64,000 nucleotides of DNA from Alphaproteobacteria bacterium (GTDB taxonomy: Bacteria > Pseudomonadota > Alphaproteobacteria > CAAGCB01 > CAG-977), in contig JAFZYY010000024.1 of the NCBI GenBank assembly GCA_017616015.1, positions 1 to 64,000 of the forward strand. Direction: 5' to 3'. How positions within the stretch are numbered: position 1 is the stretch's first letter; each line of letters opens with the position of its first letter. Positions 1 to 64,000 of this stretch are shown piece by piece. The notes beneath the pieces were generated by a model. The model had not been told where the DNA came from. It saw only the letters and a list, made by a program, of their open reading frames with translations, and searched no databases. Both the position numbers and the translations under genes were made by a program.

Positions 1-126
1 CGGCGGGCTTTATCTGATGGATTGGAAGTTGATTCGAACCTGCGGGCAGTAGGTTCGACAACAAACGAAAGGCGGGCGGAAGAACGCCGGTTGCCGACAG
101 GCGATGAGTGTCGTTGCGGCGCAGAC

Positions 127-145
127 AATCCTATCGCTCCGACCA
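127..145 (+). other. tRNA-Pro 3'-end-like fragment, candidate att site
   Basis: AATCCTATCGCTCCGACCA reads like the last 19 bases of a tRNA: end of the T-loop, 3' strand of the T-stem, a 7-base acceptor strand CGCTCCG, discriminator A and CCA. A C1-G72 pair with A73 is typical of bacterial tRNA-Pro. The sequence before it cannot form the rest of a tRNA: 118-122 does not pair with 130-134, and no matching CGGAGCG 5' strand lies upstream. Orphan tRNA 3' ends of this sort are usual at integrative-element attachment sites, which fits the accessory genes that follow. No integrase or second copy is in the window, so this is inference. Confidence 0.4.
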
Positions 146-152
146 TAAAAAC

Positions 153-175
153 CGCAAAAAAACTGCGTTTTTTTT
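153..175 (+). terminator. Possible intrinsic terminator
   Basis: A short stem CGCA (153-156) / TGCG (164-167) is followed by eight T residues (168-175) and preceded by a run of A, so the helix can extend with A-T pairs. It sits just after the tRNA-like 3' end. The stem is weak. Confidence 0.4.
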
Positions 176-229
176 ATGCCAGAAAATTATCCTTTGATGA
201 CGGTTAAATAATTTGACTCTTAGATACGT

Positions 230-440
230 TTGAAATAACCTGATAACGCATCAGTTGATGACTGATGTGAGGTTTGAAACCCTCTTAATGGTTATCTGCT
301 ATCAGCAGATGTAAAAAGCTACCTTTTTGCCCGAAGGCAGGAAGGTAGCCAATAAGATGTTATAACATCAAATAAGCTACACTATTACCATTAATAGGTT
401 TCAACTTCCTGCCACCTTTCATCAAGGTGGCTTTTGTTTC
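230..440 (+). ncRNA. Structured RNA or regulated leader upstream of SHOCT genes
   Basis: This non-coding stretch carries a dense set of perfect helices. GATAAC (242-247) pairs with GTTATC (291-296), enclosing hairpin CATCAGT/ACTGATG (249-255/261-267). Next come ATCTGCT/AGCAGAT (294-300/304-310), GCTACCTT/AAGGTAGC (318-325/342-349) with inner TGCC/GGCA (328-331/336-339), and the 14-nt palindrome 356-369. The 17-mer at 397-413 is complementary in two contiguous halves to 274-281 and 336-344, so two mutually exclusive folds are possible, and its last three bases also belong to the terminator stem 411-431. That is the logic of an attenuator or switch. It matches no RNA family I recognise. Confidence 0.5.
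411..439 (+). terminator. Intrinsic terminator of the structured RNA
   Basis: Perfect 8-bp stem GCCACCTT (411-418) / AAGGTGGC (424-431) with a 5-nt loop, followed by TTTTGTTT. It lies 22 bp before the start of the first SHOCT gene, so it either ends a separate small RNA or attenuates the downstream genes. Confidence 0.7.
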
Positions 441-461
441 AATACGAAAACGGAGGTTGCT

Positions 462-923
462 ATGGATTTGGAAGAACTGGAAAAATTACATGAACTGAAA
501 GAAAAAGGCATTCTTTCGGCGGAAGAATTTGAACAAAAGAAAGCGGATTTGCTGAATGAGAATAAAGCGGCACAAACAACTACTTTCAAAAAAGGAATAA
601 ACTGGAAAAATGTCGGATTATCTTTTTCATTTTCTTTGTTATATTTCATTATACTTATTGTTATTGGTATCATTATCGCTTACATCGCAGATAATATAAC
701 AGATAAAGAATTAGAACTTATAGGTAAATTTTTAAACCTTATCTCCGGCATCATACTAGCTTTTATCGCAAAGAAATTAAATACATCTCAGTATGAAAAA
801 TGCGCGCCTATTTGGGGGATAATTGTTGGTATGTTATTAGTAGGACCGTTAGGTTTCTGGATTGTAACATATCAATTTTTACAAGTAAAACAGGGACATG
901 CAGTATTAAAAACAAAACAATAA
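462..923 (+). CDS. Membrane protein with N-terminal SHOCT domain
   Basis: A 153-residue protein. Residues 1-32 form a SHOCT-type helical hairpin (LEELEKLHELKEKGILSAEE, then FEQKKADLL), a short module that usually sits at the C-terminus of other proteins and is thought to mediate oligomerisation or binding. It is followed by three hydrophobic segments at about 52-76, 88-106 and 115-138, so the protein should be membrane-embedded. The start ATG has a good GGAGG site (451-455). It lies just after a structured RNA with a terminator and 61 bp before a second SHOCT membrane protein, with which it probably forms an operon. The SHOCT call is secure; the function is unknown. Confidence 0.75.
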   Translation: MDLEELEKLHELKEKGILSAEEFEQKKADLLNENKAAQTTTFKKGINWKNVGLSFSFSLLYFIILIVIGIIIAYIADNITDKELELIGKFLNLISGIILAFIAKKLNTSQYEKCAPIWGIIVGMLLVGPLGFWIVTYQFLQVKQGHAVLKTKQ

Positions 924-984
924 ATGGTATTAGGGAAAGTTTGAAAATCAAACCTTCCCTTTACCTATCTGAGAGGAAAGAACG

Positions 985-1362
985 ATGGAAGATCCTAATA
1001 TTGATGGTTGCCTTTTTTGGCTGTTTTGCTTTGTTGTAGGCGGTCTTATTTCATATTTTATAATTCAGATACCAATAATGATAGCCAAGAACAGAGGTAT
1101 CAAAGATTCCGAATTAACAACAATTACAATTTTAAGTTGGGCGGGTTTATTATTTGGAATAACGTGGTTTATTGCATTAGCTTTATCTCTGATATACCAA
1201 CCTAAAAAATGGGTCGGAGAAAGCAATCCTACTGAAAGCGCACAAACAATATCAACGGATAATGTCGAAAAACTTCTCAAACTAAACGAGCTAAAAGAGA
1301 AAGGAATAATTACGCAAGAAGAATTTGATAAACAAAAGAAAAATCTGTTGTCGTCAATGTAA
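985..1362 (+). CDS. Membrane protein with C-terminal SHOCT domain
   Basis: A 125-residue protein with two or three hydrophobic segments (about 5-30 and 45-70) and a C-terminal SHOCT module at about 93-125 (KLLKLNELKEKGIITQEEF). The domain order is the reverse of its upstream neighbour, which carries the same module at its N-terminus. A GAGAGGAAAG ribosome site precedes the ATG. The pairing suggests related proteins that may associate through their SHOCT modules; that is inference. No function is known. Confidence 0.75.
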   Translation: MEDPNIDGCLFWLFCFVVGGLISYFIIQIPIMIAKNRGIKDSELTTITILSWAGLLFGITWFIALALSLIYQPKKWVGESNPTESAQTISTDNVEKLLKLNELKEKGIITQEEFDKQKKNLLSSM

Positions 1363-1517
1363 ACAAAGAGGGCAATTTTCAAATTCCGTTTTATGAAAAC
1401 AAAGAACAATAAGCGGTTGTAAATCGCTGAGACCCGTTTTCTGTTGATAAAAGTTCCGGGAATCAATATCTTTAACAAAGAAATCTGTTGTAATCGTTTC
1501 TGAAGGAACATCGAAAA

Positions 1518-2414
1518 ATGAATAAAATCTCAATCCGGTTTTTCGATGATCGGGAAGTCCGCGCCGTTTGGGATGACGCGAATGCGAAATGGTGGTTTTC
1601 GGTGTTGGACATCATCGGTGTGTTGCGCGGTTCGGACGATTACGAAAAAAACAGAAATTACTGGAAATATCTGAAAGCGAAACTGAAACGCGAGGGCAGT
1701 CAAGTGGGTAGTGTGACTACCCAGTTCAAATTCGTCGCGCCGGACGGGAAGAAACGCGCCGCGAACGTCCTTGATTATGACGGTATTATCGAACTTGCCA
1801 AGAACTTTCCGAGCAAACAGGCAAACCGCTTTATCGAATGGTTCACATACAGCGACGAAAGCATCGACGGTAAAAGCAAAACAAAGGCGTATGCGCTGTT
1901 TGACAGTTCGTTGCTTGAAACGATAGAAGTCGGAACGGTCAAAGGGCTTCAACAGATACACGGTTATCTTTTCGGCGGTTTATATGACTTCGCCGGCCAG
2001 ATCAGGACGGTCAACATCGCAAAAGAGAACTTTCGGTTCGCGCCGGCGCAGTTTTTGGAGAACACACTCAAAACCGTCGAAAAGATGCCGGAAAGCTCCT
2101 TTGATGAAATCGTGGATAAGTATGTCGAAATGAACATCGCTCATCCGTTCAGAGAGGGAAACGGCAGAAGCGCAAGAATCTGGATAGACCTGATCCTGAA
2201 AAAGAATCTTCGGCTTTGCGTGGACTGGAGCAAAATCAATAAAGAAGATTATCTGAACGCTATGCGTAAAAGCCCTTCGGATTCAACAAAAATCAAAACC
2301 CTGCTGAAAAGCGCGCTGACAGATAAAATAAACGACCGTGAAGTGTTTATGAAAGGGGTTGATTACTCCTACTACTACGAACAGGACAACAATGTTTCTG
2401 TGGTCGCCGGTTAA
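1518..2414 (+). CDS. Fic-domain AMPylase-like protein with Bro-N/DinD-like N-terminus
   Basis: A 298-residue two-domain protein. Residues about 1-125 resemble the Bro-N / DNA-damage-inducible protein D N-terminal fold (a WWFSVLDIIGVL core, a tryptophan-rich middle, then LAKNFPSKQANRFIEW), usually found in phage antirepressors. Residues about 135-240 are a Fic domain with the complete catalytic motif HPFREGNGRSAR at 209-220, carrying the His, acidic residue and Gly-Asn-Gly-Arg needed to transfer AMP or a related group to a protein hydroxyl. I see no clear [S/T]xxxE[G/N] inhibitory motif and no separate antitoxin gene. It lies between SHOCT genes and a restriction-modification operon, so a defence or toxin role is plausible. 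The target is unknown. Confidence 0.85.
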   Translation: MNKISIRFFDDREVRAVWDDANAKWWFSVLDIIGVLRGSDDYEKNRNYWKYLKAKLKREGSQVGSVTTQFKFVAPDGKKRAANVLDYDGIIELAKNFPSKQANRFIEWFTYSDESIDGKSKTKAYALFDSSLLETIEVGTVKGLQQIHGYLFGGLYDFAGQIRTVNIAKENFRFAPAQFLENTLKTVEKMPESSFDEIVDKYVEMNIAHPFREGNGRSARIWIDLILKKNLRLCVDWSKINKEDYLNAMRKSPSDSTKIKTLLKSALTDKINDREVFMKGVDYSYYYEQDNNVSVVAG

Positions 2415-2642
2415 GGTCGCATCGCCGTTGAAATAAATTAGCGGTTTGGAACAGCCTTTTGCGCGGGAAGTTGCCTGAAAATCGGATAAATCCCGTTTAT
2501 GACGATTTGAAACAGCGGAAAACGGGGAATAATGAAAATAGCCAAAGCAATAGCTCCTTGTTTTGTAAATTTTGAAGCAAACGTTTGGAGTTGATATGCT
2601 TCTTGAATAATAATATATTTATCCGAAATCCGGGATATAAAG

Positions 2643-3575
2643 ATGAATAATGAATCGGTCAATAAAAACTTTCTTCTTGCTCATGCAAAGCCTGTTTTGA
2701 AATGGGCGGGCGGCAAGGGTATGTTATTGCCGGAAATTACGAAACATTTGCCCGCAAAATTAAAAGGCGGCGCCGTGAAACGTTATATTGAACCGTTTGT
2801 GGGCGGCGGCGCCGTTTTCTTTGAACTGGCGGGGAATTATCTTTTTAAAGACGCTTATTTGTTCGATGTCAATCCCGAGTTGGTCATTCTTTATAACGTG
2901 ATTAAAAATAACGTTGAAGAGCTGATAGCCGAATTGTCTGTTTTACAGCAATCTTATAATAAATCGCCGGATAAAAAGGTGTTTTATTACGCTGTCCGGG
3001 ACGAATATAACCGATTTGATAAAAATGTGGAAGCAAACAAGCATACGCCGGATTTTATCAGACGCGCGGCATTGACGATTTGTCTGAACCGTACCTGTTT
3101 CAACGGATTGTTCAGAGTAAATTCAAAAGGGCTGTTTAACGTGCCCGTCGGAAAATATAAAAACCCGCGGATTTTAGATGAAAACAACTTAAGATCAGTA
3201 TCAAAAGCATTGCAATGCGCCACAATATTGCAAACGGATTTTGAAACCGTTTTGAGTTATATCAATCCGGATACTTTTGTTTATTATGATCCTCCGTATC
3301 GTCCGATTAATGCCGGTTCGTTTAATTCTTACGCGGTGGGCGATTTTAATGACGATGAACAAAGACGCCTGAAAGATACTTTTGACAAAGCAAACGAAGC
3401 CGGCGCTTTGCAAATGCTCAGTAATTCCGATCCGACCAATTATAATCCCGAAGACATGTTCTTTGACAGGTTGTACCGTGATTATAAAATTCATCGGATT
3501 TGGGCAAAAAGAATGATTAATTCCGATCCTGACGGTCGAAACGGTGTAAGAGAACTTTTAATCACGAATTATTGA
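2643..3575 (+). CDS. dpnM: Dam-type DNA adenine methyltransferase (DpnM/DpnIIA class)
   Basis: A 310-residue alpha-class N6-adenine methyltransferase that protects GATC sites. The SAM-binding motif comes first (LKWAGGKG near residue 20, then [13 protein letters not shown]), followed by the target-recognition region and catalytic YYDPPY near residue 220, the Dam/DpnM order. It is the first gene of a three-gene DpnII-like operon: the second methylase starts 2 bp after its stop and the endonuclease follows that with a 4-bp overlap. Such systems use this enzyme for double-stranded DNA and the second enzyme for single-stranded or hemimethylated DNA. GATC specificity is inferred from family and context. 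Confidence 0.92.
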
Positions 3576-3577
3576 AT

Positions 3578-4363
3578 ATGGAAGAGCTTTATCATTTATA
3601 TTGCGCTGATTGTCTGAAGAAATTAAAAGATTTTCCCGAAAATACTTTTGATATGATTTTTGCCGATCCTCCTTATTTGCTTTCCAACGGGGGAATCAGC
3701 TGCCAAAACGGACGCGTTGTATCCGTCAATAAAGGAAAATGGGACGAAAGCAAAGGGATAAAAGAAGATTTTAATTTTCATAAAAAATGGTTGGAGGCTT
3801 GTAAAAGAGTCCTTAAACAGAACGGGACTTTGTGGGTGTCCGGAACGTATCACAGTATCTATCAATGCGGCTTTGCCATGCAGTTGTTGGGCTATCAGAT
3901 TTTGAACGATATTGCGTGGTTTAAACCGAATGCCAGTCCGAATATGTCGTGCCGCTGTTTCACGGCCAGTCATGAAACTTTGATTTGGGCGAAAAAAGAT
4001 AAAAAATCCCGTCATTATTTCAATTATGATTTGATGAAAAACGGTGATTTTCCAAAAGATTTTATTAAAAAGCCTCATACGCAAATGCGCAGCGTATGGG
4101 CGATCGGAACGACCGCGCCGAAAGAAAAAGTTTTTGGCAAACATCCAACGCAAAAACCTTTGGAATTATTGGAAAGGATTATTCTTGCTTCGACAAAGGA
4201 AAACGATTTGATTTTAGATCCGTTTACGGGCAGCGGCACGACCGGTGTTGCAGCCGTTAAGCTGGGGCGTCGCTTTGTCGGTATTGAACAAAATCCGGAA
4301 TATGCGGCGTTGGCGGGTAAAAGAATTGACGATGCGTATCAACATAGGGAAAATCAGCAATGA
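3578..4363 (+). CDS. dpnA: DpnA-type beta-class adenine methyltransferase
   Basis: A 261-residue beta-class DNA adenine methyltransferase: catalytic FADPPY near residue 29, and the SAM-binding [10 protein letters not shown] together with HPTQKPLEL near the C-terminus. This matches DpnA/MboIB, the second methylase of DpnII systems, which can methylate GATC in single-stranded DNA. The ATG at 3578 is preferred; an in-frame TTG at 3572 would overlap the upstream stop. The 3' end overlaps the endonuclease gene as ATGA (4360-4363), indicating translational coupling. Confidence 0.9.
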
Positions 4364-5259
4364 AAAACAATCCCGTTTTTAAAAGGATTTTAAACTGCGG
4401 CAGCGATGATGAAGTTTTTTCATATTTAATCGGCAGTCTGAAAGAAACGATCAAATCCTGGGACTATTTTGTGAATTGGAATAAAGTTATTCATAACTAT
4501 CGCGACGTTGAAAGGTCGCTGAATTTGCTCAATACTCTGGTCGGTAAAAAAAACATTGAAGAAGAAGCGTTGGCGTTGCTGACGGATTATCCTCAGATTG
4601 TCGGAGTTATTCCCGCATTATTGGCTGAAAGAGAAAAGAAAATCAGCCTCTTGGTTGCTCCGGACAACTTTAACGCAAGACGGTTTGATTTTTCAAAGCC
4701 CTTGCCGGCAAAGGACGGTGTTTTGTTTTTGAAAGAAAGCGGCTTTTTAAAGCTTCTTTTGAACCGCAATATTAAATCCGTTCCGGATTATTTCATTGGC
4801 GTTGAGGTCGGGCTTGATTCCAACGGCCGCAAAAATCGCAGCGGTACAGCTATGGAAAATTTAGTCGAATTCTTTGTAAAAGATATTTGTGAAAGAAACG
4901 GATACGAATATATCGCTCAGGCAACCGCAAATAAAATCAAAGCCAAATGGAATAAGGAAATCACAGTTAAAAAATCATCTAAAAGAATTGATTTCGCCAT
5001 CAATACGCCGCATAAACTTTACCTGATTGAAACAAATTTTTACGGTGGCGGCGGTTCGAAATTGAAGTCAACCGCAGGCGAGTATGCCGATATTTATCGC
5101 CAGTGGACTGAAGACGGGCACCAGTTTATTTGGGTGACGGACGGTTATGGTTGGAAAACGACGCAGCGTCCGTTGCGCGATACGTTCAATACAACGGACT
5201 ATATCATCAACATTGATATGATTCAGAAAGGTATCTTGGAAGAAGTGCTTAAGGATTAA
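4360..5259 (+). CDS. dpnB: DpnII/MboI-type restriction endonuclease
   Basis: A 299-residue homologue of the DpnII family, whose members cut unmethylated GATC. The N-terminal half has the family pattern [21 protein letters not shown] and a helical region ending [14 protein letters not shown]. The C-terminal half has the catalytic-looking core [20 protein letters not shown], an E-x-N variant of a PD-(D/E)XK centre, followed by an [10 protein letters not shown] strand. It overlaps the preceding methylase by 4 bp, so nuclease synthesis is tied to prior methylase translation. The system looks complete and unbroken. Confidence 0.9.
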
Positions 5260-5273
5260 ACGCCGGAAAGAAA

Positions 5274-5759
5274 CTAAAATCCCCGTTCTTTACAAAGGGC
5301 GTCTATTTCTCTCCAATTCATGCCGCGCATAAAGTCGGCGGCTTCCCGCGCATCTTTCTTTTCGATAAGAAGTTTATGCATTCCAAGGCGCTTTATGCGT
5401 TTTCCCAATTTCGTGTATTTCTTTTTTTCTTCCGCAATCATTCCCATATATAAGATTGAAAAGATTCTTTCTATGGATTGAGCGTCGGAAAAATAGTTCG
5501 CCGCGATCTTTTCTATTTCCGTCAGCACGTTTTCTTTGATTTCTTTTGAGGTTAAGTCGTAAATTTTTACGTAATCGTTATATAAATTTACGAAGCCGTA
5601 TTTAGCCGATAACGCCTGAAGTTCCGAGAAGTAATCCAAATCTCTGGGAGGGTTGCGTTCTCCGTTTTTATCAACCAGATAGACGCACCATTCGTCAAAT
5701 TTTCCCTGATCGTACTCCAGATACGAACCGTCCCGGAATTTTTTAACTGCAGTTCCCAT
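5274..5759 (-). CDS. Conserved hypothetical protein next to the GATC restriction operon
   Basis: A 161-residue soluble protein with no signal peptide or membrane segment; I do not recognise it with confidence. It begins with a compact polar region (KKFRDGSYLEYDQGKFDEWC), has a helical middle, and ends with a basic helical segment closing MNWREIDALCKERGF, which could be a helix-turn-helix-like or binding element. The ATG at 5759 is chosen because AAGGA lies about 9 nt upstream; the frame continues to 5981, but the extra residues look like intergenic translation. It converges with the restriction endonuclease gene across 14 bp, so it may be a cargo partner of that operon. Confidence 0.7.
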   Translation of the reverse strand: MGTAVKKFRDGSYLEYDQGKFDEWCVYLVDKNGERNPPRDLDYFSELQALSAKYGFVNLYNDYVKIYDLTSKEIKENVLTEIEKIAANYFSDAQSIERIFSILYMGMIAEEKKKYTKLGKRIKRLGMHKLLIEKKDAREAADFMRGMNWREIDALCKERGF

Positions 5760-5890
5760 AATGAAATCCTTTTGAGGCAACAAATATACGCGTCTGTTCA
5801 TTTTAAACAAAGACGGAACAAAAAGACAGAGAATATGCCGAAACGGTTCATTTTTATTCAGGCATTTTTTAGGCGCGCCTTTTCTGTAAA

Positions 5891-5918
5891 TTTGTGCTAA
5901 AAAAATTTCGGATATAAT
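5891..5918 (+). promoter_or_regulatory. Candidate promoter for the GNAT gene
   Basis: A consensus TATAAT (5913-5918) lies 44 bp before the acetyltransferase start. The -35 region (TTTGTG, 5891-5896, 16-bp spacing) is weak. Confidence 0.4.
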
Positions 5919-5961
5919 CAAACAAAAATAAAGTCGAACGGAATAGAAAAAAGAGGGCGTT

Positions 5962-6591
5962 ATGGAAGGCAATTTGATCATTCGGAACGAAACGAAAGAA
6001 GATTGGCGGGCGGTTGAAAACCTGATTAGGGAATCGTTTTGGAACGTGTATCGTCCCGGGTGTATGGAACACTATGTGATGCGGTGCTTTCGGGATAATC
6101 CGATATTCGTGCCGGAGCTTGATCTGGTTCTGGAAAAGGACGGGCAAATCATCGGGCAGGTGATGTATGTGCGCGCGGCGTTGGAATTGGATAGCGGCAA
6201 GACGTTGCCGATTATGGTTTTCGGTCCGATTTGCATCGCGCCGGAATTGAAACGGCAGGGATACGGCAAGTATTTGTTGGACGCATCGCTGGAAAAGGCG
6301 AAAGCGATGAACGCCGGCGGCATCGTGATCGAGGGGAACATCAATTTTTACGGTAAATCGGGCTTTGTCGTCGCCAAAACGAAAGGTATCCGGTACGCCG
6401 ACGATCCTGAAGCGGAATATCTGCTGTGCCGCGAACTGACCCCTGGGTATTTCAACGGGATCAGCGGCGTTTTCCGCGATCCGGAGGGTTATTTCGTCTG
6501 TCAGAACAATCCGGAAGCGTTTGATGCGTACGAAGCGACTTTCCCGCCGAAAGAAAAACTGAAACTGCCGGGACAGCTGTTTGAAGCATAA
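5962..6591 (+). CDS. GNAT-family N-acetyltransferase
   Basis: A 209-residue GCN5-related acetyltransferase. The acetyl-CoA motif A is visible as IAPELKRQGYGKYLLDASLE (the R-x-x-G-x-G/A pyrophosphate loop), followed by the beta-bulge strand GGIVIEGNINFYGKSGF typical of the fold. The C-terminal 60 residues after motif B extend the usual domain and may shape the acceptor site. The start has GAGGG 5 bp upstream and a TATAAT box further up. The substrate cannot be told from sequence. Confidence 0.85.
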   Translation: MEGNLIIRNETKEDWRAVENLIRESFWNVYRPGCMEHYVMRCFRDNPIFVPELDLVLEKDGQIIGQVMYVRAALELDSGKTLPIMVFGPICIAPELKRQGYGKYLLDASLEKAKAMNAGGIVIEGNINFYGKSGFVVAKTKGIRYADDPEAEYLLCRELTPGYFNGISGVFRDPEGYFVCQNNPEAFDAYEATFPPKEKLKLPGQLFEA

Positions 6592-6624
6592 AAGCGAAAA
6601 TTATAAAAATAAGAAAATAGTTTT

Positions 6625-8862
6625 ATGAACAAGTATCTTTCAGAAAATCAGGAATTGATGCAAGAGTGGGATTGGGAGGCTAATGCCGATTTAGATCCCG
6701 CAAAAATAACGTACGGAAGTGAAAAAAAGGTATGGTGGAAATGCCCTAAATGTCTTGGAAAATGGCAGGCAGCCGTATGTGATCGGACAAGAAAAGATAA
6801 GACAGGGTGTCCATATTGTGCCGGTAGAAAAGTTCTTCCCGGGTTTAATGATTTAGCGACAATAAATCCCCGTTTGGCAACAGAATGGCATCCGGCGAAA
6901 AATGGTGATCTGAAGGCAACGGATGTTACTGTGGGTAGTCATAGGAAAGTATGGTGGAAATGTTCATGTGGCTATGAATGGGAAACACCAATAGCAGATA
7001 GAGCATGGAATCATAATGGGTGTCCTGCCTGCTCAAATAAGGTTTGTATTCCCGGAAGGAATGATTTGGCGACAACTAATCCAAATTTAGCGGATGAATG
7101 GCATAAGACAAAAAATGGCGATTTAAAGCCAACAGATGTTGTTGCAGGCAGTGGCAAAAAAGTATGGTGGAAATGTTCTAGATGCGAATATGAATGGAAA
7201 ACAGTAGTGGTATCCAGAGGAGTGTATCATCACGGTTGTCCTAAATGCTCAAAAATCCAAGGAGTGAAAACACTTACAAAATTTCATGTTAAACGGAAAG
7301 GTTCTCTTGCTGAAAATATGCCAGAATTGGCAAAAGAATGGCACCCAACGAAAAACGGTGATTTAACGCCTGATGATATAACAGCAAGTAGCAATAAAAA
7401 AGTATGGTGGAAGTGTCCACTTGGACATGAATATCAAGCCAGTATTGCCAATAGAAGGCGTACAAATTGTCCGATTTGTAATTTAAGAAAAGCGACATCA
7501 TTTCCGGAACAGGCTCTTTTCTATTATATAAAAAAGTTTTGGCCGGATTCGCTGAATAAATATAAAGATTATTTTAAGCGTGGTATGGAATTCGATATTT
7601 ATATTCCGGAACTGAAAACCGCCATTGAATATGACGGGATACAATGGCATAAAACAATTTCTCAACATATAAAAGAAATTAAAAAATACGAATTCTGCAA
7701 AAAGCATAAAATTCATCTGATTCGCGTTAAAGAACACAGAGAAGGCTCTTGGAATAACACAGCGGACGAAATTTATTATATTCCTGTAATGGATAAAAGA
7801 AATTTTCACGCGTTAGAAAAAGTGATATATCGTCTCTTGACTTCAATGGGAGGTCTGCTTCCTTCCCGTGAAAAAATCAATATAGAAAAAGATAAAAACG
7901 AAATACTGCAATATCTTTCAAAAATGGATAATTCCCTTGCGGATATACGACCTGATGTGGCCGCAAAATGGAACTATGAAAAAAATGGCAATTTAACACC
8001 GAATATGTTCACAGTAAGTTCAAATGAAATCGTTTGGTGGAAATGCCCAGATTGCGGAAAGGAATGGAAAACAAGTATAGCCACAATGACGGTAGAAGTT
8101 TATGGTTGCCCCGAATGTTCAAAAAATAAAAAGGGAAAAACAATTACAAAATTTCATGTTGAACAGAAGGGCTCTCTTGCTGAAAAAGAGCCAGAATTAG
8201 CAAAAGAATGGCACCCAACGAAAAATGGTGATCTGACACCCGCAGACGTTACTGCAGGCAGTGCCAAAAAAGTTTGGTGGTTATGTTTAAAATGTAGTCA
8301 TGAATGGCAAACAACAGTAGAAGCCAGAGGATTGAAGCATCAGGGTTGTCCTGTTTGTTCAAATCGGGCTTGTGTTTCCGGAAAAAACGATTTGATGACG
8401 ACTGATCCTGAATTAGCAAAAGAGTGGCATCCGACAAAAAACGGTAATTTAAAATCGACGGATGTTGTTGCAGGCAGCGGGAGAAAAGTTTGGTGGTTAT
8501 GTCCGAACTGTGGTTATGAATGGCAGGCGGTAGTAGTAGCCAGAGGGGTATATCATCGCGGTTGCCCTGAATGTTCAAAAATTCAAAAAGGAAAAGCAAT
8601 TACAAAACGGCTTGTTCAACAGCAAGGCTCGCTTGCTGAAAAAATGCCCGAATTGGCACCAGAATGGCACCCGACAAAGAACGGAGATTTAACACCTTAT
8701 GATATAACGGTGGGAAGTCATCAGAAGGTTTGGTGGAAGTGTTTGAAATGCGGTTATGAATGGCAAGCCGTTGTTCGGGAAAGGGTAAAAGGATTCTGTA
8801 AATGTCCGCATTGTTCTAAAAAAGGAAAAACAGGACAGTTGAATTTTGATTTTATGAAATAA
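6625..8862 (+). CDS. Eight-repeat zinc-ribbon protein with central PD-(D/E)XK nuclease-like domain
   Basis: A 745-residue mosaic. Eight roughly 70-residue units start near residues 4, 78, 149, 229, 438, 518, 590 and 670. Each has a variant of L-A-x-E-W-H-P-T-K-N-G-D-L, then KVWWKC, a CxxC (or CPLGH in unit 4) and a second CPxC, so each should bind one zinc ion; this matches the DUF4379-type zinc-ribbon repeat. Between units 4 and 5 (about 290-435) is a nuclease-like core: MEFDIYIPELKTAIEYDGIQWH supplies the acidic D and E residues of a PD-(D/E)XK or Vsr-like site, then KIHLIRVKE. Repeats probably grip DNA or RNA on both sides of the core. A bidirectional terminator follows. Biological role unknown. 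Confidence 0.85.
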   Translation: MNKYLSENQELMQEWDWEANADLDPAKITYGSEKKVWWKCPKCLGKWQAAVCDRTRKDKTGCPYCAGRKVLPGFNDLATINPRLATEWHPAKNGDLKATDVTVGSHRKVWWKCSCGYEWETPIADRAWNHNGCPACSNKVCIPGRNDLATTNPNLADEWHKTKNGDLKPTDVVAGSGKKVWWKCSRCEYEWKTVVVSRGVYHHGCPKCSKIQGVKTLTKFHVKRKGSLAENMPELAKEWHPTKNGDLTPDDITASSNKKVWWKCPLGHEYQASIANRRRTNCPICNLRKATSFPEQALFYYIKKFWPDSLNKYKDYFKRGMEFDIYIPELKTAIEYDGIQWHKTISQHIKEIKKYEFCKKHKIHLIRVKEHREGSWNNTADEIYYIPVMDKRNFHALEKVIYRLLTSMGGLLPSREKINIEKDKNEILQYLSKMDNSLADIRPDVAAKWNYEKNGNLTPNMFTVSSNEIVWWKCPDCGKEWKTSIATMTVEVYGCPECSKNKKGKTITKFHVEQKGSLAEKEPELAKEWHPTKNGDLTPADVTAGSAKKVWWLCLKCSHEWQTTVEARGLKHQGCPVCSNRACVSGKNDLMTTDPELAKEWHPTKNGNLKSTDVVAGSGRKVWWLCPNCGYEWQAVVVARGVYHRGCPECSKIQKGKAITKRLVQQQGSLAEKMPELAPEWHPTKNGDLTPYDITVGSHQKVWWKCLKCGYEWQAVVRERVKGFCKCPHCSKKGKTGQLNFDFMK

Positions 8863-8895
8863 AAAAGGCCGTCGGGAAAATTCTCGGCGGCCTTT
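8861..8895. terminator. Bidirectional terminator
   Basis: Stem GGCCG (8867-8871) / CGGCC (8888-8892), extended to about 10 bp with G-U pairs, flanked by AAAAAA (8861-8866) and TTT. It serves the converging zinc-ribbon gene and, with the stronger U-tract on the minus strand, the Hsp20 operon. Confidence 0.75.
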
Positions 8896-8900
8896 CGGTC

Positions 8901-9380
8901 TTATCCCTTGATCGGGATAGTTTTTACGGGATCTTTTTTGATTTCTGTTTTCGGAATCATTACGGTTAAAACACCGTTTTTAAATTCCGCCTCGATTTTG
9001 GATTCGTCGATGTTTTCCGGCAGACGAACCGAACGGCTGAAAGAACCGGAGGAAATTTCTTTCATATAATAATCCTTGCTCTTTTCCTCCGTTTCCTGTT
9101 TGCGCTTTCCGCTGACCGTCAGAATGCCGTTTTCGCAGGTCAGCGTCACTTCGTCCTTTTCCATGCCGGGCAATTCGGCTTTGACTTCGATTTTGTCCTT
9201 TAAGTCCGCAACGTCCATTTTCGGTCCCGCGAACTGCGGCATTTCAAACGGACGGGGATCAAACATCATCGCGTCGAAAAACGAATTGAACGGATCTCTG
9301 ATCCGGACGCTTTGCGCGTCAGCGGGCGCTGCCGTCATCAGAACGGCAACGACCGGCAAAGATAACAGAAACTTTTTCAT
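8901..9380 (-). CDS. Hsp20/alpha-crystallin protein with signal peptide (probably periplasmic)
   Basis: A 159-residue small heat-shock protein. The alpha-crystallin domain spans about 50-150 (KMDVADLKDKIEVKAELPGM, ENGILTVSGKRK, FKNGVLTVMIPK). Unusually it begins MKKFLLSLPVVAVLMTAAP followed by ADAQ, a clean Sec signal peptide with an A-x-A cleavage site, so the mature chaperone should be periplasmic. The start at 9380 is chosen for that reason, though the ribosome site is weak. It is the second gene of an operon, 13 bp after a cytosolic-type paralogue with no signal peptide, and should share its sigma-32 promoter. Confidence 0.88.
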   Translation of the reverse strand: MKKFLLSLPVVAVLMTAAPADAQSVRIRDPFNSFFDAMMFDPRPFEMPQFAGPKMDVADLKDKIEVKAELPGMEKDEVTLTCENGILTVSGKRKQETEEKSKDYYMKEISSGSFSRSVRLPENIDESKIEAEFKNGVLTVMIPKTEIKKDPVKTIPIKG

Positions 9381-9393
9381 TGTTTTTTCTTCT

Positions 9394-9855
9394 TTAGTGC
9401 GTAATCGCGATTTTTTTCGTTTTGGCAACCGTCGGTTCTTTTTTGGGAACGTCGATCATTAAAACGCCTTTGTTGAATTTCGCGACGATCTTGTCATCGG
9501 CGATATTTTCAGGCATGCGGAGCGATCGGCTGAAAGTGCCGTAAGAACATTCTTTCAGATAATATCCTTTGTCGTCGCTTTCCGCTTCTGTTTTCTTTTC
9601 GCCGCTGATTGTCAGGACACCGTCTTCCATCGACAGGTTGATGTCTTTTTCGTCAATTCCCGGCAATTCCGCTTTGATTTCGTATTTATCCTTCATTTCC
9701 GCGACGTCCAGCTTCGGAGACAAATTTCTTCTGATTTCCGTTCCTTCAAACGGCACCATGAAAGCGTCAAACAGGCGGTTTATATCAGACTGCAATCCCC
9801 AAACGTCCGTTGTGCGCGGTTCGCTGTCATTTTTTCTTATAACCATATGAGACAT
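9394..9855 (-). CDS. Cytosolic Hsp20-family small heat-shock protein
   Basis: A 153-residue holdase chaperone that binds unfolding proteins. The alpha-crystallin domain is at about 48-140 (LDVAEMKDKYEIKAELPGID, MEDGVLTISGEKK, FNKGVLMIDVPKKE). The start at 9855 is supported by AAGGAGA 8 nt upstream; a longer frame to 9915 runs back into the promoter region. A match to the alphaproteobacterial RpoH promoter lies 58-86 bp upstream, so heat induction is expected. It is followed by a paralogue carrying a signal peptide. Confidence 0.92.
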   Translation of the reverse strand: MSHMVIRKNDSEPRTTDVWGLQSDINRLFDAFMVPFEGTEIRRNLSPKLDVAEMKDKYEIKAELPGIDEKDINLSMEDGVLTISGEKKTEAESDDKGYYLKECSYGTFSRSLRMPENIADDKIVAKFNKGVLMIDVPKKEPTVAKTKKIAITH

Positions 9856-9912
9856 AATCTTTCTCCTTTTCACAATACCATGCCAAATCTTTCTTTCTTG
9901 GCTTCTGATGTT

Positions 9913-9941
9913 CAAATAGGGCGCATTTTCCGAAGCGCAAG
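9913..9941 (-). promoter_or_regulatory. Sigma-32 (RpoH) promoter of the Hsp20 operon
   Basis: On the minus strand: CTTG (9941-9938), 17 bp, then CCTATTTG (9920-9913), matching the alphaproteobacterial RpoH consensus CTTG-N17/18-CYTATNT. It lies correctly upstream of two Hsp20 genes, and rpoH itself is at 22.9-23.8 kb. Confidence 0.8.
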
Positions 9942-10016
9942 TGGAAAAAAAATATATTTTAGGAGATATTGATTCCGAAAACGGCAGAACTTATGTCAAT
10001 AATGATCGTGTTTTTT

Positions 10017-10463
10017 TCAAGAGCGCTTTTTGATAAACCGCGCCGGATTTCCAGCCCAAATCTCGTTTTCGGGGACATCGCGGGTAACGACGGAGCCGCA
10101 ACCGATTACGGCGTTTTTGCCGATGTGGATTTTACCGACCAGCACGGAATTCGCATAGATGGTGACGTTGTCTTCCAGTGTCGGAACATCGGCGGAACTT
10201 TCGTCCGATTTACCGCCGATCGTAACGTTTTGATAAATGCGGCAGTTATGGCCGATTGTCGCTTTGTCGGAAATGACAATTCCCAGAGGGTGGACAAACT
10301 GCACGTTCTTTTCCCGAATAAGCTTTTTTGCAAAATCCAAAGAAATGTTGCAGTTACGTTTAATGCCTTTAAGCTTGTTGCTCCAATAAGAAAAGACTTT
10401 AACGCCTAAAATGTAAATTTCTTTTCTTCCGTTCGGAAATCTTCGTTTTTCTATCAACTTCAT
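10017..10463 (-). CDS. Hexapeptide-repeat acyltransferase (serine acetyltransferase-like)
   Basis: A 148-residue left-handed beta-helix acyltransferase. Hexapeptide repeats run from about residue 55 to the end (IGHNCRIYQNVTIGG, DNVTIYANSVLVGKIHIGKN, AVIGCGSVVTRDVPENEIWAG), with the HPLGIVISDKATIG entry typical of CysE and sugar acetyltransferases. It lacks the long N-terminal domain of true CysE, so a sugar or surface-polysaccharide O-acetyltransferase is as likely. The ATG at 10463 is chosen; a TTG at 10535 would extend it. Neighbouring genes give no substrate. Confidence 0.8.
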   Translation of the reverse strand: MKLIEKRRFPNGRKEIYILGVKVFSYWSNKLKGIKRNCNISLDFAKKLIREKNVQFVHPLGIVISDKATIGHNCRIYQNVTIGGKSDESSADVPTLEDNVTIYANSVLVGKIHIGKNAVIGCGSVVTRDVPENEIWAGNPARFIKKRS

Positions 10464-10621
10464 GGGAATGCTCTCGGACTGAAATGTTTCTTCAAAGTAT
10501 CGTGTTTTAAAACGTCCCTGTAAAGCGTTTTTCAAAGCCTCGTTCTTTTTGTTGGATTTTCAATATGTTTTCAATGTATAAACTGTATTTGTCGACGCTT
10601 TTGAAGAAAGGATATTTGAAA

Positions 10622-11587
10622 ATGGAAAGAGATTGCCTGCATTGCACCAATACCAGAAAAGTCGCCGTCATCGGTTGCGGTTTTGTCGGAGCGGCCTGCT
10701 CGTTCAGTCTGATGCAGTCGGGGCTGTTTTCGGAAATGGTGCTGATAGATTCCGATCCCGCCAAAGCGGAAGGGGAAGCTCTCGACATCAGTCACGGCGT
10801 TCCGTTCGCCAAGCCGATCAGAATTTACGCCGGCGGCTACGACGATATAAAAAACGCGTCTCTGATCATTATTACGGCGGGCGCTAACCAAAAGCCGGGG
10901 GAAACCCGTCTGGATCTGGTCAAGAAAAACATTTCTATTTTCAAGGCGATCCTTCCCGAAATCAAAAAAAGGAACTTTAGGGGCATTTTATTAATCGTCG
11001 CAAATCCGGTCGACATCTTGACGACCGTTGCGCAAAAACTGTCGGGATTGCCGGAAAACCGCGTGTTCGGGTCGGGAACGGTGTTGGATACGGCACGGCT
11101 GAAATCGGAGCTTGGCGCGCATTTAAATGTTGATCCGCGAAGTGTTCACGCTTTCATTATCGGCGAACACGGAGATTCCGAAATCGCGGCGTGGTCTTCG
11201 GCAAACGTGTCCGGCATTCCTTTGCACAAATTCTGTGAAATGCGCGGTCATACCAATCACGACAAAGCAATTCAAAAAATCGCCGTCGACGTGAAAAACA
11301 GCGCTTATGAAAACATCAAACGCAAAAAAGCGACCTATTACGGCATAGCGATGTCGGTTAAAAGAATTTGCGAAGCGATCGTGCGCGACGAAAAATCCAT
11401 TCTGCCCGTTTCTTCGATGATGCACGGCGAATACGGGATAGAGGGAATATCTCTGAGCATGCCGGCGATCGTCGGTAAAGACGGCGTTGAAACGCTTGTG
11501 CCGTTGCAACTGAACGAAACGGAAAAAGCCGATCTTCAAAAATCGGCTGAGACGTTGCGGGACACGTTAAAGCAAAACGAAGTGTGA
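10622..11587 (+). CDS. ldh: L-lactate dehydrogenase
   Basis: A 321-residue NAD-dependent dehydrogenase of the lactate/malate family. N-terminal Rossmann motif GCGFVGAAC, then ITAGANQKPGETRLDLV with Gln at residue 90, the position that selects pyruvate (lactate dehydrogenase) over oxaloacetate (Arg in malate dehydrogenase). The catalytic IGEHGDSE and signature VFGSGTVLDTARLK are intact. It would regenerate NAD+ by reducing pyruvate in the cytosol, pointing to a fermentative habit. The ATG at 10622 has AAAGGA upstream. It abuts fliJ tail to tail with no gap. Confidence 0.94.
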   Translation: MERDCLHCTNTRKVAVIGCGFVGAACSFSLMQSGLFSEMVLIDSDPAKAEGEALDISHGVPFAKPIRIYAGGYDDIKNASLIIITAGANQKPGETRLDLVKKNISIFKAILPEIKKRNFRGILLIVANPVDILTTVAQKLSGLPENRVFGSGTVLDTARLKSELGAHLNVDPRSVHAFIIGEHGDSEIAAWSSANVSGIPLHKFCEMRGHTNHDKAIQKIAVDVKNSAYENIKRKKATYYGIAMSVKRICEAIVRDEKSILPVSSMMHGEYGIEGISLSMPAIVGKDGVETLVPLQLNETEKADLQKSAETLRDTLKQNEV

Positions 11588-12049
11588 TTACGACATTTTT
11601 TCTTCTTGTGCGCTTTCCTCTTTTTCCTGTTCCTGTCGGCGGCGATGAAGCGTCAGACCGATTTCGTCCAGCATGGCGTTTGTTTTGCGCTCCAATTCCG
11701 CCAATTCCCGTTTATCGCGGTTGTCCTGCGTGATTTCCAAAGTTTTTAATTCCTGATACGCTTCGATAATTTCATCGCGCATCAGCAGAATTTCCTGCCG
11801 GGTTTCCTCTATAGCTCTGTCGACGCGTTTGTTTTCTTCGATATGCCAGTCGACGTAAGCGCCGAATGTGATCGCTGCGACGGGGCTTGTGTTCGCGGCC
11901 TGCTCCTCTTCAATGAATCGCTTTGCCAACAGGATTTTACGGTTTTGCAGAGCTTGTTCGAACCGCAACAGATTGCCGAGCTTTCTTTGCTTTTCGTCCA
12001 GTTCGAATTTATGGACGCGGATAAGTGTTCTTAAATCTTTGCCGGCCAT
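11588..12049 (-). CDS. fliJ: Flagellar export chaperone FliJ
   Basis: A 153-residue, almost wholly helical coiled-coil protein with many charged residues, the size and composition of FliJ. In flagellar type III export FliJ sits in the FliI ATPase ring and links it to FlhA. It starts 10 bp after fliI, the usual fliI-fliJ arrangement. FliJ sequences diverge quickly, so context carries most of the identification. Confidence 0.85.
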   Translation of the reverse strand: MAGKDLRTLIRVHKFELDEKQRKLGNLLRFEQALQNRKILLAKRFIEEEQAANTSPVAAITFGAYVDWHIEENKRVDRAIEETRQEILLMRDEIIEAYQELKTLEITQDNRDKRELAELERKTNAMLDEIGLTLHRRRQEQEKEESAQEEKMS

Positions 12050-12059
12050 GCGCTACCTG

Positions 12060-13412
12060 TTATTTTTGCGGCTGTGCGCCGGCGGGCTTTTGCGCCAGAA
12101 TGTCTTTTAATTGCTGATAGCCGGTCGCAAAATCGAACTTTTCCTTTTTCTTCTGCGACAGGAATTCTTCCAGTTTGTCGTGATAGAAAATGGATTCGTC
12201 AACTTGTTCGTTCGAGCCGCGTTTATAAGCGCCCAAACGGATCAGCTCCTCCATGTCCTGATAAGTCGCCATCAAAGCTCTGGCGCGGTTGACCAAAGCG
12301 TTTTCTTCGTCATTATTGCACCCCGGCATCGTACGTGAAATGCTGCGAAGCAGGTTGATGGCGGGGTAGCGGTTGCGTTCGGCGATCGAGCGTTCCAGAA
12401 CGATATGACCGTCCAGAATACCGCGCACGGCGTCTGCGATCGGCTCGTTATGATCATCTCCGTCCACCAATACGGTGAACAGTCCCGTGATGGATCCCAG
12501 TCCGATCGGCCCCGGTCCTGCGCGCTCCAGCAATCGCGGCAGTTCGGCGAAAACGGTCGGCGTGTAGCCTTTTGTCGCGGGCGGTTCGCCGGCGGACAAA
12601 CTGATTTCGCGCTGTGCCATCGCAAAACGGGTGATACTATCCATCATGCACAGAACATTGTTCTTTAAGTTGCGGAAGTATTCGGCGACGGTCATTGCGA
12701 CATAGGCGGCCTGCCGGCGCATTAAAGGCGATTCATCGGAAGTCGCGACGACGACGACGCTGCGCTTCATGCCTTCTTCGCCCAGGTCGTCTTCGATGAA
12801 TTCGCGGGCTTCGCGGCCACGTTCGCCGATCAGTCCCAAAACGGTTACGTCAAGCTTTGTATGCCGCGCCATCATCGCCATCAAAGACGACTTGCCGACG
12901 CCGGAACCGGCGAAAATACCCATACGCTGACCTTTGCAGACCGTCAGAAAAGTGTTGATCGCGCGCACGCCCAAATCGGCTTTGCCGGCAACGCGTTCGC
13001 GGGAATGCGCGGGAGGAGGGGAGTTGTGAATCAGACAAGGAATTTTGCCTTTGATTAAAGGGCCTTTGCCGTCCACCGGTTCGCCCATCGCGTTGATGAC
13101 GCGTCCCAACCACGACACATCGGGAAACAGAACCGGACGCGAGTTGCTGACGTCGACCGGATTACCGGGGCCGACACCGTCCAGATTCATAAACGGCATG
13201 GCTAACACTTTACCGTTGTTGAAACCGACAACTTCGCAAACGACTTTTTTGCCGCCGCGCGCGCCGATGCGGCATCTGTCGCCGACGGATAAATCGGCGT
13301 GAATGCCGGAGATTTCGACCAACATGCCTTTGACCGCGGAAACGGAGCCGTAGCAACGGTATTCCGGCAGAGAATCTATTTCGTCAATCAGGTTTTTCAG
13401 GCGAGTGTCCAT
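12060..13412 (-). CDS. fliI: Flagellum-specific export ATPase FliI
   Basis: A 450-residue F1-beta-like ATPase that energises flagellar protein export at the base of the hook-basal body. Walker A GIFAGSGVGKSS near residue 170, then LGLIGERGREAREFIED, the Walker B strand VLCMMDSITRFAMAQRE, and the family signature EPPATKGYTPTVFAELPRL are all intact. It heads a two-gene unit with fliJ, set apart from the large flagellar cluster at 37-55 kb. The upstream 113 bp are AT-rich; I see no clear sigma-54 or CtrA site there. Confidence 0.95.
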   Translation of the reverse strand: MDTRLKNLIDEIDSLPEYRCYGSVSAVKGMLVEISGIHADLSVGDRCRIGARGGKKVVCEVVGFNNGKVLAMPFMNLDGVGPGNPVDVSNSRPVLFPDVSWLGRVINAMGEPVDGKGPLIKGKIPCLIHNSPPPAHSRERVAGKADLGVRAINTFLTVCKGQRMGIFAGSGVGKSSLMAMMARHTKLDVTVLGLIGERGREAREFIEDDLGEEGMKRSVVVVATSDESPLMRRQAAYVAMTVAEYFRNLKNNVLCMMDSITRFAMAQREISLSAGEPPATKGYTPTVFAELPRLLERAGPGPIGLGSITGLFTVLVDGDDHNEPIADAVRGILDGHIVLERSIAERNRYPAINLLRSISRTMPGCNNDEENALVNRARALMATYQDMEELIRLGAYKRGSNEQVDESIFYHDKLEEFLSQKKKEKFDFATGYQQLKDILAQKPAGAQPQK

Positions 13413-13525
13413 TCTTTAATTCCGACATTATATTTATAATATAATCATTCTTTGCGGTTTTGTCGCCCTTTTATCAAAAAAAATCGAAAAGTCGTCCGTT
13501 TTTGCGGAAAAAGGCCGGATTGTTT

Positions 13526-14269
13526 TTATATCCGCAATCCTTTTCTTTTCGCGATGAAAAAGTTGTTTTTCACGGACGGTTTGTCGTATTCCATTTCCCT
13601 GTTTGTCACAAGGTCGATGATTTCGCCGCCCGCTTCGTTCAGAATAACGTGTCCCGCGGCGGTATCCCATTCTTTCGTTCCGTTCAGCCGGGGATAAATG
13701 TCGATTTCGCCGGCCGCTATTTTGCATAATTTTATGGAGGAGCCGAATTTCTTGATGTTAGTGATGTTATGCTCTTTGAAAAAAGCCAGCGTTTGCTCGG
13801 TTGAATGAAAGCAGCTGTCGGTTCCGATCACTTCTTTTCGGCTTATGTTTTCGCAGCTGATTTTCGTACCGTTTTGAAAAGCGTCTTTGCCTTTTTCGGC
13901 ATAAAAGACGTCGCCGGAAACGGGAATGGCGACGACGCCGAGAACGGGAACGCGGTTTTCAACAAGAGCGATATTTACGGTAAACTGTCCGTTTCGCGCG
14001 ATAAAGTCTTTTGTGCCGTCCAGCGGGTCTACGAGCCAGAATTTTTCATAATGCGGCCGCGGTTTTTCAAAATCGAAAGTCTCCTCGGAAATAACAGGAA
14101 TATCCGAGAGCTTTGCAAGCCCTTCCTGTATGATTTTATTGCTCGCGATATCCGCCTGAGTTAAAGGGGAATCGTCCTCCTTGATGCTGACGGTGTACGT
14201 GTGCGCATCGTATATTTCAAGAATTTTTTCGCTTGCGGCTTTTGCCAGTTTTATTACTTCGTCCAGCAC
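13526..14269 (-). CDS. cysQ: 3'(2'),5'-bisphosphate nucleotidase CysQ
   Basis: A 247-residue inositol-monophosphatase-fold enzyme that hydrolyses PAP to AMP. Metal-binding motifs are complete: ISEE near residue 68, WLVDPLDGTKDF near 87, and KEWDTAAGHVIL near 205. A GTG start at 14269 is preferred because GGAG lies 8 nt upstream and the protein then opens with the usual VLDEVIKLAKAA helix; a longer frame would overlap the upstream methyltransferase. It is last in a run of genes that includes a CysC-like kinase, so it could clear PAP left when PAPS is consumed, although no sulfotransferase is in view. Confidence 0.88.
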   Translation of the reverse strand: MLDEVIKLAKAASEKILEIYDAHTYTVSIKEDDSPLTQADIASNKIIQEGLAKLSDIPVISEETFDFEKPRPHYEKFWLVDPLDGTKDFIARNGQFTVNIALVENRVPVLGVVAIPVSGDVFYAEKGKDAFQNGTKISCENISRKEVIGTDSCFHSTEQTLAFFKEHNITNIKKFGSSIKLCKIAAGEIDIYPRLNGTKEWDTAAGHVILNEAGGEIIDLVTNREMEYDKPSVKNNFFIAKRKGLRI

Positions 14270-14318
14270 CGGAAAATCTCCATGCAAAAAAGGCAACGCA
14301 ACATAAATCCCGATGTCG

Positions 14319-15089
14319 TTATTTTGCTTTTCGGACTGTCCAACTGCGCATTTTATAGGGAACGTCCAGCGCGTCAATATCGCTTAATTTCTGTTCAATT
14401 TTCTTCAGAATAAGTCCGAATTTTTCTTCGCCGGCTTGCGCTCTTACATCATTTACGGAACGCCATATTCCCATATATCTCTCTTTCGACATATGTTCCG
14501 TATAAGAGGTTTCTATAAATTTTACGTTTTTGAAATGCCCGGTAGAGACAAGCACTTCTTCCCAGTTTTTCGTATGAGAAGCATTGCCCGAGGACACTCT
14601 CTTTATGTCGGGAGCAACTTCGTAGATTATATTTTCTATTTCCGTATGCAATTTAGACGAGGCAATGTCTCTTGTATTCCACATGATGGAAAAATACCCG
14701 CCGTCTTTCAGTATGCGGCTGAATTCTGGCAGGGATTTGTTCGGATCCGTCCAATGGAAAGAAGACGCCATCGTCACCAAATTCACGCAATTATCGGGCA
14801 GTCCCGTTTCTTCTCCCGTTCCTTTAGACCAGATGATTTGCTGGAAATCTTTTGTGTACAGTATTCCTTCTTTCCGCATTTCGTCATTCGGTTCCACGGC
14901 GGATATTTTCAAGCACCCCATTTCAGCTAAAACTTTTGTCAGCTTTCCGGTGCCGGCGCCGACATCGGCAATGGCTATATCCGCGATATTGACGCCCATG
15001 TGTTCCATGATTTTTTCAATCAACACCGTGTCATACGCCGGACGGTTTATATAATTTTTTGCTAATGCAGAAAAATCCCCTAATTTCAT
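14319..15089 (-). CDS. Class I SAM-dependent methyltransferase
   Basis: A 256-residue UbiE/Methyltransf_11-type enzyme. SAM motif I is IADVGAGTGKLTKVLAEMG near residue 40, the acidic ribose-binding strand is SAVEPNDEMR, and the post-motif region has MASSFHWTD, common in small-molecule methyltransferases. Its start overlaps the stop of the CysC-like gene as ATGA (15086-15089) with GGAGAAG upstream, so the two are translationally coupled. The substrate is unknown; operon context suggests a glycan or phosphorylated precursor. Confidence 0.85.
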   Translation of the reverse strand: MKLGDFSALAKNYINRPAYDTVLIEKIMEHMGVNIADIAIADVGAGTGKLTKVLAEMGCLKISAVEPNDEMRKEGILYTKDFQQIIWSKGTGEETGLPDNCVNLVTMASSFHWTDPNKSLPEFSRILKDGGYFSIMWNTRDIASSKLHTEIENIIYEVAPDIKRVSSGNASHTKNWEEVLVSTGHFKNVKFIETSYTEHMSKERYMGIWRSVNDVRAQAGEEKFGLILKKIEQKLSDIDALDVPYKMRSWTVRKAK

Positions 15090-15607
15090 GCTGTTACTTC
15101 TCCATTGGTTTTACATTCTTTTACAATTTGATCCAAATAACCGAAAACTTCCGCTGAATCCCGGATTTCCTTAACGAATGCCGCGTTTACCGGAGCATCG
15201 TATTTTATATCCATGCCGACGACGCTTTTTCCCGTTGTGTATAACTTTTTTTGGTTCCGTTGATTTATAATTTCACGGGAAATGTTCAGAAAGATGATTT
15301 GCGGATTATCAAAGTGGGTATAAATATATTCATGGATTTCTTTATATAAGGATATTGTTCCGCAAACGACAATCAGACCCTGACTGCAAAGGTATTCGCA
15401 CAGCTTCACTATCCGCCACGCATTCTTTTTGCGTTCTTCAAGCGAATATCCGAGATCGTTGTCGCAAATTTTCCTGATGTTATCCCCTTCAACCATTGCG
15501 ACATTGTATATCTGATTGCTTTTCAGGGTTTCAACCAAATATTTTGCGGAGGTGCTTTTTCCTGCTCCCGCCAGTCCCGTAATCCAGATTAATTTGCCTT
15601 TATTCAA
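15086..15607 (-). CDS. Adenylylsulfate-kinase (CysC)-like kinase
   Basis: A 173-residue P-loop kinase of the CysC family: Walker A ITGLAGAGKSTSAKYL, the nucleotide-substrate motif VEGDNIRKICDNDLGYSLEE, and a lid with NQKKLYTTGK. CysC proper makes PAPS from APS. Short CysC homologues in glycan clusters can instead phosphorylate other nucleotide-linked groups, as in Campylobacter capsule phosphoramidate synthesis. It starts with TTG, overlaps the upstream glycerophosphotransferase-like gene by 8 bp and the downstream methyltransferase by 4 bp. No sulfate adenylyltransferase genes are in the window, so the substrate is uncertain. Confidence 0.8.
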   Translation of the reverse strand: MNKGKLIWITGLAGAGKSTSAKYLVETLKSNQIYNVAMVEGDNIRKICDNDLGYSLEERKKNAWRIVKLCEYLCSQGLIVVCGTISLYKEIHEYIYTHFDNPQIIFLNISREIINQRNQKKLYTTGKSVVGMDIKYDAPVNAAFVKEIRDSAEVFGYLDQIVKECKTNGEVTA

Positions 15608-16778
15608 CTGCTGTCTCCGTATTGTTTTTTAAATCGTGTTTCAATATCTTGGCTATTTTATAGGAAGACGTTCCGCGTTCGTCGACGAAAAATTCCGCAG
15701 ATAACTGCTTTCTGATCTCTTTTTGCTCTTTCCAATAATTTTCATTCTCTAAAGTTTCAGCAATTTCCCGTGCTTGCGTACTGTCAAAGCTTTTAATTTT
15801 CGTACGCAAAAAGAATTCGGGACTGTCGTTGTCCAGAAAAGAACATTTTTCCGCGTTCGTCGGGTTGAACAGCATAATGTTTTTATCCAGATAGAGCGCT
15901 CTGAAAGAAGCTCCTCCATAGTCGCAAATTATGAAATCAGCTTCTTTTAACAATGCCAGATTGCTGTCGGATACGATTTGATTTTTTAATTTTGAGTTTC
16001 CGAGTAAGTCCAAATCCTCTTTCGATGTCAGCGGGTGGGGATTGACAAAGACGTTGTAACGCGTATTCAAAATCTCCATTATCGGCAAAAATTCCTTTAA
16101 AGAAGAGGCATCGCTGAGAGTCAGAAGCCACGCTATCGTTTTTTTGTCTTTGAGAATTCTGTTTTTTATCGAACTGCTGTCAAACGTTTCCCAAAAATAA
16201 TAATCCAAAGCCGGGTTTCCGACGGATACGATTTCGGCATCGGTTCGTGATTCCAGAATTTTTTTCTGGTATGGCCCGTAGCATAAAATTTTATCATATA
16301 TGTAGTTGTGATTTCTGCTCAATACTTCTACAGAAAAACCGCCGGAATAAATAATTCTGATATGTGTTTTTGCAATTACGTTCGGCAAAAATTTATAAAT
16401 ATGCCAGGCAAACCACATCAAATTGGATACGGCGATTGAGTATGTTTCGTTTTTAGAAAGGACTGAACACAAACTTCTGCAGGTATAACGGTTATATGCG
16501 GCAAATGCTTTGATCTGATCTGCATCGTTGCAATTATAAACAATATCAAAGAGGTGGTTCGGCAGGTGTTTGAAAATATTTTCAAAACGTTTGAGAGAGG
16601 GAAAACTGAGAACCAGAAAAGCGATTTTTTTTATTTCTTTTGGAGCGCCCGTACCGACACAGTTCCTGATAATTTCGTCTGCTTTCGTATAATCGATAGC
16701 TTCAATATCGGCAAAGTTATTATCGATATTTCTTCGTCTGAAATGTTTTAAAATCCGCTTGAATATCTTTTTTGCCAT
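15600..16778 (-). CDS. CDP-glycerol glycerophosphotransferase-like protein (TagB/TagF family)
   Basis: A 392-residue GT-B-like protein resembling the glyphos_transf family: the donor-side half has YNVFVNPHPLTS and EADFIICDYGGASFRALYLDKN, typical of TagF-type enzymes that add glycerol phosphate or ribitol phosphate to polymers. The N-terminus is basic with no membrane span, suggesting a peripheral cytoplasmic-membrane enzyme. It heads a four-gene overlapping operon with CysC-like, methyltransferase and CysQ genes, consistent with making or decorating a surface phospho-glycan. The donor is inferred only from family. Confidence 0.75.
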   Translation of the reverse strand: MAKKIFKRILKHFRRRNIDNNFADIEAIDYTKADEIIRNCVGTGAPKEIKKIAFLVLSFPSLKRFENIFKHLPNHLFDIVYNCNDADQIKAFAAYNRYTCRSLCSVLSKNETYSIAVSNLMWFAWHIYKFLPNVIAKTHIRIIYSGGFSVEVLSRNHNYIYDKILCYGPYQKKILESRTDAEIVSVGNPALDYYFWETFDSSSIKNRILKDKKTIAWLLTLSDASSLKEFLPIMEILNTRYNVFVNPHPLTSKEDLDLLGNSKLKNQIVSDSNLALLKEADFIICDYGGASFRALYLDKNIMLFNPTNAEKCSFLDNDSPEFFLRTKIKSFDSTQAREIAETLENENYWKEQKEIRKQLSAEFFVDERGTSSYKIAKILKHDLKNNTETAVE

Positions 16779-16895
16779 AAAAAATACACTCTGTTTGTTT
16801 ATAAAAATCGATGAATTTTAATGGACAACGGAAAAACATTCAACTGAAAATGCCGAAGAATAATTAAAAAAAGTATTTTTCGATGAAATAGGGGC

Positions 16896-16938
16896 TTGCA
16901 TCTCGGATTCATACGACATAAAGTTAATAAGAAATTAA
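16896..16938 (+). promoter_or_regulatory. ctrA promoter with CtrA box and GANTC site
   Basis: TTGCAT (16896-16901), 17 bp, TAAAGT (16919-16924) form a plausible promoter. A perfect CtrA recognition site TTAA-N7-TTAA occupies 16924-16938, just downstream of the -10, and a CcrM methylation site GATTC (16906-16910) lies between -35 and -10. In Caulobacter a GANTC site near ctrA P1 makes transcription sensitive to replication-linked methylation. The motifs are seen; the regulation is inferred. Confidence 0.6.
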
Positions 16939-16968
16939 TTTCATTTTGCCTCGAATAAGGAAAATCCC

Positions 16969-17655
16969 ATGCGTGTTTTATTGGTTGAAGATGACAAAGC
17001 GATGGCTCAGACGATCGAAGCCGTCCTGCATAAAGAAGGTATGGTGGTCGATCCGACCGTTTTAGGTGAAGACGGACTGGAAATCGGCAAACTGTACGAT
17101 TACGACATTATCATATTGGATCTGATGTTGCCGGATATGGACGGATACGAAGTGCTGAAGCGGTTGCGCGCGTCCAAAATCAGCACGCCGGTTTTGATTT
17201 TGTCCGGTTTGTCCGGCGCGGATAAAAAGGTGAAAGGCCTGTCCACCGGCGCGGACGACTATCTGACAAAGCCGTTCGACAAGGCGGAATTGGTCGCCCG
17301 TATCCGCGCTTTGGTGCGCCGGTCGAAAGGACACCCCGAATCAATCATTCGCACGGGCGCGATCGAAGTCAATCTGGACACCAGAACGGCATTCGTCAAC
17401 GGCAAGCCGTTACATCTGACCGGCCGCGAATACGGCATTCTGGAACGTTTGTCTTTGTCGAAAGGCACGACGCTGTCCAAAGAACAGTTCCTGAATCACC
17501 TGTATAACGGCATGGACGAACCGGAATTGAAGATTATCGACGTGTTCATCTGCAAACTGCGCAAGAAAATCGCAGAAGCGACCGGCGGGGACGATTACAT
17601 CGAAACCGTCTGGGGACGCGGCTACGTCCTGCGCGAACCGAAAAAAGAAGGTTAG
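16969..17655 (+). CDS. ctrA: Cell-cycle response regulator CtrA
   Basis: A 228-residue OmpR-type regulator. The receiver domain has the acidic pocket EDD (7-9), phosphoacceptor Asp51 in [16 protein letters not shown] and conserved Lys in [10 protein letters not shown]; the C-terminal winged helix ends [11 protein letters not shown]. The overall pattern, especially [20 protein letters not shown], is diagnostic of alphaproteobacterial CtrA, a master regulator of cell cycle and flagellar genes. A perfect CtrA box and a GANTC site lie upstream. It ends in a strong terminator. Unlike Caulobacter CtrA, which ends in two alanines for ClpXP, this one ends KKEG. Confidence 0.95.
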
Positions 17656-17660
17656 AAAAG

Positions 17661-17685
17661 CTCCCGGGAAACCGGGAGTTTTTTT
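17661..17685 (+). terminator. ctrA terminator
   Basis: Perfect stem CTCCCGG (17661-17667) / CCGGGAG (17672-17678) with a GAAA tetraloop and seven T residues. The T-tract overlaps the stop codon of the converging ABC-F gene; on the minus strand it is followed by CTTTTC, so it may work both ways. Confidence 0.9.
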
Positions 17686-19264
17686 ACGATAATTTTAACA
17701 CGCGGAATTCACCGATATTTTCCATGAAGGCTAGATCGTGGGAGACCAGAATCAATGCGCCCTGATACGCTTTCAACGCGCTTTCCAGTATTTCGGCAGA
17801 GCGAATGTCCAGATTGTTGGTCGGTTCGTCCAAAATCAGCAGATCCGGCTGGTTTTTCGTTCCCAGAACGGCGGCCAGAGCGGCTTTCAGTCTTTCTCCG
17901 CCGCTAAGCGTCGAAACGGGCTTCAGCGCGTCTTTGTTTCGGAATAAAAAGTTTGCGGCGGCGGCGTATGCTTCGTTGACGGAAGCTTCGGGCGCCATTT
18001 TCAGAATATTGTCCAGTATGGTTCCGTTTTCGTCGGGCATTTCCAGATTTTGGGACAGATAAGCGGCTTTTCCGTATAAAGAGACTTGTCCCGATGTCGG
18101 ACGCGTCTGTTCCAGAATCAAACGCAGAAGCGTTGTTTTCCCCGATCCGTTTGCGCCCTGAATCCACAGCCTTTCCCCGCCTTTCATAATTAAGTTTAAG
18201 CGCGTGAACAGCATTCTGTTACCGAACCCGAAAGACATGTCGGACAGTTCCAGAACTTTGTCTTTCAGAAAGGGCTTTTCGGGGACGGGAATTTTGATTT
18301 GCTCGTTCCTTAAAGCCAGCTTGACGGACGATAATTCTTCTTTGGACTGCGACAGTTTTTCCTCGATTTTTTTTATTTTCTTGGCTTTTGTTTCCTGTGC
18401 GGCGGATTTCATTGTATTGGCCTGCGCTTTAACATATTTGCGGTTTTCGATCCGTTTTTCGGCCGCCCGTTTTTGCTTGCCGACGGATTCTTCGATGGTG
18501 CGTTGCTCTCCGGACAATTTGGCGGTTTGGCTTTTCAGTCTGGACTTTTGATCTTCCAGCCGTTCTTTTTCGGCGGCTTTGGCTTCCTGATAAAAGCCGT
18601 AGTTGCCGCCGTATTTCTTTATCTTTCCGTCCGCCAGCTCATACAAGCAGTTCATTCTTTCCAGCAAAGTCCGGTCGTGCGAAATAATCAGAACGGTTTT
18701 CGGTGTCGCATCGATATAGTCATAAAAGGCGTTTCGAGACGCTTCGTCCAGATTGTTGGTCGGTTCGTCAAACATTAAGATGTTTGAAGAGGAAAGGAAT
18801 ATTCTCAACAGCAAAATCTTTTCGCGTTCGCCGCCGCTTAAATCGGTAAAGGAGGCGTTTAAATCGATGCGGCTTAGTCCGAAATCAGCCAGAGCTTTTT
18901 GCGTTTCCGCCCGAATATCCCAGCGCTGTCCGACCAGATCGAACAATTCCGCCGATCCGTCGCCGGCTTCGATCCGTTCCAAAGCGTCCAGTATTTCCGC
19001 GATGCCCAGAGCACCTTTGACGGTTTGACGCGGATTAAACTGCTGCGGCAGAAAAGCCGGCGTTTCTCCGCAACTGACAGTTCCTTTGTTCGGCGTCAAA
19101 AGGCCTTCCGCCAATCGAAACAAAGTGGTTTTGCCCGATCCGTTTACGCCGATCAAAGCCGCCTTCTCACCAAAACCGATATGAAAAGTAATGTCCGACA
19201 ACAGCTTTTCGCCGTTCGGCAAAATATAAGAAACAGTGTTGAATGAAAGAAAATTTCCGGCCAT
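17684..19264 (-). CDS. ABC-F family ATPase
   Basis: A 526-residue soluble protein with two ABC domains and no membrane segments. Walker A GVNGSGKTT near residue 40 and GANGSGKTT near 350; signature LSGGE in both halves followed by DEPTNNLD. The two domains are joined by a roughly 100-residue Lys/Glu-rich helical linker, the P-site tRNA interaction motif of ABC-F factors that act on the ribosome. Members relieve stalling or protect against ribosome-targeting antibiotics. The ATG at 19264 has GGAGGG 5 nt upstream. The sequence alone does not say whether it is a resistance or housekeeping type. Confidence 0.88.
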   Translation of the reverse strand: MAGNFLSFNTVSYILPNGEKLLSDITFHIGFGEKAALIGVNGSGKTTLFRLAEGLLTPNKGTVSCGETPAFLPQQFNPRQTVKGALGIAEILDALERIEAGDGSAELFDLVGQRWDIRAETQKALADFGLSRIDLNASFTDLSGGEREKILLLRIFLSSSNILMFDEPTNNLDEASRNAFYDYIDATPKTVLIISHDRTLLERMNCLYELADGKIKKYGGNYGFYQEAKAAEKERLEDQKSRLKSQTAKLSGEQRTIEESVGKQKRAAEKRIENRKYVKAQANTMKSAAQETKAKKIKKIEEKLSQSKEELSSVKLALRNEQIKIPVPEKPFLKDKVLELSDMSFGFGNRMLFTRLNLIMKGGERLWIQGANGSGKTTLLRLILEQTRPTSGQVSLYGKAAYLSQNLEMPDENGTILDNILKMAPEASVNEAYAAAANFLFRNKDALKPVSTLSGGERLKAALAAVLGTKNQPDLLILDEPTNNLDIRSAEILESALKAYQGALILVSHDLAFMENIGEFRVLKLS

Positions 19265-19487
19265 AAAGCCCTCCGCAATAAATAAAACAAACAAGACAAT
19301 AAAAAATGTTTGCTTATTTCCGCATGGCTTCAGACCTCCGTTATAATGAAAGACGGTTTTTTCTATCAAAAAAACGCTTTAAAGTCAAATGCTTTTCAGC
19401 TTGAAGGCTTTTTTGGAAAATCCTGTGGACAAAGCGGGGTAAAAAGGCAATATTAGTAAAAAAGTATATTTTTAATAAGGAGCTTCT

Positions 19488-22400
19488 ATGCCGTTGCCTA
19501 AGTTAAGTTCGGGATTCTTTTCCCATATTGTTTCGGCACTGACCAATAATTTATTCCGGATTACTTTGTTGACAATGATCGCCGTCCGCATTACGCAGCA
19601 GACGGACGATCCGTACAACGTTGTCGCCGGAATGCTGATTTTGCCGTTCTTTTTGTTTTCCGCCCGGGCGACGCAGCTGGCGAAAAAGTACAACCGAACC
19701 AGAACGTCTTTGTCGTTAAATTTAACGGAACTGGCGTTGATGCTGTTGGCGGGAAGCGTCCTTTTAACGAAAAACATCGGTTTGTTGATTCTTCTGCCGT
19801 TTTTGTACGGTGCCTTGTCCGCTTTCCTGGGACCCATGCGGTACGCTTTTCAGCCCGATCAGCTGGAGGAGAGCGATCTGACGGCGGGTGACGCGTACAT
19901 CGAAAAAACGACGTACTTCAGTATTGCTGTCGCTTTGTTGTTTGGCACTCTTTTGCCGGTCAGACTGGCGGCGGCGATTTTGATTGTCTGTTCCGTTGTC
20001 GGCTTTTTCGTGACGTGGCGTTCGTCTCCGGACGCGGCCGCCGCGGAACCGGAGGAAAAAAGCGCGAGCAATTCGCCTAAGGCGATGCTGATCGGTATAT
20101 GGAAAACATTAAAGACGGTTCGCAAATATCCGCTGATTTTCCGCAGTATTCTCGGGACGACATGGTTTTGGTCGATCGGATTGTTAATGATTATGCAGGT
20201 CTATCCGCTGACCGAACACGTGTTCCACGCGGACGATTTCGCCGTCGCGTTCCAGTTGCTTTTGTTCGCCGCGGGGGCGGGCGTCGGTGCCATGTATTGC
20301 CACCGGTTGCTCAAAGGGGTTGCGCATACGACTTTCGTGCCGATCAGCACGATCGGCATGGGCATCTGCTTTATGATGCTGTTTTTCCTGACGGCGGAGT
20401 ACGCGGCGCCAGTGCACACGGCTACCTTTACCGAATTCGTTTTGCGGCCGCGCGTTGTCTTTTTCTCGCTCTTTTTGTTCCTGCTGGGTTTTTCGTGCGG
20501 TATGTATGTCATTCCTCTGACCGCATTGATTCGCAGTAAAGCTTCAGATGCCAACAGAGCGACCGTTTTCGCCGCGGGCAATCTGATCAATGCCGCGGGC
20601 ATCGCTTTGATGGCGCTGATCTTTATCGCGGCACGCCATGCGGGGTTGAGCATTGCCGCTCTGTTCCTGTTGGCCGGCGCGGCGAGCTTTGTCGTTTCCG
20701 TTTACAACTGCTCGGTTTTACCGGCAGCGTTGCTGCGGTCAATCGTGCAGGCCGTTCTGGAATTTTTCTATCGCGTGACGGTCAAAGGACTGCCTAATTT
20801 TCAGGCGGCCGGCAAGCGCGTTTTAATCGTCGCCAATCACGCTTCTTTGCTGGACGGGTTGCTGATTGCCGCGTTCATGCCTGAAAAGATCACGTTCGTG
20901 ATCAAGCCGGAATGGGAAAACAAATGGTTTGCCAAATTGTTCAGTCTGATGATCGATTTATATCCGTTGGATCTGAACAATCCGATGTCCGTTCGTCCTT
21001 TGGTTGATCTGATCAAGAAAAACAACAAAGTGATGATCTTCCCGGAAAGACGCATCAGCGTTACCGGCGCTTTGATGAAAGTGTACGAAGGGGCGGGGCT
21101 GGTTGCCGAAAAAGCGAACGCCAACATTTTGCCCGTCCGCATCAACGGCGCGCAGTATTCGAAATTTTCATTGCTGAAAGACCGGGTGAAAACGCGGTAT
21201 TTCCCGAAGATCATCATGAACATTCTGCCGCCCCGTAAATTCGACATTGATCCGACATGGACAAGCCGTCAGCGTAATCACGAGATTTCAAATCAGCTGT
21301 ACGACATGATGACGGACATGATGTACGAATCGTCCAAAGTGAATGAAAACCTGTTCGTTTCTTTGCTGAACGCGGCAAAAATCAACGGGAAAAACCACAT
21401 CATCGCGGAAGACGTCAGCCGCAAGCCGATTAAGTACAAGACATTGCTTCTGAAAAGTTATGTTCTGGGCGCGGCAATGGAACGTTGCTTTGAGGACGAA
21501 GAACGGCTGGGGCTTTTACTGCCGAACGTTTTAGCGAACGTCGTTTCGTTTTTCGCTTTGCAGAGCATCGATAAAGTGCCGGCGATGCTGAATTTTTCGA
21601 CCGGCGTGGCGCAAGTGGTTTCGTGCGTGAAAACGATTCAGCTGAAAACCGTTCTGACGTCAAAGAAATTTATCGAAAACGCCCATCTGGAAAAGCTGGA
21701 AGAGGCGTTGAAAGAAAACGGCATTCGCGTCGTTTATTTGGAAGATTTCGCTTCGGAAGTTTTGTTTGAAGACAAACTGCGCGGAATACTGGCTTATCTG
21801 ACGTCGAAAAAACCGAAAAACAGTCCGGATCATACGGCGGCGATCATGTTCACGTCGGGTTCCGAAGGCATGCCGAAAGCCGTTCTTCTGTCGCACAGGA
21901 ATTTTCAGGCGAACAGGTATCAGGCGCTGAGTATTATTGCCGTCACTTCGGCGGACGTGTTCTTTAACGCTCTGCCGATGTTCCACGCTTTCGGTCTGGG
22001 TGTCGGTACGATTCTGACGCTTTTATCGGGGATACGGACTTTCTTTTATCCGTCTCCGTTGCACTATCGTATCGTGCCGGAATTGGTTTATGAAACGAAT
22101 GCGACGGTTTTGTGCGGCACGGACACATTCTTCGCGGGCTATGGCGCGATGGCTCACCCGTACGACTTTTTCGCGCTGCGTTTTGCCATCGTCGGCGCCG
22201 AAAAGCTGAAACCGAGCACGTCGGAACTGTGGATGCGCAAATTCGGCATTCGCATTCTGGAAGGCTACGGCGCGACGGAAACGGCACCGATTATCGCTTT
22301 GAACACGCCGATGTATATTCGGGAAGGTTCCGTCGGTCGTTTGCTGCCGAAAATGGTCGCCAAATTGGAGGAAGTCCCCGGCATCAAGGAAGGCGCCAAG

Positions 22401-22859
22401 CTGCTTGTTTCCGGCGATAACGTCATGCAGGGCTATATGAAGGCCGATAATCCGGGCGTTCTGATTCCGCCGAAGGACGGGTGGCATGACACGGGCGATA
22501 TTGTCACGATCGACAAGGACGGCTTTGTCTTTATTCAGGGACGCGCGAAACGCTTTGCCAAGATTGGCGGAGAAATGGTTTCTCTGACGGCGGTAGAGCA
22601 GTTGTTGTCGAAGCTGTATCCCGACGCGGTACAGGGGCTGGTTTCCGTTCCCGATCCGAAAAAAGGCGAAAAGCTGGTTTTGATTACGACGAAGCAGGAC
22701 ACGGATCTGTCCGAAATCAGATCATATATCAAAGAGCAGGGCTTTAACGAACTCGGATCGCCGTCGAAGTTCATTTATGTGAAGGAACCGCCTGTTTTGG
22801 GGTCGGGGAAATTCGACTACGTGACGGCGGAAAAGATGGCCGCGGAACAGGAAGCCTGA
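19488..22859 (+). CDS. aas: MFS lysophospholipid transporter / PlsC acyltransferase / acyl-ACP synthetase fusion (Aas-like)
   Basis: A 1,123-residue trifunctional membrane protein. Residues 1-420 are an LplT-like major facilitator domain with about 12 hydrophobic segments. About 430-630 is a PlsC-type acyltransferase with NHASLLDG (450-457) and FPERRIS. About 650-1123 is an AMP-forming acyl synthetase with FTSGSEGMPKAVLLSH near 788, GYGATETAP and the hinge DTGDIVTIDKDGFVFIQGR. Together these would import lysophospholipid, activate a fatty acid on acyl carrier protein and re-acylate it, recycling membrane phospholipid. LplT and Aas are separate proteins in E. coli; the fusion is known in other proteobacteria. 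AAGGAGC precedes the ATG. Confidence 0.93.
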   Translation: MPLPKLSSGFFSHIVSALTNNLFRITLLTMIAVRITQQTDDPYNVVAGMLILPFFLFSARATQLAKKYNRTRTSLSLNLTELALMLLAGSVLLTKNIGLLILLPFLYGALSAFLGPMRYAFQPDQLEESDLTAGDAYIEKTTYFSIAVALLFGTLLPVRLAAAILIVCSVVGFFVTWRSSPDAAAAEPEEKSASNSPKAMLIGIWKTLKTVRKYPLIFRSILGTTWFWSIGLLMIMQVYPLTEHVFHADDFAVAFQLLLFAAGAGVGAMYCHRLLKGVAHTTFVPISTIGMGICFMMLFFLTAEYAAPVHTATFTEFVLRPRVVFFSLFLFLLGFSCGMYVIPLTALIRSKASDANRATVFAAGNLINAAGIALMALIFIAARHAGLSIAALFLLAGAASFVVSVYNCSVLPAALLRSIVQAVLEFFYRVTVKGLPNFQAAGKRVLIVANHASLLDGLLIAAFMPEKITFVIKPEWENKWFAKLFSLMIDLYPLDLNNPMSVRPLVDLIKKNNKVMIFPERRISVTGALMKVYEGAGLVAEKANANILPVRINGAQYSKFSLLKDRVKTRYFPKIIMNILPPRKFDIDPTWTSRQRNHEISNQLYDMMTDMMYESSKVNENLFVSLLNAAKINGKNHIIAEDVSRKPIKYKTLLLKSYVLGAAMERCFEDEERLGLLLPNVLANVVSFFALQSIDKVPAMLNFSTGVAQVVSCVKTIQLKTVLTSKKFIENAHLEKLEEALKENGIRVVYLEDFASEVLFEDKLRGILAYLTSKKPKNSPDHTAAIMFTSGSEGMPKAVLLSHRNFQANRYQALSIIAVTSADVFFNALPMFHAFGLGVGTILTLLSGIRTFFYPSPLHYRIVPELVYETNATVLCGTDTFFAGYGAMAHPYDFFALRFAIVGAEKLKPSTSELWMRKFGIRILEGYGATETAPIIALNTPMYIREGSVGRLLPKMVAKLEEVPGIKEGAKLLVSGDNVMQGYMKADNPGVLIPPKDGWHDTGDIVTIDKDGFVFIQGRAKRFAKIGGEMVSLTAVEQLLSKLYPDAVQGLVSVPDPKKGEKLVLITTKQDTDLSEIRSYIKEQGFNELGSPSKFIYVKEPPVLGSGKFDYVTAEKMAAEQEA

Positions 22860-22869
22860 TAAAAGAAAA

Positions 22870-22894
22870 CGGCGGTGGAAATACCGCCGTTTTT
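22870..22894. terminator. Bidirectional terminator between aas and rpoH
   Basis: Perfect stem CGGCGGT (22870-22876) / ACCGCCG (22883-22889) followed by TTTTT, with AAAAGAAAA upstream giving a U-rich tail on the minus strand for the converging rpoH. Confidence 0.85.
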
Positions 22895-22908
22895 CTTTTG
22901 GAAAAAAT

Positions 22909-23775
22909 TTAAGCGGGCACACCGGCGCGGGCGTGAATAAACTGCGTCATTTTTTCGATGGCGCGGTTTTCGATTTGCCGCACGCGTTCGCGGGAAATGC
23001 CCAACCGTTCGCCCAAAGAGTCCAGCGTATCGGGGGCTTCGGACAACCGGCGCGCCTGTATGACGGCGCGTTCGCGGTCGTTCAGCTTGCCCATCGCTTG
23101 CGCCAGAAGTTGCAGACGCATCGCGCTTTCCTGATGTTCGGCAAGCGAATCCTCAATGTTATGATCGTCGCTTAAAAAGTCCTGTTTTTCCGCATAGCCG
23201 TCGTCATAGACGGGGGTGTTCAGGGAAACGTCGCCGTTTAACCGGACGTCCATTTCCGCGACGTCCTCTTCGGGGACATTCAGGTTTTGCGATATTTCTT
23301 TGATGCTTTCCTGATCCAGCGACGTGTTGTCGTACAGTCCCAGTTTCGCCTTGATTTTGCGCAGGTTATAGAATAACCGTTTTTGCGCCGCAATCGTTCC
23401 GATGCGCACCAAAGACCAGGACTTCAAAATAAACTCGTTAACGGCGGCTTTGATCCACCAGACCGCGTACGTGGAAAGGCGGTTGCCTTTATCCGGTTCA
23501 AAGCGTTTGACCGCCTGCATCAGACCGATGTTGGCTTCGGAAATTAAATCTTCCATGGGCAGTCCGTAAAACCGGTAGGAAAAGGCGACTTTTGCAGCCA
23601 ACCGCAAATGCGCCGAAATCAGCTTTTTCGCGGCGGACAAATCGCCGTGATTGCGAAAACGGTTCGCAAGCATGTATTCTTCTTCGGCGGATAAAACGGG
23701 AATGCGCCTGATTGACGCCAAATAAGATTGTATGCCGTTTTGAACGACTGGTAAAAAAGCTGTTGTCATCGTCAT
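22909..23775 (-). CDS. rpoH: RNA polymerase heat-shock sigma factor RpoH
   Basis: A 288-residue sigma-70-family group 3 factor. Region 2 holds LISEANIGLMQAVKRFEPD and STYAVWWIKAAV; the RpoH box QKRLFYNLRK sits at 131-140 and is diagnostic for sigma-32; region 4 has SLGERLGISRERVRQIENRA. It directs RNA polymerase to heat-shock promoters, such as the one before the Hsp20 pair. Two starts are possible: ATG 23775, or ATG 23769, which is better spaced from AAAGGA. A short upstream reading frame overlaps the first start as ATGA, hinting at translational control. A promoter is visible at 23846-23874. Confidence 0.95.
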   Translation of the reverse strand: MTMTTAFLPVVQNGIQSYLASIRRIPVLSAEEEYMLANRFRNHGDLSAAKKLISAHLRLAAKVAFSYRFYGLPMEDLISEANIGLMQAVKRFEPDKGNRLSTYAVWWIKAAVNEFILKSWSLVRIGTIAAQKRLFYNLRKIKAKLGLYDNTSLDQESIKEISQNLNVPEEDVAEMDVRLNGDVSLNTPVYDDGYAEKQDFLSDDHNIEDSLAEHQESAMRLQLLAQAMGKLNDRERAVIQARRLSEAPDTLDSLGERLGISRERVRQIENRAIEKMTQFIHARAGVPA

Positions 23776-23813
23776 ATCCTTTCATTAAGCAACATGACAT
23801 TTCTGTCTTTCAA
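23772..23813 (-). CDS. Possible 13-residue leader peptide upstream of rpoH
   Basis: A TTG start at 23813 is preceded by a perfect AGGAGG (23823-23818) at 4-nt spacing and reads MKDRNVMLLNERI before a TGA that overlaps the rpoH ATG as ATGA. AGGAGG is the best ribosome site in the leader, better than rpoH's own AAAGGA. The spacing is slightly short and TTG is a weak start, so it may instead be a regulatory element of the rpoH mRNA. Confidence 0.35.
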   Translation of the reverse strand: MKDRNVMLLNERI

Positions 23814-23845
23814 AGAACCTCCTGTGAGCATTCTTATCATGAAAG

Positions 23846-23874
23846 AAGATACAAAAAAATCTATGAAAAAGCAA
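23846..23874 (-). promoter_or_regulatory. Candidate rpoH promoter
   Basis: On the minus strand: TTGCTT (23874-23869), 17 bp, TATCTT (23851-23846), about 70 bp before the rpoH start. It resembles a housekeeping sigma-70 promoter; CTTG is present at -35 but no sigma-32 -10 follows. Confidence 0.45.
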
Positions 23875-23900
23875 GTATCAAAAAGGATATTTGATGACGG

Positions 23901-26204
23901 TTAATCTTCGGACGACGGCGTAGTTTCCAAATATTTGATTAAGGTCAGAACGTTTTGTCCGTCTTTGTATTCGTATTCAACGGAATCCATAATCTGTTTA
24001 ACCATGAAAATGCCCAGATTTCCGATTTCGCGGTCTTCCAAATCGGCCGTAATGTCCGGATCTTCTTTTTTCAACGGATTAAACGGTTTTCCCGAATCGC
24101 GGAATTCCAAAGACACGAAAGCCGGCGTTCCTCCGACGGCACAACGAACTGTCGCGGTTCCTTTGGCGGGCGCGTACGCGTAGCTGCAGATATTGGTGAA
24201 AACCTCGTCCAACACAATATTCGTTTTGGCGATAACTTCAGGCGTCGCGGAAGCTTTTTGCAACATGCCGCTGACGAAGCTCATGACTTCGTCCAGATTT
24301 TCAATTTCGGCAGGGACTGTAACCGTTTTCGGATTATACGACAGCGCCAGCATGGTTAAATCATCGGATTGCTCTGCGCCGGCAACATATCCGGCTACGG
24401 CTTCATGAACGGACGTCAGCAATTCTTTCGGCGCTTTATCTGTATTTTTATTTAAAAGGTCGTTCAGCCGGTCGTCGCCGAACAGCTGCCCGCGGCTGTT
24501 CTGGGCTTCCGTCACGCCGTCCGTATATAAAAACACGGTGTCGCCGCCGTTCAGGAATATTTCTTCCTGCTGATAGACGAAAGAATCCATAGCGCCTAAC
24601 ATAAAGCCCGGTTTCAGCGTCATTCGTTCAAAGCCGCCGTCCGCCCGTTTAATTAACGGCGGATTGTGTCCTGCGTTGACATAGGTGAATTTTCCCGTTT
24701 TGAGTTCCAGAATTCCCATAAAAGCTGTCACAAACATGCCGGCTTCGTTGTTTTCGCATAATTTTTGGTTCGCGTGATAAAAAACTTCGGCGGGCGGCAT
24801 TCCCGTTTCGGACAGGTTTTTAATCAATGTCTTGGCGGACATCATAAACAAGGCGGCGGGAATTCCTTTTCCCGACACGTCGGCGATGACAATGCCGACA
24901 TGACTTCCGCCGTGTCCCAATAAAAAGAAATCGTAAAAATCTCCGCCGACTTCTTTTGCCGCTGTCATCGACGCGAAAATATCAAATTCGTTTCTGTTAG
25001 GATATGGCGGGAACACGTTTGGCAATGTGGCGCGTTGAATTTCGCGGGCGAATTCAAGCTCTTTATCCAGACGGGCGGCCGCTTCGGCGATTGCTTTTTT
25101 TAAAGCGTCAACCATCGCGTTAATGCCGTTAGACAGGGAAACAAATTCCAGGTTTGAGCGCACTCTGACTTTTTCGTTCAGATCTCCTCTGGTGATTTTT
25201 TCCAAAGTTGTGTTCGTTTTTTTTATTCCGCGAACGACAACCCGTTCCAGCAAAGCGGACAGGAAAATATACACGATGGTCAGCAGAAGTATATAAACAA
25301 GAGCCGCCCATGATAAAATCATGTTGCGGTAAGCGTAAACATCGCTTTTTGGCATTACGGCCGTCAAAAGATGGCCGTTAACCGAACGGGTCACCAGAAA
25401 AACGGGCAGTCCGTCGATTGTTTTCAGGGCAAGCGTATTTTCGGGCATGTCTTTGACAAATTTCCACACGGAATCCGCCAGCGTCAGTCCTTTTAATTCT
25501 TTGCGTCCCGCACTGATGATTTTCCCGTCTTTTGAAACAATCACAAAACCGTGCTTTCCCAAAACGTAATCGTCTGCCAAAACATCGGCGACCGCTGTTT
25601 TTAAAGCGTTAGCGTATCGTTCGGCGGAATAGCCCATCTGAATGACGCCGGGGGCGTCCAGACGCGACACGCCGACAAACTGCACCAACGAATTAACGCT
25701 GCCGTTTTGATTGTAACTGGTGCGCAAATCTTCGACATAAACACCGTCTTTCTTGTCAATTAAGGGCAAATAGGGGTGCATCAGATCGTATTTATTAAAA
25801 TCCGTGCCGATGAATTCTTTCGGGAAGGCTTCGATCACGACGCCTTTTTTGCCGACGATGCTGATTTCTTTTATTCCCGCGTCCTCGCTCCAGTCGCGCA
25901 GAAATTTTTTGTTGTGTAGCAGAGACGGATTGTATTTCAAAAGCACGGCGAATATTTTTGCTTTTTCAATCAGTCCGTCGCTCAGATCTTTTTTCAGGTC
26001 TTTTAAGTCGTCTTCAATGATATTGACCTGATTACCCATGTAATCTAAATGCAAAGCGGCCTGACGCGTCGCGGTATTCTGGGCGGCGCGTGTCTGAAAC
26101 AAATACGACAGACCGAACGTAATACAAAAGGAAGCAAAGACAAACAACAACAGCCACATTTGAAAAATGCGGCGCAAAGAGGGGATTTTTTTTCCGAACA
26201 TCAC
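23901..26204 (-). CDS. Membrane sensor SpoIIE/PP2C phosphatase fused to an RsbW-type HATPase
   Basis: A 767-residue partner-switching sensor. TM1 at about 14-36; an extracytoplasmic Cache-like sensor at about 45-290; TM2 at about 295-317; HAMP at about 318-368; a PP2C-type phosphatase at about 387-624 with AKEVGGDFYDFF, IADVSGKGIPAALFM and LYTDGVTEA metal-binding motifs; and a C-terminal HATPase_c_2 domain at about 640-760 with N-box VLDEVFTNICSYAY and FRDSGKPFNP. It thus combines an RsbU-like phosphatase with an RsbW-like kinase or anti-sigma. The STAS antagonist, the expected substrate, is encoded 43 bp upstream. rpoH follows on the same strand. Confidence 0.9.
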   Translation of the reverse strand: MMFGKKIPSLRRIFQMWLLLFVFASFCITFGLSYLFQTRAAQNTATRQAALHLDYMGNQVNIIEDDLKDLKKDLSDGLIEKAKIFAVLLKYNPSLLHNKKFLRDWSEDAGIKEISIVGKKGVVIEAFPKEFIGTDFNKYDLMHPYLPLIDKKDGVYVEDLRTSYNQNGSVNSLVQFVGVSRLDAPGVIQMGYSAERYANALKTAVADVLADDYVLGKHGFVIVSKDGKIISAGRKELKGLTLADSVWKFVKDMPENTLALKTIDGLPVFLVTRSVNGHLLTAVMPKSDVYAYRNMILSWAALVYILLLTIVYIFLSALLERVVVRGIKKTNTTLEKITRGDLNEKVRVRSNLEFVSLSNGINAMVDALKKAIAEAAARLDKELEFAREIQRATLPNVFPPYPNRNEFDIFASMTAAKEVGGDFYDFFLLGHGGSHVGIVIADVSGKGIPAALFMMSAKTLIKNLSETGMPPAEVFYHANQKLCENNEAGMFVTAFMGILELKTGKFTYVNAGHNPPLIKRADGGFERMTLKPGFMLGAMDSFVYQQEEIFLNGGDTVFLYTDGVTEAQNSRGQLFGDDRLNDLLNKNTDKAPKELLTSVHEAVAGYVAGAEQSDDLTMLALSYNPKTVTVPAEIENLDEVMSFVSGMLQKASATPEVIAKTNIVLDEVFTNICSYAYAPAKGTATVRCAVGGTPAFVSLEFRDSGKPFNPLKKEDPDITADLEDREIGNLGIFMVKQIMDSVEYEYKDGQNVLTLIKYLETTPSSED

Positions 26205-26247
26205 GCGTTCCCGTTATTGTTGGATAAGATAAGATTCCGCACTTCGG

Positions 26248-26577
26248 TTATTCCAAACCCAAAATCTGCCGATTACCCGAAAAGACATTGAGAAATTCCC
26301 GTAATCCGGTCATTTCGAATACGTCCATTACAACTTTTTTTACATTGCGGATAACCAGAGCGCCGTTTTTAGAGTTTATTTTTTTCTGTGTCGATAAAAT
26401 GACGCGTATGCCGGAAGAAGCCAGAAATTCCAATTCGGCAAAATCCAAAATCAGATTCTTTTCCGTTTCCAAAATCTCGTTAATAGCTTTTTCCAACGCA
26501 GGCGAGGTCGATGACGTTAACTGACCCGCGACTTTCAGAACAGTAATACCGTTTTCCTGTAATTTTTTCAGTTCCAT
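26248..26577 (-). CDS. STAS-domain anti-sigma factor antagonist
   Basis: A 109-residue single-domain RsbV/SpoIIAA-type protein. The phosphorylation loop LEFLASSGIRVIL carries the conserved Ser-Ser-Gly, and the N-terminal strand is ITVLKVAGQLTSSTSPALEK. Unphosphorylated, such proteins bind the RsbW-type kinase and free its client. It lies 43 bp upstream of a phosphatase-HATPase fusion that contains both expected partners. The ATG at 26577 has AGGAG upstream. Confidence 0.9.
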   Translation of the reverse strand: MELKKLQENGITVLKVAGQLTSSTSPALEKAINEILETEKNLILDFAELEFLASSGIRVILSTQKKINSKNGALVIRNVKKVVMDVFEMTGLREFLNVFSGNRQILGLE

Positions 26578-26703
26578 TCTGGCTTCTCCTGTCAAAATTA
26601 ATATTTGCTAAATGTTGCGGCGGCAACAGATTTAAGAATGTTAAACCCGCCGTTTTATAAATTCAATTTTTTTCAACCGTCAGTAAAAATGCGAAATGTT
26701 TTT

Positions 26704-29700
26704 TTACGCTTCTTTGTTAAAGATTCTGGAAAGCAGCATGTACAGCCGTCCCGTTTCCGATCCGAGCAGAATACCAGTTAAAATATCGGCGCGCTCATTT
26801 TCCTGAGCCCGCGACAGGACGTTGTCAAATTCTGAAATATAGCGGGAAACGTATTCTCTGAATTCGCTGTTTTCCGTGAACATTTCCGTGATCTTACGAA
26901 CCTGTTGCTTGTCCAGAGCGCGGGACAAGTGCCTGATAAATGCGCTTCTGTCACCGGAGTAATAGCGTTTCCACAGATCCTCTTCAACATTCGGCGTATA
27001 GATGCGGGACATGTCTACTCCCAAAGATTGCAGGCGTTCCAGAATAAAGGAGGCTTCCTTCATAAAGCGGTTCGTATCGGCTTCTTCTTTCTTTTTATCC
27101 AAAGCGGTAATGTATTCTTCCGCAGAACGGGAAGCGGAAATTAAAGACTGAACCTGTCTGTTGAAAGCGCCGCCCAATTTCAGGGACTGAGCCGAAATTT
27201 TTTCTCCGGATTCCTGAATTTCTTTAGCGTTTTCACGCATGACGGCCAACAGATTTTGCAACCGTTTCAGCGCTTCGTCCGCCGCGATTGACAATAAATC
27301 GGACTGATCCACGAATTGTTCGCCGGATTTGCGGACTTCACCGGCAATACGTTCGGAGTTGCCCGCCACTTCGCTGATCATGGAACGCAGACGCTGACCG
27401 GCCAGATCGATCTGAATGACGCCTTTATTGGACATTTCTTCAAATTCTTTGCCGATCTGAGCAATGATATTATTCATGTTTTTGACGCGATCGCCGGCTT
27501 CTTCGGCCGTTTTATTAAAGTCAATCGCGCGTTCGCGCATAACGACGCTAAAGTTTTTGACAGCTTTTTGGGCGTCTTCCGAAATACGGGTCAGCTGATG
27601 CGATTGAACCAGGAAGCTTTCTCCGGTCAATCCCAGTTGTTCGCGGGCGACTTCTCCGGCGGCTTCAACCATATTGGCTTGTGCCGAAAACTCATTGCCG
27701 GCAGCCGTTAAGATGTTGACGGCCTGTTCCGTCATTCCTGACAACTGTTGCGCTTTTTCTTCCAGGAATTGGGAGGCTGTTTGCGATCTGGCCAGACTGT
27801 CTTCCGCGGCTTTGGAGGCCTCTTCATTGCGCCGACGCAGGTTTTCGCCCATGGCGTCCAATTCAAATCCGATGCGGGAAGAGGCAGCCAGTAAGTCGTT
27901 TGTATTCTGACGAACGGCTTCGTTAATGCTGCGGATATGAGTCATCACATTTTCCGCGGCTTCTTTCAGGTAATTGATTTGATTGCTTAAAGAAGCTTCG
28001 CCGATGCGGGATTGTGTCGCTACGATATTCGCAACATCGCTCAAGTCAACAATATGACGCTGCATGGAATCGCGAATCATTATCGCTTGCTGAGTCGATT
28101 TGTCGGACTGTTTTTGCAGATTTTCCGTTTGTACTCCGATTTCGTCATGAAGAACCGTAATTCTTTGCATCAAATCATCGGCTGATTGCTTGAATTCGTT
28201 TTGCTTCGTTTCCAAAGCGGATAAGACTTCGGAGTTGCGTTGACTGGTGCTTTGCGTCGTTTCCGACAACTGTTGCGTCGCTTCCGTAACAGAAGCGCCG
28301 ATTTCCGTTATTTTCGTTTTCGCGTTGTCGCTGAGAGCGGTTAGATTTTCCGTTTGACGGGTTAGCGTTGCGCCGACCGTTTCCAGTTGAGAAATCGTCA
28401 TTTCGGAAACATTGGCCAATTCTTTCGCTTGGACGCTTAATCCTTCTTCAATCAGACGAATTCGTGAAACCAGGCGTTCCAAATCTTTGTCCGCCGCTTC
28501 GGATTGTTCGCGCAACATGGTGGAAACGTAGGCGCTTTGTTCGGTCAGTTTGCCGGAAACATCGTTTAACGTCGTATTCTGACGGTTGAAATAAGCTTCC
28601 AGTTTTTCGGAATGAGCGGTCAGCTGATCGGCGGCGGATTGCGTGTTTTCGATTAAAGTCTGCGCGTCTTCCGTCAGTTTTCTGAACTGTTCGTCAATTT
28701 GGGCGACGGCTTTTTCGGAACGCGTTTTAATCGTTTCCGCCGAAATATCCATTTGCGTCGTCTGGCGGGTAATATCCGCGCTCATTTCTTCCGCATAAGC
28801 AGTCATGCGATCCGCCGAAGCGTCCAAAAGCGCTTTGTGGTGTTCCAGCTCTTCGCGCAAAGCGTTGTTTGCGATGACCGTCTTTTGCGAAGACATATCC
28901 AGCGCATTGATTTTGTTTGAAAGAGCGATGTCGATTTCATGAACCTGATCCGTGATTCTGTTCGCCTGAGTCAGGGTGTCTTCGAATAAGCGGGTCAGTC
29001 GCAGAACCGCTTCCGCCGCGCGCGTGTCAAGCAGTTCGGCGATATTCGTCAGATCCGCCGATTGTTCTTTCAGGTTTGCCTTCGTTTCTTCCAGTTTGGC
29101 AGAAGCGTTGGAAACATATTTTTGCTGTTGAGCCAGAGAAGTTTCGGTCACAAGCGCCTGCGATACCAAAGCTCCGGTCAAATCTGCCAATTCTTCGGTT
29201 TGCTTGGTCAGTTTCTGGAAAACGGCGTTGGATCTTTCTTCGGTTGAATCTATGCTTTCGTTGAATCCCGAAATGCCGTTTTGAATGTTTTCGCGAATAA
29301 CGCCAATCCGATCGTTTGTTTTATTAAGGGTATCCGTGATAATTTGCATGTGTCCGGTTAGATTTCCGGAAACTTCGTCGGCTTTTTCTTTTAAGCGAGC
29401 AACAGTCTGCGCCAACAAATCCGCTTTGTTTTCGATGTCCGTATCAATAGCGGTGATTTCCGTTTGCGTTTGCTGACTGATTGTTGAAATGACCTCGGCT
29501 TTGTTATTCAAAGAATCCGAAACAGCGGTAATTTGTTCTATCGCGTTGGCGGAAGCCGAATTGATTTCGTCCATGTAAGTATCCAAAGTCGTTTCGATAG
29601 TTTTGAAACGCGAAATGATTCTTTCCGCTTCCTGATCCAATAAAGCGTTTTGTTCTTTAAAGGTCGCTTTAATTTGATCCGAAGTTTGCAGCAACTGATC

Positions 29701-30858
29701 GTTTCGATCCGAAATCGTTTCGTTCTGACGGCTGAAAATTTCATCTAACGTATCGACGCGTTGCTCTAAATTTGACAGTACGTTTTGCGTGTTGGTCTGA
29801 GCTGTTTGAGCCGTGTCGCTCAACAAAGCGGTCTGCGTTTCCAGATCGGAAAGAATTGACGACATATTGTTTTCAATCGTTTTTCCGGATTCGGCAATAA
29901 TGTTTGTATGATTTTCGATGGCTTCGTTGATTCGTTTCGACTGTTCGCTGACAGCGTCGAAAATACGCGTTCCGGCTTCGACGATAAAGGAGGTCTGTCT
30001 GTTTAATTCCGCCGTTGTCGCGGCCGTCTGACGGGTTAAAATATCGCGCGCGTTTTCAGACGAAGTTTGCAGTAAAGCTTGCTGATCTTTGATTTCCGAA
30101 GAAATACGCATCGTTTTGTCGGACAAAGCGTCACCGGTTTCCGTCAGCGTCTGAATGTCGGAATGTAAAGAAGCGTTGATTGATGTCATCAGATCGGAAA
30201 ACTGATTCGCCGCCGTCTGAATGGCGGTTAAGTTCGTTTCCAGCAATTCGTTGTTTTTTGCGGACTGACGGTCGGCCTGCAAAGACGATTCGTTTAAAAG
30301 TTCGGTTTGTTCGTTGACTTTTTGAACGGCTTTTTCGACATTGTTTTCCAATGTGAGAATAACTTGATTTAAATCTGCCAGCCTGTCGCTCAGGACGGTT
30401 TGCGTTTTTCCTGTGCAGTCCTTCAATAAATTATAGACGGTGTTCAAATCCGCGGTTTCCTGCCGGATATCGTCCAATAAGGATTTGACGTACAGCTTGT
30501 TTTTAGCGCTCGGGTGCGTAAATTCAAAAATGTAACGGCGCAGGGCGTCGGCCTCTCTGACATATTTGCGCTGGGACGAAAAGTAAACGGCGGCGATCCA
30601 AATAAACGCGAACGGCGATAAAGCTCCCGCGATAAGACTCATAAATTCGGGGGGAGTCATTTCGAAGCGCATTGCCCACCACCCGCTGGAAAACGCATAG
30701 TCAAGAATTATGAACGCCCAGATGATGCTTAAAACGGCGGCGGCGATCAAACTGCCGTCCGGCTTTTTTAAAATCAGTCCGTCTTGCTCGGAAAACATCA
30801 TTTTCGAATCATCGGAAAAAGCGTCCTGCTTTATTTCTGCGTTTGTATCCTGATCCAT
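26704..30858 (-). CDS. Giant coiled-coil membrane protein, resembling polar Growth Pole Ring proteins
   Basis: A 1,384-residue protein. Two N-terminal membrane segments (about 37-60 and 70-92) anchor a very long helical region (about 130-1240) rich in Ala, Glu, Gln, Thr and Ser with repeated apolipoprotein-like stretches of the L-x-x-Q-T-E-x-L type. A distinct C-terminal domain (about 1260-1384; IYTPNVEEDLWKRYYSGDR, then RADILTGILLGSETGRLYML) resembles the conserved tail of large alphaproteobacterial polar proteins such as the Agrobacterium Growth Pole Ring protein. A role in polar organisation or growth is therefore plausible but rests on memory of family pattern. It precedes the STAS/phosphatase pair on the same strand. 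Confidence 0.7.
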   Translation of the reverse strand: MDQDTNAEIKQDAFSDDSKMMFSEQDGLILKKPDGSLIAAAVLSIIWAFIILDYAFSSGWWAMRFEMTPPEFMSLIAGALSPFAFIWIAAVYFSSQRKYVREADALRRYIFEFTHPSAKNKLYVKSLLDDIRQETADLNTVYNLLKDCTGKTQTVLSDRLADLNQVILTLENNVEKAVQKVNEQTELLNESSLQADRQSAKNNELLETNLTAIQTAANQFSDLMTSINASLHSDIQTLTETGDALSDKTMRISSEIKDQQALLQTSSENARDILTRQTAATTAELNRQTSFIVEAGTRIFDAVSEQSKRINEAIENHTNIIAESGKTIENNMSSILSDLETQTALLSDTAQTAQTNTQNVLSNLEQRVDTLDEIFSRQNETISDRNDQLLQTSDQIKATFKEQNALLDQEAERIISRFKTIETTLDTYMDEINSASANAIEQITAVSDSLNNKAEVISTISQQTQTEITAIDTDIENKADLLAQTVARLKEKADEVSGNLTGHMQIITDTLNKTNDRIGVIRENIQNGISGFNESIDSTEERSNAVFQKLTKQTEELADLTGALVSQALVTETSLAQQQKYVSNASAKLEETKANLKEQSADLTNIAELLDTRAAEAVLRLTRLFEDTLTQANRITDQVHEIDIALSNKINALDMSSQKTVIANNALREELEHHKALLDASADRMTAYAEEMSADITRQTTQMDISAETIKTRSEKAVAQIDEQFRKLTEDAQTLIENTQSAADQLTAHSEKLEAYFNRQNTTLNDVSGKLTEQSAYVSTMLREQSEAADKDLERLVSRIRLIEEGLSVQAKELANVSEMTISQLETVGATLTRQTENLTALSDNAKTKITEIGASVTEATQQLSETTQSTSQRNSEVLSALETKQNEFKQSADDLMQRITVLHDEIGVQTENLQKQSDKSTQQAIMIRDSMQRHIVDLSDVANIVATQSRIGEASLSNQINYLKEAAENVMTHIRSINEAVRQNTNDLLAASSRIGFELDAMGENLRRRNEEASKAAEDSLARSQTASQFLEEKAQQLSGMTEQAVNILTAAGNEFSAQANMVEAAGEVAREQLGLTGESFLVQSHQLTRISEDAQKAVKNFSVVMRERAIDFNKTAEEAGDRVKNMNNIIAQIGKEFEEMSNKGVIQIDLAGQRLRSMISEVAGNSERIAGEVRKSGEQFVDQSDLLSIAADEALKRLQNLLAVMRENAKEIQESGEKISAQSLKLGGAFNRQVQSLISASRSAEEYITALDKKKEEADTNRFMKEASFILERLQSLGVDMSRIYTPNVEEDLWKRYYSGDRSAFIRHLSRALDKQQVRKITEMFTENSEFREYVSRYISEFDNVLSRAQENERADILTGILLGSETGRLYMLLSRIFNKEA

Positions 30859-30931
30859 TTTTATCCAATCCCGTCAGAGTCCATAAGTTTAATAAGAATC
30901 TCGTAAAATCCTTCCGTCGTCAAGGATTCTA

Positions 30932-30959
30932 TTGACAATATTTGCTATCCGTTTAAAAA
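30932..30959 (+). promoter_or_regulatory. Candidate ileS promoter
   Basis: Perfect TTGACA (30932-30937), 16-bp spacing, TAAAAA (30954-30959), 49 bp before the ileS start and in the divergent gap shared with the coiled-coil gene. Confidence 0.45.
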
Positions 30960-31007
30960 GTCTTATATAACGTAAGAAATGTTAACATTAACAAAAGTGA
31001 TAAAAAG

Positions 31008-34000
31008 ATGTCCGAGAAAACAAAATATTATCCCGAAGTCAGTCCGAAAGCCGACTTTCCGGCTCTGGAAGAAGACATTTTGAAAATGTGGCGCGACAAC
31101 GGCACGTTTAAAAAGTCCGTGAATAACCGCGCCGCCGGCGAAAAAGGATCCAACGAATACGTGTTTTACGACGGACCTCCGTTCGCAAACGGTCTGCCGC
31201 ACTACGGGCATCTGGTCACGGGATACGTGAAAGACATCATTCCCCGCTATCAGACGATGCGCGGTCACCGCGTGGAACGCCGCTTCGGGTGGGACTGCCA
31301 CGGTCTGCCCGCCGAAATGGACACGGAAAAGTTTTTAGGCATCTCCGGACGTGCCGCGATTTCCAAGTTCGGAATCGGCAAGTTCAACGAAACCTGCAAA
31401 GAACGTGTGCTGATGTACACGAACGAATGGGAACAGACCGTTACCCGTCAGGCGCGCTGGGTCGCTTTCGACAACGATTACAAGACGATGGATCTGCCCT
31501 ATATGGAATCGATTATCTGGGCGTTCAAAGAGCTTTACAAAAAGGGCCTGATGTACGAAGGCGTGCGGATTCTGCCGTACAGCTGGGCGGCGGAAACGCC
31601 GGTGTCTAACTTTGAAACGCGCATGGACAACTCGTACCGCGAACGCGAGGATCCGTCGGTCACCGTGATGTTCACTTTAAATCCCGTCGAGGGCGAAACT
31701 AAGCCCGTCAAAGTGCTGGCGTGGACGACGACTCCGTGGACTCTGCCTTCTAACTTGGCTTTGTGCGTGAACAAGGCGATTGATTACGACATTTACGAGG
31801 AGGACGGCGTTCAATACGTCATCGCGCAGGCGCTGGCGGGCAAGTACAAACGCGAACTCGCCAAAGCGGAAAAAGTCCGCACGGTCAAAGGCGCGGAGCT
31901 GGTCGGGCGCACGTATCAGCCTTTGTTCGACTATTTCGCGGGAACACCAAGATGCTTCCAGATCATCGAAGCCGACTACGTTTCGACCGAGGACGGTACC
32001 GGTATCGTTCATATCGCCCCCGGATTCGGCGAGGACGATATGATCGCTTGCCAGCCTTATAACATTCCCGTAATTTGTCCCGTCGACGGCAAAGGGTGCT
32101 TTACCAAAGAAGTGCCCGATTACGAAGGGTTGCAGGTTTTCGAAGCAAACGAACCGATTATCAAACGCTTAAAAGCGGAAGGGAAGCTCGTCCGCAAGGA
32201 AATGTACAAGCACAACTATCCGCACTGCTGGCGCACGGACACGCCGCTGATTTACAAAGCGATCAACAGCTGGTTCGTCAAAGTGACGGAATTCCGCGAC
32301 CGTATGGTGAAAAACAATCAGACGATCAACTGGATTCCCGAACACGTCAAAAACGGCGCGATGGGTATGTGGCTTGAAGGCGCGCGCGACTGGTCGATTT
32401 CCAGAAACCGTTTCTGGGGAACGCCGATTCCCGTGTGGAAGTCCGACGATCCGAAGTATCCGCGCGTGGACGTCTATGGCTCCATTGCCGAACTGGAAAA
32501 GGATTTCGGCGTCAAAGTCACCGATTTGCACCGTCCGTTCATTGACACGCTTGTCCGTCCGAATCCGGACGATCCGACCGGCAAGTCGATGATGCGCCGC
32601 GTCGAGGACGTTCTGGACTGCTGGTTTGAATCGGGTTCGATGCCGTTCGCGCAAGTGCATTATCCGTTTGAAAACAAGGAATGGTTCGAAAATCATTCTC
32701 CGGCGGATTTCATTGTCGAATATCTGGCGCAGACACGCGGCTGGTTCTATACGTTGATGGTGATGAGCACGGCTCTGTTCGACCGCGCGCCGTTCAAGAC
32801 CTGCTTGTGTCACGGCGTCGTTCTGGACGAGAATCAGCAGAAACTTTCCAAGCGTTTGCGCAACTATCCCGACCCGACCGACGTGTTCAACACGTTGGGT
32901 TCGGACGCTTTGCGGTGGTTTTTGGTGTCGTCGCCGATTTTGCGCGGCGGCAACCTGTCGATCGACCGCGAAGGAAAGGAAATCGCGAAGTCGTCCCGCA
33001 AGGCGTTGATTCCTTTGTGGAACGCGTTTTATTTCTTCACGCTCTACGCGAACGCGGAAGGGCTGAAGGCGAAGTTCACGACGACGGCGAAAGACGTGCT
33101 TGACCGCTACATTCTGGCCAAGACGCGCGAGCTGGTCAAAGGTCTGACCGAAAAACTTGACGCCTGCGACATTGTCGCGGCGTGCGCCGACGTGTCTGAT
33201 TTTCTGGAGCTGATGAATAACTGGTACATTCGCCGGTCCCGTGCGCGTTTCTGGGACATCTCGAACGGTCAGGAAGCGTTTGACGTGCTTTACACCGTGC
33301 TGGTGACGCTGACGAAAGCGATCGCGCCGTTGATGCCCTTGACGTGCGAATACGTCTACCGCGCTCTGACTGGCGAGGAAAGCGTCCATCTGACCGATTA
33401 TCCGGATTACACCGTCTTTACGGCGGAAGACAAACTGGTGTCGGACATGGACTTTGTGCGCGCCGTCTGCTCGACCGCGAAATCTATTCGCGAGGACCAC
33501 AAACTGCGCAATCGTCTGCCGCTGGCGTCGATGACTGTGGCGGGCAACAACGCCGGCCGTCTGGCGGATTATATTGAATTAATTAAAGACGAAGTGAACG
33601 TCAAGGACGTCGCTTTCGGCAAAGACGTTTCCGATTTGGCGGATCAGACGCTTTACATCATCACGCCGTTGGTCGGCAAGCGTTTGGGACGGTTTATGAA
33701 AGACATTCTGGCCGCGTCCAAGACGACCGAGTGGTCGAAAAACGCGGACGGTACGCTGTCGATTGCGGGACAAACTTTGTTACCCGAAGAATTCGAACTT
33801 CGTCTTGTTTTAAAAGACGGCAACGCGGGACAGGCTTTGCCGGACAATACGGCGGTTGTCGTTCTGGACGTGACTTTGCGTCCGGAGTTGGAACGCGAAG
33901 GCATCGCCCGCGACTTTGTGCGCGTCATTCAGCAAAAGCGCAAAGATTCGGGCTTTGACGTGTCCGACAGAATCAAAGTGGTTTACGCTTCCGGAAATCA

Positions 34001-34145
34001 AACGGTTTTGGACGCTTTGGCGGAAAACAAAGGCTACATTTCCGAACAGGTTCTGGCCGTTTCTTTCGAAAAGCAGGCTGACGTTGCCGGCGATACCGAA
34101 GACATCGGTGATGCGAAAGTGACTTTTAAAATCGAAAAGGCGTAG
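31008..34145 (+). CDS. ileS: Isoleucyl-tRNA synthetase, type 2 (IleRS2)
   Basis: A 1,045-residue class I synthetase that charges tRNA-Ile. The HIGH motif reads PFANGLPHYGH (HYGH at 65-68) and the KMSKS loop reads KLSKRLRNYPDP (612-616). Those motif contexts and the length are those of the eukaryote-like IleRS2 clade, whereas IleRS1 usually has GDIHIGH and about 930 residues. IleRS2 enzymes are typically poorly inhibited by mupirocin. The CP1 editing domain (TTPWTLPSNLALCV) and C-terminal anticodon region are present. No second ileS is in the window. It ends in a strong terminator. Confidence 0.95.
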   Translation: MSEKTKYYPEVSPKADFPALEEDILKMWRDNGTFKKSVNNRAAGEKGSNEYVFYDGPPFANGLPHYGHLVTGYVKDIIPRYQTMRGHRVERRFGWDCHGLPAEMDTEKFLGISGRAAISKFGIGKFNETCKERVLMYTNEWEQTVTRQARWVAFDNDYKTMDLPYMESIIWAFKELYKKGLMYEGVRILPYSWAAETPVSNFETRMDNSYREREDPSVTVMFTLNPVEGETKPVKVLAWTTTPWTLPSNLALCVNKAIDYDIYEEDGVQYVIAQALAGKYKRELAKAEKVRTVKGAELVGRTYQPLFDYFAGTPRCFQIIEADYVSTEDGTGIVHIAPGFGEDDMIACQPYNIPVICPVDGKGCFTKEVPDYEGLQVFEANEPIIKRLKAEGKLVRKEMYKHNYPHCWRTDTPLIYKAINSWFVKVTEFRDRMVKNNQTINWIPEHVKNGAMGMWLEGARDWSISRNRFWGTPIPVWKSDDPKYPRVDVYGSIAELEKDFGVKVTDLHRPFIDTLVRPNPDDPTGKSMMRRVEDVLDCWFESGSMPFAQVHYPFENKEWFENHSPADFIVEYLAQTRGWFYTLMVMSTALFDRAPFKTCLCHGVVLDENQQKLSKRLRNYPDPTDVFNTLGSDALRWFLVSSPILRGGNLSIDREGKEIAKSSRKALIPLWNAFYFFTLYANAEGLKAKFTTTAKDVLDRYILAKTRELVKGLTEKLDACDIVAACADVSDFLELMNNWYIRRSRARFWDISNGQEAFDVLYTVLVTLTKAIAPLMPLTCEYVYRALTGEESVHLTDYPDYTVFTAEDKLVSDMDFVRAVCSTAKSIREDHKLRNRLPLASMTVAGNNAGRLADYIELIKDEVNVKDVAFGKDVSDLADQTLYIITPLVGKRLGRFMKDILAASKTTEWSKNADGTLSIAGQTLLPEEFELRLVLKDGNAGQALPDNTAVVVLDVTLRPELEREGIARDFVRVIQQKRKDSGFDVSDRIKVVYASGNQTVLDALAENKGYISEQVLAVSFEKQADVAGDTEDIGDAKVTFKIEKA

Positions 34146-34169
34146 TCGTTCTTAATAATTAAGGCAAAA

Positions 34170-34196
34170 AGCTCCGCCGAAAGCGGAGCTTTTTTT
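34170..34196 (+). terminator. ileS terminator
   Basis: Perfect 8-bp stem AGCTCCGC (34170-34177) / GCGGAGCT (34183-34190) with loop CGAAA and a run of T residues to 34196. It ends immediately before the ribosome site of the next gene. Confidence 0.9.
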
Positions 34197-34208
34197 ATGG
34201 AGGAAAAA

Positions 34209-35399
34209 ATGCTGTCAAAAAGATACAAAGAAATGCTCAGTCAGAAATCGGTTATTCGGGATATGTTTTATTTTGCTACCGAGCGGATCGAAACGCACGG
34301 AGCGGATAATGTTTTCGACTACAGTATCGGCAATCCGTCCGTTCCCGTGCCGGAAGCGTATAATAAAAAAATCAAAGAACTGCTTGAAAATCCGGATTTT
34401 CTCGAAGTTCATGGTTACAGTCCGAATCTGGGCGTTTTATCCGTGCGCGAAAAAATCGCCGCTTATTTGAAAAAGACGTACGGCGTGCCGTATGAAGCGG
34501 AGCATATCTTTATGACCGCCGGAGCGTCCAGCGCTTTGTGCCACGCGATCCGTTGCGTTATGGAACCGGGCGAGGAAGTCGTTGTTTTCGCGCCGTATTT
34601 TCCGGAATACCGCCCGTATATCGAACTGGCCGGCGGCACGATGCGCGTCGTTGAGGCGGACACGAAAGCCTTCCAGATTCATTTTGACGAGTTGGAAAAG
34701 GCTCTGAATGAAAAAACGGCGGCGGTGATCGTCAATTCCCCCAGCAATCCGTCGGGCGTCGTTTTTTCGGAGGAAACACTGAAAAAACTGGCGGATTTGT
34801 TGCATGAAAAGCAAAAGAAGTACGGGCATGAAATCTTCATCATTTCCGACGAGCCGTATCGCGAAATCGTGTTCGACGGAAAAACCGTTCCGTATGTGTC
34901 GAAATACTACGACAACACGTTGTCCTGCTATTCCTTTTCCAAGTCGTTGTCCGTGCCCGGCGACCGTATCGGGTATCTGGCGGCCAATCCGGCGTGCGTC
35001 GACGCGAATATGATCGCGCAGATGTGCGGGCAGATTTCGCGCGGGACGGGACATAACTGTCCGACGGCGTTTATTCAGTTGGCGATCGGGGATTTGATCG
35101 GCACGACGGCGGATTTAAGCGTCTATGAAACCAACATGAATTTATTGTACGACGCGTTTATGTCCTTAGGCTGCGAATGTATCCGCCCTGACGGGACGTT
35201 TTATTTGTTTCCGAAAGCGCCCGAACCGGACGCGCGGGCTTTTTGCGACAAAGCCAAGTACGCCAACCTGATCTTTGTTCCCGGCGACAGCTTCGGGTGT
35301 CCTGGGTACTTCCGCGTGTCGTTCTGCAAAGATACGCGGACGGTTGAACGCTCGATTCCCGTCCTGAAGGAATTTATGCATAGGACTTATGGTCGCTGA
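34209..35399 (+). CDS. PLP-dependent class I/II aminotransferase
   Basis: A 396-residue fold-type I aminotransferase resembling aspartate aminotransferases. Visible are the N-terminal DYSIGNPSVPVPE, the cofactor-stacking GASSALCHAIRCV, the substrate region VNSPSNPSG, the PLP-pyridine Asp in ISDEPYREIVFD, the Schiff-base lysine in YSFSKSLSVPGDRIGYLA, and the C-terminal carboxylate-binding Arg in FRVSFC. The ATG at 34209 has GGAGG at ideal spacing; an earlier ATG at 34197 lacks one and abuts the ileS terminator. Substrate not certain. Confidence 0.9.
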   Translation: MLSKRYKEMLSQKSVIRDMFYFATERIETHGADNVFDYSIGNPSVPVPEAYNKKIKELLENPDFLEVHGYSPNLGVLSVREKIAAYLKKTYGVPYEAEHIFMTAGASSALCHAIRCVMEPGEEVVVFAPYFPEYRPYIELAGGTMRVVEADTKAFQIHFDELEKALNEKTAAVIVNSPSNPSGVVFSEETLKKLADLLHEKQKKYGHEIFIISDEPYREIVFDGKTVPYVSKYYDNTLSCYSFSKSLSVPGDRIGYLAANPACVDANMIAQMCGQISRGTGHNCPTAFIQLAIGDLIGTTADLSVYETNMNLLYDAFMSLGCECIRPDGTFYLFPKAPEPDARAFCDKAKYANLIFVPGDSFGCPGYFRVSFCKDTRTVERSIPVLKEFMHRTYGR

Positions 35400-35470
35400 C
35401 AGCTCGCTGGACTTTTTTTTGTTTAACCTTTACAATAAGATATAGGCACAGACTAAAAAAGGAGGCGGCG

Positions 35471-35998
35471 ATGAACAGTGATGATACGACGTTGATGTCG
35501 TTGGTGCAGACGCTTCTTTCGAATAACGGCGTTTACGTGATGGTGACGATTATCGGCCTGTTGCTGGGCGGTTATGTCGTCATCTGTTTGTTGGCGTGGA
35601 TTTCCGATAAACAGCGCGACATCATCAGCAAATACTACAAGCCGAAAAAGGTTCTGAACGACGACGAGGAAAAATTCTTCCTTTTGCTGCGGCAATCGAT
35701 ACCGGAAGGCTTTTTCGTTTTTCCTCACGTGTCGATGAAGGCGTTGATCGAAACAAACCATTGGGATTTTTGGGCGCCGTTCAATTTAAAGCGGGTTGAC
35801 TTCGTGGTGTGTGATGCGGCTTTGAACATTGTCTGCGTCGTCGAGTTGGAAGGCGAAAACAAAAAACGCCATTTAAGACGGCAGAAAATGTTGAAAACAG
35901 CCGGCGTTCACGTGTTGCGCTATGATTTGAAAGACAATCCCGCGCCGGAACAGATCCGTATGAATATTGACGAGATTCTGAAAGAAAAGAAAAAATAA
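35471..35998 (+). CDS. Membrane-anchored DUF2726-like (nuclease-fold) protein
   Basis: A 175-residue protein with one membrane segment (about 19-44) and a cytoplasmic DUF2726-type domain. The core FNLKRVDFVVCDAALNIVCVVELEGE has the D...E-x-E pattern of a degenerate PD-(D/E)XK fold, followed by RRQKMLKTAGVHVLRYD. DUF2726 proteins are widespread and little studied. It has a strong AAGGAGG site and converges with the J-domain gene across 3 bp. Confidence 0.8.
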   Translation: MNSDDTTLMSLVQTLLSNNGVYVMVTIIGLLLGGYVVICLLAWISDKQRDIISKYYKPKKVLNDDEEKFFLLLRQSIPEGFFVFPHVSMKALIETNHWDFWAPFNLKRVDFVVCDAALNIVCVVELEGENKKRHLRRQKMLKTAGVHVLRYDLKDNPAPEQIRMNIDEILKEKKK

Positions 35999-36001
35999 AG
36001 C

Positions 36002-37057
36002 TCAGTTTTCCGGTCGCATGATTTTGGACGTGTAAGGCTGTGTTCCGGCGCCGACGCCTTTTTCCAAATCCGAAAGGCGGATAAAAACAAGCAGGCCCTG
36101 ATGCGTCATCGCCTGTACCCAGGGCGATTTCGGAACATATCCGGTCAGCCGCACGGTCGTTTGCGCGGGAAAAACGCTCAGAACACCGCTTTTTGCGCTC
36201 GGCGCCTGATAAGCGGAAACTTCGTCCTTTTTCGTGTGATAAAGCTGCGTTTTGTCGGACAGGTTGAAGGGTAGAGGCTCGACGTTCGGCTGTTCGTAAT
36301 CGGAAAGCTCATAACCGTTTTCCGTCGATAATCGGGGCAGATACGATACGGAAACGGCCGATAAAGAAAAAAACAAACCTATGAATACCGGCAGATAAAC
36401 CCGCAGAAAATCGGGCCAGCGCGTTTTCCAGTAATCCGGTTCGCGACGATACGAAGCCTCCGGCAGAATGTTCAAAAACATATTGACTTTCGACCGTTCC
36501 GGCTGATCGGGGGCAAAATGGCGCGCCTGCTCTGCCAGAAATTTCGCCAGTCCGTAGCGCCGTTCGCTGTTGAACGCCGCCGCGTTTTGCAACAGCATTT
36601 CAAAATTTTTATCCGCCGGCATTTCCTGTAAAGAACGGGCTTTTTTCAACAGGCGCCAATTATCAATCGGCGAAAGCAAAAGCGTTTTCCAGATTTTCAT
36701 CGCGGCTTTGAATTGCTGACGGGACGCGCAGGGACGGCAATAAACACCGCCGTTCATAATGCTTTCTCCGGTATCAAAAAAGATAAAGCGCGGCTGATGC
36801 GCGTGTCTGCCGCACGTACAGCAGGGAATGAAATCGGCGGCGGCGTCCGGCAGGTTATCATAGGCTTTTCTGGCGTCCGGATCGGTTAAAACCTGATACG
36901 CCTCGTTGATTTTCAGATAGATCGCGGCGGCGTTCGGATCGGGGTTTTTATCCGGGTGATACAGTTTGACTTCGCGGCGGAAGGCGTCTTTGATTTCCTT
37001 TTCGCCTGCCGTTTCGTCGAGGTGCAGTATCGCGTAATAACCTTTTTTGTCGTTCAC
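36002..37057 (-). CDS. J-domain membrane protein with zinc motif and SH3-like tail
   Basis: A 351-residue J-domain protein. Residues 1-60 are the J domain with the HPD motif (YHPDKNPDPN) that stimulates DnaK. Two cysteine pairs (PCCTCG and YCRPCAS) around 75-110 could bind zinc. A membrane span lies near 225-245 and an SH3-like domain near 285-335 (SAKSGVLSVFPAQTTVRLTG). The GTG start at 37057 is chosen because GGGGAG lies 7 nt upstream and it overlaps the FliK-like stop as GTGA. Its position at the end of the flagellar operon suggests a chaperone role there, but that is inference. Confidence 0.82.
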   Translation of the reverse strand: MNDKKGYYAILHLDETAGEKEIKDAFRREVKLYHPDKNPDPNAAAIYLKINEAYQVLTDPDARKAYDNLPDAAADFIPCCTCGRHAHQPRFIFFDTGESIMNGGVYCRPCASRQQFKAAMKIWKTLLLSPIDNWRLLKKARSLQEMPADKNFEMLLQNAAAFNSERRYGLAKFLAEQARHFAPDQPERSKVNMFLNILPEASYRREPDYWKTRWPDFLRVYLPVFIGLFFSLSAVSVSYLPRLSTENGYELSDYEQPNVEPLPFNLSDKTQLYHTKKDEVSAYQAPSAKSGVLSVFPAQTTVRLTGYVPKSPWVQAMTHQGLLVFIRLSDLEKGVGAGTQPYTSKIMRPEN

Positions 37058-38937
37058 GCCCAAACTCCCCGTTTTTTTTCGACTTCGATCTGCTCGTTTA
37101 AAACGATGAATTGATCCGTGTGATCGACTTTAACGGTTCCCGTATAGTTCAACGCCGTCAGCGTCTGAGTGAAAATAAATCGGATTTTCTCGTCAAAGGA
37201 GGCCGGCAAGTCGTTTTGATGCCGCACGATCAAATCAAACCGGCGCTCATTCCGGTGAGCCAACCCGTCCATTTGCAGTTTGCCGAGCCGGCTTAAATTC
37301 AAATCCAGAACGAACCGGACGGCGTCCGGCTTTGCGGCGGCTCCTTTGCGCTGATGTCCGTCCTCCTGAGGTTTTTGCAGATAAAGCGATACCGGTTCGA
37401 CGATCGCGCCGGATAAAAAAGGAACGCTCCAACCTTTCCAGGCGCTTCGTCCGTCCGACGCTTTTTTAGGCGATGCGGCGAAATCTTTTTCAAGACTTTT
37501 CAACAGGCTGTGCCCTTTTTCGCCCAAATTCTGTATTGCGGCGACGTTCGCTTCACCGATGAAAGAGGACACCGGCGCGTTTTGAGACACCGCGTTGATA
37601 AACGCGGCGATCTGCGCCGGCAGTTTGTTTCCCGCCTGCGGCAGAATGTCTTTAAAGGCTTCAAAAGTTTCCGGCGCCGATTTTTGCAACAGGGTCAGAG
37701 TCTCTTCAATTCCTTGAAAAGCGGGGGCTTCCGACCGGATTGTCGGAATAAAAGAGTCCGGTTCCGCGATTTCCGTGATTTTGACGCTGACGGGGGTCAG
37801 GTGCGGAAACTGAATTTTTTCCTCCAAAGCCAGAACTCCGGCTTTTGTGACGACAAGAGGGGCGGATCTTTCTTTGAGGTCGAAAACAACGCCTTTTAAT
37901 GGAATTCTCGCGGGAACATTTTCCGTTTTTTCCGTCTGCGGTAAAGGCGCGTTCGCCTGTTCCGCCGGCAACCGGTCGGGGTGAGGAGGGGGGCTTTCCC
38001 GCGCGGGCGAAGCGTCGGGCAAAGGTGTGACCGGCGGTTTTGTTTCCGTTTGAACGGCAGGCGTCGTCTGTTCCCGAACGTCAGCCGGAACGCCATTCGT
38101 CTGAACGGGAGAAGGCGTTTGAATCCGTTCCGGCGCCGGGGAAAAAGGGGAGGCTGTCAGCTCGACTGTTTCAGCCGCTTGCAGCGGCTGTGACGCTTGT
38201 TGCAAAACGGGGGAGGAAATGCTTTCCTGAACGGCCGCGTCCGGTGTTTGCGGTGCTTCGGTCAAAACGGGAGCCGTTGAAGAAAAAGCCGGTTGCAGCG
38301 TTTCGGCGGATTGCGGCGCGGACACGGCGGAAGATTCCGCTTGCGGAGGCGCCAAAACCGTCTGTTGTTCCGTTTGAATCGGCGCCGTTTCCCGTTGCGG
38401 CGAAAGTTCCAGCCGGACGGCCTGATTCGGTTTTAATACGGGCAGATCCTGTTCGGCGGGACTTTCCATTTCGTTCATCAGTGCGGTGATTTGTTCGGGA
38501 ACGGAATGCAGGACAAAGGCTCTGACGGGAATGGCTCTTTTATGAACGGCGGCGGAAACGACATCTTGTGATTTCAGGGCTTCCGGCAAATCCCTGACGG
38601 CTTTTTTAACGTCGGGCAGGGGGGCTGAAAAATGCACCCGCACGGACATCGTTTTTTTAGCGTCGAAAGGCAGAATTTTTATACTGACGGGGGTAGGGAC
38701 GCGCAGCGGGTGATTCGTTTTGATTTGTGTTTCCAGTTGATTGCCGTCCGGCAAAGTCAACTGCATGACCGGCAGTTCCGCCGGCGTTTCGGCGGGAATT
38801 AAAACGGCGGGTAAAACGGATCCGGCAGGTAATTCCATCATTTCGGGCGGAGCGTCCGGAACGGATACAACGGCAACTGCCGAGGCCGTTTGAGCAGCGA
38901 GCCCCGAATTTTGAAGGGAAACTGTAGGGCTGCTCAT
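37054..38937 (-). CDS. FliK-like proline-rich flagellar protein
   Basis: A 627-residue protein with a long low-complexity Pro/Ala/Glu/Gln/Thr-rich N-terminal half (about 1-330) and a C-terminal domain (about 500-627; RFVLDLNLSRLGKLQMDGLA, then IRFIFTQTLTALNYTG) reminiscent of the FliK hook-length control C-terminus. A canonical fliK is present at 53.2-55.2 kb, so this is a divergent paralogue or a different secreted regulator. It lies 11 bp after flhG and overlaps the J-domain gene by 4 bp. Start at 38937, with AAAGG upstream. Confidence 0.7.
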   Translation of the reverse strand: MSSPTVSLQNSGLAAQTASAVAVVSVPDAPPEMMELPAGSVLPAVLIPAETPAELPVMQLTLPDGNQLETQIKTNHPLRVPTPVSIKILPFDAKKTMSVRVHFSAPLPDVKKAVRDLPEALKSQDVVSAAVHKRAIPVRAFVLHSVPEQITALMNEMESPAEQDLPVLKPNQAVRLELSPQRETAPIQTEQQTVLAPPQAESSAVSAPQSAETLQPAFSSTAPVLTEAPQTPDAAVQESISSPVLQQASQPLQAAETVELTASPFSPAPERIQTPSPVQTNGVPADVREQTTPAVQTETKPPVTPLPDASPARESPPPHPDRLPAEQANAPLPQTEKTENVPARIPLKGVVFDLKERSAPLVVTKAGVLALEEKIQFPHLTPVSVKITEIAEPDSFIPTIRSEAPAFQGIEETLTLLQKSAPETFEAFKDILPQAGNKLPAQIAAFINAVSQNAPVSSFIGEANVAAIQNLGEKGHSLLKSLEKDFAASPKKASDGRSAWKGWSVPFLSGAIVEPVSLYLQKPQEDGHQRKGAAAKPDAVRFVLDLNLSRLGKLQMDGLAHRNERRFDLIVRHQNDLPASFDEKIRFIFTQTLTALNYTGTVKVDHTDQFIVLNEQIEVEKKRGVWA

Positions 38938-38948
38938 AAAAAAAACCT

Positions 38949-39758
38949 TTATTCTTTTGTCAGACGCGCGGCAATAGCCAGAACGTCTTCGGCAGCTTCC
39001 GTATTGGGGTGGCGGCGCAAAATGGACGTTTGGTTGCGAATGGCGTCGCGCACGCGCGTATCCCGGCGAATGACACCGGCCAAAGGCGGAGAAATACGCA
39101 GGAAACCTTGACACGCTTTAAGCAAAGTTGTGTAGGTTCTTTCCCCTTCGCGGGCGGAATTGGCCGAATTGACGACGATGTTGATGTTGGGTTGCGGCTG
39201 TTCCATGCAGACCATTTTTATAAAGGCGTAGGCGTCCGTCAAAGACGTCGGTTCGTCCGTGCAGACGATCAGCAATGTCGCCGCGGAAGAGGCAAACAGC
39301 CGCACGGGCTTTTCGACGCCGGCGCCCAGATCGACGATGACGCGATCATATCCGCCCGCCAACAGGCGCAAATCCTCATTAATCAGCTGCAACCGGCTGA
39401 TCGGCACGTTTGACAGGCTGCCCGATCCCGACCGTCCGGCTATGATGTCGAAGTTGCCGTCCTCATAATGGCATATCGCCTGATTGAGCGTTATTTTTCC
39501 CGTAATGACGCTGCCCAAATCATGCGAAGGCATTAATCCCAGCTGAATATCGATGTTCGCCAGCCCCAAATCGCCGTCAAACAACAAAGTTTTCAATCCG
39601 TTTTGCGCAAAAGCGTGCGCCAGAGTGATCGAAAACCACGTTTTGCCGACGCCGCCTTTTCCGGAAGCAACGGCAATCATGTTGCGGACCTGAGGGCGCA
39701 TAACCTTTCTGGGCGCCAATGAAAGTGTCTGTTCAGAGGAGTTTTGCGTTGTGTTCAT
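38949..39758 (-). CDS. flhG: Flagellar number regulator FlhG (MinD/ParA-like ATPase)
   Basis: A 269-residue deviant Walker A ATPase: ASGKGGVGKTW near residue 30, switch regions LFDGDLGLANIDIQLGL and VIVDLGAGVEKPVRLF. FlhG limits flagellar number and placement with FlhF and SRP-type GTPase control. Its start overlaps the flhF stop as ATGA (39758-39755), confirming the pair. The C-terminal extension (LRRHPNTEAAEDVLAIAAR) is the usual amphipathic tail region. Confidence 0.93.
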   Translation of the reverse strand: MNTTQNSSEQTLSLAPRKVMRPQVRNMIAVASGKGGVGKTWFSITLAHAFAQNGLKTLLFDGDLGLANIDIQLGLMPSHDLGSVITGKITLNQAICHYEDGNFDIIAGRSGSGSLSNVPISRLQLINEDLRLLAGGYDRVIVDLGAGVEKPVRLFASSAATLLIVCTDEPTSLTDAYAFIKMVCMEQPQPNINIVVNSANSAREGERTYTTLLKACQGFLRISPPLAGVIRRDTRVRDAIRNQTSILRRHPNTEAAEDVLAIAARLTKE

Positions 39759-40741
39759 GATTTTTTCCTTGTAGCAGAATCGGATTCTTCCGATGACATC
39801 AACAGCAGTCTTGCCAGAGAAACCGCGTTGATCGGGGACAATCCCCTGGTAATGTTTTGACTCATGCTGGCTTCGCACATCGTCAGACGGCCGGCGTCCG
39901 CGGCAGCCAGAACGCCACCGAAACGGCGCGCCGCGTCCAGTCGTGTCGCTAACAGATAAATTGCGCCGGCTTCGGCGAACGCTTCCGCCGTTTCCACGGA
40001 TTCCTGCGGATCGACACCTGCGGGCATGACCATGACGGGCAATGCGTCCGCCGCTTCGATATAGGCGGTCAGGTATTCCATGTCGCTGGGCTGAAACGGA
40101 TTAAAGGCAGGCATATCGATAAAAATCAGGTCGCACGTTTTGCGCAAAGCCGTGATGTGCGCCTGCAAATTTTCGGGCGAGCGCGCTTTCAGCAACGTAA
40201 TGTCCAAAATGTTTGTGAATGCAACCAGTTGTTCTGTGGCTCCGGCACGAACGGTATCCGCCGAAATCAGGCCGACTTTGTGACCGGACAGACAGGCGCG
40301 CGTGGCCAGTTTTCCCGTAATCACCGTTTTTCCGACGCCGGCCGCGCCGGTCAGCATGAAGGCCTGTCCTTTAATTTGTTCGGGCAACGGGTGGAAGGTG
40401 AAAATCGTATCCAAAGCGGAAGCAAAAGAAACCAATTCGTTTTTCTTTTTGGATTCTTTGACGTGCAAAACGATTTTTTCAATCAAGGGCTCCGGCAGAG
40501 CGTGATAAGAAAGCGTTTCGCGGACGGTTTGCTGGAATTCGGTTTCCTGTGGTTCTTCCGTATTATACAGCCGTTCGATTTCGTCATCGAAAGCGCTTTC
40601 CTCTATTGCTGCCGTCAAACGGACGCCTGCGCCGGTTCCCAAACGCTGTGTCGACACGATGATCGCGTTTTCTCCCAGCTCATGGCGTAGGAGGTCCATG
40701 GCTTCGGACATTGTCGGGGCGGTGTAGGTTTTAATCTTCAT
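39755..40741 (-). CDS. flhF: Flagellar biosynthesis GTPase FlhF
   Basis: A 328-residue SRP54-type GTPase that places the flagellum at the cell pole. N-terminal B-region MKIKTYTAPTMSEAMDLLRH; G-domain with G1 GAAGVGKTVITGKLA, then GLISADTVRAGATEQL and LIFIDMPAFNP. It is on the short side for FlhF because the acidic linker is brief. It sits between flhA and flhG with tight spacing. Confidence 0.94.
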   Translation of the reverse strand: MKIKTYTAPTMSEAMDLLRHELGENAIIVSTQRLGTGAGVRLTAAIEESAFDDEIERLYNTEEPQETEFQQTVRETLSYHALPEPLIEKIVLHVKESKKKNELVSFASALDTIFTFHPLPEQIKGQAFMLTGAAGVGKTVITGKLATRACLSGHKVGLISADTVRAGATEQLVAFTNILDITLLKARSPENLQAHITALRKTCDLIFIDMPAFNPFQPSDMEYLTAYIEAADALPVMVMPAGVDPQESVETAEAFAEAGAIYLLATRLDAARRFGGVLAAADAGRLTMCEASMSQNITRGLSPINAVSLARLLLMSSEESDSATRKKS

Positions 40742-40751
40742 TTACGATTCT

Positions 40752-42872
40752 CTAAATTTGTCCTACGGTTCTGATTTTCGCGCGCGGGTGAATCTCATTT
40801 TGCGATATTACCACAGTTGTCGGGCGAAAGCGCTCAATAATTGAACGAACGTAAGGACGAATTCCGGGACTGGTCAGCAAAACCGGCGATTCTCCGCGGG
40901 CTGCCTGGTCTTCGAAGACTTGTCGGATACGTAAAATAAATTTCTGAATTTGGGTGGGCGGCATGGAAAGTTGCTTTTCTTCCCCCTGTCCGGAAAGAGA
41001 CTCGGCAAAACTCTGTTCCCATTCGCCCGACAAAGTCACCAAAGGAATGATGCCGTCCGGTCCCGCCACCGCGTTGGAAATCTGGCGAGACAGCCGCGTG
41101 CGGACATGTTCCGTAATGACCATCAGGCTTTGTGTAACCGAGCAGGCTTCTGAGATTCCTTCCAGAATCGTCGGCAAATCGCGGATTGAGATCCGTTCCG
41201 TCAGCAAATTCTGCAAAATGCGCTGGACGCCGCCGATTGTGATGCGCTTGGGAATAAGCTCTTCGACCAGTTTTTGCTGGTCTTTGTCCAGTTCGTGCAA
41301 CAGTTTCTGTGTTTCAGTGTAGCTTAAAAGCTCGGACATGTTTGCTTTGACCAGTTCGGTGATGTGCGTCGTGATGATCGTCGGGGAATCGACGACCGTA
41401 TAGCCGCGGAACATCGCGTCTTCTCTGGCGGTCATGTCGATCCACATCGCCGCCAGCCCGAACGTCGGCTCTTTTGTTTTTTCACCCTGCAGGGCGATTT
41501 CCTCGCCGCGGGGATCCATGACCAGCAGTTTGTTCGGGCGCAACTCTCCTCTGCCGGCTTCCGTTTCCTTGATGTAGATGACATAAGTGTTCGGCGGCAG
41601 ACGCATGTTGTCCTGAATACGCACGGACGGCATCACAAATCCCATTTCCAACGCCAAAGCGCGCCTGAGCGCTTTGATCTGGTCGGTCAGACGGCGGTTG
41701 GACGTGTCGTTAATCAAAGAAAGCAGGCTGTAGCCCAGTTCCAGACGCACCAAGTCCATTTTGAGAACGCTGGAAATCGGTTCTTCCACAATGGGCGGCG
41801 GCGTTTCCGGCGGCTGTTCAAGCAGCATTCTTTCTTCTTCCTCTTTGGCTTTTTGCTGTTGGCGAATCAGAAAGTAGGCGGTTGCGCCGGTAACAGCGCT
41901 TAAAAACAAAAACGGCGCGGCCGGCGTGCCGGGCAGAGTCGCCAGCATGAACGCCAGAAAAGACGTCATGCCCAAAGCTTTCGGGTAATGAGACAGCTGT
42001 CCGAACAGCACTTTTTCCGTGCCGCCCGAAATACCGGCTTTGGACACCATGATACCGGCGGCAACGGAAATAATCAGCGCGGGAATCTGGGATACCAGAC
42101 CGTCGCCGACCGTCAGGCGCATATAAGTGTTGGCGGCTTTCATAAACGGCATGTTCTGCTGTAAAATGCCGATTAAAATCCCCGCGATAATGTTGATTGC
42201 CGTGATGACAAGGCCTGCGATCGCGTCTCCGCGCACGAATTTGGACGCGCCGTCCATGGCTCCGTAGAAACTGGATTCCTGAGAGAGTTCGTCGCGGCGT
42301 TTGCGGGCTTCCGGTTCGTCGATCAGGCCGGAGGATAAATCCGCGTCGATCGCCATTTGTTTGCCGGGCATCGCGTCCAAAGCGAAACGAGCCGCGACTT
42401 CGGCGATACGGCCGGAACCTTTGGTAATCACCATGAAGTTGACCAACACCAGAATGGCGAACACAATGACCCCGATGATGAAATTGCCGCTCATGATGAA
42501 TCCGCCGAAAGCGGCGATGACATGACCGGCGGCTTCGGGTCCGCGATAACCGTTGGACAGGATTAAACGGGTGGAAGACAGGTTCAGCGCCAGTCGGAAC
42601 AATGTCGTGATCAGCAAAACCAGAGGGAAAGACGTGAACTGAATCGGCTTTTCGATAAAAATGGACGTCATCAGAACCAATACGGAAAAGGTCAGAGATA
42701 AAGCCAGCGCCACGTCCAACAGCCATGACGCCAAAGGCAAAATCAGAATGACCAGCATCAGAACGATGCCCAAAGCCAACGCGATGTCTGACCGTTTCCC
42801 TATGGAAAAAAGTCCTTGTTTAATGTCGGTCGGCGAAGGGATAGAGCCTGCTTTGACGGGTTCGTTTGCCAT
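40752..42872 (-). CDS. flhA: Flagellar export gate protein FlhA
   Basis: A 706-residue core component of the flagellar type III export gate. Eight hydrophobic segments in residues 25-330; the conserved cytoplasmic loop AEVAARFALDAMPGKQMAID is intact, and the C-terminal domain (about 370-706) binds export chaperones. The ATG has AAGGAT 5 nt upstream. It follows flbD by 8 bp. Confidence 0.97.
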   Translation of the reverse strand: MANEPVKAGSIPSPTDIKQGLFSIGKRSDIALALGIVLMLVILILPLASWLLDVALALSLTFSVLVLMTSIFIEKPIQFTSFPLVLLITTLFRLALNLSSTRLILSNGYRGPEAAGHVIAAFGGFIMSGNFIIGVIVFAILVLVNFMVITKGSGRIAEVAARFALDAMPGKQMAIDADLSSGLIDEPEARKRRDELSQESSFYGAMDGASKFVRGDAIAGLVITAINIIAGILIGILQQNMPFMKAANTYMRLTVGDGLVSQIPALIISVAAGIMVSKAGISGGTEKVLFGQLSHYPKALGMTSFLAFMLATLPGTPAAPFLFLSAVTGATAYFLIRQQQKAKEEEERMLLEQPPETPPPIVEEPISSVLKMDLVRLELGYSLLSLINDTSNRRLTDQIKALRRALALEMGFVMPSVRIQDNMRLPPNTYVIYIKETEAGRGELRPNKLLVMDPRGEEIALQGEKTKEPTFGLAAMWIDMTAREDAMFRGYTVVDSPTIITTHITELVKANMSELLSYTETQKLLHELDKDQQKLVEELIPKRITIGGVQRILQNLLTERISIRDLPTILEGISEACSVTQSLMVITEHVRTRLSRQISNAVAGPDGIIPLVTLSGEWEQSFAESLSGQGEEKQLSMPPTQIQKFILRIRQVFEDQAARGESPVLLTSPGIRPYVRSIIERFRPTTVVISQNEIHPRAKIRTVGQI

Positions 42873-42880
42873 TTATATCC

Positions 42881-44209
42881 TTATCCGAAATCGTTCGGGG
42901 CGGCGGGGACTTCCGTTCCTTCTTCCATGTACTGCTTCAATTTGTTGCGTAGCGTCCTGATCGATATGCCCAGGATATTAGCCGCATGCGTCCGGTTGCC
43001 CAAAGTGTGTTTCAGCGTGCTGATGATTAAATCTTTTTCGACATCGGCGACCGTTCTGCCGACCATGTTTTCGGAAGAGGAGCTCTCTTCCGTTTCCCGC
43101 GGCTGTTCCATCGATCCTGTCAGCATGATCGCTTCCGGCGCGATTTCGCTTCCCGTCGACAGCAATACCGCACGGTGAATCGTGTTTTCCAGCTCGCGCA
43201 CGTTGCCCTGCCACCCGTAAGCCAGAAGCATATCCGCAGCTTTTTTGGATAACGGTTTGACGGGAATATCGTTCATTTCCGAATATTTTTTGATGAAATA
43301 CTCGGTCAGAGGCAGAATATCATCTTTGCGCTGGCGCAGGGACGGAATGGAGATATTGACGACGTTTAAGCGGAAATACAGGTCTTCGCGGAAGGTTTTG
43401 TTCAAAACTTCCTGCTGCATGTTGCGGTTCGAAGTCGCTAAAATACGCACGTCGACGTTGATCGGTTTTTTGCCGCCGATGCGGTCGATTTGCCGTTCCT
43501 GTAATACGCGCAACAACTTGGCTTGCAGGCGAATGTCCATTTCGCTGATTTCGTCCAGTAAAAGTGTGCCGCCGTCGGCTTCTTCAAACTTGCCGATTCG
43601 TCGGGCAACCGCGCCGGTGAAAGCACCTTTTTCATAACCGAACAGCTCGGATTCCAACAGGTTTTCGGGAATAGCCGCGCAGTTGACCGCGACAAACGGC
43701 GCGGAAGATCGCTTGGAATTGGCGTGAATGTATTTGGCGATGACTTCCTTACCCGTTCCGGATTCGCCGGTAATCAGGACGCTGGCGGTTGAAGGCGCTA
43801 TTTGTTTGGCCAGCTGCAATACCTGTTCCATGGCTTTATCTTTGTAAATAACGGGAGTCGTCTGCATGGAAAAGGCGGAAAGAACAGCGCCGATCAGTTC
43901 CGCATCGGGCGGCAGAGGGATATATTCTTTCGCGCCGGCTTTGATAGCTTTGACGGCGGAACGCGCGTCGGCCGCCACGCCGCAGGCGACGACAGGCACG
44001 CAGATTCGCTCGGCGTCCAGGCGTTCGACCAGAGAATAAATATCCAATTTAACGTCCGCCATAATCAAATCGGCGCTTTGTCCGCTGCGTAACAACTCTA
44101 AAGCTTGATCCACGGATTCGGCCAAAGCGACGGAACCGCCTTTTTTGATGGCGATCTGACTGGCGGCTCCGATTTGTCCGTCCATGGCTCCGATTAATAA
44201 CAGACGCAT
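42881..44209 (-). CDS. flbD: Sigma-54-dependent flagellar activator FlbD
   Basis: A 442-residue NtrC-family activator. The N-terminal receiver (1-115) opens MRLLLIGAMDGQIGAASQIA, close to Caulobacter FlbD, and keeps Asp52 but lacks the usual paired acidic residues, so activation is probably not by a standard kinase. The AAA+ domain has ITGESGTGKEV, GAFTGA (sigma-54 contact) and GGTLLLDEISEM. A Fis-type helix-turn-helix closes the protein. It should drive class III/IV flagellar genes such as fliK-flgD-flgE here. FliX, its partner in Caulobacter, is not seen in this window. Confidence 0.93.
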   Translation of the reverse strand: MRLLLIGAMDGQIGAASQIAIKKGGSVALAESVDQALELLRSGQSADLIMADVKLDIYSLVERLDAERICVPVVACGVAADARSAVKAIKAGAKEYIPLPPDAELIGAVLSAFSMQTTPVIYKDKAMEQVLQLAKQIAPSTASVLITGESGTGKEVIAKYIHANSKRSSAPFVAVNCAAIPENLLESELFGYEKGAFTGAVARRIGKFEEADGGTLLLDEISEMDIRLQAKLLRVLQERQIDRIGGKKPINVDVRILATSNRNMQQEVLNKTFREDLYFRLNVVNISIPSLRQRKDDILPLTEYFIKKYSEMNDIPVKPLSKKAADMLLAYGWQGNVRELENTIHRAVLLSTGSEIAPEAIMLTGSMEQPRETEESSSSENMVGRTVADVEKDLIISTLKHTLGNRTHAANILGISIRTLRNKLKQYMEEGTEVPAAPNDFG

Positions 44210-44232
44210 TTTGTTTCCTTAAAACTTAAAGG

Positions 44233-44631
44233 TTAATTTCTTTCCGCTTTGATGATTTCAGTCATCGTAATGCCCAGCCGGTCTTCAATGACGACGACTT
44301 CGCCGCGGGCGACCAGACGGTTGTTGACGTAAATATCGATTGCTTCGCCGATTTTGCGATCCAATTCGACGACGGCGCCGCGTCCGAGTTTTAACAGCTG
44401 ATGCACCTGCATGCTCGACTTGCCCAAAACGGCGGACACCTGAACGGGGACGTCGTAAACAGCCTCCAATTCCGCGGAAGATTTAGGCTTTTCAGGAGGT
44501 TCTTCATTAAATCGGCTGCTTTTTTCCGAAGCAATAGATTGGGACGAAGCCGCGCTTTTTTCTTCCAAATCGTTCAGGCGCAATTCTTCTTCGTTTCCGA
44601 TTTCGGGAGCTGTGTCATTTGTATCAGTCAT
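44233..44631 (-). CDS. fliN: Flagellar motor switch protein FliN
   Basis: A 132-residue protein with a variable acidic N-terminal half and a C-terminal SpoA domain (about 50-130): VPVQVSAVLGKSSMQVHQLL, LGRGAVVELDRKIGEAIDIY, GEVVVIEDRLGITMTEII. FliN forms the lower C-ring and docks the FliH-FliI complex. It begins 2 bp after fliH. Confidence 0.95.
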   Translation of the reverse strand: MTDTNDTAPEIGNEEELRLNDLEEKSAASSQSIASEKSSRFNEEPPEKPKSSAELEAVYDVPVQVSAVLGKSSMQVHQLLKLGRGAVVELDRKIGEAIDIYVNNRLVARGEVVVIEDRLGITMTEIIKAERN

Positions 44632-44633
44632 CG

Positions 44634-45620
44634 TTATTCTTCTCCGTTATGATCTGCCGGCGCGGCATGAGCATATAATTTTACCAGTTCTTCGGTATGA
44701 TTTAAAACCTCTTGCATATTTTTTTCCAATCCGCCGTTTTTCCATTCGACACGACAGTCGCCGGCGGGCAAAGTATCGTCGCGGACGACGGCTATCTTTC
44801 CGCCATAAGCTTCTTGCCGAACCAGATCTGTCAGCATCGGCTTGATCTTATCTGCCAGAAGCGGGTTCAGTCGTAAAGATATTTTAGGCTCATCTTTTAA
44901 AAAATGTAGATTTTTTTCCAATAAATCGCGAATTTCGGTTAAAGCGTTTGCTTCGGCTAAAGAAGGCAGAGCTTTGCGACAGACAGCCAGAGCGAAATCA
45001 ACGGCAGTCGTGAAAACGGTTTGCGCGTTTTCATGGGAAATTTTTAAGAGCTCTTTTATGGAAGAATCGATCGAAGTCAGTGTGTCCGAATTTTGTTTTT
45101 CAATCGACGCCATAGCTTCCTGCCACGCCGATTCCCGTCCTTGTTCCTGTCCCGCCAGACGTCCTTCTTCCCGCGCTTTGTTTTTTGCGTCTTCCATTTC
45201 TTCGTCGGTGTGTGTGAAAACGATGGCGGGAGCCGGCGGCGGTTCTTCTTTTACCGGTTCAACAGCGGCTGGTTCCTGAATGTCAACCGAAGGATTGTTT
45301 TCCGGTTGGGGTGCGGCAACGTTTTCTTCCGCATTTTCCAGGTTTTCCGTTTTTTCTTTCTCTTCTTCTTTCTCTTCTTCCTTTTGGTCTTTTTCTTCCG
45401 CGGCAGGAGAGGGGGGCTGAGTCTCATTGTCGCTTTGTTCTTCAGGGGTTTCTTCTTTAGTAAAGATGTCTTGTGTTTTGATGTTTATGGTGTCCAATAA
45501 CTGTGAAATGGAAGGAATACCGTCTACGGATACGGAAGACATGTCTTCCTGATCCCCCGGATTGGTTCCTTCAGGATCGTCAAACCGTCTGTCAAACATA
45601 AATTTGTATTCTTTTGCCAT
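44634..45620 (-). CDS. fliH: Flagellar assembly protein FliH
   Basis: A 328-residue FliH/YscL-family protein, longer than usual (about 230) because of an insert of Glu/Lys-rich low-complexity sequence (about 60-105). The C-terminal half is conserved: EDAKNKAREEGRLAGQEQGR, then a domain ending VRDDTLPAGDCRVEWKNGGL. FliH links FliI to the C-ring and negatively regulates its ATPase. Position between fliG and fliN supports the call. Confidence 0.88.
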   Translation of the reverse strand: MAKEYKFMFDRRFDDPEGTNPGDQEDMSSVSVDGIPSISQLLDTINIKTQDIFTKEETPEEQSDNETQPPSPAAEEKDQKEEEKEEEKEKTENLENAEENVAAPQPENNPSVDIQEPAAVEPVKEEPPPAPAIVFTHTDEEMEDAKNKAREEGRLAGQEQGRESAWQEAMASIEKQNSDTLTSIDSSIKELLKISHENAQTVFTTAVDFALAVCRKALPSLAEANALTEIRDLLEKNLHFLKDEPKISLRLNPLLADKIKPMLTDLVRQEAYGGKIAVVRDDTLPAGDCRVEWKNGGLEKNMQEVLNHTEELVKLYAHAAPADHNGEE

Positions 45621-45640
45621 CGTTCGACACCGTTAAAAGA

Positions 45641-46660
45641 TTAATAGACCAATTCGTCCTGAGAACCGCCTTCGGAAATTGTAATTTCACCGTTGTTGGC
45701 CAAATCTTTTGCTGTTTGAACGATTGCCGCCTGAGCATCGTCAACATCACGCAAACGAACAGGCCCCATAGCGTCCATATCTTCTTTCATCATCTTGCCG
45801 GCGCGTTCGGACATATTCTTGAAGAACAGATCTTTGATACCGTCGGAAGCGCCCTTTAAGGCGATAGCAAGCTTTTCCTTGTCCACATTGCGCAGCAATA
45901 CCTGAACGCCCATCGCGTCCAAACGGGTCAAATCTTCGAATGTGAACATCAAAGCTTTGATTCGTTCCGCGGATTCGTGGTTGCGTTCTTCCAACGCGGC
46001 CATGAAACGTCCTTCGGCGTTGCGATCCATATTGTTGAACATTTCGGCGATCAGTTCGTGCGAATCCTGACGCGTTGTTCTGGTCAGGTTGTTCATGAAT
46101 TCGGTGCGCAGAGTTTGTTCCAGACCGTCCAGAATATCTTTTTGGATCGCTTCCAGACGCAGCAGACGCATAATAACGTCCATCGCAAAAGATTCCGGCA
46201 ACAAAGTCAAAACACGGGCGGAATGATCGGGCTTGATTTTAGATAAAATAACAGCCACCGTTTGCGGGTATTCGTTTTTCAGGTAGTTTGCCAGAACCTG
46301 TTCGTTGATATTGCCCAGCTTATCCCACATTGTACGGCCGGCGGGACCGCGGATCTCTTCCATAATGGTGTCGACGCGGTCTTTGGGCAGATTTTTCAGC
46401 AACAGTCTTTCCGTGTTTTCAAAGTTTCCGATCATAGTGCCGGGATTGGAAATGGAGCTGGCGAATTCCAAAAACAATTTTTCAACGACGGCCGACGGGA
46501 CGGAGCCCAAGCTTGTCATAACAATGGATAATTCGCGGATTTCCTCGTCTTCCAATAAAGAAAGCATTTTTGAAATATATTCTTCCGGCAAAGACATCAG
46601 CAGTATAGCCGCCTTTTGAGGGCCGGTCAGATTATAATAATTTTCAACGGCTTTAGTCAT
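45641..46660 (-). CDS. fliG: Flagellar motor switch protein FliG
   Basis: A 339-residue rotor protein with the N-terminal FliF-binding domain ([17 protein letters not shown]), middle domain with [20 protein letters not shown] (EHPQ-like), and C-terminal torque domain with [19 protein letters not shown] carrying the charged residues that contact the stator. Complete. AAGGAA lies upstream of the ATG; fliF precedes by 12 bp. Confidence 0.96.
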
Positions 46661-46672
46661 AAAAGAAATTCC

Positions 46673-48289
46673 TTATTCAGAATATAACCAATTACGAATG
46701 ATACTGACCGCTTCTTCGGGGTGTTGTTCGATGATTTCTCCGATTTTCTTTACGCTTGACGCTTTGACGCGGCCTTCCACTTTGGCAATATCGATCAGTT
46801 CTTCCAACTGTTCGGAGTCCGTCATCGTGTTGCCGGATGCCGGCCCCGTCAGCTGTTGCAGCTCTTCATTTTGTGCCATGAGCAGCCTCTCCTCTTCTTC
46901 CTCGATTTCCGGTTGTTCGAAAGCTTTGACAACCAAAGGACGGACAACCAGTAAAACAACCAAAACGGCGACAAAAGCCACGCAAATTCCTTCAACCATT
47001 CTGATAATTTCTTGTTTGGTGAAATTCATGAAAAGAATGGGATCTTCCAAAGCCAGCAATTCGTCGGGATTAAAGAACGGCAGATTAATGACTTCGACGG
47101 TGTCGCCGCGCGCGGCGTCAAATCCGACGGCGGAACGAACCAAAGTCGTCAGCAATTCCATTTCCTTTTCCGTACGGGGAATATACTCTTTTGTTCCGTC
47201 GTCTTTGCGCTGATAATTTCCGTCTACGATAACCGCTACGGACAACCGTTTAATAACGCCGTTTTTTCGAACCTGACTGATGACTTGTTTCGAAATTTCA
47301 TAGTTGACGGTTTCTTCCGTCCGATTGGATTTTTGCGAAACCTGATTGGCGTTTTTCGTTTCCGCGTCCGGCAGGTTTTGTTCGACGCTGACAATCGGTT
47401 CGCGTTCGTCCGTATGCGCGTTTTCTTCAATCGTAGTGGAAGAACGCAGTACCTGAGCGTCCGGATCGTAAACTTCTTTATTAACGACGACCTGATCGAA
47501 ATCCATTTCCAAAGACGCCTGTACGCGTACTTTGTCCATGCCGACGGATTGTTCGATCAGACTTTGGACGGAATTAATCAATCGTTTTTCATAGTCTCTG
47601 CGCATTTCCTCGTTGGAGGTCATTTGCATTTGTTCGTCGTTATCAAAATTCTTGGTTAAAAGCGTTCCGCGCGCGTCCATGATGGACACGTCTTTTGTCT
47701 GCATTTTAGGAACGGCGGCCGCGACCAGACGCTGCACGGCTTCGACCTGTTTGGGCGACAGCTTTGTTTTTTCTTCCATTCTGATAATCACGGAAGCCGA
47801 AGGCGGCTGCTCTTCGCGGGAAAACATTTCGCGGCGCGGCAAAACCAAATGAACACGAGCCGATTTGACGTTGTCTATCGCTTTGATCGTGCGTGACAGT
47901 TCGCCTTCCAAAGCGCGCAGCATTTGCAAATTTATAATGTCATGACCGACACCCGGAGATTGAGCCTTGTCGAAAAGTTCGTAACCGACAACACTTCCCG
48001 CATTCACGGTTTCCGCCAACTGAACGCGTAATTTTAAAGCGTCGGAAACAGGGACATGAATTTCCGTCCCGTTTTTGAATAAGCGGTAAGGCACGTTTTG
48101 TTCGTCCAACCGGGCAATAATGTTTTTAGCATCTGCCGGATCCAATTCATTAAACAAAACAGCCATTTCTGTCGTTCCCAAATGGGTCGCCAGATAAATC
48201 AAAAATCCCATCAGGAATATCAGCACGCCGCCCATGGCCATCAAGCGTCTGGTTCCTAAATTCTTAAGCGTTTGAATAAAAGAAAGCAC
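46673..48289 (-). CDS. fliF: Flagellar MS-ring protein FliF
   Basis: A 538-residue MS-ring protein with TM1 at about 16-34 and TM2 at about 425-447. The periplasmic ring-building motifs are present: TEMAVLFNELDPADAKNIIA, LARLDEQNVPYRL, and LEGELSRTIKAIDNVKSARV. The C-terminal tail that binds FliG is present. It starts with GTG. It is first in the fliF-to-flhG operon. The 362 bp upstream hold a tandem repeat and the flgE terminator. Confidence 0.96.
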   Translation of the reverse strand: MLSFIQTLKNLGTRRLMAMGGVLIFLMGFLIYLATHLGTTEMAVLFNELDPADAKNIIARLDEQNVPYRLFKNGTEIHVPVSDALKLRVQLAETVNAGSVVGYELFDKAQSPGVGHDIINLQMLRALEGELSRTIKAIDNVKSARVHLVLPRREMFSREEQPPSASVIIRMEEKTKLSPKQVEAVQRLVAAAVPKMQTKDVSIMDARGTLLTKNFDNDEQMQMTSNEEMRRDYEKRLINSVQSLIEQSVGMDKVRVQASLEMDFDQVVVNKEVYDPDAQVLRSSTTIEENAHTDEREPIVSVEQNLPDAETKNANQVSQKSNRTEETVNYEISKQVISQVRKNGVIKRLSVAVIVDGNYQRKDDGTKEYIPRTEKEMELLTTLVRSAVGFDAARGDTVEVINLPFFNPDELLALEDPILFMNFTKQEIIRMVEGICVAFVAVLVVLLVVRPLVVKAFEQPEIEEEEERLLMAQNEELQQLTGPASGNTMTDSEQLEELIDIAKVEGRVKASSVKKIGEIIEQHPEEAVSIIRNWLYSE

Positions 48290-48384
48290 CTTCGTCCCTA
48301 CACCAAACCACAGTTACACACACACAATAATGTATAACATAACGAACATAAAAAAATTCTTAACGAAAATTCATTTTATAGGTC

Positions 48385-48456
48385 AATCGGTTCGTTGACT
48401 GTGATGCTCGACTGCGCACGTACTTTTTGTACGCTTGCGCGTCTGCGCTTCTCGTC
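48385..48456. repeat. 72-bp intergenic repeat, copy 1
   Basis: Identical over 72 bp to 48495-48566, in the same orientation. The preceding 10-15 bp (ATTTTATAG) are also shared. It contains an imperfect inverted repeat, GCGC-A-CGTAC ... GTACG-CTT-GCGC around TTTTT, so it would fold as RNA or single-stranded DNA. Confidence 0.9.
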
Positions 48457-48494
48457 GCCTGCCGTTTGACACTCTAAAATGAATTTTATAGAGG

Positions 48495-48566
48495 AATCGG
48501 TTCGTTGACTGTGATGCTCGACTGCGCACGTACTTTTTGTACGCTTGCGCGTCTGCGCTTCTCGTC
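48495..48566. repeat. 72-bp intergenic repeat, copy 2
   Basis: Second exact copy, 110 bp downstream of the first. The interval 48290-48651 between fliF and flgE holds these repeats and the flgE terminator; no gene is supported in it. Confidence 0.9.
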
Positions 48567-48584
48567 ATTTCCTGTTTTTATGAT

Positions 48585-48618
48585 AAAAAAAAGCCCCTGC
48601 CGGACAAGCCGACAGGGG
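48585..48618 (-). terminator. flgE terminator
   Basis: Stem CCCCTG (48594-48599) / CAGGGG (48613-48618), extended by CGG/CCG after one mismatch, followed on the minus strand by eight U residues (48592-48585). It ends the fliK-flgD-flgE transcript. Confidence 0.85.
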
Positions 48619-48651
48619 AAAGAAAAAAGAGAATGAATTTTGTTAAAAGAA

Positions 48652-51600
48652 CTACCGCTTAATCGTCAGCAGTTCTTCCAACATGGAATCCGCGGTCGTG
48701 ATGATTCTCGACGCGGCGGAATAAGCGCGCTGTGTCGTAATCATGTCCGTGAATTCTTCGGCGATGTCGACGGTGGACTGTTCCAGCGAGCTGCTGGCGA
48801 TAACGCCCGCGCCGCTTTGTCCTGCCGTGCATAAGGACGCGTTGCCGGACTTCGTTGTTTCAATGTAAGCGTTGCCGGTTAACGCTTCCAACGAATTGAC
48901 GTCTACGAAAGTCGCCAGAGGAATCTGCGCAATCGCTCTGGTTTCGCCGTTGTCGAAAATCGCGGTGACGATACCGTCTTCGCTGACCGAAACACCGGTG
49001 TAGTTCCCGAACTTGGCGCCGTCCTGGTTGACATAGTTGGTCGTAAACTTGCCGGCCAGTTGTGTCAGACCGTTCGCGGTGTTGACGTCGCCGATATACA
49101 GGTTGAGCTGCGAGCTTTCATAGTAATTGCCCGTCATATCGCTGGCGCCGTTCGCCCATTCGATCGCGACTTTATCCGTGCCGATTTGCTTGGGCGTACC
49201 GTCGGCGTTGAAGCTGACAGCCGGAATTAAAGAGCCGCTCTGCGCGTTGTCGACGTTGTTGAAGGAAAACGCGTTTGTCAGAACCAGCAATCCGTCCGTA
49301 TCCGGTTCATCGCATTGCTGACCGTTGTCTTTGCCGGCGACATTCAAAGCGTCGTTGCCGATGCCGTTTGTTTGTACAAATGTCTGCACGTCTTCGTTTA
49401 CGGTATCCGGCGTGACGACGAAATCGGCGGACGTAATGGCATGGGTATTGTAGGCCGTCATTACCAACTTATCGCCAAGCTGATATTCGGACACGTTAGC
49501 TAAAGTTGCCAAATTCGTCATTACCGTCTCGGGACTGACAGATATATCCAGAGTTGTCACGGTGCATGTTCCTTCTCCGAGGTTGTCGCCACCTAACGTC
49601 AGAGTGGCTCCGACCACGCTGCCGGGAACACGGGCGACGTCGCCCAACGCCACCATCGCATCGGCCGCGGTCGCTATGCCGGTCAGACCGACTTCATTTG
49701 CTCCCGCATAATTGTTGACCTGATTCATCACGGTGCAGGTTCCGCCGTGGAAAGAGTTTCTGGCCAATGTCAGCGACGTGCTGCCGTCGGGCGTTTCGCC
49801 CAAAGCGCCCTTTAAAGCGTCCATCGCGTCGGCGGCGTTCGCCAAACCGTTGATAGCGAGCTCGTTGTCTCCCGGAACGGCCTGACGATTGGTAATGGTC
49901 GGCACTGTGCCTAATGTCGAGGCAAAGGCGGTGACGCTGTAGTCGACGGTCAGTGACGCGCCGTCAACGCTGATATCAATGCCGGCCGCGGTGGCTGCGG
50001 CGGCCAATGCGTCCGCCGCTTGCGCCTCGGTCGTTATCGCTGCCGGCGTGTCCAGACTGACTTCGTTCGCTGCCGCAGGTCCTGCAACGAAAGTAAACAC
50101 TGTTCCGTTGATCGTAACCGTTTCGCCCGCGGCGGGGACGGCATTCAAATTCAAAGTTGACGTTTCCCTGATGAACGTATAAGTGTTCGCGCCGACGACG
50201 ACGGTCTGACCGTTTGTCGGAACGCCGGTGAACGTCAATGTTTCCGTTTCGTCGACGAACGTGTACGTCGTTCCGTTGACGACGACGTTTTCATTGGCGA
50301 GCGGAACACCGGTAAACGTCAATGTTTCTGTTCCGATTATCGTGTCCAAATCCAGAGTGGTTGAATTGGATATTCCTCTGGCCAGCGTGTAAGCCGTGCC
50401 GTTGATTGAGACCGTTGTGCCGTCGTAATCGTTGATGTCCGTGGAAGCGAATGTCAGCGTGTCCTGATTTAATTCGACGCTTACGTTAGGTCTGTTGGCG
50501 TCTAAATAAACGCCGGTCGAAACCATCGTTGCTCCGTTGACCTGAATATAGTTGCTCAGATCCGTAACGTTGTTTGCGTTTTCGTAATAAGCCTTCATCG
50601 TGTTGTTCAAAGCGCTCATCACGGCGATGGGAACGGCGGAGGTGTGGTCTTTTTCAACTATATCGGAAATGTTGACCGCGATGTTTCCTCCGGCCAGAAC
50701 CGTTCCCGAAGGAAGTCCCGGATTGTCGGTGAATTCATATGTTTTGGCGCCTCCTCCGGCAATGTCTCCGATTGTGACGAATTGTCCGACATAGGCGGCA
50801 ACGTTGGTCGACTGGAATGTGACGGAAGCCGAATTGCCCGAAGAAACAAGAATGTTGGATCCGGTCGAAGTCGGATTGATTTCCAGCGTCGAGCCAGATG
50901 CGACATAACGTTCATAATCCGGTTCGTTGTTGTTGATGCTTTGTTTCAACAAGGAAACGAGCTTGACGGTGTCTATTTTTCCGGTCGTGTAGTTGATCAT
51001 GTCCCTGATGTCGACGGTAATAACACCGTTGGCAGCACTCGGCGCTGCATCTCTGAAGATGTAGGTGTTGTTTCCGATCGTTATTGATTTATCCAGATAA
51101 TCCGCCAGATTGTCGCTGGCAAAGTCGATACGGGCGGTGTTCTTGATATTCCAATCGATTTCGGGCAATTCGAATTCACCGGTAGAAATGCCGGTTGACG
51201 GATCGGGATTGGCGGCCGACTGCGCGCAGGCCGTCGAATTGACTTTGAATTTGACTGCGGAACCGCTGGTTGACTGGTTGATTTCGATTGTTGTCCCGTC
51301 TGTTCCGACATAGAAACGTCCGGCGCTGGGCAATGTGTTTTGAATAGCGTTGTTGAATTTATCAACAGCGTCCGCCGTCGTGACGATGCCGGAGCTTAAA
51401 TCGACGGCGACGACGACTTCGTTGGCTTTCGGCGAATAAGAAGTCGTATTGTCTTCTGTAAATTCAAACACGTAATTCGTGCCGTTCGTTTCCATTGCGA
51501 TATAAGAATGGTTTGTCGGAATGGAATTGAATTCCAACTGAGCGCGGGCAGAATAGACGTCAGGATCTTTGTCGGCTGTTCCTTCAATCGAGCTGTAAGT

Positions 51601-52386
51601 TACCATCGTTGCGGCGCCGGACGGCATGCCGATGTCCAAAGACCACGTTCCCGTGTTCGTTTTGGTGAACGTCAGCGTGGCGTTATGAGAATTGCCCAAT
51701 GAGTCGTAAATCAATACGGAAGAGCTGTGACGTCCTCCTTTCTCCGGAAAAGCCGGATCGAAAACGGGGTCGTCCGCCGGCAGGTTGGCGCCGAAAGAAA
51801 CATTATGCGTTTCCTGAGCCGTTCCGCCGATCGTGTTCAAATTGATAGCGCGCAGGTTGTTGGCGTCAATGATGTTGTCATTAACGTAAACGGTTGTTCC
51901 TTTTTCGTCCGTATAGGCTTTCATGTACATGTTCGGGCCGATTTGAACCAATGAGGCGTTTTCGTAACCGTCATACGCCTGCAAAGGCCAGGCCTGCAGA
52001 TAAAAACCGTTGTCGTTTTTCAGGTATCCGTCCTGATCGACGCTGAAGTTGCCGACGCGGGTATAGCTCCACAAATCTTCGACACTCGGTTGAGAAGTTT
52101 GTGTCGTAACGAAAAATCCGTTGCCGGAAATACCTAAATCCGTCGAATAGGTCGTGCTGCTCAGCAATCCCTGAATATCGACGCCCGCGCGGGTGCGACA
52201 ATAGACGCCGCCGCTGGAATAACGCGTGGAGGATACCTGCTTGGTTACCAGTGTTGAAAAACTGGCGGAATTAGCTTTGTAACCGATCGTGTTCACGTTG
52301 GCAATGTTGTCCGAAATGATGCTCATGGCGGACGACTGCGCGCTTAAACCCGAAACGCCGGTTCTTAATGCACCGAATAAACTCAT
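48652..52386 (-). CDS. flgE: Flagellar hook protein FlgE, greatly enlarged
   Basis: A roughly 1,244-residue hook subunit; FlgE is usually about 400-600. The ends are canonical: MSLFGALRTGVSGLSAQSSA and SDNIANVNTIGYKA at the N-terminus, and STVDIAEEFTDMITTQRAYS with ADSMLEELLTIKR at the C-terminus, so the rod-like core is complete. The extra 600-odd residues are a surface-exposed domain with internal tandem repeats (nt 50085-50340) of the type T-L-T-F-T-G-V-P, plus duplicated ANAADAMDAL / ATAADAMVAL blocks. ATG 52386 is favoured by spacing from AGGAGA; 52392 is possible. It is last in the sigma-54-driven fliK-flgD-flgE operon. Confidence 0.92.
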   Translation of the reverse strand: MSLFGALRTGVSGLSAQSSAMSIISDNIANVNTIGYKANSASFSTLVTKQVSSTRYSSGGVYCRTRAGVDIQGLLSSTTYSTDLGISGNGFFVTTQTSQPSVEDLWSYTRVGNFSVDQDGYLKNDNGFYLQAWPLQAYDGYENASLVQIGPNMYMKAYTDEKGTTVYVNDNIIDANNLRAINLNTIGGTAQETHNVSFGANLPADDPVFDPAFPEKGGRHSSSVLIYDSLGNSHNATLTFTKTNTGTWSLDIGMPSGAATMVTYSSIEGTADKDPDVYSARAQLEFNSIPTNHSYIAMETNGTNYVFEFTEDNTTSYSPKANEVVVAVDLSSGIVTTADAVDKFNNAIQNTLPSAGRFYVGTDGTTIEINQSTSGSAVKFKVNSTACAQSAANPDPSTGISTGEFELPEIDWNIKNTARIDFASDNLADYLDKSITIGNNTYIFRDAAPSAANGVITVDIRDMINYTTGKIDTVKLVSLLKQSINNNEPDYERYVASGSTLEINPTSTGSNILVSSGNSASVTFQSTNVAAYVGQFVTIGDIAGGGAKTYEFTDNPGLPSGTVLAGGNIAVNISDIVEKDHTSAVPIAVMSALNNTMKAYYENANNVTDLSNYIQVNGATMVSTGVYLDANRPNVSVELNQDTLTFASTDINDYDGTTVSINGTAYTLARGISNSTTLDLDTIIGTETLTFTGVPLANENVVVNGTTYTFVDETETLTFTGVPTNGQTVVVGANTYTFIRETSTLNLNAVPAAGETVTINGTVFTFVAGPAAANEVSLDTPAAITTEAQAADALAAAATAAGIDISVDGASLTVDYSVTAFASTLGTVPTITNRQAVPGDNELAINGLANAADAMDALKGALGETPDGSTSLTLARNSFHGGTCTVMNQVNNYAGANEVGLTGIATAADAMVALGDVARVPGSVVGATLTLGGDNLGEGTCTVTTLDISVSPETVMTNLATLANVSEYQLGDKLVMTAYNTHAITSADFVVTPDTVNEDVQTFVQTNGIGNDALNVAGKDNGQQCDEPDTDGLLVLTNAFSFNNVDNAQSGSLIPAVSFNADGTPKQIGTDKVAIEWANGASDMTGNYYESSQLNLYIGDVNTANGLTQLAGKFTTNYVNQDGAKFGNYTGVSVSEDGIVTAIFDNGETRAIAQIPLATFVDVNSLEALTGNAYIETTKSGNASLCTAGQSGAGVIASSSLEQSTVDIAEEFTDMITTQRAYSAASRIITTADSMLEELLTIKR
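50085..50340 (-). repeat. Tandem coding repeats inside flgE
   Basis: Three consecutive units of about 28 residues: TETLTFTGVP-x-VVVNGTTYTFVDE, TETLTFTGVP-x-VVVGANTYTFIRE, TSTLNLNAVP-x-VTINGTVFTFVAG. DNA similarity is visible as recurring CGGTGAACGTCAATGTTTC-like stretches. They suggest growth of the hook domain by in-frame duplication. Confidence 0.75.
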
Positions 52387-52471
52387 TGTCATTCTCCTTT
52401 TTTCTTTGTTTCTCTCCGCTCGGTTCTGGGCGCGAGAAACGTTTTAATGCCGAATTTTCTGATCGGCTTTG

Positions 52472-53194
52472 TTAAACTGTTTGTGTTCCTTCTTCTGTTG
52501 AAGCCGGAACGATATCGCTTTTGCTGTGAACGGCCAGAATGCTATTCATATCTGTGGCGACGTTACCCATGCCGATGGCGACGCTGTCGCCGTCATAGGC
52601 CACGCCGGTGACTTTTCCGAAGACGGTTGTTTGCACTTCGACGGCCGATCCCGTGGAATCCAAAGCCGTTACGACCAAACTGTAAGCCCCGTCGTTCAGT
52701 TGATTTCCATAATTGTCTTTGCCGTCCCATACCATTTCGTGGCGGCCGGCCGACTGTTCGACACCAGTGAAGGTTTTAACGAAGCTTCCGGAAGCGTCTT
52801 TGATTGCGACGACGCAGGACGAAGCGTCCGATCCCAAAACATAGGAAAACTTTGCATTGCCGTCCTGCAAAGGCAGTCCGTTGCCCAACGCCTGCACGTA
52901 CTGATCCATGTAGCTGATCGCCTGTGTCGCCACGGCATTGACGTTTTGAGCTACGATTGTTTCCAGATAGGTGTTGCTTTGAATGCTTTGTTCGACCTGG
53001 GCGTACTGAACCAACTGGTTGGTGTATTCGCTTGTGTCCATGGGATCCAGAGGGTCCTGGTATTTCAGCTGCTGTGTCAGAAGGAAAAGAAAAGCTTCCA
53101 TATCATCGAAAAGTTTTGTTTTCGATGTGGCCGAATCTTTTCCGGAGCTGACGGCATTACCCAAAACGTCTATTCCGCTTACCGATGTAGTCAT
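52472..53194 (-). CDS. flgD: Flagellar hook assembly scaffold FlgD
   Basis: A 240-residue hook-cap protein. The conserved N-terminal segment KLFDDMEAFLFLLTQQLKYQDPLDPMD is followed by TSEYTNQLVQYAQVEQSIQ, and the C-terminal FlgD Ig-like region ends with a PxDxxY-free beta domain (MVWDGKDNYGNQLNDGAYSL). It caps the growing hook while FlgE is added. GGAGG precedes the ATG; fliK is just upstream and flgE downstream. Confidence 0.95.
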   Translation of the reverse strand: MTTSVSGIDVLGNAVSSGKDSATSKTKLFDDMEAFLFLLTQQLKYQDPLDPMDTSEYTNQLVQYAQVEQSIQSNTYLETIVAQNVNAVATQAISYMDQYVQALGNGLPLQDGNAKFSYVLGSDASSCVVAIKDASGSFVKTFTGVEQSAGRHEMVWDGKDNYGNQLNDGAYSLVVTALDSTGSAVEVQTTVFGKVTGVAYDGDSVAIGMGNVATDMNSILAVHSKSDIVPASTEEGTQTV

Positions 53195-53207
53195 GACGTT
53201 TCCTCCC

Positions 53208-55151
53208 TTATACTCTGATATTCAGAGCGTAACGCCCTGAAATGCTTAATGTGTTGGCAGACAGAACGGAATCTGTTTCCGAGACTTCTTCTTCGGAATT
53301 AACGAAGGAATCTGTGTGTTTGTGTGTATGGTGCTGATCTTCGTTAAAGCGTTCTCCCCGATAATTGAAGCTGAACGCTTGATCATTCAGATCAAATCCG
53401 CTGTCTGCCAAAGCCTGTTTCAACGCTGTCAAATCGGAGCGCAACAAGTCGAGCGTTTCTGCCCGCGCCGTGCTTAAAACGGCTTTCATTGTGCCGTCTT
53501 TGCCGATTTCCAGATGAATCTTGATTGTGCCCAATTCTTTGGGTTTTAAAACGATGTCGATCTTGTCCAGACCGTCTTTAAGAGCTTTTTTGATGTTGAT
53601 CTTGATTTGATCAACCAATTCGTTTACCGGAACACTTCTTTGAACGGGAACGTTGCCGGAAACGGCTTTTCCTTTCAGTTCGTGACCTACGGACAAAGCT
53701 GCGACGGGTGTTTGCGAAACGGAAGGCGTGCCGATTTCGGCAATTTGTCCTTCACCCTGTGGTGCTACGGAATCGGTCGGCAAAGATTTGCCCTGAACGG
53801 GCAGAGCCGCCAGACCGTTCGGCTGATCCGCCGGTTTCGTTTCTTCCTGAGCGGAAGAACGCGAATGATCCGTCTTGCCGGATTGAAGCGTTAATTCTTT
53901 TGCCGGAACGGGAACTTTCGGAGCTTCTTTTTCTTCCGTTATCGGTTCCGCTGTTTCTGTGTCGGTTTCTTTTGTTTTTTCGGCAACAGAAGAACGTTTG
54001 GAAACGACATGCGGCAAAGCGGCTTCCTGAACGACGGGCGCCTGCGTTTCAACCGTGATCGCGATGTTTGTCTGCGCGGGCAGGTCGTGCGCCAGCTGTT
54101 CGGCTTGTCTGTGTGCCTGATGAGAAGAATAATCCCCGTCAAAAGATTGAATTTCCTGACCGGTTGTCGTGTCTGCCGAAACAGGACGGAACGCGGCTGT
54201 CTTTTCCGGAGCGGCTTTTGTCCGGATCGGAGCCTTTTCGGCCGTTTCATGAACGGCGTGTTTGGCAGGCAGATCGGCCTGCATTTTTTCCGGCTGTTTG
54301 ATTTCTGTATTTGCCGCGCGTTCTTCCGGCTGTTTGTCCTGTTTTTGAACAAACGTTTCGGTCGGAGCAAAATCGAAGTTTTCCTGTTCTTCAGCCGGCG
54401 CTTCGGGGCGGATTTCAGCCTTTTGTTCCGGCTGTGCGATTTGCGGACTGACGGCCGGGGCTTCTTCTTCCTGCGGTAAAAAGACGGCGGATAAAGAATG
54501 TTCTTCCGGCATTTGTTCTTTAATCGTTGTCTGCGGCGTTTGCGGCAAAGGCGCGAGTGTTGCCTGAATGGCGGAATTGATTAAAATGTCGGCCGCGGTC
54601 AGTTCTTCCGTCGGAACAAAAGTCGTTTCCCGTTCTTCGACGGGAGAAGCCGAAGAGGAAAATGTTTTAAAATCGATAGAGGGCGCGGCGTTTTGCGTGT
54701 CTGTTTGTTCCTGTTGAACGGGAGCGGTTTCCTGCGCGGCGGCGATATTTTCCCGTGTGGGAATCTTTTGCCCGTTTTGTATCGGAGCAGCGGCGGCGGC
54801 TTTTTCTTCATCGAGTTTCCTTAATTTTTCGCTGGCTCTGGTGCGTTTGATGTGCAATTTGACGACTTTGACGTTTTCGCGGGACGCATGACCTCTTTTC
54901 AGATTCTTTAAAGAGGAGGCCGCGTCCGCCCGAGCACTGATCGTATTATATAAAATGTCGGCGTCTTTTTCGGTTTTGCCGGATCTGAGCTGATCCAATA
55001 CTTGCAGGAAAGCTTCGCCCGTCCGCAGAGAGTCCTGCGATTTTTCCGAAACCGCGGGAATGCTTCCCTGAGCCGCATCGGAAAACAGGTTTTCCGCGGC
55101 GGAGGTGTTCGGATTTGTGCTCATCAGCAAATTGAAAACCGATAAATCCAT
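53208..55151 (-). CDS. fliK: Flagellar hook-length control protein FliK
   Basis: A 647-residue secreted ruler protein. The first 500 residues are an extended Glu/Gln/Ala/Pro-rich region, longer than the usual FliK (about 400), which may suit the oversized hook. The C-terminal Flg_hook domain is canonical: LKPKELGTIKIHLEIGKDGT, then LDLLRSDLTALKQALADSGF, the part that triggers the export specificity switch at FlhB. It is first in an operon with flgD and flgE, 41 bp after a near-consensus sigma-54 promoter. Confidence 0.92.
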   Translation of the reverse strand: MDLSVFNLLMSTNPNTSAAENLFSDAAQGSIPAVSEKSQDSLRTGEAFLQVLDQLRSGKTEKDADILYNTISARADAASSLKNLKRGHASRENVKVVKLHIKRTRASEKLRKLDEEKAAAAAPIQNGQKIPTRENIAAAQETAPVQQEQTDTQNAAPSIDFKTFSSSASPVEERETTFVPTEELTAADILINSAIQATLAPLPQTPQTTIKEQMPEEHSLSAVFLPQEEEAPAVSPQIAQPEQKAEIRPEAPAEEQENFDFAPTETFVQKQDKQPEERAANTEIKQPEKMQADLPAKHAVHETAEKAPIRTKAAPEKTAAFRPVSADTTTGQEIQSFDGDYSSHQAHRQAEQLAHDLPAQTNIAITVETQAPVVQEAALPHVVSKRSSVAEKTKETDTETAEPITEEKEAPKVPVPAKELTLQSGKTDHSRSSAQEETKPADQPNGLAALPVQGKSLPTDSVAPQGEGQIAEIGTPSVSQTPVAALSVGHELKGKAVSGNVPVQRSVPVNELVDQIKINIKKALKDGLDKIDIVLKPKELGTIKIHLEIGKDGTMKAVLSTARAETLDLLRSDLTALKQALADSGFDLNDQAFSFNYRGERFNEDQHHTHKHTDSFVNSEEEVSETDSVLSANTLSISGRYALNIRV

Positions 55152-55191
55152 AACAGCATTCCTTGTTCAAAATTAAACTCGCTTTGATTGA

Positions 55192-55207
55192 TGCAATACG
55201 CGTGCCA
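55192..55207 (-). promoter_or_regulatory. Sigma-54 promoter of fliK-flgD-flgE
   Basis: On the minus strand TGGCAC (55207-55202), 5 bp, TTGCA (55196-55192), a perfect match to the -24/-12 consensus TGGCAC-N5-TTGCA. It lies 41 bp before fliK, and a FlbD-type activator is encoded at 42.9-44.2 kb. Confidence 0.88.
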
Positions 55208-55233
55208 AATTTTGAAAAGGAAACGGAGAGCAT

Positions 55234-55264
55234 AAAAAAAGCCCTCTTCGGAAAGAGGGCTTTT
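55234..55264. terminator. rpsD terminator (bidirectional stem)
   Basis: Perfect stem GCCCTCTT (55241-55248) / AAGAGGGC (55253-55260) with a CGGA loop. Seven A residues (55234-55240) give a U-tract for minus-strand rpsD, and TTTT follows on the plus strand. It insulates rpsD from the fliK operon. Confidence 0.88.
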
Positions 55265-55282
55265 GAAAAGAAAGATACCGGA

Positions 55283-55897
55283 TTAACGGGAGTAAAATTC
55301 GACGACCAAACTCGGTTCCATCTGAACGGGATACGGAACATCGGCCAGCTTGGGCACATGTAAGAAAGTTCCTTTTCCGGCTTTGTGATCGACTTCCATA
55401 TAAGCGGGAATGTCGCGTTCGGTTGAAGCTTCAGCTTCCAAAACGATCGCCAACTGACGGGATTTTTCACGAATGGAAATTTCGTCGCCTTCTTTAACCT
55501 GATAAGAAGGAATGTTGACGCGCTTTCCGTTCACCAGAATATGGCCGTGGTTGACAAACTGACGCGCGGCGAAAACGCTGGGAACAAATTTCATACGATA
55601 AACGATCGCGTCCAAACGACTTTCCAACAATCCGATCAGATGTTCGGACGTGTCGCCCGAACGACGAATGGCTTCCGCGTAATACTTGCGCAACTGCTTT
55701 TCGGAAACGTTGCCATAGTATCCTTTTAATTTCTGTTTAGCTAACAACTGCGTGCCGTAGTCGGTCGGTTTGCCTTTATGCTGGCCATGCTGACCGGGAC
55801 CGTATTCACGACGGTTGACGGGGCTTTTGGCTCTGCCCCACAGGTTGACGCCCAAACGGCGGTTGATTTTAAATTTAGCGGCTAAACGCTTAGACAT
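55283..55897 (-). CDS. rpsD: 30S ribosomal protein S4
   Basis: A 204-residue S4, full length. N-terminal [20 protein letters not shown] and [14 protein letters not shown], then the S4 RNA-binding domain [20 protein letters not shown] with [18 protein letters not shown]. The cysteines of zinc-type S4 are absent. It is a single-gene unit with its own promoter, a roughly 100-nt leader and terminator, rather than part of an alpha operon. Confidence 0.97.
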
Positions 55898-55939
55898 TTT
55901 ATAACTCCATTTTCTTTGTTGTTGTCCCGATAGTCTGCA

Positions 55940-56027
55940 CCCGCTTTTTCAGGGGCAGCGGGGCGGCAAGCCGTCCGCATTCTCGGAAATAGGGTTCGGA
56001 GTCTAGCAAAATAAAGCTTTTTGTCAA
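55940..56027 (-). promoter_or_regulatory. rpsD promoter and structured leader
   Basis: On the minus strand TTGACA (56027-56022), 16 bp, TAGACT (56005-56000), a good sigma-70 promoter. The leader that follows is GC-rich and carries hairpin CCCGCT / AGCGGG (55957-55962 with 55940-55945), a possible site for autogenous S4 control; the promoter is well supported, the control speculative. Confidence 0.65.
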
Positions 56028-56050
56028 CTGTTTTATACGATTCCGGTCGT

Positions 56051-56680
56051 TTATTTCTTTGCAGGATTTTTCAGCGCTTCGTTTTTCTTTTTCAGCATTT
56101 CGGTCAAAGCGGCGATATTTCCGCCGTTTTGCTGTAAAATAGCGGTATATTCGTTGCGGTAGCTCATCAGCATGCTGACGCCTTCAACGATCAGATCGGC
56201 CAGTTTTAAAGTCCCTTTCTTTTCAGAAATGCGCCAGATCATTTCAATGTCGTTTTCCGTGTCCGGCAGATTGATTTCCGATGTGACGTAAAAATCGCCG
56301 TTTTCGCTTCGACGGGAAGATTTGATTATAATGGCGTCTTTTGTCAGGGAACCGCCGGCATAACCGTTAAAACGATCCGTCCAGGTGTAGATGATATTGT
56401 CCGCCAAAGCGTCGGTGTAGGCTTTCAGCTGATCCGGATCGGCGGTTTTCGCGTAACGCCCTAAAGTAAAGCGGGCGTTTGTTTTGACATTAATGACTTT
56501 CATGAAAATTTTACGAAAAATTTCCTGCTTTTTTTGTAAAGTTAATTTGGGCTGAACGACGTTTGTTATAATATCGTCCGCCAAACTCCGCGCGAACTTT
56601 TCGGCGTCAACGGCTTCCATGGCAACGGCGGGAAAAGCAAAAAATATAAAATATAAAAAAGTAAAAATTCGTTTTTTCAT
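56051..56680 (-). CDS. mlaC: MlaC-like periplasmic phospholipid-binding protein
   Basis: A 209-residue protein with a Sec signal peptide (MKKRIFTFLYFIFFAFPAVA). The mature part matches the Ttg2D/MlaC family: IFRKIFMKVINVKTNARFTL, FTLGRYAKTADPDQLKAYTD and KLADLIVEGVSMLMSYRNEY. MlaC shuttles phospholipid between the outer-membrane MlaA complex and the inner-membrane MlaFEDB transporter. mlaA lies 10 bp upstream on the same strand; mlaFEDB genes are not in the window. The ATG at 56680 has AGAGG upstream. Confidence 0.9.
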   Translation of the reverse strand: MKKRIFTFLYFIFFAFPAVAMEAVDAEKFARSLADDIITNVVQPKLTLQKKQEIFRKIFMKVINVKTNARFTLGRYAKTADPDQLKAYTDALADNIIYTWTDRFNGYAGGSLTKDAIIIKSSRRSENGDFYVTSEINLPDTENDIEMIWRISEKKGTLKLADLIVEGVSMLMSYRNEYTAILQQNGGNIAALTEMLKKKNEALKNPAKK

Positions 56681-56690
56681 GACAAACCTC

Positions 56691-57485
56691 TTATTCGTCG
56701 GCATCGTCTTCTTCATCTAAAGAAAACTCATAGCTGTTTTCTTTATCTGAAGACTGAACCCCTTTGGCGCGTTCGATCGTCTTTTTGCGATGCTGCTGAT
56801 ACATTGAACGCATGAAGGCATAAAAATCAAGCGCGGATTTTTTTCCTTCGTCCAATAAATCAATGCTGTTTTCATAAGTGGCAATGGCGCTGACGCCGTC
56901 AGCCGTCCAAAAACTCCACTTGACGTCCTGATTGTTGTTATTTCTGGCAACATAATAAAACGGATCCAGGAAAACGTCCGCGGCAATACCGGCCGTGTCC
57001 CGGACGTTGGACGGTCCCAGAAACGGCAGGACAAGGTAAGGGCCGGACGGTATATTCCATACGGCCATGGTCGTTCCGAATCCCTGCGAGTTTGAAGGTA
57101 GCCCCATTCTTCCGGCGACATCATAGACGCCGAAAAAACCTAAAGTGGAGTTGATGACAAATCGCGATAAATCTATTCCCGCGTTTTTTAAATTGAACTG
57201 CAAAACATCGTTAATGACGGTGAGCGGTGTTTTCAGATTGCCCAGAAAAGTTCTGACTTTTAATCGGAAGCCGTCGGTCGTGACGGCGCGGTAGCCTTTG
57301 GCGATCGGGCGCAGGGCGTACTTATCGGCCGCCATGTTGAAAGCGAAAATTTTACGGTTCATTGGTTCCAACGGATCGTTTGTTTCACGATAAGCGGCGG
57401 CTTCGGACGGATCCGTCGGGACGGAGGCGCAACCGAAGGTTAAAAAAAGACAAGAAAGAATCAGTAAAATTCTTATTTTTTTCAT
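56691..57485 (-). CDS. mlaA: Outer-membrane lipoprotein MlaA (VacJ)
   Basis: A 264-residue lipoprotein: signal peptide with lipobox LTFGC (Cys19). Family features include RETNDPLEPMNRKIFAFNMA, FVINSTLGFFGVYDVAGRMG, NSQGFGTTMAVWNIPSGPYL and VLPFLGPSNVRDTAG. MlaA removes mislocalised phospholipid from the outer leaflet of the outer membrane. The C-terminal 30 residues are acidic and variable. Followed directly by mlaC. Confidence 0.94.
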   Translation of the reverse strand: MKKIRILLILSCLFLTFGCASVPTDPSEAAAYRETNDPLEPMNRKIFAFNMAADKYALRPIAKGYRAVTTDGFRLKVRTFLGNLKTPLTVINDVLQFNLKNAGIDLSRFVINSTLGFFGVYDVAGRMGLPSNSQGFGTTMAVWNIPSGPYLVLPFLGPSNVRDTAGIAADVFLDPFYYVARNNNNQDVKWSFWTADGVSAIATYENSIDLLDEGKKSALDFYAFMRSMYQQHRKKTIERAKGVQSSDKENSYEFSLDEEDDADE

Positions 57486-57607
57486 AGAGGCAGATTAACG
57501 CGCCCGGAAAAATCAGACAAGTTTTTTTACATAGTCAATCTGTTTTTACTGTTTGGTAAAAAGTATTGCGATAAACTGAAGCACCTTGAAGAAAACGGAA
57601 ATTAAAA

Positions 57608-58489
57608 ATGGATAAAGACGACAAAAAAGAAGATATTCTCGACAAGCGTATGGTAGAGACGCTTTTCGGACCGGTGGAAGAAAGCGATACGCCGGATTAT
57701 CAGGAAATAATACAGGAAGAAATGCCTCATTATCTGTTCGGCGGTCAATATGATCGTCAGCAGGTCGATTTGCCGTTGGTTCAGGTGCCGCATTACCGTC
57801 CGAAAATCATTGCGCAGGATAATATTCCGTATCTTATTCCTTTTTTGGACGAGCTGGCGTTGTTTGAAAAACGCTGGGGATTTGAAAAAAAATCGGGCGA
57901 TCGGGAAGGTTGGTGCCATTGGGTTAAAGCGCAGGCCGTTCCCGTTTTGGAAAAATTAACAGAACTGTGCGGTTCGTGCCAGCTGTTGCAGCCGCGGGCT
58001 TTGTATTCATATTTCTTCTGTGCCGCGCGGGATAACACATTGTGCTTATACAAAAAAGACCGGAAAGAAATTTTTTTGGAAATAGAATTACCCCGTTTGA
58101 AAAACGGCGTATGCCTGACGGATAAAGTTGCCGCGGCAGGATCCGGTTCTTTTGATACGATTGCTGCCGTTGCCGTGAATATGGGGCGCAATGTTACCGA
58201 AATAGCTAAAAGTTGGAGAAATGCGGGTAAAAATGTCGACTACGGTTATCTGCAGGGATTCGCGTTGGAAATGCTGAACGCCATGACGCAGTACACGGCT
58301 TCGGTCATCGCAACGGAAGGCTGCTGTCTGGGAGACGTATTTTCTTTGGGGAGCGCCAAAGAAGGAGAGGCAAAAGTTCAGGCGGCTCTGATTGAAATGC
58401 TGGACGCTTCTTTGATAGACATCGCGTTCAACAAAAATTATCTGATGATGCCGGAATATTCTTCTTTAGCGTTGGTGTTTCCCCGCTGA
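57608..58489 (+). CDS. Stand-alone methionine synthase reactivation domain protein
   Basis: A 293-residue protein matching the C-terminal B12-dependent methionine synthase activation domain without the rest of MetH. Recognisable pieces are the linker LFEKRWGFEKKSG, the strand LQPRALYSYFFCAARDNTLC, FDTIAAVAVNMGRNVTEIAK, the helix YGYLQGFALEMLNAMTQY, and the end NKNYLMMPEYSSLALVF. In full MetH this domain binds SAM and re-methylates oxidised cobalamin. Split versions exist, for example Thermotoga TM0269. The Arg-rich SAM motif is not obvious here. Its partner catalytic MetH is not in the window. Confidence 0.8.
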   Translation: MDKDDKKEDILDKRMVETLFGPVEESDTPDYQEIIQEEMPHYLFGGQYDRQQVDLPLVQVPHYRPKIIAQDNIPYLIPFLDELALFEKRWGFEKKSGDREGWCHWVKAQAVPVLEKLTELCGSCQLLQPRALYSYFFCAARDNTLCLYKKDRKEIFLEIELPRLKNGVCLTDKVAAAGSGSFDTIAAVAVNMGRNVTEIAKSWRNAGKNVDYGYLQGFALEMLNAMTQYTASVIATEGCCLGDVFSLGSAKEGEAKVQAALIEMLDASLIDIAFNKNYLMMPEYSSLALVFPR

Positions 58490-58495
58490 TTCGAA

Positions 58496-59068
58496 TCAGG
58501 CTTTTCTTTCGTAAGCTTCGATTTCTTTGTCTATTGTCGGCAAAATGTCTTCTATCTTGTCAACGTATGTGATTAAACGGGCGTGTTCGGGACGCACATA
58601 GCCTTCGCCGATCAGAGCGTCGATGGTTTTTTTGAACGGTTCCCAGAATCCGTTGGCATTATACATGATGATCGGTTTGTGGTGTTCTTCCAGCTGCTTC
58701 AGCGTCATGACTTCAAATACTTCGTCCAACGTGCCGATTCCTCCCGGCAGGACACAAAACGCTTCGGAAGCTTCGAGCATGGCGTCTTTGCGGGTATGCA
58801 GAGAGGGAAATATTTTTAATTCGGTCAGTTTAAAAAGCTGATCTTCACGTTCCTGCAGAAAAGTATTGATAATGCCAGTGACGTGTCCTCCGGCTTCCAG
58901 AGCGCCTTTTGCCACGGCTCCCATCATGCCGACATGACCGGCGCCATAAACCAGACGAATGTTGTTTTGCGCTAAAATCCGGCCTAATTTTTCGGCGTCT
59001 TTGACATAATCCGGATTTTTACCGTCGGCGGATCCGCAGAAAACGCCCAAAGATTTTATTCTGAACAT
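58496..59068 (-). CDS. LOG-family (TIGR00730) nucleotide monophosphate phosphoribohydrolase-like protein
   Basis: A 190-residue Rossmann-fold protein of the LOG family, often mislabelled lysine decarboxylase. The signature PGGIGTLDEVFEVMTLKQL and upstream R98-type residue (LHTRKDAMLE) are intact, as is the N-terminal VFCGSADGKNPDY. Members release cytokinin-like bases or hydrolyse purine nucleotide 5'-monophosphates at the N-glycosidic bond. The ATG at 59068 gives the usual length. It is divergent from an exported protein gene across 79 bp. Confidence 0.9.
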   Translation of the reverse strand: MFRIKSLGVFCGSADGKNPDYVKDAEKLGRILAQNNIRLVYGAGHVGMMGAVAKGALEAGGHVTGIINTFLQEREDQLFKLTELKIFPSLHTRKDAMLEASEAFCVLPGGIGTLDEVFEVMTLKQLEEHHKPIIMYNANGFWEPFKKTIDALIGEGYVRPEHARLITYVDKIEDILPTIDKEIEAYERKA

Positions 59069-59147
59069 TTTTTTATCCCGTTTAAGAAAAAGTAACAATA
59101 TGGCAATATGATAAAGCAGGTTTATTAAGCATTTCTTACAGGTCAAA

Positions 59148-60218
59148 ATGAAACGAATTTTGTTTTTTATTTTCGGAGCGGCGCTTTTATCCTCGGGACA
59201 ACAAGCGACGGCGCAGACATGGGACGATTTGTTCGATGAGGAAGATTTAAAGTCTTCCGACATTTATAAAGCTCAGAAAGAAATGAGCGAACAAAAGAAA
59301 TCGTCGACGGCTTCGTCTAAAAAATCCGAGCAGGCACCTGTGAAATCAGCGGATTCTCAGGAGGTTAAGACGTCCAAAGCTTCAACGGAGGAAAAAAACG
59401 AAGCTCCGTCCGGTAAATCCGCACCCAAAACGTTTTCTTTGTTCTCGGCTCCTCAGGCCATTCAGGCGCCGGCGGATTTGCCGGAGCTGGGCACGGGGGC
59501 TTCGAATGGTTTGCCCGAGTTGGGGAAAAGCGCTAAAAAACGGCACAGCGATTCGCTTTCCCTGTTTGAAATGAGAACCAGAAAATCAAGTTTTTCCGAT
59601 ACAAATGTGCTGAAATTTGATATTGCCGGCGTCAAGCTGAGAATGACACCGGAAGAAGTGGTTCAAAGCGCTCAGGAAAGCGGCTTTTCCATTAAGTTTA
59701 AAGATTGGAAAATTCCCGATCCGGACGAATGGAAATACCATCGTCAATGCCTGCAGCAGATGTTTTTTACGCATAACAGTAAAAAACAATGCATTCAGGA
59801 CGCCGCCAGATACAATGAAAAAGAGTATATCAGCCGTCTTGTTTTTGAAAACAAAGACCTTAAAGAAACGCTCAGCGTCGAATTTACAAGCAGAGCCACG
59901 GATAATCAGTCGTATCGCATTCATTACATCAATAAAGGCAACCATTCCTTAGGAACAACGGAAGAAGCCAGATATTTTAAAAAGAAACGCCGGCGGGATT
60001 TCTTTGAAGCATTAATCAAAAAATACGGCCCGCCCGATGACGAACAGTCGTTGCTGTGGGGCATGTCGGGTTTGAACGCAACGCTTCAGGCCGAAATATC
60101 TAATACGTTTCTGGATATTTCGTTGGTTATGGAAGATTCTTTGATGAGAGAGAAAGACTATCAGAAAATAGCCGTTCAGGACGCCGAAGCGAACGTTTTG
60201 GAAAACTTCAGTTTTTAA
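59148..60218 (+). CDS. Exported hypothetical protein with Ser/Lys-rich linker
   Basis: A 356-residue protein with signal peptide MKRILFFIFGAALLSS ending in an ATAQ-type cleavage site. Residues about 30-130 are a low-complexity Ser/Lys/Ala/Glu linker; about 150-340 form a folded domain (FDIAGVKLRMTPEEVVQSAQ, then YGPPDDEQSLLWG) with two cysteines (CLQQ and KKQC) that could form a disulfide. I do not recognise the family. It overlaps the convergent lipoprotein gene by 4 bp. Confidence 0.75.
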   Translation: MKRILFFIFGAALLSSGQQATAQTWDDLFDEEDLKSSDIYKAQKEMSEQKKSSTASSKKSEQAPVKSADSQEVKTSKASTEEKNEAPSGKSAPKTFSLFSAPQAIQAPADLPELGTGASNGLPELGKSAKKRHSDSLSLFEMRTRKSSFSDTNVLKFDIAGVKLRMTPEEVVQSAQESGFSIKFKDWKIPDPDEWKYHRQCLQQMFFTHNSKKQCIQDAARYNEKEYISRLVFENKDLKETLSVEFTSRATDNQSYRIHYINKGNHSLGTTEEARYFKKKRRRDFFEALIKKYGPPDDEQSLLWGMSGLNATLQAEISNTFLDISLVMEDSLMREKDYQKIAVQDAEANVLENFSF

Positions 60219-60760
60219 TATACGCCTAATTTAATATCGCCTTCACCCAAAAGAACGGTTTTCTGCTTGTCAAAAGACCCCGTCCTTTTGACCGCTTTGA
60301 TCGTTACGGAATAGAGATGTTTCTTTTCAATGCAGGGCGGCGTGTACGGATAAGGTCTTGCTTTCCTTACGCGGCTTGATTTTTCTTTAAAGGCAAAACC
60401 CGGCAGTTCGTTCGTTTCCCCCGGAACCGGCAATAAAACAGCCGAAGGTTCGCCGTTGTGATAGAATCCGACGGAACCCAATCCCCCGTTTTCGGATAAA
60501 GCCGGATTGTCCAAGTCATTGATTTCCATAATCAATAAATTTGTTCTTTCCGGAATGCCTTTAACAATCAATGTCGGCGTGTTGCCTTTTCCTCCGTCCG
60601 CCCGGCACGCCTGATGCGGAGGGATAATCTTTCCGTTCCAGTCCGTCGGTTCCATAAATTTTACGGATAAAGAAGAAACGCTGACGTTTTCGTCATCGTC
60701 ATACGTCGCGCAACCGCTTAAAAGAACCAGAGGCAAAAAGTATAAAAACAGTTTTTTCAT
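60215..60760 (-). CDS. Lipoprotein, possibly PEBP-like
   Basis: A 181-residue lipoprotein with signal peptide and lipobox LLSGC (Cys17). The mature part (FMEPTDWNGKIIPPHQACRA, TPTLIVKGIPERTNLLIMEI and GLGSVGFYHNG) recalls phosphatidylethanolamine-binding (YbhB-like) proteins, but the catalytic-pocket residues are not all clear. The two internal cysteines may pair. It is convergent with the exported protein and divergent from comF. Confidence 0.65.
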   Translation of the reverse strand: MKKLFLYFLPLVLLSGCATYDDDENVSVSSLSVKFMEPTDWNGKIIPPHQACRADGGKGNTPTLIVKGIPERTNLLIMEINDLDNPALSENGGLGSVGFYHNGEPSAVLLPVPGETNELPGFAFKEKSSRVRKARPYPYTPPCIEKKHLYSVTIKAVKRTGSFDKQKTVLLGEGDIKLGVY

Positions 60761-60833
60761 TTGTTTTTTTCCGCTAATTTGAATGCAAGGTATTTTTATT
60801 TATATCATATTTTTGTTTATTGGATAGATTTTT

Positions 60834-61457
60834 ATGCTTTCGGATATGTTTTTAAACGCTCTTTTTCCTCCGGTTTGTCCGATCTGCCAAAACAGAACGG
60901 AATCCGCCGGCGCTTTATGTCCGGAATGTTTTTCTCAGTTGCGGTTTGTCGGAGACAATCTTGCGGATCGGGCGGCGGCCGTTGTTTATGACGAAGTCAG
61001 CCGCCGTTTGGTTTTGTCTTTGAAATACGGAGATCGGCTCGATTTGGTTCCGTTACTGGCGCGATTAATGCATAACGCCGGCGGGGAAGTTCTGAAAAAC
61101 GCGGATCTGTTGACGGGCGTGCCGCTACATTGGAAAAGAATGCTGTCCAGAAAATACAATCAGTCTGTCGTTTTGGCAGCGGAAATTTCGAAGCAGTCAG
61201 GTATTCCGTTGAATCCGGAGCTGTTGAAAAGAATAAAATCGACGCCGAAGCAGGGATCGCGAAAAGAAAGATTCAAAAACGTCAGCAAAGCTTTTGTTCT
61301 TAATCCGGAAAGCAATATTCGGGGAAAGACTGTCGTTTTAATCGACGATGTCGTCACGACCGGCGCGACGGCCGAAGCGTGTGCGTCCGTTCTGCTTAAA
61401 GGCGGCGCAAAAGAAGTTCGGCTGTTGACGTTTGCCCGGGCGCAAAAAGAAAATTAA
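60834..61457 (+). CDS. comF: ComF-family phosphoribosyltransferase-like protein
   Basis: A 207-residue ComF/GntX homologue. The N-terminal zinc site has CPICQ and CPEC pairs (residues 15-40), followed by a phosphoribosyltransferase fold with ADLLTGVPLHWKRMLSRKYN and the PRPP motif VVLIDDVVTTGAT near 165-177. ComF is linked to DNA uptake in competent bacteria, but homologues are found widely, so competence is not implied. Its stop overlaps the convergent cupin gene by 4 bp. Confidence 0.93.
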   Translation: MLSDMFLNALFPPVCPICQNRTESAGALCPECFSQLRFVGDNLADRAAAVVYDEVSRRLVLSLKYGDRLDLVPLLARLMHNAGGEVLKNADLLTGVPLHWKRMLSRKYNQSVVLAAEISKQSGIPLNPELLKRIKSTPKQGSRKERFKNVSKAFVLNPESNIRGKTVVLIDDVVTTGATAEACASVLLKGGAKEVRLLTFARAQKEN

Positions 61458-61816
61458 ACCCGTCCGTAAATGTCTTCGTAGCGGATAATGTCGTTTTCGT
61501 CCAGCAGATCACCGGTCTGCACTTCGATAAAAATGACGTCCGTTTTACCGATGTTTTCTATGCGGTGTTTTGTTTTGGCGGGAATAAAAACCGGCGTGTT
61601 CGCTTCCGCTCTGACGATTTTATCACCGTTGGTGACTTCCGCCGTTCCCTGTGTGATAATCCAGTGTTCGTCACGATGGTTGTGGCTTTGCAAAGACAGC
61701 TTCTGTCCCGGACGGACGACAATCCGTTTGACGGTGTGATATTCCCCCGTATCCAGTATTTCCCAGGTTCCCCACGGGCGGGTGTCCGAAGCCCCTTTTT
61801 CGTATTTTACAACCAT
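61454..61816 (-). CDS. Mannose-6-phosphate isomerase-like cupin (type II PMI domain)
   Basis: A 120-residue single cupin domain matching the C-terminal isomerase part of bifunctional ManC enzymes: RPWGTWEILDTGEYHTVKRI, the metal motif LQSHNHRDEHWIITQGTAEV and PAKTKHRIENIG. Alone it could isomerise mannose-6-phosphate and fructose-6-phosphate for GDP-mannose synthesis; its nucleotidyltransferase partner is not in the window. The ATG at 61816 has AGGAGC at 7 nt, and the frame beyond it to 61879 is unlikely to be translated. Confidence 0.9.
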   Translation of the reverse strand: MVVKYEKGASDTRPWGTWEILDTGEYHTVKRIVVRPGQKLSLQSHNHRDEHWIITQGTAEVTNGDKIVRAEANTPVFIPAKTKHRIENIGKTDVIFIEVQTGDLLDENDIIRYEDIYGRV

Positions 61817-61969
61817 ATCTTTGCTCCTGTATTTGAAAGGCGATTTCTTTGTATCTGATTTTTTTGAAAAAATATACATGATTTTTACGCAAATTCTTGC
61901 TTTGTTATTTATATTAATGTATGAATACGTCGGTTCTTGATCAGATCAATGCGAAGAACAGGGGTTTTT

Positions 61970-63196
61970 ATGGGACTTGTTGTGCAAAAATTCGGCGGCA
62001 CGTCCGTAGGCGATACGGATCGGATAAAAAATGTCGCTCTGAAAGTCAAAAAAGAAGTTGATGCCGGCAATCAGGTCGTCGTTGTTGTTTCGGCAATGGC
62101 CGGCGTGACAAATCAGTTGGTTAAATACTGCGAGGAAATTTCACCCAAGTACGATTTGGAAGAATACGACGTCGTTGTTTCCACCGGCGAACAGGTAACA
62201 ATCGGGCTGTTGGCGATGGCTTTGCAGGCAATCGGTGTTCCGGCGCGGTCGTGGACCGGCTGGCAGGTTCCCGTTTTGACGGACAACGCTTCTTCCAAAG
62301 CCAGAATAAACCGGATTGACGTTGACGAATTGAACGCGTGTCTGGCGGCGGGCATGGTTCCCGTCGTCGCCGGTTTCCAGGGCGTTAACGAAAACGGGCG
62401 CGTGACGACTTTGGGACGCGGCGGTTCCGATACTTCCGCGGTGGCTCTGGCGGCCGTACTGAAGGCGGATCGCTGTGATATTTACACGGACGTGGACGGC
62501 GTTTACACGACGGATCCGCGCGTGGTGAAAAACGCCAGAAAATTGGATCGCGTGACGTACGAAGAAATGTTGGAAATGGCTTCTTTGGGAGCAAAAGTTT
62601 TGCAGACGCGTTCTGTCGAGCTGGCGATGAAATACCGCGTCAATCTGCGTGTGGTTTCCAGTTTTGAACAAAATCCGGTCGGAACGACCATTTGTGATGA
62701 GGGGGATATTGTGGAAAAAGAAATTATCAGCGGCATTACATGCAGCCGTGACGAAGCAAAAATTACTTTGGTCGGCGTTCAGGACAAGCCGGGTATTTCC
62801 GCCGCCGTCTTCAACGCGATGGCTCAGGCTAACATCTGCATCGACATGATCGTGCAAAGCGATTCGCCGGACGGCACGCATACGGATATGACGTTTACGC
62901 TTAATGAAACCGATTTGGACAGAGCCGTTGATGTTCTTGAAAAGAACAAGGAAAGTATCGGTTACCGTTCCGTTATTTCCGATGCGGACTGTGTCAAAAT
63001 TTCATTGATCGGTGTCGGTATGCGCACGCATACGGGGATTGCTCAGAAAATGTTTGAAGCTTTGTCCGAAAAAGGGATTAACGTTCAGACAATTTCCACT
63101 TCGGAAATTAAGATCAGCGTTTTAATCGCCAGCGAATACGCCGAACTGGCCGTGCGCGCTTTGCATGCGGCGTTCCATCTGGAAGATAAGGAATAA
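61970..63196 (+). CDS. lysC: Aspartate kinase
   Basis: A 408-residue aspartokinase for the first step to lysine, threonine and methionine. N-terminal kinase motif VQKFGGTSVGDTDRIKNVA, catalytic RGGSDTSAVALAAVLKAD and CDIYTDVDGVYTTDPR. Two C-terminal ACT domains (about 265-335 and 345-405; VQDKPGISAAVFNAMAQANI and GVGMRTHTGIAQKMFEAL) imply feedback inhibition by end products. The ATG at 61970 begins the kinase motif and has AGGGG upstream; an earlier frame to 61937 is less likely. Confidence 0.95.
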   Translation: MGLVVQKFGGTSVGDTDRIKNVALKVKKEVDAGNQVVVVVSAMAGVTNQLVKYCEEISPKYDLEEYDVVVSTGEQVTIGLLAMALQAIGVPARSWTGWQVPVLTDNASSKARINRIDVDELNACLAAGMVPVVAGFQGVNENGRVTTLGRGGSDTSAVALAAVLKADRCDIYTDVDGVYTTDPRVVKNARKLDRVTYEEMLEMASLGAKVLQTRSVELAMKYRVNLRVVSSFEQNPVGTTICDEGDIVEKEIISGITCSRDEAKITLVGVQDKPGISAAVFNAMAQANICIDMIVQSDSPDGTHTDMTFTLNETDLDRAVDVLEKNKESIGYRSVISDADCVKISLIGVGMRTHTGIAQKMFEALSEKGINVQTISTSEIKISVLIASEYAELAVRALHAAFHLEDKE

Positions 63197-63199
63197 AGC

Positions 63200-64000
63200 A
63201 TGCGTTCGAACGATCAGATTTTAGACGATTTCTGGAAAGCCGGACGGACGTTTTTAAATACGCGTTACGTAATTATGGGCGGTGCCATGTCCTGGGTGTC
63301 CGAACATCATCTGGTGGCGGCGATTTCGAACGCCGGCGGATTCGGTGTCATTGCGGGCGGAGCCATGTCTCCCGAACTGCTGAAAAAAGAAATCGAACAG
63401 ACGAAGGCTTTGACGAAAAACAGTTTCGGCGTCAACCTGATTACGATGCACCCGCAGTTGGACGAATTGATTGATGTCTGTATCGAAACCAAAGTCAGTC
63501 ATGTCATTCTGGCCGGCGGCATTCCTCCGGTTCAGGCGGTCAAAAAGTTGAAGGACGCCGGTGTTAAGGTCATGTGTTTTGCGCCGGCGCTGGTGTTGGC
63601 TAAAAGGTTGGTTAAATCCGGCGCGGACGCTTTGATTCTGGAAGGAACGGAAGCCGGCGGTCATATCGGACCGGTGGCGACGAATATTCTTGTTCAGGAA
63701 ATTGTGCCGCATATTAAGGAAGTGCCCGTTTTCGTCGCCGGAGGCATCGGCACGGGCGAAATGATGGCGGCTTTTCTGGAAATGGGGGCGGCCGGCTGTC
63801 AGCTTGGCACGCGTTTCGTTTGTACGACGGAATGCATCGCGCACCCGAATTTCAAGAAGGCGTTCATTCGCGCCAATTCCCGCGACGCTTTGCCGACCGT
63901 TCAGATCGATCCTCGCTTCCCCGTTATTCCCGTTCGCGCGATTACGAATGAGGGAACGAAGCGCTTTATGGAATTCCAGATGGAAACGATTCAGAAGTAT
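63200..64000 (+). CDS. Nitronate monooxygenase / FabK-like flavoprotein (cut by window end)
   Basis: An open frame of 267 codons running off the right edge. It starts at ATG 63200, 3 bp after the aspartokinase stop, with AAGGA upstream. Family features: RYVIMGGAMSWVSEHHLVAA, NAGGFGVIAGGAMSPE, the catalytic-His motif EGTEAGGHIGP, and FVAGGIGTGEMMAAFLEMGA for FMN phosphate binding. Members use FMN to oxidise nitronates or, as FabK, reduce enoyl-ACP. The C-terminus is not visible, so the two cannot be told apart here. Confidence 0.88.
   Translation, partial: MRSNDQILDDFWKAGRTFLNTRYVIMGGAMSWVSEHHLVAAISNAGGFGVIAGGAMSPELLKKEIEQTKALTKNSFGVNLITMHPQLDELIDVCIETKVSHVILAGGIPPVQAVKKLKDAGVKVMCFAPALVLAKRLVKSGADALILEGTEAGGHIGPVATNILVQEIVPHIKEVPVFVAGGIGTGEMMAAFLEMGAAGCQLGTRFVCTTECIAHPNFKKAFIRANSRDALPTVQIDPRFPVIPVRAITNEGTKRFMEFQMETIQKY

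Follow-up and report, generated by a model that had tools for sequence, protein, structure and literature searches.

The window (the whole stretch of DNA that was analysed, 64,000 nucleotides) raises the question of what kind of RNA lies in front of a gene for a SHOCT-domain membrane protein near its start, and whether this RNA controls that gene. An initial annotation had pointed to a 17-mer at 397-413 (GGTTTCAACTTCCTGCC) that is perfectly complementary to two upstream segments and shares bases with an intrinsic terminator stem, and had proposed either two competing folds with terminator control or a structured small RNA, of a type that it could not assign.

Structure and position of the RNA

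Both complementarities are exact, 397-404 (GGTTTCAA) being the reverse complement of 274-281 (TTGAAACC) and 405-413 (CTTCCTGCC) that of 336-344 (GGCAGGAAG), while the terminator stem (411-416/426-431) indeed has 411-413 in common with the 17-mer. The further helices that had been noted within about 200 nt are also real (249-255/261-267, 269-272/281-284, 294-300/304-310, 356-360/365-369 and 382-386/393-397), as is a helix that includes G-U pairs (318-331/336-349). The predicted fold of 200-445 amounts to -87.0 kcal/mol, compared to -48.6 +/- 4.6 kcal/mol in dinucleotide shuffles (n = 200; z = -8.4), and not one of the 200 shuffles matched it. The proposed competition, in contrast, stands in a modified form: the two complements sit on different halves of the 17-mer and therefore do not compete with each other (the pairing 397-404/274-281 crosses 405-413/336-344 in the manner of a pseudoknot). 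The true competitors are 318-331 and 405-413 for strand 336-349, and the core stem and the terminator for 411-413.

Table 1. Features of the RNA and its surroundings in the window
Feature	Position	Strand	Remarks
Promoter-like sequence: -35 TTGACT (213-218), spacer of 17 nt, -10 TAACCT (236-241)	213-241	+	
5' hairpin H1	249-267	+	7 of 7 pairs with two-sided changes
Hairpin HP2, with UNR-type loop; first part of target	269-284	+	stem nearly invariant
Target: HP2 loop (274-280) and next strand (285-292)	274-292	+	fits own antisense (387-404), not those of other loci
Variable spacer hairpin	294-310	+	perfect 7-bp helix; sequence differs among homologues
Decoy strand A', partner of 336-349 (strand A)	318-331	+	14 pairs, 98.8% paired, 5 two-sided
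C4-type core, three helices	336-413	+	covarying pairs; weak RF02221 match
Core stem P3a	336-344/405-413	+	pairs 98-100% kept, two-sided changes
P3b of core	345-349/376-380	+	pairs 98-100% kept, two-sided changes
Inner hairpin of core	356-369	+	
Hairpin P4 of core	382-397	+	
Antisense: P4 loop (387-394) and strand 398-404	387-404	+	private match to 274-292
Intrinsic terminator: stem 411-416/426-431, T-run 432-435	411-435	+	stem covaries; 411-413 also in core stem
SHOCT-domain membrane protein, presumed controlled gene	462-923	+	PF09851

The -35 hexamer is found at identical spacing, and is invariant, in the four closest homologues, and base preferences resembling -35 and -10 elements recur at a fixed distance 5' of the RNA (133 loci); transcription is inferred to start near 248. 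The loop of HP2 reads UNR at its positions 3-5 in 128 of 136 loci. The H1 loop (UGAUG, 256-260) is complementary to the terminator loop (CAUCA, 420-424), and the UGAU and AUCA of these loops are invariant both in 7 and in 13 close homologues; a kissing interaction between them was nevertheless left out of the claim, several distant loci being without the complement when inspected by eye.

The Rfam search proposed in the initial annotation returned no family at its own cut-off anywhere in the window. The best match below cut-off is to RF02221 (sRNA-Xcc1), at 336-421 with 27.5 bits (cut-off 53; E = 0.0057 in 261 bases), which is also the sole Rfam match with E < 1 in the region, whereas RF01695 (C4; cut-off 45 bits) gave no match in the window, and none in the region even at E = 10. 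The RNA is thus outside both families as Rfam defines them. Similarity searches with the DNA found no second near copy in the window or in its genome, for which reason a repeated mobile DNA was rejected as an explanation; the additional copies in this genome were detected only by structure. What matched the RNA in collections of phages and of plasmids was short and due to chance.

Elsewhere in the window lie a protein fusing a BRO-N domain to a Fic domain (1518-2414), a DpnII-type restriction-modification set (2643-5259; D12 adenine methylase, N6/N4 methylase and DpnII-family endonuclease), a 745-aa protein with repeated zinc-ribbon-like units (W-W-K-C...C) flanking a possible nuclease-fold segment (6625-8862), and two 102-nt tandem units, 90% identical, between two ORFs resembling flagellar genes (48366-48577).

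Two covarying folds and a private address

DNA searches yielded a copy that is 76% identical, from another family of the same class, and later copies of 80-88% identity as well as divergent ones (two matches from the first searches, L015 and L050, were chance matches). The four closest homologues have the RNA in common, while the genes 3' of it differ (a SHOCT protein, an outer-membrane protein and two lipoprotein-like proteins). A hand-made structure of 7 sequences holds 46 pairs, of which 94.1% are paired and 21 show two-sided changes, and the covariation is far above that in shuffles and slid controls, none of which came close. Covariation in homologues, another of the checks that had been proposed, is therefore present. 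A covariance model built from these 7 sequences (R1) detected the RNA in 10 of the 12 genomes of the window's own family and in at least 26 out of 385 from the class, where a genome often has more than one copy. In total, 136 related loci were collected, mostly from gut and rumen Alphaproteobacteria and for the majority from metagenome-assembled genomes.

In an alignment of 13 close homologues, the fold that combines H1, target:antisense, the A':A hairpin and the full terminator (fold 1) has 23 pairs with two-sided changes, and the fold made up of H1, HP2, the core stem, P3b and P4 (fold 2) has 14, with strand A changing together with each of its two partners. In 122 of the 136 loci, three or more of the four final nucleotides of the core stem are also part of the terminator hairpin, so that the two folds are mutually exclusive at the terminator base. 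Two mutually exclusive folds that both covary thus do exist, and together with this overlap they support the terminator control that had been suggested. Fold 1 is favoured by a median of 12 kcal/mol, which is an equilibrium estimate that ignores pseudoknots and the co-transcriptional order of folding. When the target is blocked, the predicted mean probability of the core stem rises from 0.03 to 0.35 at full length, and to 0.54 before the terminator is made (again at equilibrium and pseudoknot-free). Two RNAs in tandem, with a terminator-like hairpin on each, occur at L065:1216-1675 and L125:1073-1466.

In almost every locus the equivalent of 387-404 is complementary to the equivalent of 274-292, with differing letters, even though the model with which the loci were found and aligned contained no target:antisense pairs. 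Duplex energies were calculated for every target with every antisense and compared over 10,000 permutations. For 59 loci the mean self energy is -17.3 kcal/mol, compared to a permuted mean of -7.2 and a best permutation of -8.6 kcal/mol, and self is the best among dissimilar partners in 51. Without three loci whose target was misaligned or unrecognised (L071, L135 and L136), the remaining 56 give -18.0 versus -7.4 kcal/mol (best permutation -8.9), and within single genomes of this set self is best in 48 of 49 cases. A second set, 80 loci pulled from named genome contigs via a short 3' pattern, behaves likewise (-16.8 versus -6.8 kcal/mol, best permutation -8.0; self best in 78). The rumen metagenome-assembled genome RGIG4773 carries at least 13 copies, and self is best in 12. 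One copy, L222:5461-5641, has a mismatched target and antisense (-3.9 kcal/mol) with no fitting partner among the loci examined, and is perhaps a recombinant.

The address columns are 0.59-0.64 identical in the 13 close homologues, versus 0.95-1.00 in the HP2 and P4 stems; two parts of the spacer are as variable as the address. At L203 the RNA and the SHOCT gene behind it are both homologous to those of the window, target and antisense having changed together (this locus is assigned to a distant organism, perhaps through misbinning). By sequence comparison, then, the layout, the covariation of both folds and the locus-private match are established. A private match would also be expected if pairing occurs in cis only.

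Downstream genes

The model match ends 24 nt 5' of the SHOCT start codon, and across the loci an ORF starts at a median of 26 nt after the RNA. An ORF start within 75 nt is also found at 388 of 680 random positions, though, which makes proximity alone weak evidence for control. The downstream genes are mainly envelope genes (outer-membrane proteins, lipoproteins, pilin-like and SHOCT proteins), and in the window's genome the genes behind further members encode an outer-membrane protein and lipoproteins, among others. The matches listed for the proteins behind 47 members include outer-membrane beta-barrels, surface antigens, HTH regulators and glycosyltransferases, and they contain no antirepressor family. 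In RGIG4773 nearly all copies (L171, L187, L192, L207, L209, L220, L221, L222, L225 and L232) precede pilin-like proteins that start with GRSMIEMLG, and almost all of their addresses are private. That the subfamily is phage-borne was considered and rejected: its 20-base 3' pattern occurs in more than 100 bacterial stretches versus 4 on viral contigs, and none of these 4 has the structure of the RNA.

Proposed mechanism and rival explanations

Following these results, the SHOCT gene at 462 is probably controlled by the RNA, as a leader-encoded antisense RNA of the C4/CI type, and it is likely that this control is exerted through transcription termination. As long as target and antisense are paired within one transcript (beginning near 248), decoy A' would hold strand A and the core would stay unclosed, which would allow the terminator to form and keep the gene off. 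Once the target:antisense pairing is lost, the core would close and capture three bases of the terminator stem, and read-through would be favoured. RNase P probably excises the core at G336, giving a small RNA of about 80-100 nt, and the released core may pair with the target on further transcripts from this locus, with an effect that could be up or down. For this last part, release of the core and its action in trans, we consider the chances to be even. Since an RNA that occupied the target in trans would leave the core in cis free to close, and so promote read-through, a simple negative feedback in the style of P4 is not implied by the energies. The structured small RNA, given as the other option in the initial annotation, may also be true, the core corresponding to the 88-nt sRNA-Xcc1 (PMC2996969).

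Whether the core has any role beyond its own transcript bears directly on an unlikely, but serious, alternative, namely that the RNA is a purely cis-acting attenuator descended from C4, in which all pairing takes place within one transcript and some input picks the fold. Pairing in cis explains all of the complementarity and comes out as the fold of lowest predicted energy at almost every locus, and the downstream target, which would imply trans or repeated use, is mostly missing: in the window its self energy is 3.0 kcal/mol weaker than the non-self mean, and over the whole set it is weakly significant (p = 0.013). On the other hand, the core retains the C4 architecture together with processing features, and in the case of its counterpart, sRNA-Xcc1, a separate RNA species accumulates (PMC2996969). 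The opposite possibility, a free-standing small RNA acting on other mRNAs with the SHOCT gene 3' of it by chance, would account for the RNA's own promoter-like sequence and terminator and for the discussion of sRNA-Xcc1 and its homologues as trans-acting sRNAs; yet the antisense is a far better fit to the leader in which it lies than to those at other loci, and the RNA keeps its SHOCT gene in a second genome despite a changed address, which renders this explanation highly improbable. Equally hard to believe is a riboswitch or protein-sensing leader with a common ligand. Several genes per genome stand behind similar leaders, the structure is strong and conserved and includes a terminator, and invariant unpaired bases are present in the close homologues, all of which would suit such a leader. 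While conserved unpaired bases thus exist across homologues, the matched target/antisense pair varies by locus, and it is because this private complementary pair, and not a shared pocket, lies at the centre of the structure that a riboswitch is not the first choice; the full architectural match to the C4 and Xcc1 leaders speaks against it as well.

Returning to the C4/CI-type leader, its layout is that of self-targeting antisense RNAs which serve immunity in some phages, and it looks like a phage control device has been reused for bacterial surface genes. More speculatively, and with considerable doubt, a phage-immunity RNA that has been domesticated in gut and rumen Alphaproteobacteria might work there as an addressable code, in which every member of large surface-gene families has a leader with its own target/antisense pair of ~13-16 nt, released cores set the expression of each gene (through dosage or on/off variation), and addresses change fast on a fixed chassis. 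If true, bacteria would have made a phage immunity RNA into a regulator of their envelope genes that is widespread and present in many copies, and more than 100 natural self-matched antisense pairs, apparently mutually orthogonal, would be at hand.

Comparison with sRNA-Xcc1, C4 and P4 CI

The one Rfam family with a weak match, sRNA-Xcc1, is an 88-nt RNA of Xanthomonas that was mapped by RACE and detected on Northern blots (PMC2996969), and that has been discussed as a virulence-linked trans-acting sRNA. Its length is that of the core, not of the whole leader, and the RF02221 model (87 positions) likewise has the start of the core stem as its first position. As in the window, the sRNA-Xcc1 loci have a matching upstream target hairpin, which is absent from the Rfam model, and loci with such a matching-loop hairpin occur across the phylum. 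In 20 of these loci (L082-L101) the antisense fits both its own upstream and its own downstream region (0 of 10,000 permutations each), the downstream match being at the ribosome site in the clearest cases; this second target is what the window does not have. Several sRNA-Xcc1 loci precede Rha, KilA-N or P22-type antirepressors, and a similar stretch lies directly 5' of an ant or KilA-N gene in the phages Aaphi23, Rac-SA53 and Acinetobacter phage 4316 (L153-L155). It seems that the Rfam sRNA-Xcc1 is the 3' half of a C4-type leader, a link that was not found in the open-access literature searched; in the Rfam output RF02221 is clan-less, whereas c4-2 (RF02944) is in CL00128. The prediction is that RF02221 should be grouped with the C4 families and spans just the 3' half of an element that is longer. 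sRNA-Xcc1 would gain a different, testable role, namely that of a leader RNA of the C4 type with its own operon as the target.

C4 of P1/P7 (RF01695) has, like the window, an upstream hairpin target with its following strand, a decoy region and a three-helix core, with the antisense formed by the last core hairpin loop and the strand after it. The closing stem, two inner hairpins and the single strand before the closing strand follow the same topology in both, as does a target complementary to the core and upstream of it; nine classical C4 loci have the layout of the sRNA-Xcc1 loci and, like them, both targets. RNase P cleaves C4 where its first stem begins, at the 5' end (PMC5320573). Of the 136 loci collected here, 135 have a G as the first base of the core and 93 have RCC after it, which is what would be expected of an RNase P substrate. 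The window differs from C4 in the presence of a terminator, the lack of a clear downstream ribosome-site target and of an RF01695 match, and in its position, since loci of its type stand mostly before envelope genes and C4 before an antirepressor operon. The predicted terminator mostly takes the place of C4's downstream target. Many chromosomal copies that differ in the specificity segment are also known for the C4-type sRNA group 1 of Acinetobacter baumannii, which, unlike the window RNA, match the Rfam C4 motif and for which the available part of the source describes no terminator-linked envelope-gene leaders (PMC5320573).

With the CI RNA of satellite phage P4, which acts on transcription termination via an upstream and a downstream site, the window shares a leader-internal antisense, a complementary upstream site and, by prediction, the link to termination, a likeness that follows the published description of CI RNA (PMC4825925). 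In the place of seqC, the downstream site of P4, there is an intrinsic terminator in the window, i.e. the upstream site is combined with a terminator and no P4-type downstream site is present. Given the layout shared with C4, with the sRNA-Xcc1 loci and with P4 CI, the stretch from 245 to 437 almost certainly has the layout of a C4/CI leader RNA, and the type that had been left unassigned can now be given as C4/CI-like.
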